From Trueperaceae bacterium (GTDB lineage Bacteria > Deinococcota > Deinococci > Deinococcales > Trueperaceae), in contig JAABTL010000025.1 of the NCBI GenBank assembly GCA_011389865.1, forward strand, positions 1 to 37,686: a stretch of DNA of 37,686 bases. The letters run 5' to 3'. The notes under the pieces are model-generated. The model was given only the letters and a program-made list of their open reading frames with translations, did no database searches and had not been told where the DNA came from. The translations under genes and the position numbers were made by a program. Below, one piece after another: positions 1 through 37,686 of the stretch; the first letter of the stretch is position 1; every line of letters begins with the position of its first letter.

Positions 1-413
1 ACCGGGCCCTGGGCCTGCTCCTCGACGTCGGCGGCGCGGCCGTCCCAGAACTGCGCGCTGTGCAGCGCGGCGTTGAGCACGGTGGGCGAGTTGCGCGGGC
101 CGACGGCCCAGCGGTGCCCGAGCGAGGTGGGCAGGTTGTCGACCCCGTAAGTCGCCAGGTTGTGGCACGAGTTGCACGACACGAAGCCCGACAGCGACAG
201 CCGCGGGTCGTAGTAGAGCATCTTGCCCAGTTCGACGAGCTCGTCGGAGAAGGGGCGGTCCGGATCGAGCATGACCTCGGGGAGTGGCTCGAACAGCGCC
301 TGCGCCGTCTGCTGCAGCGGGTCGGCGGGCGCGTCCTGCGCCAACGCGACGAACAGGAGCATGACCACGGCGACGCTTCCACCGGCGATCCAGGCGATCG
401 GCCTCGTCTTCAT
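1..413 (-). CDS. Di-haem cytochrome c peroxidase, N-terminal part (runs off window)
   Basis: The frame opens at an ATG at 413 and stays open to the window edge, so only the first 137 or so residues are present. A hydrophobic N-terminal segment (about residues 6-26) looks like a signal peptide or membrane anchor, placing the enzyme outside the cytoplasm. Residues 81-85 read CNSCH, a c-type haem attachment site (Cys81, Cys84, His85). It is followed by RNSPTVLNA and FWDGRAADVEEQAQGP, blocks typical of the MauG/bacterial di-haem cytochrome c peroxidase family, which reduces H2O2 with electrons from cytochrome c. A GGAGGA ribosome-binding site lies about 7 nt upstream. The gene follows the membrane-protein gene at 526-978 on the same strand after a 112-bp gap, so it may have its own promoter. 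The second haem site would lie beyond the window. Confidence 0.88.
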   Translation of the reverse strand, partial: MKTRPIAWIAGGSVAVVMLLFVALAQDAPADPLQQTAQALFEPLPEVMLDPDRPFSDELVELGKMLYYDPRLSLSGFVSCNSCHNLATYGVDNLPTSLGHRWAVGPRNSPTVLNAALHSAQFWDGRAADVEEQAQGP

Positions 414-525
414 GTCTGGTCCTCCAGGATGCGGCAGCCCTGGCACGGCGACGCTACCTAGGCCACCCACGGCACCGAAGGGACCTTCGTACCTATCATC
501 GATGGGGGTCGATGTGCTTACGCCC

Positions 526-978
526 TCAGGGCGCGAGGCGCCGGCTCGACCTCCTCGCCTGCCACGCCAGCAGGCCGGCAGCGACGACCCCGAGCGGCAG
601 CGCGACGACGCCGACGTCGAGCGTCAGGGCGTAGATCAGGTTGATCGGCGTGTGCACGAAGGCGCTCTCCACCAGGCTAGGTACGCCCCACAGACCGTCG
701 AGCGTCAGCTCCGCGGCCGCGCCGAGGACGGCGGCCAGCGGGGCGAAGAGCAACACGTAGCCGAGCACCGGCACCAACGTCCACACGCCGCGCGAGCGCC
801 GGAACGGGCCGAAGAACACGACCGCCAGCAGCACGGCAGCGAGCGCGAAGACCGTGGCGTCGAGCCACAGGTAGGGCGTGACGGCGGTCAGGGCCCCCCG
901 TGTGCGCCCGGCGATCTCGACGGCGGCGAACCCGATCAGCCCGAGCGCGAGCGCGAGGCCGAGGTACGCCGGTCTCAT
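526..978 (-). CDS. Four-segment integral membrane protein of unknown function
   Basis: A 150-residue, strongly hydrophobic protein with about four predicted membrane segments (near residues 4-22, 38-56, 65-90 and 112-140), short basic loops and an Arg-rich C-terminus (RRSSRRLAP). I do not recognise a family. The start is the ATG at 978, which overlaps the stop of the upstream isomerase gene (ATGA), so it is almost certainly translated with it as the last gene of the transporter operon. The position suggests a role linked to that uptake system, but nothing in the sequence shows a substrate or catalytic motif. Confidence 0.72.
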   Translation of the reverse strand: MRPAYLGLALALGLIGFAAVEIAGRTRGALTAVTPYLWLDATVFALAAVLLAVVFFGPFRRSRGVWTLVPVLGYVLLFAPLAAVLGAAAELTLDGLWGVPSLVESAFVHTPINLIYALTLDVGVVALPLGVVAAGLLAWQARRSSRRLAP

Positions 979-1766
979 GCGACGCTCTCCGCGAGGCGCC
1001 GGAAGTGGGCGGCGCTGGCGCGTACGCCATCCGCGCCGGTGGTGCCGATCTCCAGGCAGATCGTGCCGGGGAAGCTCGCCAGGTAGGCGGCGTAGGGCGC
1101 GTAGTCGAGCGTGCCCTGGTCGGTCGGCAGGTGCTCGTCGGCCGTGCCGTGGTTGCCGTGCACGTGGAGGTGGACGATGCGCTCCCCCAGGGTCTCGAGG
1201 TAGGCGTCGACGGCGGCGAAGCCCTCGCGGGTGCCCTGGACGTGCGCGTGACCGGTGTCGAGGCAGTTGCGGATGCCGTGGCGGTCGGTGAGGTCGCGCA
1301 GCTGCTCCGGCGTCCGCAGGAAGTCGTCCTCGCCGAGGACCAGGTTCTCCATGGCGATCGGCACGCTCGAGCCGGCCACCTGCGCCAGGGCCTCGTCCAG
1401 GGCCGCGGCCGCGAGCGCGTCGGCCTGCGGGTGGCGCAGGTAGTGCATGCCGCTGTGCAGCACGCCGCAAACGGCGCCGACCTCGTCGGCGTACGCCAGG
1501 CCGGCGAGCGTGCGCTCCACCGAGGCCCGCCGTGCCACCGGCATGAGCGAGGCGAGGTTGAGGTCCACGTAGCTCAGGTGCACCGTGGTGCCGACGCCGG
1601 TGGCACGGGTCAGGTCGCGGATCAGCTTCGGGTCCTGCAGCGTCGGCAGCACCTCGTGGAGGTCGAAGGAGAGCTCGACGAAGTCGAGGTCCAGTTCGGT
1701 CGCCAGGCGGAAGGCGGCCTCGGTGTCGAGCATGCGGGCGGTCATGGGTGAGAAGCCGAGTCGCAT
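975..1766 (-). CDS. Sugar phosphate isomerase/epimerase (AP-endonuclease-2-like TIM barrel)
   Basis: A 263-residue protein of the xylose-isomerase-like TIM barrel family (IolE/AP-endonuclease 2 fold). It begins MRLGFSPMTA and shows the expected metal-ligand stations in order: a Glu in IAMENL, Asp and His in NCLDTGHAHV, His in HLHVHGN and a C-terminal Glu in ICLEIG. Members isomerise or epimerise sugars or inositol derivatives, and the substrate cannot be read from the sequence. Its ATG at 1766 shares a base with the TGA of the binding-protein gene (TGATG), and its own stop overlaps the next start. The gene is therefore translationally coupled inside the transporter operon and likely acts on the imported compound. 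Confidence 0.83.
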   Translation of the reverse strand: MRLGFSPMTARMLDTEAAFRLATELDLDFVELSFDLHEVLPTLQDPKLIRDLTRATGVGTTVHLSYVDLNLASLMPVARRASVERTLAGLAYADEVGAVCGVLHSGMHYLRHPQADALAAAALDEALAQVAGSSVPIAMENLVLGEDDFLRTPEQLRDLTDRHGIRNCLDTGHAHVQGTREGFAAVDAYLETLGERIVHLHVHGNHGTADEHLPTDQGTLDYAPYAAYLASFPGTICLEIGTTGADGVRASAAHFRRLAESVA

Positions 1767-2968
1767 CAGCGTTCCTCCAGGGCGCGACGCTGGGCCTCGG
1801 CCAGCGACGCCTGCGGCGACTGGTTGCCGCGCAGGGTGCGTTCGAGGGCGTCGTCGATCAGCCGGCGCCAGGCGTCGAACTGCGGGATCCGCGGTCGCGG
1901 CACGGCCAGCTCGAGCTGCGTGAGCGCCGCCGCGCGGTTGGGGTCGGCGGCGTAGAAGTCCTCCAGCAGCGGGATGGCCGAGCGCCGGACGGGGATGTAG
2001 TACGAGGCCTCGACCCAGCGCGCGAGGTTCGCGGGCTCCACCAGGAAGCGCCAGAAGTCGAAGGCGGCCAGCCGCTGCGCCTCGTTGGAGCCGCGCATGA
2101 CGACCAGCTGGGCGCCACCCAACGGCACGCGCCCGCCGTCCTCCATGGGCACCGGCGCCGCGGCGAGCTCGAAGCCGACCGAGAAGCGGCGCACGTCCGG
2201 CCAGTTGGCGATGCTGGCGAAGGTCATGAGGTTGCGGGTGCGGACGAAGGAGAGGATGGCGGGCGTGCTCTCGGCGGCACCGTAGAAGGCGAGCTGGCGC
2301 GAGCGAGCCAACTCGTGCAGCATGGTCAGCGCCTCGATCGCCTCGGGCCCGTCGAGGTTGGGGGTGCCGTCGTCGAGCGCGAGGACGCCGCCGCGACTCA
2401 GCACCATCATCTCGAAGAGCCACGAGTCGCCGACGAACATCGCGCCCTGGGCCGCGCGCGTGGTCAACTCGGCGGCGGCCGCGGCGAAGGCGTCCCAGGT
2501 GGCGGGCGGCGCCACCCCCGCCTGGCGCAGTGCATCGGCGTTGTAGTACATCACCGGCGTCGAGGCGTTCCATGGGAGCCCGTAGCGGGCGCCGTCGAAC
2601 TCGCCGTACCCCCACAGGCCGGGGTAGAAGTCGGCCACGACGTCCTCGGGCAGCGTGGCCGCGAGGTCGGCGAGGTCCTGCACGGCGCCGTCGCCCACCA
2701 GTCGCGGGAAGAAGCCGATCTCCGCCTGGAACAGGGTGGGCTCGTTGCCCGTGCCGAAGGCGGCCACCAGCCGCGTCTGCGCCTCGGGGTAGGAGCCGAC
2801 GTAGCGGACGTCGACCCGCACCTCGTCCTGGGCGGCGTGGTAGGCGTCGACCAGCTCGACGACGGCGTCCTCGACGCCCTCCATCGAGTGCCAGAAGGTG
2901 ATCGTGGTCTGCGCATGGGCCGTGCTCAGCAGCAGCGCGGCGGCGATCGCGGCGAGGGACCTGTTCAT
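1766..2968 (-). CDS. ABC transporter extracellular solute-binding protein, UgpB-like
   Basis: A 400-residue secreted binding protein with a clear signal peptide (MNRSLAAIAAALLLSTAHA, cleavage likely after AHA). The mature N-terminus reads TTITFWHSMEG, nearly the same as in the glycerol-3-phosphate binding protein UgpB. Other family blocks are GNEPTLFQAEIG, GLPWNASTPVMYYN, and SYYIPVRR with a C-terminal region ending in NQSPQASLAEAQRRA. The family (PF13416/PF01547) captures sugars, polyols or glycerol phosphates for the two permeases encoded just upstream (58 bp gap). No ATPase gene is in the operon, which is common when a shared MsmK/UgpC-type ATPase serves several systems. The resemblance to UgpB is from memory of the family; the true ligand could be another sugar or phosphodiester. 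Confidence 0.86.
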   Translation of the reverse strand: MNRSLAAIAAALLLSTAHAQTTITFWHSMEGVEDAVVELVDAYHAAQDEVRVDVRYVGSYPEAQTRLVAAFGTGNEPTLFQAEIGFFPRLVGDGAVQDLADLAATLPEDVVADFYPGLWGYGEFDGARYGLPWNASTPVMYYNADALRQAGVAPPATWDAFAAAAAELTTRAAQGAMFVGDSWLFEMMVLSRGGVLALDDGTPNLDGPEAIEALTMLHELARSRQLAFYGAAESTPAILSFVRTRNLMTFASIANWPDVRRFSVGFELAAAPVPMEDGGRVPLGGAQLVVMRGSNEAQRLAAFDFWRFLVEPANLARWVEASYYIPVRRSAIPLLEDFYAADPNRAAALTQLELAVPRPRIPQFDAWRRLIDDALERTLRGNQSPQASLAEAQRRALEER

Positions 2969-3026
2969 GGGGCGGGGACCATCCTTCCCGCGGACGCGCG
3001 GCGGCGACCGGCGAGGGCGTGGGGGC

Positions 3027-3800
3027 TCACGAGCGGAACCCGGATTCGAAGACCTCGATGATGCGCTTCTCGAAGAACACGTACAGGACGATGAGCGGCA
3101 GGCTGGCGACCAGCGCGGCTGCGCCCAACAGGCCCCACTCGAAGGCGCGGGTGCGCAGCAGTTCGGTCAGGAAGGCCTGCACGGTCCACAGCGGCTCGCT
3201 CGTCATGATGCGAGGGTAGAGCACCAGGTTCCAGTGGGCGGCGAATGCCAGCACGGCGCTGGCGGTGAGTTCGGGCCGGAGGATCGGCGCGACGACGCTT
3301 CGGACGATCGTGACCTCGCCGGCGCCGTCGAGCCGGGCGGCCTCGATCACCTCCCAGGGGACCCGCCGTAGGCCCTGCAGGAGCAGGAAGACGACCAGCG
3401 GGCTGGCGAGGAAGGGCACCACCAGCGCGCCCAGCGTGTCGATGAGGGCCATCGTCTGCAGCTGCCGGTAGAGCGGCACCAGCAGCAGCTCGCTCGGCAG
3501 CGCCAGCAGCAGCATGACGAGGGCCAGCAGGCGCAGCCCGTTGCGGATCGCGTAGGCCGCGCCGAGCCCGAAGGCCAACTGGCCCGCGACCGCCAGCCCG
3601 GTGGCGGTGAACGACACCGCCATCGCCCGCCACAGACCCGTGCCACGCAGCGCGGCGAAGTTCTCGAGGCTGAAGCCGAAGGTCGCCAGGTTGGCGCGCA
3701 CCAGCGCCTCGGCCGGGATGAACGCCGCGTAGACCAACCACAGGAGCGGCAGCGCGACGAACGCCGCGAACGCCGCCGTGACCAGGCGCATCGCGATCAC
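3027..3800 (-). CDS. ABC sugar-type transporter permease (MalG/UgpE-like)
   Basis: A 257-residue inner-membrane permease with about six membrane segments. The EAA loop that docks on the ATPase is seen as IEAARLDGAGEVTIVRSVVAPILRP, typical of the MalG/UgpE subfamily (PF00528). I use the GTG at 3800, which overlaps the stop of the preceding permease gene (GTGA); an in-frame ATG lies three codons later at 3791. The C-terminus FFEKRIIEVFESGFRS ends in the short cytoplasmic tail usual for the family. It should pair with the permease at 3797-4660 to form the channel for the UgpB-like binding protein. Confidence 0.86.
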   Translation of the reverse strand: MIAMRLVTAAFAAFVALPLLWLVYAAFIPAEALVRANLATFGFSLENFAALRGTGLWRAMAVSFTATGLAVAGQLAFGLGAAYAIRNGLRLLALVMLLLALPSELLLVPLYRQLQTMALIDTLGALVVPFLASPLVVFLLLQGLRRVPWEVIEAARLDGAGEVTIVRSVVAPILRPELTASAVLAFAAHWNLVLYPRIMTSEPLWTVQAFLTELLRTRAFEWGLLGAAALVASLPLIVLYVFFEKRIIEVFESGFRS

Positions 3801-4660
3801 GTGGTCGCCTCCGACGCGCCGCGGCGCGCCAGAACGCGCGCCTGCAGGTACGCCACCACCAGGGTGATCACCAGCACGAAGAGCGTGATGGCGGCGCCGT
3901 ACCCGAGCTGGTAGCGCTCGAACGCGGTCTCGTAGAGGTAGTAGCCCAGCACCCGGGTGCTGCCGAAGGGGCCGCCGCGGGTGAGCAGGTAGACGGCCGT
4001 ATACGACTGCAGGCTGAACACGGTGCCGATGATCGTCAGGAACAGCATCGTGGGCCCGAGCATGGGCAGCACGATGAGGCGCCGCACCTCGCCCTCGGTC
4101 GCGCCATCGACGCGGGCCGCCTCCTTGACATCGCGCGGGATGCCGCGCAGCGCCGCCGAGGTGACCAGCACGCCGTAGCCGGTCTGCTGCCACAGGGTGA
4201 AGAGCACCACGTAGATCAGCGCGGCCCACGGTTGCGACGTCCACGGCAGCACCAGCCCGGTCAGCTCCGGGATGAGCCCGAAGTCCGGGTTGTACAGCAG
4301 GTACCAGGCGATCGCCGAGCCGCCCACGGTGATCAGCCCGGGAGCGAACAGCAGGGCCTTGATCGCCCGCTCGTAGCGCACGCCCTCGATCGCCAGCGCG
4401 ATGACCAGTGACAGCGTCAGGAAGGCCGGCAGGGCCATCGCCGCGAACAGGGCCGTGGTGCCCAGCGAGGCCCACAGCGCCTCGTCCGACAGCAGGCGCA
4501 CGAGGTTGGCCGCGCCCACCGGCAGCGGGTCGGTCGTCCCGCTCCAGCGCCAGGTGGCGAAGCGCAGCACCGACAGGAGCGGAAGGAGGCTGAACACCGC
4601 GAACACCAGGGTCGCGGGGAGGGCCAGCAGATGCGCGCGGGTGCGGACGCCGCGGATCAT
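3797..4660 (-). CDS. ABC sugar-type transporter permease (MalF/UgpA-like)
   Basis: A 287-residue permease from the ATG at 4660 (MIRGVRTRAHLLALPATLVF), with about six membrane segments and the EAA loop KEAARVDGATEGEVRRLIVLPML. It is the first full gene of the minus-strand uptake operon. The frame is also open upstream to a TTG at 4747, but that extension is Arg/Pro-rich and has no family counterpart. The chosen ATG overlaps the stop codon of a 26-codon leader ORF (ATGA), which supports it as the real start through translational coupling. There is no Shine-Dalgarno sequence directly before it. Confidence 0.84.
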   Translation of the reverse strand: MIRGVRTRAHLLALPATLVFAVFSLLPLLSVLRFATWRWSGTTDPLPVGAANLVRLLSDEALWASLGTTALFAAMALPAFLTLSLVIALAIEGVRYERAIKALLFAPGLITVGGSAIAWYLLYNPDFGLIPELTGLVLPWTSQPWAALIYVVLFTLWQQTGYGVLVTSAALRGIPRDVKEAARVDGATEGEVRRLIVLPMLGPTMLFLTIIGTVFSLQSYTAVYLLTRGGPFGSTRVLGYYLYETAFERYQLGYGAAITLFVLVITLVVAYLQARVLARRGASEATT

Positions 4661-4737
4661 GCGGAGGCGCGGCCGGGACCGCGGCGCGGCCGGCCGGCGG
4701 CTCGGCGTCGAGCGCGGGGGGCGGATCTCGCAGGCAT
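4657..4737 (-). CDS. Putative 26-codon leader ORF before the transporter permease
   Basis: A short open frame begins with ATG at 4737 (MPARSAPRARRR...) and ends in TGA at 4657-4659, overlapping the permease ATG (4660-4658) as ATGA. It is Arg-, Ala-, Gly- and Pro-rich and resembles no known protein. A TAGATT box lies 8 nt before its ATG. I infer that ribosomes loading on a nearly leaderless transcript translate it and then restart on the permease. It could instead be a chance frame in very G+C-rich DNA, or part of an N-terminal extension read from the TTG at 4747. Confidence 0.35.
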   Translation of the reverse strand: MPARSAPRARRRAAGRPRRGPGRASA

Positions 4738-4745
4738 GCCCTGCC

Positions 4746-4751
4746 AATCTA
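4746..4751 (-). promoter_or_regulatory. Candidate -10 box (TAGATT) of the uptake operon
   Basis: TAGATT on the minus strand, 8 nt before the leader-ORF ATG at 4737. No convincing -35 box is seen at 16-18 bp. It is proposed because the same spacing recurs before other genes in the window. Confidence 0.4.
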
Positions 4752-4850
4752 CCGTTCGCGTGTGCGCCAGGCGTCAGGCAGAATTCACGCGCGGGAGCCT
4801 AAGAACCCACGGGTGGCCCGTCGAGCCGGACCGCCGAACGACCCGACGTC

Positions 4851-5405
4851 TCAGCCGGCGCCCTCCTCCGCCGGCGCCCGCTCCTCCGCGAGCGCCCGGA
4901 TCTCGGGGGCGTCGGCGGCCTGCGTGAAGGCGGCGGCGGTCTCGTCGGAGAACGTCGTGTGGTAGAGGCGGCCGCCCTGCGCGTTGAGCGTCTCGGCGAG
5001 GGTGTCGATGGGCGTGTCCTTGACGAGGAGCAGCAGGGCCGAGCGGCCCGGCCTCAGGTCCTCGCTGACCTCTGCGATGAAGTCGTTGGCGATGCCGAAG
5101 TCGATCTTGCGGCCGGCGAGCCAGCTGACGCCGGCGCCCACGAGCGCACCGATCAGCGGCCCGCCGAACAGGAAGCCGATCAGCACGCCCCAGAGCCCGC
5201 CGGTGGCGACGACGCGGGTCTTCATCGCGGACTCCAGCGTCTGGCGGATGCGGACCTGACCGTCCTCGCCCTTCACCGCCACGGCGGCGTCCTCGATCGT
5301 CACCAGCGGCTTGCGGATGTTCTCGCGCTGCAAGCTGGCGACGTGCTGCAGCACCTCGGAGGCGCGGTCCGGGTGGGCGTAGGTGAACACGACGAGTTCG
5401 CTCAT
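4851..5405 (-). CDS. DUF1269-family membrane protein
   Basis: A 184-residue protein starting MSELVVFTYAHPDRASEVL. The N-terminal part has the Lys/Val-rich IRKPLVTIEDAAVAVKGEDG block, and a Gly-rich hydrophobic centre (GLWGVLIGFLFGGPLIGALVGAG, about residues 67-95) follows. This is the pattern of DUF1269 proteins, whose function is unknown. The C-terminus is Ala/Glu-rich. A good AAGGAGA ribosome-binding site sits about 8 nt before the ATG. It stands alone on the minus strand, divergent from the efflux operon starting near 5550. Confidence 0.8.
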   Translation of the reverse strand: MSELVVFTYAHPDRASEVLQHVASLQRENIRKPLVTIEDAAVAVKGEDGQVRIRQTLESAMKTRVVATGGLWGVLIGFLFGGPLIGALVGAGVSWLAGRKIDFGIANDFIAEVSEDLRPGRSALLLLVKDTPIDTLAETLNAQGGRLYHTTFSDETAAAFTQAADAPEIRALAEERAPAEEGAG

Positions 5406-5547
5406 GCTGGGTCTCCTTGGGCGCCGGGCGACCGCTTCGCGGACAGGGCGCGCATGACCCCATGATGGCGCGCTACGGCGTTCGAGCGCGTGTCGACCGA
5501 CCCGCCGCCGTTGGCGCGCGAAGGACCCTTCCTCATCGCTGCTCCGG

Positions 5548-5553
5548 TACGCT
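5548..5553 (+). promoter_or_regulatory. Candidate -10 box (TACGCT) of the efflux operon
   Basis: TACGCT lies 9 nt before the ATG (5563) of a short leader ORF. There is no clear -35 at 16-18 bp; TTGGCG at 5511 is too far away. It fits the short-leader promoter style seen elsewhere in the window. Confidence 0.4.
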
Positions 5554-5562
5554 GTGTGCAGG

Positions 5563-5616
5563 ATGACCTTCGCCGCCGCATTCACGTTCCCGACGACCAG
5601 ACCGCGGCCCGCGTGA
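5563..5616 (+). CDS. Putative 17-codon leader ORF coupled to the efflux adaptor gene
   Basis: ATG at 5563 opens a frame encoding MTFAAAFTFPTTRPRPA and ends in TGA at 5614-5616, which overlaps the GTG at 5613 (GTGA). The GTG begins a sequence with exactly the charged-then-hydrophobic N-terminus expected of an HlyD/MacA-type adaptor (TRRRRLWLVALALV). The peptide is rich in Phe, Thr and Pro and resembles no known protein. The overlap suggests translational coupling and perhaps a regulatory leader. It may instead be coincidental. Confidence 0.45.
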   Translation: MTFAAAFTFPTTRPRPA

Positions 5617-6956
5617 CGCGCCGTCGCCGCCTCTGGCTCGTCGCCCTCGCGCTCGTCATCGTGGCGGTCGCCGCCGTCGTCGCGTGGCAGGCCCGTCGAC
5701 CCGCCCCGGCCGTGGCGACCGTCGTCGAGCCGTTGGCACGCGGCGCCCTCGTTCGCGAGGTCACGGGTACCGGCGTGGTCGAGGCGGAGCGCGAGCGCGC
5801 GCTCTCCTTCTCGTTCGGCGGCAACGTCGCAGAGGTGCGCGCCGTCGAGGGCGAGGCGGTAGAGGCCGGTGAGGTGCTGGCGCGCCTCGACGTCGGCGCC
5901 CTCGAGCGGGATGCGGAGGCGGTCCGGGCGTCGCTCGCCTCGGCCCGCGCCGATCGTGCCCGCCTCGAACCCCAGCAGCGCGTCGACCGGCTCGAACTCG
6001 AGTCGACCGTCCGCCAGGCGGAGGACGCCCTGGTGCGGGCCGAGCGCGCCCGCGACGACGCCGCACGCGAGCTCGACCTCGCCCGCCGGCTGTTCGACGT
6101 CGGCGCGACCGCCAGCGAGGACGTCCGCGCGGTCGAGGAGGCGTTCGACGCCGCCGAGCGCGCCGAGCAGCAGGCACGACTCACCGCGTCCTCCGCCCGC
6201 TCGCGCCTGGTGAACCTCGAGCAGCTCGCCGCCGCCCAGATCGCCGCCAGCGACGCGCAGCTGGCGCAACTCGAGATCAACCTGCGCAACCTCGAGGCCC
6301 GGCTCCAGGACGCCGCCCTGGTGGCGCCCTTCGCCGGCGTCGTCACCCTCGTCAGCGTGCGGCCGGGCGACCAGGTGGCGACGCAGCCCGTGATCACCGT
6401 GGTCGACACCGACGAGTTGCAGGTACGCGGGCGCTTCGACGAGAACCGCGCCGTCGAGTTGCAGGTGGGCCAGGGCGCGGTGATCGTCCCGGACGCCGAC
6501 GCGGCCGTGCGGCTGGCGGCGAGGCTGGTGCGGATCAGTCCGGTCGCGCAGCGCGAGGGGGCCGGCGCGCAGGTGAGCGCCGTGCTCGCCTTCGACGAGC
6601 CGCCCGGGGCCACCGTGCGGCCCGGGTACACGGTCACCGTGCGCGTGCGGGTGCGCGAGATCGCCGACGCGCTCCTCGTGCCCCTCGAGGCGATCAGCGG
6701 ACGCGACGGCGCGAGCTACGTCGTGCGCGTCCTCGCCGACGACGGCGTCGGGACGGCCGAGCACGTGCCGGTCGAGGTGATCGAGCGCAACCCGACCGTC
6801 GCCGCCGTGCGCGTCGGGCCGGTCGCCGAGGGCGCAGCGCCAGGCGCGTTGCGCGAGGACGATCTCGTCGCCGTCGTCGACGTCGATGCGATCGCGGACG
6901 GCGCGCGCGTGTCGTTCGCGGCGCCGGACCGCGGGGGGCCCGCGCTTGGCGACTGA
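5613..6956 (+). CDS. Periplasmic adaptor (membrane fusion) protein of a MacAB-like efflux system
   Basis: A 447-residue adaptor from the GTG at 5613. It has an N-terminal anchor (about residues 6-24), a first lipoyl half (GTGVVEAERERALSFSFGG and AVEGEAVEAGEVLARLD), a long Ala/Glu/Arg-rich coiled coil (about 100-225), the returning lipoyl half (DAALVAPFAGVVTLVSVRPGDQV) and beta-barrel and membrane-proximal domains. This order is typical of HlyD/MacA/RND adaptors, which link an inner-membrane pump to an exit path. The frame is open further upstream to a GTG at 5490, but that stretch has no family character. The GTG at 5613 overlaps the stop of a short leader ORF. The next two genes supply the ATPase and permease, so the three form one tripartite-type exporter. 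Confidence 0.85.
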   Translation: MTRRRRLWLVALALVIVAVAAVVAWQARRPAPAVATVVEPLARGALVREVTGTGVVEAERERALSFSFGGNVAEVRAVEGEAVEAGEVLARLDVGALERDAEAVRASLASARADRARLEPQQRVDRLELESTVRQAEDALVRAERARDDAARELDLARRLFDVGATASEDVRAVEEAFDAAERAEQQARLTASSARSRLVNLEQLAAAQIAASDAQLAQLEINLRNLEARLQDAALVAPFAGVVTLVSVRPGDQVATQPVITVVDTDELQVRGRFDENRAVELQVGQGAVIVPDADAAVRLAARLVRISPVAQREGAGAQVSAVLAFDEPPGATVRPGYTVTVRVRVREIADALLVPLEAISGRDGASYVVRVLADDGVGTAEHVPVEVIERNPTVAAVRVGPVAEGAAPGALREDDLVAVVDVDAIADGARVSFAAPDRGGPALGD

Positions 6957-7677
6957 GACCGTCATCGTCGCGCGCGGGCTGCGCAAGGTGTACGTGCTGG
7001 GCGGCGGCGTCGAGGTGCACGCGCTGCGTGGCCTCGACCTCGAGGTCCGGCGCGGCGAGTACGCCGCGATCATGGGGCCGTCCGGCTCCGGCAAGAGCAC
7101 GCTGCTGCAGATCCTCGGCTGCCTCGACGCGCCGACGGACGGCTCCTACCGCCTCGCCGGTGACGAGGTCGCCGACCTGGACGAGGCCGCGCTCGCCGGC
7201 ATCCGCAACCGCCGGATCGGCTTCGTGTTCCAGTCGTACAACCTGTTGCCGCGCGCCACCGCCGTCGACAACGTCGCCCTGCCGCTGCTCTACCGCGGCG
7301 TGCCGCCGCGCGAGCGGCGCGCCCTGGCGCTGGACGCGCTCGAGCGCGTCGGCCTCGCCGACCGCGTGCACCACCGCCCGAACGAGCTCTCCGGGGGGCA
7401 GCGCCAGCGGGTGGCGATCGCGCGGGCGCTCGCCACCGAGCCCGACATCCTGCTCGCCGACGAGCCCACCGGCAACCTCGACAGCACCACCGGCCAGGAG
7501 ATCCTGGCGCTGTTCGACGCCCTGCACCGCGAGGGCCGCACCATCCTCATCGTCACCCACGAGCAGGACGTCGCCGAGCACTGCGAGCGCATCATCCGCA
7601 TCTTCGATGGCCAGGTGGCCGCGTCCGAGGTGGTCGCGGCGCGCCGACGCCCCGACGCGGGGGTGGCCGGATGCTGA
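6946..7677 (+). CDS. ABC transporter ATP-binding protein (MacB/LolD type)
   Basis: A 243-residue ATPase. Motifs in order are Walker A GPSGSGKST, Q-loop FQSYNLLP, signature LSGGQRQR, Walker B ILLADEPTG with the D-loop NLDS, and the H-loop THEQ. The FQSYNLLP and NLDSTTG blocks are typical of the MacB/LolD/FtsE group that powers FtsX-like permeases. The TTG at 6946 is the best start: it overlaps the adaptor gene by 11 bp, gives the usual N-terminus (ATETVIVARGLRKVY) and has a G-rich stretch just upstream. The open frame extends further upstream, but that part only shadows the adaptor gene. The stop overlaps the start of the permease gene. Confidence 0.92.
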   Translation: MATETVIVARGLRKVYVLGGGVEVHALRGLDLEVRRGEYAAIMGPSGSGKSTLLQILGCLDAPTDGSYRLAGDEVADLDEAALAGIRNRRIGFVFQSYNLLPRATAVDNVALPLLYRGVPPRERRALALDALERVGLADRVHHRPNELSGGQRQRVAIARALATEPDILLADEPTGNLDSTTGQEILALFDALHREGRTILIVTHEQDVAEHCERIIRIFDGQVAASEVVAARRRPDAGVAGC

Positions 7678-8867
7678 TCGAGAACCTCAAGACCGCGCTC
7701 GAGGCGCTCTACGGCAACCGCCTGCGCACGCTGTTGACGCTCCTCGGCGTGGTGATCGGGGTGTTCGCGGTCACCACCACCGTCAGCCTGGGGCAGATCG
7801 CCACCGCCGGCATCACTGGCGAGATCCAGGCGTTCGGCGCGCAGTCGCTCTTCGTCATCCCCGAGAGCAGCCACCCCGAGGGCGTGCCGTTCACCGACGC
7901 GGACATCGACGCCCTCAGCCGCCTGCCGATCGAGATCCTGCGCCAGCGCAGCACGCGCGTGTGGGCGAACGCCGGCGAGGAGCGGGTGCGGCTCAACGTG
8001 GTCGGCACCACCGCCAACGCCCCGCGCATCGATCGCTCGATCGAGCTCGACCGCGGCCGCTTCTTCGACGAGCGCGACGAGCAGGCCGCCGCCCAAGTCA
8101 TCGTGCTCTCGGCCGACGCGGCCGAGGAGTTCTTCGGCAGCGGACCGGCGCTCGGGCGCGAGCTCATGCTCGAGACCAGCGGCGGCAACCGCAGCTTCTA
8201 CACCGTGATCGGCGTGAAGAAGCGCGTGGGCGGCGCGCTCGGTGCGTTCGCCAACGACGTCAGCGGCGACGTGCCGCTCGAGAGCCTCTACCGTGACGTG
8301 TCCGGCGTGCCGCGCGACCGCTACGACTTCCTGCCCATCACCATCGCCCTCGACCGCGACGCCGGGGCCATCGAGCGGCAGGTGCGCGCGATCCTCGACC
8401 GCCGCCGCGACCCGGAGAGCTACCAGGTCCAGTCGATCGAGGGGGCGCTGTCGCTGTTCAACACGATCACCGTGATCCTGCAGGCGCTGCTCGGCGGCAT
8501 CGGCGCGATCAGCCTGGTCGTCGGTGGCATCGGCATCCTGAACATCATGCTCGTCAGCGTCACCGAGCGCACCCGCGAGATCGGCCTGCGCAAGGCGCTG
8601 GGGGCGCAGCCGCGCACCATCCTGCAGCAGTTCCTCATCGAGGCGGTCGTGCTCACCGTGATCGGCGGTGTGCTGGGCGTGCTGCTCTCGATCGCGGTGC
8701 TGTGGACGGTCGTCGCACTGGTGCCCTTCCTCGACGTCTTCGTGCTCGACCCGTGGATCATCGCGCTGGCGCTGTTCGTCTCGGTCGCCACCGGCGTGGC
8801 GTTCGGCGTGTGGCCGGCGCGGCGCGCGGCGGCGCTGTCGCCGATCGAGGCGTTGCGGTACGAGTGA
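7671..8867 (+). CDS. ABC transporter permease, MacB/FtsX type
   Basis: A 398-residue permease with the MacB layout: one N-terminal membrane segment (about residues 22-45), a large extracytoplasmic MacB_PCD-like domain (about 46-270), then three C-terminal segments of the FtsX domain. The conserved block GGIGILNIMLVSVTERTREIGLRKALGA is diagnostic, and the C-terminus ends PARRAAALSPIEALRYE as usual for this family. It should dimerise and work with the ATPase and adaptor just upstream, exporting peptides, lipids or toxic compounds by the mechanotransmission mechanism known for MacB. It is the last gene of the operon, and a 505-bp gap follows. Confidence 0.92.
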   Translation: MLIENLKTALEALYGNRLRTLLTLLGVVIGVFAVTTTVSLGQIATAGITGEIQAFGAQSLFVIPESSHPEGVPFTDADIDALSRLPIEILRQRSTRVWANAGEERVRLNVVGTTANAPRIDRSIELDRGRFFDERDEQAAAQVIVLSADAAEEFFGSGPALGRELMLETSGGNRSFYTVIGVKKRVGGALGAFANDVSGDVPLESLYRDVSGVPRDRYDFLPITIALDRDAGAIERQVRAILDRRRDPESYQVQSIEGALSLFNTITVILQALLGGIGAISLVVGGIGILNIMLVSVTERTREIGLRKALGAQPRTILQQFLIEAVVLTVIGGVLGVLLSIAVLWTVVALVPFLDVFVLDPWIIALALFVSVATGVAFGVWPARRAAALSPIEALRYE

Positions 8868-9372
8868 CGGCGGACGCCGCGGGCTGCCACCCTTCACCCC
8901 AACATGGCCATCCGCCGCCGCGTACGTACGCCCGCTCGCATCGCAGTGAGCGAGTTCGGCGCGAGGGTCCAACGACCCCACGTTGCCCCCAGCCGAACCA
9001 CCAAGACGTGGTTGCCGAATGCATGACCGAACTCGTCGTTGGCTCACCCGCCCCACCACGATCGCGTTCATCGTCCCGCCGGAGCTGGGACCGGAGCGTC
9101 CATCGCGCGTGTTGCTTCCGCGCGGTTTCGGCGGTTGGTGGGCGGTTGCCTCTTGCGTCGGGAGTCCGTATCCTGTTCGTACGTCATAGCGCCTCCCGTG
9201 CGACCGCGCCCGTCCGCCACGGCCGCCTCGCTGCGCTAGCTCGGGCTACGGCGCTGGCTGCCGTTGGTGAGTTGCCGTCCCGTGGATGTTCGTTGTCAGG
9301 TCCTTGCCGGCTCGCTGCGGGCGGGGCGTCACGTGTTACGCAACGTGAGCCGGATGCAGTGGGAGGCAGCGC
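8868..9372 (+). other. 505-bp non-coding stretch with shifted base composition
   Basis: No convincing gene on either strand. The region is visibly richer in T and A than its neighbours. It contains a perfect 12-bp palindrome (GCGTACGTACGC, 8920-8931), a good promoter-like pair at 9146-9174, and an interrupted inverted repeat TCACGT-N8-ACGTGA just before the lipoprotein gene (about 9330-9350) that could be an operator. It holds the 5' region of the lipoprotein gene and marks the left end of a compositionally distinct segment. Confidence 0.5.
9146..9174 (+). promoter_or_regulatory. Candidate sigma-70-type promoter (TTGCCT-17-TATCCT)
   Basis: TTGCCT at 9146-9151 and TATCCT at 9169-9174 with an ideal 17-bp spacer. 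It would give a 5' leader of about 190 nt before the lipoprotein gene at 9373, or could drive a small RNA. Confidence 0.45.
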
Positions 9373-10884
9373 ATGTTCGGTCGCTGGTTCGCGATGTTCG
9401 TGTCGTTGTTGTTGCTCGTTGCCCTTAGCGGCGGCTGCAAGAACTCTTCATCACCCTCCGTCGTTGCGATCACGTTGAGTCCTGATGCGGTGACGTTGGT
9501 GCCGGGGGAGGTGCAGGAGTTCGTGGCGTCGGTGACGGGAGCTGTCGATACGGGTGTGACGTGGTCCGTGACGGGTGGGACGATCCTGGGGTCTGGGAAC
9601 ACGGTGGCGTACACGGCGCCGGCGGTGGCGGGTGATTTCGTGTTGACGGCGACGAGCAGTGCGGATGTGAGCAAGGTGGCGACGGCGTCGATCACGGTGG
9701 TGGCTGAGCCTGATCCGTTGTGGGCGCGTCAGTTGGGGACCAGCTCTTGGGACGCCATCAACGGTGTGGCGGTCGACGGCAGCGACCACGTACTCATAGC
9801 TGGCTGGACCGGCGGCATCCTGTTCGGTCCCAACCAAGGCTCTGGTGATGCGTTCGTTGCGAAGTTGGCGCCTGATGGGTCGACGGTGTGGGCGCATCAG
9901 TTCGGCACCGGCGAGCATGACGAGATCATGGCCGTTGCGGTTGACGCCAGCAACCATGTGTTCATCGCTGGCTACACCACGGGTAGCCTGTTCGCTCCCC
10001 ACAAAGGTTACTCGGACGCGTTCGTTGCGAAGTTGGGGCCCGACGGCTCGTTCGTGTGGGGGTACCAGCATGGCACCAGCGCGTATGACGAGATCACGGC
10101 GGTGGCGGTCGATGCCAGCGACCACATGCTCATTGCGGGTTTCACGGGGGGTAGCCTGTTCGCTCCCAATCAAGGCAACTTCGACGCGTTCGTTGCGAAG
10201 TTGGCGTCTGATGGGTCGCCGGTGTGGGGGTACCAGCACGGCACCAGTGCGCTTGACGAGATCACGGCCGTGGCGGTCGATGCCAGCGACCACGTGCTCA
10301 TCGCCGGGCGCACGACTGGTAGCCTGTTCGCTCCCAATCAAGGCAACTTCGACGCGTTCGTCGCGAAGTTGGCGCCTGATGGGTCGCCGGTGTGGGGGTA
10401 CCAGCACGGCACCAGCGTGTATGACGAGATCAACGCCGTGGCGGTCGACGGCGGCAACCACGTGCTCATCGCGGGCCACACGGCGGCTGGCCTCTTCGGC
10501 AACCATCAAGGCGATTACGACGCGTTCGTCGCGAAGTTGGCGCCTGATGGGTCGCCGGTGTGGGGGTACCAGCACGGCACCAGCCGGTATGACGAGATCA
10601 ACGCCGTGGCGGTCGATGGCGGCAACCACGTGCTCATCGCGGGTCTCACGGCGGGTAGCCTCTTCGGTCCAAATCAGGGCAGTCTGGACGCGTTCGTTGC
10701 GGAGGTGACGCCTGATGGGTCGCCGGTGTGGGGGTACCAGCACGGCACCAGCGCGTGGGACGAGGTCATCTCCGTGGCGGTGGACGCCGGCAACCACGTG
10801 CTCATCGCCGGTCAAACGGAGGGTAGCCTGTTCGCTCCCCATCAAGGCGATTCGGACGTGTTCGTTGCGAAGTTGGCGCCGTGA
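9373..10884 (+). CDS. Lipoprotein with Ig-like domain and seven SBBP-type beta-propeller repeats
   Basis: A 503-residue surface or periplasmic protein. A lipoprotein signal ends ALSGGC, with Cys22 as the lipidation site. Residues about 30-113 form a BIG2/Ig-like domain (ITLSPDAVTLVPGE ... VTWSVTGG). From residue 116 there are seven units of exactly 56 residues each (the last is 52). The consensus is VWGYQHGTSxYDEI, AVAVDASDHVLIAG, GSLFAPNQG, DAFVAKLAPDGSP, which is the SBBP/beta-propeller type repeat. Seven units make one closed propeller. The catalytic role, if any, is unknown; binding or adhesion is an inference. The codons favour G and T in third position, unlike the C-rich neighbours, which suggests acquisition or recent repeat expansion. 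GTG/ATG ambiguity is absent: the ATG has a GGGAGGCAGC ribosome-binding site. Confidence 0.88.
   Translation: MFGRWFAMFVSLLLLVALSGGCKNSSSPSVVAITLSPDAVTLVPGEVQEFVASVTGAVDTGVTWSVTGGTILGSGNTVAYTAPAVAGDFVLTATSSADVSKVATASITVVAEPDPLWARQLGTSSWDAINGVAVDGSDHVLIAGWTGGILFGPNQGSGDAFVAKLAPDGSTVWAHQFGTGEHDEIMAVAVDASNHVFIAGYTTGSLFAPHKGYSDAFVAKLGPDGSFVWGYQHGTSAYDEITAVAVDASDHMLIAGFTGGSLFAPNQGNFDAFVAKLASDGSPVWGYQHGTSALDEITAVAVDASDHVLIAGRTTGSLFAPNQGNFDAFVAKLAPDGSPVWGYQHGTSVYDEINAVAVDGGNHVLIAGHTAAGLFGNHQGDYDAFVAKLAPDGSPVWGYQHGTSRYDEINAVAVDGGNHVLIAGLTAGSLFGPNQGSLDAFVAEVTPDGSPVWGYQHGTSAWDEVISVAVDAGNHVLIAGQTEGSLFAPHQGDSDVFVAKLAP
9718..10881 (+). repeat. Seven in-phase 168-bp tandem coding repeats
   Basis: The GTGTGG (or TTGTGG) marking each unit occurs at 9718, 9886, 10054, 10222, 10390, 10558 and 10726, exactly 168 bp apart with no insertion or deletion. 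The last unit is cut to 156 bp by the stop codon. Units 3 to 6 are nearly identical over long stretches, pointing to recent duplication or gene conversion; unit 1 is the most diverged. Confidence 0.95.
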
Positions 10885-10919
10885 GCTCTTCGGTGTGTCG
10901 TGTGGATCAGGAGGGCATC

Positions 10920-10995
10920 ATGAGGCTTCGTCGTCTCGTGCTGGGCCTCCTAGCGCTGGTCGTTCGTGCTGGTTTCCCCCATCTGGCGGCAGGAC
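10920..10995 (+). pseudogene. 5' remnant of a secreted-protein gene
   Basis: A textbook AGGAGG ribosome-binding site (10909-10914) with a 5-nt spacer precedes an ATG at 10920. It opens MRLRRLVLGLLALVVRAG, a basic-then-hydrophobic signal-peptide-like start. The frame then runs through a hairpin and antisense across the tRNA-Ser gene, where it cannot be a real protein. I read it as the surviving start of a gene lost by deletion. A short functional peptide is less likely. Confidence 0.4.
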
Positions 10996-11024
10996 GCGCC
11001 CACCGTGAGACCGTCGGTGGGCGC
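10996..11024. terminator. Hairpin between lipoprotein gene and tRNA-Ser
   Basis: A 10-bp perfect stem (10996-11005 with 11015-11024, arm GCGCCCACCG) and 9-nt loop. It lies downstream of both the plus-strand lipoprotein gene and the minus-strand tRNA, so it could terminate both. There is no clear T-run on either side. Confidence 0.5.
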
Positions 11025-11034
11025 TTCCCGCGTC

Positions 11035-11128
<94 letters not shown>

Positions 11129-11146
11129 AGGCGCCTGGCGGTCGGC

Positions 11147-11155
11147 AGTCTAGCA
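11147..11155 (-). promoter_or_regulatory. Extended -10 box (TGCTAGACT) of tRNA-Ser
   Basis: TGCTAGACT on the minus strand, ending 18 nt before the mature tRNA 5' end, which leaves room for a short leader removed by RNase P. No good -35 is visible. Confidence 0.5.
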
Positions 11156-11247
11156 CGGTGGCGGCCGCGGTGGCGGCCCAGTGTGCGGGGCGTTGACGGC
11201 CGGGACGGCTTGGTCGGCCACGGCACGGTGGATCCGCGCGCTATCCC

Positions 11248-11253
11248 TATCAT
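11248..11253 (+). promoter_or_regulatory. Candidate -10 box (TATCAT) of the bacilliredoxin-like gene
   Basis: TATCAT lies 35 nt before the ATG at 11289, leaving space for a short leader that carries the GGAGG ribosome-binding site at about 11280. The -35 is not clear. Confidence 0.4.
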
Positions 11254-11288
11254 GGTGCTCAGGTTTCGAACCCACCCCTGGAGGCCCC

Positions 11289-11945
11289 ATGCTGCGCGAC
11301 CGCATCGTGAACTTGACCGACACCGCCGACGTCGAGGCGTTCCTCACCGATCACCCCACCAGCGTCATCTTCAAGGCCGGCACCTGCCACAAGACGATGC
11401 AGGGCTTCGGCTTCCTGCAGGAGCAGCTCGAGGCGCGCGAGGACCTGATGGTCGGGCTCATCCGCGTGGTCGAGTCGCGGGCGGCCTCGAACCTGGTGGC
11501 GGAGCGCACGGGCATCGTCCACCACTCGCCGCAGGTGATCCTCTTCCGCGATGGCGACGCGGTGTTCGACGTCGACAACTGGGCGATCACGCCCGACGCG
11601 CTCGCCGTCGGCTTCACGCAGCTCCCCGCCGGCGAGACGGTCGCGGCCGCCAGCGCCGGAGCGGGCAGCAACCTGCAGCCCTACCTCGACGTGCTCGACC
11701 AGTTCCTCGCCGGGGTCATCTCGGAGCGGCAGTTCGAGTACGTCTACACGACGATGTTCCGCGACGACGCCTCGCTGCGTTCGCGCGAGGAGGTCGAGGT
11801 GCTCGGCTCGATCTTCGGTGACGTCGACCGCCACATGACGATGCACATGATGATGGCGGGCAAGGGGCCCGACGAGGCGCTGCGCGCCCGCGCCGAGGCC
11901 GCTTACGGCCGCCTGCAGGAGATCGCCTCGACCGTCACGGCCTGA
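11289..11945 (+). CDS. YtxJ-like monothiol bacilliredoxin fused to a colicin-D-immunity-like domain
   Basis: A 218-residue, apparently two-domain protein. Residues 1-110 match the YtxJ/BrxC (DUF2847) thioredoxin-like family: VIFKAGTCHKT with the single Cys33, then RVVESRAASNLVAERTGIVHHSPQVILF and the WAIT block. Such proteins remove bacillithiol from mixed disulfides. After an Ala/Gly linker (116-128), residues 129-212 (YLDVLDQFLAGVISERQFEY..., TMFRDD, EVLGSIFGDVDRHM) have the pattern I know from the colicin D immunity family (PF09204), a helical bundle. I know of no described fusion of these two. The start ATG follows GGAGG by about 5 nt. It is alone on its strand, and a strong hairpin follows the stop. 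Confidence 0.72.
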   Translation: MLRDRIVNLTDTADVEAFLTDHPTSVIFKAGTCHKTMQGFGFLQEQLEAREDLMVGLIRVVESRAASNLVAERTGIVHHSPQVILFRDGDAVFDVDNWAITPDALAVGFTQLPAGETVAAASAGAGSNLQPYLDVLDQFLAGVISERQFEYVYTTMFRDDASLRSREEVEVLGSIFGDVDRHMTMHMMMAGKGPDEALRARAEAAYGRLQEIASTVTA

Positions 11946-11961
11946 CCGACCGTGTTCACGA

Positions 11962-11997
11962 TCGTGGCGCCGACCCCCCGAGGGGCCGGCGCCGCGA
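11962..11997. terminator. Strong bidirectional hairpin between convergent genes
   Basis: GGCGCCGACCCC (11966-11977) and GGGGCCGGCGCC (11982-11993) form a 12-bp stem with one mismatch around a CCGA loop, extended outward by four more pairs (one G-T). It lies between the convergent bacilliredoxin and DUF418 genes. No T-run. Confidence 0.6.
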
Positions 11998-12015
11998 CCG
12001 TCTGGGGGCTTCTGG

Positions 12016-13227
12016 CTACCGGCGCATGGCCGGCCAGCGCCCGTAGGTCGCGGCGCGCCAGGCCGCCTCGACCGGCCCGAAGCGCCAACGCGCCAGCCAC
12101 CAGCGCGACGCCGCGACCTGCAGCGCGAAGGTGGCCACGGTGAGTGCCAGCCCGGCGGCCCAACCGATGCGGGCGTAACCGCCGAGGCCGTAGGCGATGA
12201 CGGTGAACACCAGGGACTGCAGCAGGTAGTTCGACAGCGCCGCCCGGCCGACGAACGCCAGCGCGCGCGCCGCCGGCCCGCCGTCGACGAAGGCGAGGGC
12301 GCCGCCCGCCGCGATGACCAGCGAGCCGGCGACGGCGCCGAAGACGAAGGCGGCCGTCTCCAGGAAGAACCCGACGTCGAGCGCGACCGGGTCGACGCGC
12401 TCGGACAGCAGGAGGTAGGCGGCGTTCGCCGTCAGCGCAACGGGCAGCGCCCGCAGCGCCACCCGCCGCCACGCGCCGCGGGCGCCGGGATCGAGCCAGC
12501 CCGCCCGCCACGCCGCCATGCCAAGCCACTGCATCGCTAGGACCAGCGCCAGCATCCCCGTGAGGGCCGTGCCCGCGGCGGCGAAGCCGTAGGCCGACCA
12601 GCGGGCGGTGACCTGCTCGGGCCACGAGCCGTGGCGCACCACCTCGACGGCGGCCGCGAAGTCGCGCGCGTAGCCCTCGCGCACGGCCTCCTGGCCCTGG
12701 GCGACCGCCTCGCCGGCCGCGCCGTCGAGGGGCGCCAGCGTCGCCAAGCCCGCCAGGAGGACCGCCGCCGCGATGGGCAGCAGCGCCATCACGGCCGCGC
12801 CGCGCAACAGTCGCCCCGGCGACCACCGCCTCGCCGCGACCGTCGCCAGGCCGAGCACCCCGTAGAAAAGCAGGATGTCGCCCCACCAGGCGAGCGTGAC
12901 GTGCAGCGCGCCGATCGCGCACAGCAGCAGCAGGCGGCGGACCACCCGCCCCACCGGCCGGTCACCGCCGAGCTGCATCCCGAGGCCGACGCCGAACAGC
13001 AGCGAGAAGACGGTGAAGAACTTGCCCTCGAAGCCGAAGGTCACCAGGGCCTTCGTGGCCTTGTCCAGGACGGATTCGGCGGCGGGAAGGCCGAGCGCCA
13101 GGCCCTCGGCGGGCCAGAAGAACAGCATCGCGTTGACGACCAGGATGCCGAACACGGCCAGCCCGCGGACCGCGTCGAGCCACGCGAGGCGCGTGTCGGG
13201 ATCGCGCGGCGAGGGGGCGTCCATCAT
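12016..13227 (-). CDS. DUF418-family integral membrane protein
   Basis: A 403-residue multi-pass protein (about eight or more membrane segments). The N-terminal block DTRLAWLDAVRGLAVFGILVVNAMLF, then GFEGKFFTVFSLLFGVGLGMQL and the C-terminal GRAALSNYLLQSLVFTVIAYG are hallmark segments of the DUF418/YeiB family, related to acyltransferase-3-type membrane proteins. The function is unproven; members are thought to act at the cell envelope. Two adjacent ATGs (13227 and 13224) could start it. GAGG lies just upstream, and a TACCGT box lies 6 nt before the first ATG, so it may be made from a leaderless message. Confidence 0.85.
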   Translation of the reverse strand: MMDAPSPRDPDTRLAWLDAVRGLAVFGILVVNAMLFFWPAEGLALGLPAAESVLDKATKALVTFGFEGKFFTVFSLLFGVGLGMQLGGDRPVGRVVRRLLLLCAIGALHVTLAWWGDILLFYGVLGLATVAARRWSPGRLLRGAAVMALLPIAAAVLLAGLATLAPLDGAAGEAVAQGQEAVREGYARDFAAAVEVVRHGSWPEQVTARWSAYGFAAAGTALTGMLALVLAMQWLGMAAWRAGWLDPGARGAWRRVALRALPVALTANAAYLLLSERVDPVALDVGFFLETAAFVFGAVAGSLVIAAGGALAFVDGGPAARALAFVGRAALSNYLLQSLVFTVIAYGLGGYARIGWAAGLALTVATFALQVAASRWWLARWRFGPVEAAWRAATYGRWPAMRR

Positions 13228-13233
13228 GGCCTC

Positions 13234-13239
13234 ACGGTA
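13234..13239 (-). promoter_or_regulatory. Candidate leaderless -10 box (TACCGT) for the DUF418 gene
   Basis: TACCGT on the minus strand, 6 nt before the ATG at 13227; same arrangement as before several other genes here. Confidence 0.4.
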
Positions 13240-13294
13240 GCCGCGTTCCAGGTGGGGGCGCATCCGGTGGCGGGCGGAGGCGGCGCGTCACGCT

Positions 13295-13567
13295 TCAGCG
13301 ATCGTCGCGCTCGGCGCGCAGGAACTCCTCGAAGGGATCGTCCGACTTCGGGTAGTCCGGGGACCGCGCGCGGTCCGTGGACTGCACACGCGCGCCGCGC
13401 ACCTCGTCGTTGGAGACGTTGGGCGTCGGACGGGGTCGGGGGCCAACCGCCGGCCGCTCGGGCGGCTCCGGTGGGCGGTGTCGGGGCATGATCAAGGTCC
13501 AGATCAGCAGCGCCAACACCACGATGCCGCCGAAGGCGGTGAGCGTCAGGGCCACGAGCGGCGACAT
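13295..13567 (-). CDS. Small single-pass membrane protein
   Basis: A 90-residue protein with one hydrophobic segment (about residues 4-27, LVALTLTAFGGIVVLALLIW) and a long, Pro/Arg-rich then acidic cytoplasmic tail ending DPFEEFLRAERDDR. No family is recognised. There is no Shine-Dalgarno sequence; instead TACGAT lies 6 nt before the ATG, matching the leaderless pattern and supporting this as a real gene. It may be cotranscribed into the DUF418 gene 67 bp downstream. Confidence 0.65.
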   Translation of the reverse strand: MSPLVALTLTAFGGIVVLALLIWTLIMPRHRPPEPPERPAVGPRPRPTPNVSNDEVRGARVQSTDRARSPDYPKSDDPFEEFLRAERDDR

Positions 13568-13573
13568 CGACGC

Positions 13574-13579
13574 ATCGTA
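13574..13579 (-). promoter_or_regulatory. Leaderless -10 box (TACGAT) of the small membrane protein gene
   Basis: TACGAT on the minus strand, 6 nt before the ATG at 13567. It is identical in sequence and spacing to the box at 35111 on the plus strand. Confidence 0.55.
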
Positions 13580-13654
13580 CCCGCTGCCGCGCGCCGCCCT
13601 GCGCCGGGGGCGAGCGGGCGGGAGCCGCGGCGGGGCGCGCGCCGCGTCGACCCG

Positions 13655-13714
13655 GCGGCTTCGGCGTCACCTCAGCGGCGTCGGCGTCAGCCCCGCGGCG
13701 TCGGGATCAGTCCA
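13655..13714. repeat. Three 20-bp tandem repeats at the end of the dehydratase gene
   Basis: Units at 13655-13674, 13675-13694 and 13695-13714 share the core GCGGCGTCGGCGTCA with a few changes. The dehydratase stop codon (13707-13709) lies inside the third unit, so the array forms the last codons and the 3' region of that gene. Confidence 0.75.
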
Positions 13715-14690
13715 GTGGTCGCCGAGCCAGTTCGACCAGCACGGCGGGGTCGGCGTTCCCGCCGCTGACGAGCACGACGGTCGGACCGGGACGCAGCCGC
13801 ACGGGTCCCTCGCCGCGCCGCAGCGCGTGGACCGCGGCCAGCGCCAGCGCCCCCGTGGGCTCCACCGTCAGGTGCGCCTCGCGCAGGTACCAGGCTGCGG
13901 CGTCCAGGATGGCGTCCTCGCTCACCGCGACGAACGCGTCGACCGTGTCGCGGATCACCGCGAAGGTGTGCACCCCGAGCGCCTGCGTGCGCACGCCGTC
14001 GGCCACCGTGCGCACGACGTCCTCGGCCGGCCAGGCGACGATCTCGCCGCGCACGAACGACTCGCGGGCGTCGGCCGCGAGCTCCGGCTCCACACCGACG
14101 ATCAGCGCCTCACAGCCGAAGGCGCGCAGGGCGCCGGCGATGCCGGCGAGCAGGCCGCCGCCGCCGACGCACACGAGCACGTTGGCGACGTCGGGCAGGT
14201 CCTCGAGGATCTCGAGCCCCACGGTGCCCTGACCCTCGAGGATCCACGGGTGGTCGTAGGGCGGCACGACGGTGGCGCCGAGCTCGTCGGCGAGCCGCGC
14301 AGCGGTCTCCTCGCGGGCGGCCTTGTCGTTGTCGCAGCGCTCGACGCGGGCGCCCCAGGCGAGGGTGCGGGCGACCTTGACCTCGGGGGCGCCGTGCGGG
14401 ATGACGATGGCGGCGGGGACGCCGTGGTCGGCCGCGGCACAGGCGAGGCCCTGGGCGTGGTTGCCGCTCGAGTGCGTGACGACGCCGCGGGCGCGGACCC
14501 CGGGGTCGAGGCGAGCCAGGAAGTTCGTCGCGCCGCGCAGCTTGAAGGAGCCCGTGCGTTGCAGGTTCTCGGCCTTGGCGAACACGGGGTCGCCGCCGGC
14601 GAGCGGGAGGCGCACGAGCGGCGTGCGGAACACGAACGGGGCGACGCGGGCGGCGGCGGCCTGGAAGTCGTCGGCGGTCGGGTGGGGCAT
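13707..14690 (-). CDS. PLP-dependent serine/threonine dehydratase (fold type II)
   Basis: A 327-residue enzyme starting MPHPTADDFQAAAARVAPFV. It carries the PLP lysine block TGSFKLRGA, the substrate loop SSGNHAQG, the phosphate-binding loop GGGGLLAG and the C-terminal SGGN. These mark the threonine dehydratase/serine racemase group, which deaminates Thr or Ser to 2-oxobutyrate or pyruvate. At this length there is no C-terminal ACT regulatory domain, so it resembles the catabolic (TdcB) or serine racemase type more than biosynthetic IlvA. The frame is open far upstream of 14690, but that part lacks family features. A TGGTAGACC box sits 5 nt before the ATG. It is divergent from sucA. Confidence 0.87.
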   Translation of the reverse strand: MPHPTADDFQAAAARVAPFVFRTPLVRLPLAGGDPVFAKAENLQRTGSFKLRGATNFLARLDPGVRARGVVTHSSGNHAQGLACAAADHGVPAAIVIPHGAPEVKVARTLAWGARVERCDNDKAAREETAARLADELGATVVPPYDHPWILEGQGTVGLEILEDLPDVANVLVCVGGGGLLAGIAGALRAFGCEALIVGVEPELAADARESFVRGEIVAWPAEDVVRTVADGVRTQALGVHTFAVIRDTVDAFVAVSEDAILDAAAWYLREAHLTVEPTGALALAAVHALRRGEGPVRLRPGPTVVLVSGGNADPAVLVELARRPLD

Positions 14691-14695
14691 GGCCC

Positions 14696-14704
14696 GGTCT
14701 ACCA
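14696..14704 (-). promoter_or_regulatory. Extended -10 box (TGGTAGACC) of the dehydratase gene
   Basis: An extended TGN-type -10 on the minus strand ending 5 nt before the ATG at 14690. There is no ribosome-binding site between, consistent with a leaderless message. Confidence 0.45.
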
Positions 14705-14836
14705 CGCCGGCGTGGCCTGCGGCCTCCCCGGCGCTGGCGCCCGCGAGCGCCCCGGCATGCGCCCGGATCGCGGCAGCGGGCGCGGCGGCGACGGCGGCCG
14801 GAGCGTGTCCCAGTGCTCGGAACGACGGCGAGACCG

Positions 14837-14845
14837 TGGTACAAC
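14837..14845 (+). promoter_or_regulatory. Candidate extended -10 box (TGGTACAAC) for sucAB
   Basis: TGGTACAAC about 105 nt before the sucA ATG, in the 259-bp divergent gap. It would give a leader of roughly 95-100 nt. No clear -35. Confidence 0.35.
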
Positions 14846-14949
14846 AGCGACGAACCGAGGTCCGGGTCCGCGCCGGGCCGCGACACCCTAGCCGCGACCC
14901 CCGAGGGCCCCGTCGTGAAGACGGTCCGGGTCCACGGCGCGAGGAACCC

Positions 14950-17826
<2,877 letters not shown>

Positions 17827-17880
17827 CCCGCAACAGCGAACCCACGCCGGTGGCGCGCACCGGCCTCGAGGAGCGTGACC

Positions 17881-19155
<1,275 letters not shown>

Positions 19156-19175
19156 AGGTCTGAGGCTGGGGCGCG

Positions 19176-19535
19176 TCAGTCGCCGTGCGCCGGGTCGGCG
19201 TTAGCCGCGACCGGGACGATCTCGCGTTCGAGTCGTGGCGTCCCGGTTCCGTCGAGGACCCTGACGGCGACCCGCAAACCCAGTCGATCGAGCAGCGACA
19301 CTAGGCCGTCGAAGGTCCACGCGCCGGGGTCACCGTCAGCGATGGCTTGGGTCTCGTCATCCTGCAGCTCGACGTGGATCGCCCCAGCCTCGGGTTCGGC
19401 GTGTCGGTCGATGACGCCCTGGAGGGCGCCGAGTAGCGTGGACTTGATCGCGAGTTCCGCCGGATCCGCTAAGTCGAGATCGGCGAAGACGTTGCCCGTA
19501 CTGCGAGTGAGGGTCTCCTCGGCAAGGTCGGTCAT
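19176..19535 (-). CDS. HigA/XRE-like orphan antitoxin homologue with degenerate HTH
   Basis: A 119-residue protein. The block STGNVFADLDLADPAELAIKS is nearly the standard N-terminal signature of HTH_37/HigA-type antitoxins (GNVFADLGFPDAEE-like). The expected helix-turn-helix that follows is poorly kept: GAIHVELQDDETQAIADG in place of an A..LG(I/V)xQ..VS.L..G pattern. The helix after it (TFDGLVSLLDRLGLRVAVRV) again fits the family. No HigB/RelE-type toxin gene is next to it; sucB and msrAB flank it. GGAGG precedes a double ATG; the second (19535) has the better 6-nt spacing, and the first is at 19538. It could be a solo regulator or a decayed antitoxin. Confidence 0.6.
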   Translation of the reverse strand: MTDLAEETLTRSTGNVFADLDLADPAELAIKSTLLGALQGVIDRHAEPEAGAIHVELQDDETQAIADGDPGAWTFDGLVSLLDRLGLRVAVRVLDGTGTPRLEREIVPVAANADPAHGD

Positions 19536-19611
19536 CATCGTCCTCCGATGCGCCTGAGCCGCGAACGTATCACGGCGATGTCCTTCGCGGGGGTGGAGAT
19601 GCCGCGGTGCG

Positions 19612-20796
19612 CTACTCGCTCGCGCCCTCGAACAGGTGCAGCCAGTCGCCGTAGCCCTCGTCCGCCATGTCGGCGAGTGGCACGAAGCGTAGTGCGGCCC
19701 CGTTGATGCACCAGCGCTCGCCGGTGGGCTCGGGGCCGTCGTCGAACACGTGGCCGAGGTGGGCGTCGCCGTAGCGGCTGCGGGCCTCGGTGCGCACCAT
19801 CCACAGCGTGCGGTCGTAGGCGATCACCACGTACTGGTCGATCGGTCGGGTGAACGAGGGCCAGCCGGTGCCCGAGTCGAACTTGTCGAGCGACGAGAAG
19901 AGCGGCTCGCCGCTGACGACGTCGACGTAGATGCCGTCGTCGAAGAGCGCGTCGTAGGGGTGGCTGAAGGCGCGCTCGGTGGCGTCCTCGCGGATGACGC
20001 GGTAGGTCAGCGGGTCGAGGGTGGCGCGCAGCTCCGCGTCGCTCGGGATCGGCCGCCACCAGGCGGGCCGCGCGGCGCCGTCGCCGTCGGCGAGGGCGTA
20101 GACGGTGTCGTCGCCGTCCCACACGCGCTCGATGAACTGGATGCGGCCGGACGCGGCGGCGTAGTAGCCGTAGCGCACGGGGTTCAGCCTGGCGTAGTCC
20201 TGGTGGTAGTCCTCCGCCAGCCAGAACGGCCCGGCGGCGGCGATCGTCGTGGCGATGGGGCGGTCGAACTTGCCGCTGGCGTCGAGCGCGGCGCGCGATT
20301 CGCGCGCGAGGCGCTCCTGCTCGGCGTCGACGGGGTAGATGGCCGAGGTGTAGGCGTGGCCGCGGTCGACGAAGGCGCCGCCGGCGTCGCTCGGGTCGTG
20401 CATGCGCCAGAACGCGTCGAGCAGCTGCTGGTAGCTGACGGTGTCCGGGTCGAACAGGACCTCGACCGTCTCGCGGTGGCCGGTGCCGCCGCGGACGACC
20501 TGCTCGTAGCTGGGCCGCGGGGCGTCGCCGCCCATGTAGCCCGAGCGTACGTCGAGCACGCCGGGCACCTTCTCGAAGCGCGACTCGGTGCACCAGAAGC
20601 AGCCGGCGGCGAAGTAGGCGACCGACTGGCCGGGGGCCGTCGTGACGCCGTCGCCGGTGGCGTCGATCGAGGTCGTGGACGCGCCCGCCGGAGGCGCGGC
20701 CTCACCCTGGGCCTGGGTCACGGCGTTCGGCCCCCAGGTCATCCAGGCGAAAGTCGCGGCGGAGACGAGCAGCACGGCGAGGAGGGTGCGGGACAT
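19612..20796 (-). CDS. msrAB: Bifunctional peptide-methionine sulfoxide reductase MsrA-MsrB, membrane-anchored or secreted
   Basis: A 394-residue fusion. Residues 1-20 form a signal peptide or anchor ([18 protein letters not shown]), so the enzyme probably repairs proteins outside the cytoplasm. The MsrA domain (about 60-220) has the catalytic GCFWCTE and the YSGYMGG-like [17 protein letters not shown] block. The MsrB domain (about 240-390) has [23 protein letters not shown] and the catalytic Cys in [13 protein letters not shown]. MsrB lacks the CxxC pairs of zinc-binding forms, and the SGCGWPSF-type Cys seen in many homologues is a Thr here, so its recycling chemistry may differ. A GAGGG sequence precedes the ATG. 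It sits between sucB and lpd on the opposite strand. Confidence 0.93.
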
Positions 20797-20932
20797 GCCC
20801 TCAGCATGCGCCGCGAGGCACCGCGGCGAACGTGCGCCAGCCGACCGAGGCTGGCCCGCGGGGCGCCGGGGCGGCCGCGGCGCGCGCGGCCCGGCGGCAG
20901 GGAGGCGACCGCCCAGGCGTCGTCCCCCGCGG

Positions 20933-20938
20933 TAGCAT
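20933..20938 (+). promoter_or_regulatory. Candidate -10 box (TAGCAT) of lpd
   Basis: TAGCAT 15 nt before the lpd ATG, with a GGAGGA ribosome-binding site between, so a very short but leadered message is expected. Confidence 0.45.
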
Positions 20939-20953
20939 GCCGCCGGAGGAACC

Positions 20954-22339
<1,386 letters not shown>

Positions 22340-22416
22340 CGTCGCGGGGGTCCGGTGTAGGCGACCGTGTGCCCGGCCACATTGCGTTCCAGGCGTCCAG
22401 GACGGCGGTCCCGGCG

Positions 22417-22425
22417 TGGTAGGTT
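22417..22425 (+). promoter_or_regulatory. Extended -10 box (TGGTAGGTT) of mqnE
   Basis: TGGTAGGTT ends 7 nt before the mqnE ATG at 22433. No ribosome-binding site or -35 box is seen. This is one of the clearest leaderless-type starts in the window. Confidence 0.6.
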
Positions 22426-22432
22426 GCGCCCG

Positions 22433-23584
22433 ATGAGCGTCACCGCCGCCCCCACCGTCGCCGAGGTCCGCGTGCGCGACCCCGAGCTCCGCCCCGTCGC
22501 CGACAAGGTCCTGGAGGGCCGGCGGCTGACGTTCGACGAGGGCATGGTGCTCTACCGCACCCGCGATCTGCCCGCCGTGCTGCGGTTGGCGGACGTGGTG
22601 CGCGAGCGCCGCGTGGGCGACAAGGCGTACTTCGTGCACTCGCTGCGGCTGTCGCAGACCAACGTCTGCTACGTCGGCTGCACCTTCTGCGGCTTCGCCA
22701 AGCACTTCGGCGACGACGGCGTGTGGGACTACGACCTCGAGGACGTGTGGGCCTACGTCGACAGGCACTACCACCCGGACCTCACCGAGGTGCACATCGC
22801 CTCGGGCCACCACCCCAAGCGCTCGTGGGACTACTACCTCGACCTGGTGCGCGGGCTCACCGAGCGCTACCCCGGCGTGCAGGTCAAAGCGTGGACCGCC
22901 GCCGAGATCCACCACTTCACCAAGATCACGCGGCCGCGGCTCGGCTACCGCGAGGTGCTGACGCAGCTCAAGGAGGCCGGCCTGGTGGCGATGCCCGGCG
23001 GCGGCGCTGAGATCTTCGCGGAGGGCGTGCGGCGTCGCATCGCGCGCGCGAAGGTGACCGCCGAGGGCTGGCTCGAGGTCCATCGCACCGCCCACGAGCT
23101 GGACATCCCCACCAACGCGACGATGCTCTACGGCCACGTCGAGACGCTGCAAGACCGGCTGGACCACATGGACCGGCTGCGCCGGCTGCAGGACGACACC
23201 GGTGGCTTCTTCAGCTTCATCCCGCTCGCCTACCAGCCGGAGCACAACGCGCTCTCCGCCGAGCTCGAGGCCGAGGGCCGGCGGGCGCGCACCACCGGTG
23301 TCGACGACCTGCGCAACCTGGCGGTCGCCCGCGTGTACCTGGACAACTTCCCGCACATCAAGGGCTACTGGATCATGATCACGCCCGAGCACACCCAGGT
23401 GGCGCTGTCGGCCGGGGTGTCCGACATCGACGGCACGATCAAGGACGAGCGCATCGCGCACGCCTCCGGTGCCGAGACCGAGATGGGCATGACGGAGGAC
23501 GAGCTGGTGAAGCTCATCCGCGACGCCGGCCGCGTGCCGGTGCGCCGCGACGCGCTCTACCGCGAGCTCGAGGTGTTCGCGTGA
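22433..23584 (+). CDS. mqnE: Aminodeoxyfutalosine synthase (radical SAM)
   Basis: A 383-residue radical SAM enzyme of the futalosine route to menaquinone. It joins 3-(1-carboxyvinyloxy)benzoate to the adenosyl group of SAM. The cluster motif is CYVGCTFC (Cys79, Cys83, Cys86; CX3CX2C). The blocks TEVHIASGHHP, KAWTAAEIHHFTKIT, PGGGAEIF, TMLYGHVET and DDTGGFFSFIPLAYQ line up with MqnE as I know it rather than MqnC or CofH. The ATG at 22433 follows an extended -10 box by 7 nt; the longer upstream frame is not needed. Its TGA overlaps the GTG of mqnA, so the two are coupled. Other futalosine genes (mqnB, C, D) are not in the window. Confidence 0.9.
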   Translation: MSVTAAPTVAEVRVRDPELRPVADKVLEGRRLTFDEGMVLYRTRDLPAVLRLADVVRERRVGDKAYFVHSLRLSQTNVCYVGCTFCGFAKHFGDDGVWDYDLEDVWAYVDRHYHPDLTEVHIASGHHPKRSWDYYLDLVRGLTERYPGVQVKAWTAAEIHHFTKITRPRLGYREVLTQLKEAGLVAMPGGGAEIFAEGVRRRIARAKVTAEGWLEVHRTAHELDIPTNATMLYGHVETLQDRLDHMDRLRRLQDDTGGFFSFIPLAYQPEHNALSAELEAEGRRARTTGVDDLRNLAVARVYLDNFPHIKGYWIMITPEHTQVALSAGVSDIDGTIKDERIAHASGAETEMGMTEDELVKLIRDAGRVPVRRDALYRELEVFA

Positions 23585-24452
23585 GCGCGACGGAGGCAGA
23601 GCAGGACGAGCGGGATTCGGCCAGAACGCCGTCATCGTGCCATGACGTCGCCCCCGGCGAGCGCCTGGGGATCGTCGCCTACACCAACGTGGCGCCGCTC
23701 CACTGGGGCCTCGAGCCCTGGCCCGGCGCCTGCTTCCACCGCGGCGTCCCCACCGACCTCAACGCCCGCCTGCTCGCCGGCGACCTCGACCTGACGCTCG
23801 TCTCCAGCGCAGAGTTCGTGCGCCACCGCGACCGCCTGGTCGCGCTGCCCGACTTCTCGATCGCCACCCTGGGGCCCGTGCACAGCGTCACGCTGTTCCA
23901 CCACGCGCCGTGGGCCGAGCTCGCGGGCGGGCGCATCGCCGTGACCGAGGAGTCGGCGACCAGCGTCGCGCTGCTGCGGCTGCTCCTCGACGCGGACGGT
24001 ATCGACGCGACGTTCGTCCCCGCCGCCTCCGACCTCGAGGCGATGCTCGGCGACTACGACGCCGCGCTGCTGATCGGCGACGCGGCGCTCGAGGAGGCCG
24101 TCACCCAGCGCGAGATCGGCGGCCGCGTCCCCTACGCGACCGACCTCGGGGAGGCCTGGTACCGGCTCACCCGTCTGCCGTTCACGTTCGCCGTCTGGGC
24201 CGCCGATCGCGAGCGACCCCCTTCGCCGCGCTTGGTCGCCGAACTGCGCGCCGCCCGCACCCGCGGGCTCGGGCACCTCGCCGACGTCGCGCGGGCAGAG
24301 GCCGAGGCGCGCGGGCTCTCCGAGGCGGTGGTGCTGCGCTACCTGGCGAACTTCCGGTATTTCCTCACACCGCCCGACCGCGATGGCCTCGAGGCCTTCG
24401 CGTGCCGGATCGACACCACGTTCCGGCCCGGCGACTTGGCATACTGGGACCG

Positions 24453-24456
<4 letters not shown>
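23581..24456 (+). CDS. mqnA: Chorismate dehydratase (menaquinone, futalosine route)
   Basis: A 291-residue periplasmic-binding-protein-fold enzyme that turns chorismate into 3-(1-carboxyvinyloxy)benzoate, the substrate used by MqnE. Family blocks: [64 protein letters not shown]-like [50 protein letters not shown]. These favour MqnA over the related MqnD. The GTG start overlaps mqnE (GTGA). The first 25 residues are polar and without family match, so translation might begin a little later. The stop overlaps the start of glgX (ATGA). Confidence 0.88.
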
Positions 24457-26732
<2,276 letters not shown>

Positions 26733-26741
26733 CCCACGGTC

Positions 26742-27734
26742 GTGCTCCCCCTACGACACCTCGACCACCGTCCCGAGCTCACGCGCGCCGTGCTCGCGGC
26801 GTGGAGCGACGACGCCCCCGCGTCGCTCGACCGCTTCCGGATCTCCGCCAACGCCGTCGTGCCGGTCGAGCTCGACGGACGGACCTGCTACCTGCGCTAC
26901 GCCCCCGCGACGGAGAAGCCGCGCGCGCAGGTCGAGGCGGAGGTCGCCTTCGTCGAGCACCTGCGGGCGCGGGGCTACCCGGCGGCGCGGCCGCTGCCCG
27001 CCCGCACCGGCGCCCCGGTCGTAGAGGTCGCGACGCCGTGGGGCCCCCACGTCGCGACCCTGTTCGAGGGCGTCCCGGGCACCCAGCTGGGGCGCCTGAC
27101 GCTCGACGATGCCGTGGCGGCGTCCTACGGGGCCGCGCTGGGTGGGTTGCACGTCGCGGCGGCCGACTACCGGCCGCCGGGCGAGCCGCGCCGCTCGCAC
27201 GACGACGCGCTCGACTGGGCCGAGCGCACGCTCGTCGGCCTCGGTGATCGCTCGCCGGCCGTTCCAGCGATCGCCGCGTTGCGGCGGCGGTGGGCGGACC
27301 GGCTGCGGACCGGTCCCGGGTACGCGCTCGTGCACTACGACTTCGAGCTCGACAACGTCTTCTTCGACGCGTCCGACGGCCGCTGCTGGGCCATCGACTT
27401 CGACGACACGATGCGCCACTGGCTCGGCATGGACGTCGAGCGCGCGCTCGCGAGCCTGCGCGAGGAGGCGCCGGCGGAGGCGCTCGCGGGGTTGCGGGGC
27501 GCCTTCCTCCGCGGGTACGCGACCCGCCACCCGCTCGAGCCGGGGTTCGAGGCGCGCGAGCCCGAGTACCGGCGCTTCGCCGAGCTCTACGGCTACGCCC
27601 GCGTGGCGCACGCCCTCGCCGAGGACGTGCCCGACCCGCCCGAGTGGATGACGCGGCTGCGTGGATACCTGAGCGAGCGGCAGCGCGGTCTCGCGGCCGG
27701 CTTCGGGCAGGATCTTCCGGTGGCGGGAGCGTGA
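26742..27734 (+). CDS. APH-family phosphotransferase (aminoglycoside/homoserine kinase-like)
   Basis: A 330-residue kinase-like protein of the APH/choline kinase superfamily (PF01636). The N-lobe has [17 protein letters not shown] with the Arg/Lys-type ATP strand and the helix Glu in [11 protein letters not shown]. The catalytic loop is [12 protein letters not shown] in place of HGDLHPGN, and the metal site is [12 protein letters not shown]. The C-terminal helical region includes [18 protein letters not shown]. The substrate is unknown; small hydroxyl compounds or sugars are usual. GTG start, 9 bp after glgX; TAGCCC lies 6 nt before it and might serve as a weak leaderless -10. Its stop overlaps the next gene. 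The position after glgX hints at carbohydrate metabolism, but that is only an inference. Confidence 0.8.
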
Positions 27735-28267
27735 GCGCGAGGATCGTCTTCGAGACGCACGCGACCAGTGAGGACAACGAGGCCGGCGTCGCCGCGGGTT
27801 GGCTGCCGGGCAGGCTCTCGGCGCGGGGGCGTAGCGAGGCGGCCGAGTTGGGCCGACGGCGCCGTGCGGACGGGATCGACGCCGTCTTCGCATCCGACCT
27901 GCGCCGCGCCGTCGAGACGGCCGAGATCGCCTTCGGCGGCGCCGGCGTCCCGATCCTGCTGGACTGGCGCCTGCGCGAGTGCGACTACGGCGAGCTGAAC
28001 GGCGCGCCGCGCGCCGTCGTCCACGGCGATCGCGCGCGCTTCCTCGACGCCCCCTACCCGGGTGGCGAGAGCTGGCGGGCGGCCGTCGCGAGAGTCGGCC
28101 GCTTCGTGGACGACCTGCCGCTGCGCTGGGCGGGCGCGCGGGTGCTGGTCATCGGCCACATCGCCACGCGTTGGGCGTTCGAGCAGCGGCTGAACGGCGT
28201 CGCGCTCGAGGAACTGGCCGCGGAGGACGTCGCGTGGCGGCCGGGCTGGGTGTACCTGGTGGCGTGA
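27731..28267 (+). CDS. Histidine phosphatase superfamily protein with altered RHG motif
   Basis: A 178-residue protein with the phosphoglycerate-mutase-like layout: LSARGRSEAAELGRR, FASDLRRAVETAEIAF, DWRLRECDYGELNG, GESWRAAVARV and VLVIGHIATRWAFE (second His). In place of the usual RHGET it reads FETHATSEDNE: the phosphorylated His is present (His10), but the preceding Arg is Thr and the following Gly is Ala. I recall a group of family members with this ETHATSEDNE start, so it is probably a real subfamily and not decay. GTG start overlapping the kinase stop (GTGA), giving tight coupling to the kinase: a phosphorylating and a dephosphorylating enzyme side by side. Confidence 0.8.
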   Translation: MSARIVFETHATSEDNEAGVAAGWLPGRLSARGRSEAAELGRRRRADGIDAVFASDLRRAVETAEIAFGGAGVPILLDWRLRECDYGELNGAPRAVVHGDRARFLDAPYPGGESWRAAVARVGRFVDDLPLRWAGARVLVIGHIATRWAFEQRLNGVALEELAAEDVAWRPGWVYLVA

Positions 28268-28337
28268 ACGCTGATCGCGCATGCTCGCTGGCGAACGCCG
28301 GGGATCCACCGAGGACACACACCGAAGGGAGCCGAGG

Positions 28338-29129
28338 ATGCCCACCCTGGACATCGGCGAGCAGGCGATCCACTACCTCGAACGCGGGGCGGGGGAGGCG
28401 CTCCTCATCCTCCCCGACGACATCCACGCAGCCGTCGCCTACGAGGGCGAGATGGCGCACCTGGCCCATCGCTTTCGCGTGCTCGCCTTCGACATGCCCG
28501 GAACGGGCGGGTCGACGCGCGCGCTGCGCTACCTGGACGAGCGCACGTTCGACCCCTGGAACTTCCGGGCCGACTTCGCCTGCCACCTCTTGCTCGGGTT
28601 GGGCATCGACCGCTGCTACGTGCTCGGGGCCGGCGGGGGCGCGCTTGCGGCGCTGCACTTCGCGGGCCGGCAGGCGGCGCTGCACCGCCTCACGGTGCTG
28701 GGCGTCGTCGTGGACAGCTTCCTGGCCGACCTCGACCATCGGACGCTGCATCGCGCGCTCGACCGGCGCGAGCACTACCTGGTGCGGCACGGCGATGCGC
28801 TGCGCCAGCAGCACGGCGACGACTGGCGCGCGGTGATCGACGCGGACACGGCGCTCGCGCGGGGCATCGCCGACCGCGGCGGCTACGCGATCGGCGAACA
28901 CGTGCTGAACGCGATCCGCTGCCCCGTCCTGATGACCGGCAGCCTGCAGGACGACGTCACCCCAGGCATCGCGGCGGCGTTCGCGCGCATCGCGGGCATC
29001 ATTCCCGACTGCAGCGTCTTCCTCGCGAGCACGGCCCACCACCGCCACGGCGAGGAGCACCCGCTCATGTGGGCCGATCCAGAGACGTTCCGCAGCGTCG
29101 TCGATCGGTTCCTGGCCCGGGTGCGGTGA
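28338..29129 (+). CDS. Alpha/beta-hydrolase-fold protein lacking the nucleophile
   Basis: A 263-residue protein with the alpha/beta hydrolase order: IHYLERGAGEALLILPDD, FRVLAFDMPGTGGST, then the nucleophile elbow VLGAGGGALAAL, the acid region MTGSLQDDVTPG and a His-containing C-terminal block AHHRHGEEHPLMWADPETF. In the elbow (GxSxG) the Ser position is Gly99, so the usual triad is incomplete; the Asp and His regions look kept. It may be non-catalytic or use another chemistry. The ATG at 28338 follows GGGAG and GAGG ribosome-binding sequences; an in-frame ATG at 28281 is possible but would add a polar stretch with no family match. 70 bp separate it from the phosphatase gene. Confidence 0.78.
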   Translation: MPTLDIGEQAIHYLERGAGEALLILPDDIHAAVAYEGEMAHLAHRFRVLAFDMPGTGGSTRALRYLDERTFDPWNFRADFACHLLLGLGIDRCYVLGAGGGALAALHFAGRQAALHRLTVLGVVVDSFLADLDHRTLHRALDRREHYLVRHGDALRQQHGDDWRAVIDADTALARGIADRGGYAIGEHVLNAIRCPVLMTGSLQDDVTPGIAAAFARIAGIIPDCSVFLASTAHHRHGEEHPLMWADPETFRSVVDRFLARVR

Positions 29130-29193
29130 GGATCCACTCGGTCCCGACCAAGGGTGCGGATGGCGGGCGTCGCGACCCGGTGACGCTCGGGGC

Positions 29194-29730
29194 GTGAACG
29201 CCAGCATTCGGGGCCAGGGCGACGAGGTGCGCTTCGTCGTCGAGGACGCTGACGCGGCGACGGCGGCGCTGCTCTCCGCGCAGTTCTACGCGGAGGCCGA
29301 CGGCCGGTTCGAGAAGCGCTTCCGGCGCCACGACCTGCTGTTCCCGCACGACTTCCAAGCGATCGAGGCGCGCTGGGTCCGCTACCTGCGCGAGGCGCGC
29401 GACCGACGCGTCACGCCCGCGGCCGTCGACGGGGCGTTGGCCTGGGTCGCCGACCGGCACGCCGAGGCCGGCGTCGACTGGTGGCTCGCGGGCAGCGCCG
29501 CGCTCTACGTCCGCGGGATCGACCTGCTGCCGCACGACATCGACGTCATGTCGTACCTGCGGGAGGCGGACGCCCTAGCGCCCGTCGTCGAGGGGTCCAT
29601 CGTCGAGCCCTTCCAGCGCGTGCCCGAGGTGACCACGCACCTGCGGTCGAACGAGGCGCGCGGCCGGCTCGACCGCGTGGCGCTGATCCACGAGTACGTG
29701 CAGCGGGGCGAAGGCGATCGGCGTCGCTGA
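29194..29730 (+). CDS. Nucleotidyltransferase-like protein of unknown role
   Basis: A 178-residue protein. Residues about 90-130 (DWWLAGSAALYVRGIDLLPHDIDVM) match the core of pol-beta-type nucleotidyltransferases: the GS motif followed by a DID metal-binding pair. The N-terminal 85 residues and the C-terminal part (VPEVTTHLRSNEARGRLDRVALIHEYV) are not recognised. It is shorter than most aminoglycoside or AbiEii-type members. GTG start at 29194, 64 bp after the hydrolase gene, without a clear ribosome-binding site. Its stop is 10 bp from the convergent K+ channel gene. I checked the other frames over its 3' half and saw no sign of a frameshift. Confidence 0.62.
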   Translation: MNASIRGQGDEVRFVVEDADAATAALLSAQFYAEADGRFEKRFRRHDLLFPHDFQAIEARWVRYLREARDRRVTPAAVDGALAWVADRHAEAGVDWWLAGSAALYVRGIDLLPHDIDVMSYLREADALAPVVEGSIVEPFQRVPEVTTHLRSNEARGRLDRVALIHEYVQRGEGDRRR

Positions 29731-29740
29731 GGTGGCGGCC

Positions 29741-30577
29741 TCAGCTGGATGACCGTTCGGGCAGCGCCGCCCCGCAGCGCCGACAGTACTTCGCGTCCTC
29801 GCCATGCCCGGTCAGCCCGCAGTCGCCGCAGATCCTCCGCTCGGCCGCCCGCCGCCGCGACGCCTCGCGGCCGTCGCCGGCGCGCGCCAGCTCGGTGGTG
29901 ACGATGCCCGTCGGAACGGCGATGACGGCGTAGCCGAGGATCATCAGGGCGGCAGCGAGCGTGCGGCCGAGCGGCGTCTGCGGCGAGATGTCGCCGTAGC
30001 CGACGGTCGTGAGCGTGACGATCGCCCAGTACACGCTCGTGGGGATGCTGTCGAAGCCGCGTTCGGGGCCCTCGATGACGTACATGAACGCGCCCACCAC
30101 CAGCACGACGGTCAGCACGAAGGTCAGGAAGACGGTGATCTTGGCGCGGCTGGCGGCGAGCGCCTGCGCGAGGACGCTCGCCTCGCCCAGGTAGCGGGCG
30201 AGCTTGAAGACGCGAAACACCCGCAGCAGCCGCAGCGCCCGCAGCACCGCCAGGTACGGGCTGGCCCCGAGCAGCAGCGCGAGGTAGGCGGGCAGGATCG
30301 CCAACAGGTCGACGAGGCCGAAGAAGCTGAACGCGTAGCGCCGCTCGCGACCGGCGGTGAGCAGCCGCAGGACGTACTCGACGGTGAACGCCAGCGTGAA
30401 CGCCCACTCGACCCGGCGCAGTAGCGGCCCGTAGTCGGCGCGGAATGAGGGGACGCTCTCGAGCACGACCGCCACGACGCTGGCGACGATGGCCCACAGC
30501 AGCACGACGTCGAACGCCCGCGCCGCCGGCGTGTCGGTCTCGAAGATCACGCGCCCGATTCGCTCGCGCCAGCCCAT
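29741..30577 (-). CDS. Voltage-gated-type potassium channel with C-terminal zinc ribbon
   Basis: A 278-residue ion channel with six membrane segments. S4 carries regularly spaced Arg/Lys residues (LRALRLLRVFRVFKLARYL), as in a voltage sensor. The pore has the K+ filter TLTTVGYGD (about residue 190), followed by S6. The cytoplasmic tail after about residue 230 is charged and ends in a four-cysteine zinc ribbon (CGDCG...KYCRRCG). No RCK/TrkA-N domain is attached. The zinc ribbon in this position is uncommon and could be a redox or metal sensor. There is no Shine-Dalgarno sequence; TACCAT lies 7 nt before the ATG, fitting a leaderless message. It is divergent from the glycyl radical activase gene (84 bp). 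Confidence 0.9.
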   Translation of the reverse strand: MGWRERIGRVIFETDTPAARAFDVVLLWAIVASVVAVVLESVPSFRADYGPLLRRVEWAFTLAFTVEYVLRLLTAGRERRYAFSFFGLVDLLAILPAYLALLLGASPYLAVLRALRLLRVFRVFKLARYLGEASVLAQALAASRAKITVFLTFVLTVVLVVGAFMYVIEGPERGFDSIPTSVYWAIVTLTTVGYGDISPQTPLGRTLAAALMILGYAVIAVPTGIVTTELARAGDGREASRRRAAERRICGDCGLTGHGEDAKYCRRCGAALPERSSS

Positions 30578-30584
30578 CGTGGCG

Positions 30585-30590
30585 ATGGTA
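30585..30590 (-). promoter_or_regulatory. Leaderless -10 box (TACCAT) of the K+ channel gene
   Basis: TACCAT on the minus strand, 7 nt before the ATG at 30577, with no ribosome-binding site in between. Confidence 0.5.
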
Positions 30591-30661
30591 CCGGAGGCGC
30601 CGCGCGTCGATGCCCCGGCCGCCGTGGCGGACCGCCCTCGCCCGCGCGGCGCAGCGGGTGC

Positions 30662-31660
30662 ATGATGGTCGCGATGGACACGGCCCCGCGCACGATGACG
30701 CTGCCCGCGGCTATGGCTGTAGGGCCTGCGCCTACCGCAGGGCCGACCGGCGTCGTGTTCGACGTCAAGCGCGGCAGCGCCGAGGACGGCCCCGGGATCC
30801 GCACCACCGTCTTCCTCAAGGGCTGCCCGCTGCGCTGCGCCTGGTGCCACAACCCGGAGGGGCTCGACCCGCGGCCGGTGCTCTCCGTGACACCGGGCCG
30901 CTGCGTCCGCTGCGGTGCGTGTGTGGACGCCTGCCCGGAGGGCGCGATCACGCTGACGGAGGACGGCACGCCGGTCACCGACCGTGACCGCTGCGCCGCC
31001 GCCGGCCGCTGCGTCGATGCCTGCCCGACGGGCGCCCGCGAGCTGCTGGGCGCGGCGTGGTCGAGCGCGGCGCTGGTCGACGAGGTCGCCCGCGACCGGC
31101 CGTTCTTCGAGGCCTCGGGCGGCGGCGTCACCTTCTCCGGAGGGGAGCCCCTCGCGCAGCCGGACTTCCTCCTGGTCTGCCTGCGGGCGTGCCGCGACCG
31201 TGGCCTTCACACGGCCGTGGACACCTCCGGCTACGCCCCGCGCGCCGTCGCGCTGGCGGCCGCCGAGGCCGCCGGCCTCGTGCTCTTCGACCTCAAGCAC
31301 CCCGACCCGGGGCGCCACGCGCGCTTCACCGGCGTGCCCCTGCGGGTGATCGTGGACAACCTGCGCGGGCTCGACGCTGCCGGGGCGCGGCTGTGGCTCC
31401 GGGTACCCGTGATCCCCGGCGTCAACGACGACGCCGAAGCCCGCGACGGCTTCGTCGCGCTGCTCGGCACGCTGCGGCACCGGTACCCCGTGTGGCTGCT
31501 GCCGTACCACGAGACGGCCGCCGCCAAGTACGCGCGGCTGGGGCGCGGATACGGGTTCGAGGCCTCGGGGGCGCGGCTGGCCGAGAGCGTCTCGGCCTTG
31601 GCGGCCGCCCTGCGCGCCGCCGGGAACGACGTCCGGATCGGAGGCGACGCGCGTGCGTGA
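30662..31660 (+). CDS. Glycyl radical enzyme activase (radical SAM, with ferredoxin-like insert)
   Basis: A 332-residue radical SAM protein that would install the glycyl radical on the enzyme encoded just downstream. The cluster motif is CPLRCAWC (Cys55, Cys59, Cys62; CX3CX2C), preceded by DGPGIRTTVFLKG and followed by HNPEG. A two-cluster ferredoxin insert comes next (CVRCGACVDACPEGA and CAAAGRCVDACPTGA). In the second motif the expected second Cys is Ala. Then SGGGVTFSGGEPLAQ, LFDLKH and RVPVIPGVND, all family blocks. The true start may be one of several ATGs at 30662-30697, since the first 30 residues are not conserved. The stop overlaps the glycyl radical enzyme gene by 8 bp. Confidence 0.88.
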   Translation: MMVAMDTAPRTMTLPAAMAVGPAPTAGPTGVVFDVKRGSAEDGPGIRTTVFLKGCPLRCAWCHNPEGLDPRPVLSVTPGRCVRCGACVDACPEGAITLTEDGTPVTDRDRCAAAGRCVDACPTGARELLGAAWSSAALVDEVARDRPFFEASGGGVTFSGGEPLAQPDFLLVCLRACRDRGLHTAVDTSGYAPRAVALAAAEAAGLVLFDLKHPDPGRHARFTGVPLRVIVDNLRGLDAAGARLWLRVPVIPGVNDDAEARDGFVALLGTLRHRYPVWLLPYHETAAAKYARLGRGYGFEASGARLAESVSALAAALRAAGNDVRIGGDARA

Positions 31661-34013
31661 CCGGGTAGCCCGACTTCGACAGGCTTCGCTGGCGCGACGC
31701 CCCACGATCTCCGCCGAGCGGGCGCTGCTGATGACCCGCTTCTACCGCGAGGAGGGCGAGCGTCACGCGCCGCCCACGCGCCGCGCGCTGGCGTTCCGGA
31801 GGCTGTGCGAGGAGCGCGAGCTGTACCTGGGGCCGGACGAGCTGATCGTCGGCGAGCGCGGGCCGGAGCCGGCCGCCACGCCGACCTTCCCCGAGCTCAC
31901 CTGCCACTCCCTGCAGGACCTCGAGGTCCTCGCCACCCGCGAGAAGACCAGCTACGCGGTCCCGCACGAGGTGGTCGACGCCTACGAGCGCGAGGTGATC
32001 CCGTTCTGGACGGGTCGTTCGCTGCGAGACAGGGTCTTCGCCTCGGTGGCGGAGGCGTGGCTGCGCGCCTACGAGGCGGGCTGCTTCACCGAGTTCATGG
32101 AGCAGCGCGCGCCCGGCCACACGACCACCGACGGCAAGGCGTTCCGCAAGGGGCTGCGGCAGTTTCTGGCCGAGATCGCCGCGGCCAGGGCCTCGCTGGA
32201 CCCCGAACGCGACCCCGACGCGACCGCCCGGCTCGAGCAGCTCGCCGCGATGGACGCCGCCGCGGAGGCCGGGATGCGCTACGCCGCGCGCTACGCAGAG
32301 CTGGCCGACGCCCGCGCGGACGAAGAGCCCGACGCGGCGCGCCGCCACGAGCTGCGCCGCATCGCCGAGGTCTGCCGCCGGGTGCCGGCCGAACCGCCGC
32401 GCGACTTCCACGAGGCGCTGCAGGCCTACTGGTTCCACCACCTCGCCGTCGTCACCGAGCTCAACGGCTGGGACGCCTTCAACCCCGGCCACCTCGACCA
32501 GCACCTGGGACCCTTCTACGAGGCCGGGCTGCGCGACGGCAGCCTGACGCGCGAGGGCGCCAAGGAGCTGCTCGGTTGCCTGTGGGTCAAGTTCGCCGAC
32601 CAGCCCGCCCCGCCCAAGGTGGGCGTCACCGCCGCCGAGAGCGGCACCTACAACGACTTCGTCAACATCAACCTCGGCGGCCTGCTCGCCGACGGGCGCC
32701 AGGGCGCCAACGAGGTCTCGCACCTGATCCTCGAGGTCGCCGAGGAGATGCGGCTGCTGCAACCGCAGTGCAACGTGCAGGTCGCCCGCGACACGCCCGA
32801 CGCGCTGCTGCTCCACGCCTGCCGCGTGATTCGCGAGGGGATCGGCTACCCGGCGCTCTTCAACGCCGACGTCGTCGTCGCGGAGCTCCTGCGGCAGGGC
32901 AAGCGCCTCGAGGACGCCCGCGAGGGCGGCACCAGCGGCTGCATCGAGACGGGCGCCTTCGGCAAGGAGGCCTACGTCCTCTCCGGCTACGTCAACCTCG
33001 TCAAGCTGCTCGAGCTGGCGCTGCACGACGGTCGCGACCCGCGGACCGGCGCGCAGGTCGGTCCCCGCAGCGGCGCCCTCGACGCCCTCGCGACCTTCGA
33101 CGACCTGTTCGCCGCCTGGGACGCGCAGTTGCGCCATCTCGTCGAGGTCAAGCTGCACGGCAACGCCGTCGTGCAGGCCCTTTACGCCGAGGAGATGCCG
33201 GCGCCCTACCTGTCGCTGCTGATCGACGACTGCATCGCCGCCGGGCGCGACTACAACGCCGGCGGGGCGCGCTACGACACCACCTACCTCCAGGGCGTGG
33301 GCATCGGCACCCTGACCGACGCGCTGTCGGCCCTGCGACGGCACGTCTACCAGACCGGCGCCGTCGCCCTTCCGGAGCTCGTCGCCGCCCTCGACGCCGA
33401 CTTCGCGGCCGTCGAGCCCCTGCGGCAGCGGCTCGTGAACCGCACGCCGCGCTACGGCAACGACGACCCCGCCGCCGACGAGCTCATGCGGCGCGCGTTC
33501 GACGCGTTCTTCGACGCGGTGGACGGCCGGCCGGCGCCGCGCGGCGGCACCTACCACATCGACATGCTGCCGACCACCTGTCACGTGTACTTCGGCTCCG
33601 TCACCGGCGCGACCCCGGACGGTCGCCGCGGCGGTGCCCCGCTCTCCGAGGGCATCTCGCCGGTGCAGGGCGCCGATCGCCGCGGCCCCACCGCCGTCCT
33701 GCGCTCCGCGGCGGCGATGGACCACGTCAAGACCGGCGGGACGCTGCTCAACCTGAAGTTCTCGCCCCGAGCGCTCGAGGGCGACGAGGGCCTCGCGCGC
33801 CTCGCGGCCCTGGTGCGCGGCTACTTCGCCCTCGGCGGCCACCACGTGCAGTTCAACGTCGTCGACGCCGCCGTGCTGCGCGCGGCGCAGCAGCGGCCCG
33901 AGGAGCACCGCGGCCTGCTCGTGCGGGTCGCCGGCTACAGCGACTTCTTCTGCGACCTCGGGTGCGAGCTGCAGGACGAGATCATCGCGCGGACGGAGCA
34001 CGCCCGAGCATGA
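31653..34013 (+). CDS. hypD: Glycyl radical enzyme, probable trans-4-hydroxy-L-proline dehydratase
   Basis: A 786-residue enzyme of the pyruvate formate-lyase-like family. The active-site Cys is in GGTSGCIETGAFGKEAY (Cys430, with Glu432), and the glycyl radical site near the C-terminus is RVAGYSDFFCDL (Gly761). The blocks MPAPYLSLLIDDCIAAGRDYNAGGARYDTTYLQGVGIGTLTD, split here as PYLSLLIDDCI and DYNAGGARYDTTY, match HypD as I remember it better than PFL, CutC or glycerol dehydratase. HypD removes water from 4-hydroxyproline to give pyrroline-5-carboxylate, normally reduced by ProC; no proC is nearby. GTG start at 31653. The radical is destroyed by oxygen, so the enzyme should work only in anoxic conditions. 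The stop overlaps the GNAT gene (ATGA). Confidence 0.85.
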   Translation: MRDRVARLRQASLARRPTISAERALLMTRFYREEGERHAPPTRRALAFRRLCEERELYLGPDELIVGERGPEPAATPTFPELTCHSLQDLEVLATREKTSYAVPHEVVDAYEREVIPFWTGRSLRDRVFASVAEAWLRAYEAGCFTEFMEQRAPGHTTTDGKAFRKGLRQFLAEIAAARASLDPERDPDATARLEQLAAMDAAAEAGMRYAARYAELADARADEEPDAARRHELRRIAEVCRRVPAEPPRDFHEALQAYWFHHLAVVTELNGWDAFNPGHLDQHLGPFYEAGLRDGSLTREGAKELLGCLWVKFADQPAPPKVGVTAAESGTYNDFVNINLGGLLADGRQGANEVSHLILEVAEEMRLLQPQCNVQVARDTPDALLLHACRVIREGIGYPALFNADVVVAELLRQGKRLEDAREGGTSGCIETGAFGKEAYVLSGYVNLVKLLELALHDGRDPRTGAQVGPRSGALDALATFDDLFAAWDAQLRHLVEVKLHGNAVVQALYAEEMPAPYLSLLIDDCIAAGRDYNAGGARYDTTYLQGVGIGTLTDALSALRRHVYQTGAVALPELVAALDADFAAVEPLRQRLVNRTPRYGNDDPAADELMRRAFDAFFDAVDGRPAPRGGTYHIDMLPTTCHVYFGSVTGATPDGRRGGAPLSEGISPVQGADRRGPTAVLRSAAAMDHVKTGGTLLNLKFSPRALEGDEGLARLAALVRGYFALGGHHVQFNVVDAAVLRAAQQRPEEHRGLLVRVAGYSDFFCDLGCELQDEIIARTEHARA

Positions 34014-34549
34014 GCGCCAGGTTCCTGCACCGCATGAGGTTGGCCGCGGAGCGCCCCGCGGCGCCCGTCCCGGGCGGCGTCGTCGTGCGCCCCTACGCGC
34101 CCGACCGCGACCCCACGCGGATCCCCGCCGTCTTCGCCGCCGCCTTCGGTGCGCCGCGGTGGCCGGGCGACTGGGACCGCTTCCCCGAGTTCGACCCGCA
34201 CGGGGTCTTCGTCGCCGAGACGCTCGCGACCGGCGAGGCGATCGGCTTCGTGATCTGCTTCCGCCGCGCCGGCTTCGGCTACGTCAGCGTGCTCGGGGTC
34301 GTCCCCGGCTGGCGCCGTCGGGGCGTAGCATGCGCGCTGCTGCGGTCGGCGGTCGGCTACCTGCGCTCGCTCGGGCTGGTCGAGGTCGAGGTCGACGCCT
34401 TCACCGACGCCGATCCCGCCGTGTCGCTCTACCGCGCCTTCGGCTTCGAGGTGCTCCGCACGTACGAGGACCCGCAGTCGGACCCGGACGCGGCCGCCGC
34501 CACTCGCTCCCCCGGGGGCGCGGGGCCCGACGGACCGCAGGTAGCCTGA
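34010..34549 (+). CDS. GNAT-family N-acetyltransferase
   Basis: A 179-residue acetyltransferase. Core motifs are VFVAETLATGEAIGFVICF (strand 4), VSVLGVVPGWRRRGVACALLRSAV with the acetyl-CoA-binding R/Q-x-x-G-x-G/A loop, and EVEVDAFTDADPAVSLYRAFGFEVLRTYE. The C-terminal 25 residues are low-complexity. The ATG overlaps the stop of the glycyl radical enzyme gene, so it is coexpressed with it; what it acetylates is not evident. The 3' end contains the -10 box of the next gene. Confidence 0.85.
   Translation: MSARFLHRMRLAAERPAAPVPGGVVVRPYAPDRDPTRIPAVFAAAFGAPRWPGDWDRFPEFDPHGVFVAETLATGEAIGFVICFRRAGFGYVSVLGVVPGWRRRGVACALLRSAVGYLRSLGLVEVEVDAFTDADPAVSLYRAFGFEVLRTYEDPQSDPDAAAATRSPGGAGPDGPQVA
34542..34547 (+). 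promoter_or_regulatory. Leaderless -10 box (TAGCCT) of the second GNAT gene
   Basis: TAGCCT overlaps the last codons of the upstream gene and ends 6 nt before the ATG at 34554. No ribosome-binding site lies between. Confidence 0.5.
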
Positions 34550-34553
34550 CCGC

Positions 34554-35057
34554 ATGATCGTCCGCCCCGAGCTCGCGTCCGATCGCGACGCCGTCCGCCG
34601 CGTCCACGCCACCGCCTTCACCACGCCGGAGGAGGCCGACCTGGTCGACGCCCTGCGCGCCGGCGCCGATCCGCTGGTGTCGCTCGTGGCGGAGGAGGCC
34701 GGCGACGTCGTCGGCCACGTGATGTTCTCGCCGGTCACGCTGCCCGACCATCCCACATTGCGGCTCATGGGCCTGGCGCCGCTGGCCGTCGTGCCGGCGC
34801 GCCAGCGCACGGGTGTCGGCGGCGCGCTGACACGGGCGGGCCTCGATCTCTGCCGGGAGATCGGCGTGGGGGCCGTGGTCGTGCTCGGGCATCCCGCCTA
34901 CTATCCGAGGTTCGGCTTCGTCCGCGCAGACGCCTACGGCATCGGTTGCCAGTTCGACGCTCCGGCGGCGGCCTGGATGGTCGCCGAACTCGAGACCGGG
35001 TACCTGAGCGGCGCCGCCGGTACGGCCCGCTGGCACGCCGCCTTCGACGGCCTCTGA
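34554..35057 (+). CDS. GNAT-family N-acetyltransferase (YhbS-like)
   Basis: A 167-residue acetyltransferase of the YhbS type (predicted N-acetyltransferase of about this length): MIVRPELASDRDAVRRVHATAF, LVSLVAEEAGDVVGHVMFSPV, MGLAPLAVVPARQRTGVGGALTRAGL with the acetyl-CoA loop, and VVVLGHPAYYPRFGFVRA. The G-H-P-x-Y-Y-x-R-F-G-F block is the family hallmark. The substrate is unknown. It starts 4 nt after the previous gene, with its own apparent leaderless -10 box. Confidence 0.87.
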   Translation: MIVRPELASDRDAVRRVHATAFTTPEEADLVDALRAGADPLVSLVAEEAGDVVGHVMFSPVTLPDHPTLRLMGLAPLAVVPARQRTGVGGALTRAGLDLCREIGVGAVVVLGHPAYYPRFGFVRADAYGIGCQFDAPAAAWMVAELETGYLSGAAGTARWHAAFDGL

Positions 35058-35110
35058 AGACGCCGCATCGTGCCGCGGCACCCGCCGTCTCGGCCCCTGC
35101 GCCCAGCCGT

Positions 35111-35116
35111 TACGAT
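35111..35116 (+). promoter_or_regulatory. Leaderless -10 box (TACGAT) of the flavin oxidoreductase gene
   Basis: TACGAT ends 6 nt before the GTG at 35123. The same hexamer and spacing occur before the small membrane protein gene at 13567. Confidence 0.55.
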
Positions 35117-35122
35117 GCGCCG

Positions 35123-36472
35123 GTGACCTCGCCGCTCGCCGCGCCGCTCACGCTCCCGTGCGGCGCCGTCCTCCCCAACCGAATCGCCAAGGCGGCGATG
35201 ACCGAGGCCCTCGGCGACCTCCGCGACGACGCCACGCCCGCGCTCGAGCGGCTCTACCGCAGGTGGTCCGACGGCGGCGCCGGGCTGCTGATCAGCGGCC
35301 ACGTCATGGTCGACCGCCGCTTCCTCGAGCAGGCGGGCAACGTCGTCCTGGACCACGAGACCGACGAGACGAAGCTGCGCGCCTGGGTCGCGGCCGGCAC
35401 CCATGGCGGCAACCACCTCTGGGCCCAACTCAACCACCCCGGTCGGCAGACCACCCGCTTCCACAGCGACCGGCCCGTGGCGCCGTCGGCCGTGGCGCTC
35501 CCGGTCCGAGGGTTCTTCGCGCGACCCCGCGCGCTCGAGGAGTCCGAGATCGGCGAGCTGATCGCGGCCTTCGCGCGGTCCGCCGGGATCGCGCGGCGCG
35601 CGGGTTTCACCGGCGTGCAGGTGCACGCGGCCCACGGTTACCTGATCAGCCAGTTCCTGTCGCCGCGCAGCAACCGCCGCAGCGACGCCTGGGGCGGGTC
35701 GCTCGAGCGCCGCGCGCGCTTCCTGCTCGAGGTCGTGCGCGCCGTCCGCGCGGCGGTGGGCCCCGGCTACCCCGTCGCGGTCAAGCTGAACTCGTCCGAC
35801 TTCCAGCGCGGCGGCTTCGAGCACGACGACGCCGTCGAGGTCGCCCGCATGCTGGCGGCCGAGGGCATCGGCCTGCTCGAGATCAGCGGGGGCACCTATG
35901 AGCGGGTCGCCTTCGCGGGGCAAAGGCGGGTCGCCTTCGTGGGGCAAGGCGCGGATGCCGGGTTGGGCGGTCGCGCATCGGTCGCCGAACCCCGTGCCGC
36001 GGCGACCCGCGCCCGTGAGGCCTACTTCCTCGAGTACGCCCACGCGATCCGCGCCGCCACGCCTGGCGTGCCGCTGATGGTGTCGGGCGGCTTCCGGACG
36101 CCCGCGTTCATGGCCGAGGTCTTGGGCGCCGGGGAGGCGGACGTGCTGGGCATCGCGCGACCGTTCTGCGTCGAGCCAGGGTTCCCGGCGCGGCTGCTGG
36201 CGGGCTCGACGGAGCCGCTGCCCAGCCCCGAGGAGCGCATCCGCATCGGGCGCGGCTGGGCCGGCCCGCACAGCCCGTCGGCCGACCTGCGCGCCTACAA
36301 CGCGCAGGCCGCCACCGCCTGGTTCTACCGGCAGATCGAGCGGCTCGGCGCGGGCGAAGAGCCCGAGCGGCGGCCGGGCACCGGCGTCCCGGTGCTGCTG
36401 CGCTATCTTTGGCGCGAGTGGCGGCGGGCGCGGCAGCGCCGGGCATCGCGTGCGGCGCGGCGCGTGGCCTGA
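35123..36472 (+). CDS. Old-Yellow-Enzyme-type NADH:flavin oxidoreductase
   Basis: A 449-residue FMN-dependent TIM-barrel enzyme (PF00724) reducing activated alkenes or related substrates. Blocks: LPNRIAKAAMTEAL (FMN phosphate side), HLWAQLNHPGRQ, GFTGVQVHAAHGYLISQFLSP (paired His residues binding substrate), NRRSDAWGGSLERRARFLLEVV, KLNSSDFQRGGF and MVSGGFRT. There is no C-terminal NAD/FeS domain of the dienoyl-CoA reductase type; the extra 70 residues after the barrel are helical and Arg-rich. A duplicated 24-bp unit adds eight residues in the loop after ISGGTYE. GTG start 6 nt after a TACGAT box; the longer upstream frame is a shadow. Confidence 0.88.
   Translation: MTSPLAAPLTLPCGAVLPNRIAKAAMTEALGDLRDDATPALERLYRRWSDGGAGLLISGHVMVDRRFLEQAGNVVLDHETDETKLRAWVAAGTHGGNHLWAQLNHPGRQTTRFHSDRPVAPSAVALPVRGFFARPRALEESEIGELIAAFARSAGIARRAGFTGVQVHAAHGYLISQFLSPRSNRRSDAWGGSLERRARFLLEVVRAVRAAVGPGYPVAVKLNSSDFQRGGFEHDDAVEVARMLAAEGIGLLEISGGTYERVAFAGQRRVAFVGQGADAGLGGRASVAEPRAAATRAREAYFLEYAHAIRAATPGVPLMVSGGFRTPAFMAEVLGAGEADVLGIARPFCVEPGFPARLLAGSTEPLPSPEERIRIGRGWAGPHSPSADLRAYNAQAATAWFYRQIERLGAGEEPERRPGTGVPVLLRYLWREWRRARQRRASRAARRVA
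35902..35949 (+). repeat. 24-bp tandem duplication inside the flavin oxidoreductase gene
   Basis: Two adjacent units (35902-35925 and 35926-35949) differ at only two positions and encode RVAFAGQR and RVAFVGQG. The reading frame is kept. Confidence 0.85.
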
Positions 36473-36503
36473 CCGCGATCCCCCGCGAAGGGGCTGGTGG
36501 GCC

Positions 36504-36815
36504 ATGGTCCGTCGCTGGGCGCTCTCGGCGTTGGTCGTCTCCCTGCTCTTCCTGGCGTTCGGCCTCGTGGCGCGGCCTGCCTGGGGCTGGGCCGCCGCCC
36601 TCTCGCGCTGGAGCGGACACCACTGGGCGTGGACCGGCACGCTGGCGCTCGGCCTCGTGCTCGGCGTCTGGCTCGCCGTCCAGGGGTGGATGATCGGCTT
36701 CGCCTGGCCGATCCAGTTCGTCACGGCGGGCAACGGCGTCGCGATCCTGGCGCTGGCCCTGTCGCCGGTGGTGCGGCGGTCGTTCGCGTCGCTTCCCGGC
36801 TCGCCCCCACCCTGA
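36504..36815 (+). CDS. Small membrane protein, three segments, unknown function
   Basis: A 103-residue Trp-rich hydrophobic protein with about three membrane segments (residues 5-25, 44-63 and 67-87). I do not recognise the family. The ATG at 36504 has a G-rich (GGTGG) upstream sequence; the frame continues upstream into the previous gene. It is downstream of the flavin oxidoreductase by 31 bp, so cotranscription is likely, and convergent with the tryptophanase-like gene. Confidence 0.6.
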   Translation: MVRRWALSALVVSLLFLAFGLVARPAWGWAAALSRWSGHHWAWTGTLALGLVLGVWLAVQGWMIGFAWPIQFVTAGNGVAILALALSPVVRRSFASLPGSPPP

Positions 36816-36879
36816 GCGGCGCCCGCGGTCCGCTTCGGGTGGGTGATCCATGCGTCCGCCGCGACGGCAGACAGCCGTT

Positions 36880-37686
36880 TCACCCCGCCAACGGCTCGAA
36901 CCTCGCCGTGAAGTGCCGCAGCGCCGGCGGCTCCTGCACGATGCGGTAGCCGCGCAGCTCGTCGGCCCGGCCGGCCACCTCGGCGCAGACCTCGATGACG
37001 TAGTCGACGTGGCTCTGCGTGTAGGTGCGGCGCGGGATCGCCAGGCGCACCAGGTCGAGGGCGGCCGGCGTCTCGCTGCCGTCCGGGTGGCGGCCGAACA
37101 TGACCGTGCCGATCTCGCAGGCGCGGATGCCGCCGGCCTCGTAGAGGGCGACCGCGACCGCCTGCCCCGGGTACTGCAGCGGCGGGACGTGCGGCAGCAG
37201 GGCGCGCGCGTCGATGTAGACGGCGTGGCCGCCGACGGGCCGCATGACCGGCACACCGGCGCGGTGCAGGCCCTCGCCCAGGTACCAGGTCGAGCGGATG
37301 CGGTAGCGCAGGTAGTCGTGCTGCACGACCTCCTCGAGCCCCTGCGCGATGGCGTCGAGGTCGCGGCCGGCGAGGCCGCCGTAGGTAGGGAAGCCCTCGG
37401 TGAGGATGAGCAGGTTGCGGCAGCGGGCGGCGAGCTCGTCGTCGCGCACGGCCAGCCAGCCGCCGATGTTCGCCAGGCCGTCCTTCTTGGCGCTCATCGT
37501 CATGCCGTCGGCGAGGGCGGCGATGTCGCGCACGATGTCGGCGACCTCGCGCTCGCCCTGGCCCGCCTCGCGCTCGCGGATGAACCAGGCGTTCTCCGCG
37601 AAGCGGCAGGCGTCGAGGAAGAGCGGCACGCCGTGGCGGTCGCACAGCTCGCGCACGCCGCGCAGGTTCTCGAGCGACACCGGCTG
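36880..37686 (-). CDS. tnaA: Tryptophanase-like beta-eliminating lyase, C-terminal part (runs off window)
   Basis: The frame is open to the window edge and holds the last 268 residues. The first visible block, QPVSLENLRGVRELC, matches the QPVSMANMR region of tryptophanase. The PLP lysine lies in MSAKKDGLANIGGWLA (second Lys of the pair), followed by LILTEGFPTYGGLAGRDL, VGGHAVYIDARALLPHVP, GIRACEIGTVMFG, LVRLAIPRRTYTQSHVDYVIE and the end PALRHFTARFEPLAG. These favour tryptophanase over tyrosine phenol-lyase, as judged from memory. The enzyme cleaves Trp to indole, pyruvate and ammonia. It is convergent with the small membrane protein gene; no terminator is clear in the 64-bp gap. Any tnaC-type leader would lie outside the window. 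Confidence 0.87.
   Translation of the reverse strand, partial: QPVSLENLRGVRELCDRHGVPLFLDACRFAENAWFIREREAGQGEREVADIVRDIAALADGMTMSAKKDGLANIGGWLAVRDDELAARCRNLLILTEGFPTYGGLAGRDLDAIAQGLEEVVQHDYLRYRIRSTWYLGEGLHRAGVPVMRPVGGHAVYIDARALLPHVPPLQYPGQAVAVALYEAGGIRACEIGTVMFGRHPDGSETPAALDLVRLAIPRRTYTQSHVDYVIEVCAEVAGRADELRGYRIVQEPPALRHFTARFEPLAG

Follow-up and report, generated by a model that had tools for sequence, protein, structure and literature searches.

An ABC transporter permease gene of a Trueperaceae bacterium raises the question of how its translation begins: its ATG, at position 4660 of the minus strand, has no Shine-Dalgarno (SD) sequence of its own and overlaps the stop codon of a short frame that runs into it. 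The gene lies in a contig of 37,686 nucleotides (JAABTL010000025.1, assembly GCA_011389865.1), which was analysed in its whole length and is called the window here. The contig belongs to a genome of 3.05 Mb in 67 contigs with 73% GC, designated G000 in the following.

Two leaders with the same anatomy

On the minus strand, the -10 box TAGATT is followed after 8 nt by an ATG (4737-4735), from which 26 codons encode the peptide MPARSAPRARRRAAGRPRRGPGRASA and end at a TGA (4659-4657) that is merged with the permease ATG (4660-4658) in the sequence ATGA (Table 1). All of these elements, as well as the assignment of the downstream gene to the ABC permeases, had been put forward in a first-pass annotation of this DNA and are found in place. 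The mini-ORF resembles the small ORFs called “coupled” in mycobacteria (Shell et al., 2015): its 26 codons are inside their range of 5–50 codons, and ATGA is an overlap of the RTGA type. The same arrangement had also been described before an efflux operon on the plus strand, and there too the box, the mini-ORF and the overlap with the start of a HlyD-family gene are all present: TACGCT is followed after 9 nt by ATG 5563, and 17 codons lead to GTGA at position 5613. This efflux gene is overlain by a long antisense ORF, by which simple gene calling was misled. A DUF1269 protein (PF06897) is encoded at 4851-5405 on the minus strand, just upstream of the permease operon.

Table 1. Coordinates of the two leaders and of the genes that follow them in the window.
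Feature	Position	Strand	Evidence
-10 box TAGATT (TANNNT)	4746..4751	-	sequence; box present in 9 coupled and 6 direct orthologues
Mini-ORF of 26 codons ending in TGA, start at leaderless position	4657..4737	-	frame also kept in 8 other genomes, length variable
ATGA stop/start overlap	4657..4660	-	XTGA at offset -4 in 9/9 coupled orthologues
ABC transporter permease (BPD_transp_1), start ATG 4660	3797..4660	-	PF00528, E 2.3e-16; coding model start 4660
Second ABC permease, following in the same operon	3027..3800	-	PF00528, E 2.8e-11; gene model
Extracellular solute-binding protein, permease operon	1766..2968	-	PF13416, E 6.5e-41
-10 box TACGCT, efflux operon	5548..5553	+	sequence
17-codon leaderless mini-ORF, TGA 5614-5616 overlapping GTG 5613 (GTGA)	5563..5616	+	same architecture in G002
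HlyD-family membrane fusion protein (MFP)	5613..6956	+	PF13437, E 3.7e-11

The window contains two instances of TANNNT followed after 8 nt by ATG where 0.64 are expected, and two or more were obtained in 11 of 100 shuffles; for this reason the box pattern by itself is weak evidence, and the anatomy alone leaves the case undecided. The spacers of 8 nt (permease) and 9 nt (efflux) are at, or just past, the far edge of the 5–8 nt peak of this genome. A chance origin would be compatible with the -10 pattern of the window taken by itself; it is ruled out by the conservation among orthologues and by shuffles of the genome samples (see below).

We propose, with a probability of roughly 0.78, that the mini-ORF acts as a leaderless fore-cistron by which ribosomes are loaded for the permease start. 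RNA polymerase would start 6–8 nt downstream of TAGATT, i.e., at ATG 4737 or 1–2 nt before it, and a 70S ribosome would initiate at this 5′-terminal ATG without an SD sequence, translate 26 codons through a GC-rich segment, terminate at the TGA and re-initiate at the overlapping ATG 4660. The 8-nt position of the box, taken by itself, suggests a transcript that has no 5′ UTR and begins at the mini-ORF RTG, and the peptide itself is probably unimportant. The proposal draws on the anatomy, on the conservation of the box, the start and the exact overlap, on enrichment in the genome, and on the switching between coupled and direct leaderless starts.

Upstream of the permease -10 box, an element similar to CCTGACGC is found at 4771-4778 (minus strand) and also in L002, L003, L010, L091–L093 and L095, at about 20 nt from the box in the genus of the window and at about 10 nt in others. 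It is possibly an operator or a -35 element.

Permease starts across the family

Orthologues were searched in 39 genomes of the family including G000, and 23 of these have a permease orthologue at E 1e-60 or better; the 23 loci were examined, excluding L097, an additional partial match in G001. In a collection of named genomes, all permease relatives at 65–99% identity (L158–L175, 18 of 63 loci) are labelled Trueperaceae or Truepera, and the named relatives in the family are MAGs. A coupled start is found at nine of the 23 loci, in four genera (G000–G004, G043, G015, G018, and G017). At these loci an RTG is located 7–9 nt after the -10 box, the frames have 13, 13, 19, 19, 22, 26, 26, 27, and 36 codons, and the stop codon overlaps the in-frame permease start as ATGA or GTGA in every case. 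At six loci (G024, G042, G010, G022, G053, and G052) the box stands directly before an in-frame start of the permease, that is, the start is directly leaderless. The remaining loci comprise three without a box within 5–10 nt of a start (G041, G044, and G045) and five at which no combination of box and start accounts for the permease start (G016, G013, G014, G020, and G054); in these five the upstream sequence resembles, by eye, the end of another gene. The scan also left L001 and L014 with frames of 3–4 codons, L096 with a frame of 24 codons at a long distance upstream, L013 with a TTG, and L008 with an ATG in frame 2, located 10 nt after another TANNNT. The efflux mini-ORF is kept in G002 (TACGCT, 9 nt, ATG, GTGA) among the 18 loci found.

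The permease could instead start upstream, at TTG 4747 or another in-frame codon, so that the out-of-frame ORF would be a chance reading. Indeed, the permease frame of G000 is open from upstream of this TTG, and the six direct orthologues just described start in frame at a leaderless RTG. However, the codon is CTG in G002 and TTC in G004, with TTG kept only in G003; an in-frame TGA inside the leader closes the permease frame in G001; and the coding model places the start at 4660. Furthermore, TTG 4747 is partly inside the -10 box, so that it would not be in the transcript. Conservation of a TTG-initiated extension among orthologues had been named in the first-pass annotation as an observation that would speak against the mini-ORF; given the stop in G001 and the CTG and TTC codons in G002 and G004, this extension is rejected, and an upstream start is very improbable.

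Across genera the linkage between mini-ORF and permease is conserved, and the peptide and the frame length are not; some similarity of the peptides is seen within a genus. The mini-ORFs of G000 and G002 differ by 15 substitutions, with 3/4/8 at codon positions 1/2/3, and those of G003 and G004 by 4/5/4 over 20 codons. Such a pattern is at most weak evidence that the peptide is under selection, and the G000/G002 pair may leave room for weak selection. The bias to third positions in this pair (8 of the 15), the Arg-rich peptide in both genomes, and the Cys-rich leaderless leader ORFs reported from mycobacteria (PMC4633059) would agree with a regulatory leader peptide, an attenuator in which ribosome stalling on the mini-ORF codons sets permease expression. 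Against this stand a peptide that is not conserved across the nine coupled orthologues and, in G018 and G017, not rich in Arg, the S41 protease loci described below, which keep the overlap with differing lengths and sequences, the absence of a terminator-like hairpin in 4500–5700, and a leader that folds no better than shuffles (z 0.98). Neither a conserved peptide or codon run nor a terminator/antiterminator structure was found, and we consider an attenuator quite unlikely.

On the permease tree, the four start states require six changes, compared with a mean of 12.3 after shuffling, and a number as low was reached in none of 200 shuffles. Direct and coupled starts are mixed within two sister pairs, L090/L009 (support 100/98) and L089/L007 (support 82/92). 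The box and the GTG of L090 align with those of L009, so that a shared start opens the permease frame in one locus and a mini-ORF in the other. It is an even bet, in our view, that the mini-ORF works as a frame adaptor, with genes that drift from one type of start (direct, coupled, SD-leadered) to another, the S41 protease and Ddl genes having stayed coupled across most of the family. Under such a reading, promoters are fused to start codons, and an indel between promoter and gene would be tolerated in two of the three frames: a start in frame 0 merely lengthens the protein, and re-initiation at XTGA rescues the coupling frame.

Coupled starts in other genes

The first-pass annotation had suggested that the two cases represent a general way of starting transporter operons in this lineage, and had proposed a comparison with shuffled sequence. 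Samples of about 5–27% of each genome were used: 837,686 bases of G000 (the window plus 800 kb) with 758 called genes, G017 (363 called genes), G011 (198), G020 (197), and the outgroups G026 (194) and G029 (176); the gene starts in these statistics are model estimates. Within the 838-kb sample of G000, 11 of the 287 genes that could be tested have the coupled architecture in front of them, where shuffling gave a mean of 0.71; ten of the 11 are outside the window. Means after shuffling the upstream sequence are likewise exceeded in G017 (5/167 vs. 0.99) and G020 (6/123 vs. 1.30); in G011 the excess is weak (2/64 vs. 0.39, p 0.059). In the outgroup samples no enrichment over shuffles was found (G026, 0/61 vs. 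0.49; G029, 1/83 vs. 0.48, p 0.38).

Because shuffling the upstream sequence also destroys promoters, comparisons of boxed with unboxed mini-ORFs and of reading frames are sharper. Over the six genomes, 31 of 64 boxed mini-ORFs are coupled compared with 153 of 542 unboxed ones (p 0.001); by Fisher test of single genomes the difference is significant in G000 (p 0.013) and not in G017 (p 0.08), G020 (p 0.06), G011 (p 0.13), G026 (p 1), or G029 (p 0.52). Among boxed frames that reach the gene in the four Trueperaceae samples, the ratio of the coupling frame to the third frame is 36:13, compared with 54:51 in the control (p 0.007). Coupled mini-ORFs of G000 with a box at 5–9 nt number 14, about 3 being expected from the 18 found over 30 other positions. 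Single cases prove little, since any start codon followed by A contains TGA, which makes the -4 offset frequent in any case: of 166 unboxed mini-ORFs in G000, 37 end there. Direct leaderless starts, with TANNNT 5–9 nt before an in-frame start, are found in 175 of the 758 genes of G000; 28, 65, 55, and 25 genes have the box at 5, 6, 7, and 8 nt, respectively, vs. about 5 per position elsewhere.

The coupled set comprises 30 genes from the four Trueperaceae samples and was compared with 611 other genes that have room upstream. TM segments are predicted in 13/30 and 162/611 genes, respectively, when one or more is required (p 0.057), and in 5/30 and 67/611 when three or more are required (p 0.37), so that the enrichment before membrane-protein genes that had been anticipated does not emerge. 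Pfam searches on ten of the 14 coupled genes of G000 gave an ABC ATPase, UbiA, Dus, Ddl, a Clp ATPase, an S41 protease, a radical SAM protein, a cyclophilin, a beta-CASP nuclease, and a KaiC/AAA-type ATPase with a zinc ribbon, which we take to be RadA-like; two further genes of the 14 are the permease and the HlyD-family gene of the window. Of the earlier suggestion, generality in the lineage is thus borne out and specificity for transporters is not, the coupled start being found also before the S41 protease and Ddl genes: the two cases in the window are instances of a general, gene-unspecific type of start.

Four coupled genes of the samples were traced in the family through their best 30 (S41 protease), 30 (Ddl), 30 (UbiA), and 25 (Dus) matches. 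Among the best 30 S41 loci, 25 are coupled, in nine genera, two are direct, and three have neither start; the coupled ones differ in peptide and length, most frames having 8 or 9 codons, and the overlap stays. A GGAGG-like SD sequence is seen by eye before the start at the direct loci and at the three others. In another family of the order, S41 has a direct leaderless start in four of four genomes. Among the best 30 Ddl loci, 18 are coupled (19 if the direct reading is not given precedence), nine are direct, and three have neither. Many S41 loci (L221–L248) have a stretch like TTACCGTTCTCAT upstream of the -10 box TATACT, which possibly serves as a -35 element or as an operator. In many genomes of the family the start of the ddl mini-ORF is located inside a palindrome, ATGTGTAACTTACACAT, behind a TTGAC-like -35 sequence (L062:10245-10259; L251–L279). 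The palindrome is present without a mini-ORF in L279, and G000 has only one such site with up to two mismatches. Judged from these sequences it is probably an operator, and the shared beginning MCNLH/MCKLH of the ddl mini-ORFs, which is encoded by the palindrome, probably reflects this operator.

For UbiA, the best 30 loci comprise three coupled, 19 direct, and eight with neither; for Dus, the best 25 comprise one coupled, 14 direct, one with another mini-ORF, and nine with neither. These counts, the swapping of direct and coupled states between sister permeases, and several other efflux loci at which, by eye, the MFP start overlaps the stop codon (ATGA) of a longer upstream frame, could be taken to mean that the mini-ORF is a passive relic, either a frameshifted N-terminal extension of a gene that once had a direct leaderless start or the tail of an operon neighbour since lost, and that the permease is now started independently. 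However, a relic would hardly keep the box, the start, the open frame, and the exact overlap in nine genomes of four genera or at 25 of 30 S41 loci, and ATG 4660 offers no SD sequence for an independent start. We regard a relic as unlikely, and the loading of ribosomes by the mini-ORF as the better account. An SD-like motif is found in 14/30 coupled genes, 321/611 others, and 15/276 direct leaderless genes. At the permease start it is absent in G000–G002, G015, and G043 and present in G003, G004, G018, and G017. Where such a motif is present, as in these 14 of 30 sample genes, four of nine permeases, and 16 of 25 S41 genes, the mini-ORF may be only an aid.

Relation to known systems

The coupled class is already known from mycobacteria, and its candidate members described here place it in Deinococcota as well. 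The mycobacterial class consists of a leaderless RTG opening an ORF of 5–50 codons whose TGA overlaps the next RTG; in the account of Shell et al. (2015; PMC4633059) such ORFs are over-represented (23/220 vs. 32/1000 random), their linkage is conserved and their peptide is not, and delivery of ribosomes was proposed. The Trueperaceae mini-ORFs share an RTG at a leaderless position, the RTGA overlap, the over-representation, and the linkage without conservation of the peptide. They differ in belonging to another phylum and in being described from sequence, whereas the mycobacterial cases come with mapped transcription start sites and ribosome profiling; the switching with direct leaderless starts between sister species seen in Trueperaceae is not known to be part of the mycobacterial account.

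In Deinococcus-Thermus, TANNNT boxes about 6–7 bp before the start codons of about 30% of ORFs have been reported to function as promoters (Zhong et al., 2025; PMC12340547). The box shortly before a start codon is common to both cases; however, those boxes stand directly before genes, and the main text of that paper has no mention of small ORF, uORF, short ORF, or Truepera. Coupling of translation by ATGA or TGATG overlaps through termination-reinitiation was shown by reporter assays in H. volcanii and E. coli (PMC6728339, 2019), for annotated gene pairs rather than leaderless mini-ORFs. In a leaderless bicistronic design for Corynebacterium glutamicum, a fore-cistron raises the expression of the next gene and mutation of its start codon lowers expression; unlike the permease of the window, this artificial design has an SD sequence, placed in the fore-cistron (PMC10367133). 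Among the titles listed on leaderless starts, uORFs, and coupling in Truepera and Deinococcus, none reports such mini-ORFs in Deinococcota. The D. deserti transcriptome paper of de Groot from 2014 may mention them.

A practical consequence is that annotations placing the start codon upstream of such an overlap would be in error. The natural series of orthologues with direct, coupled, and SD-leadered starts is suited to testing termination-reinitiation at 5′-terminal mini-ORFs. The mycobacterial mode of ribosome delivery would be extended to a remote phylum, one where leaderless mRNAs are common.
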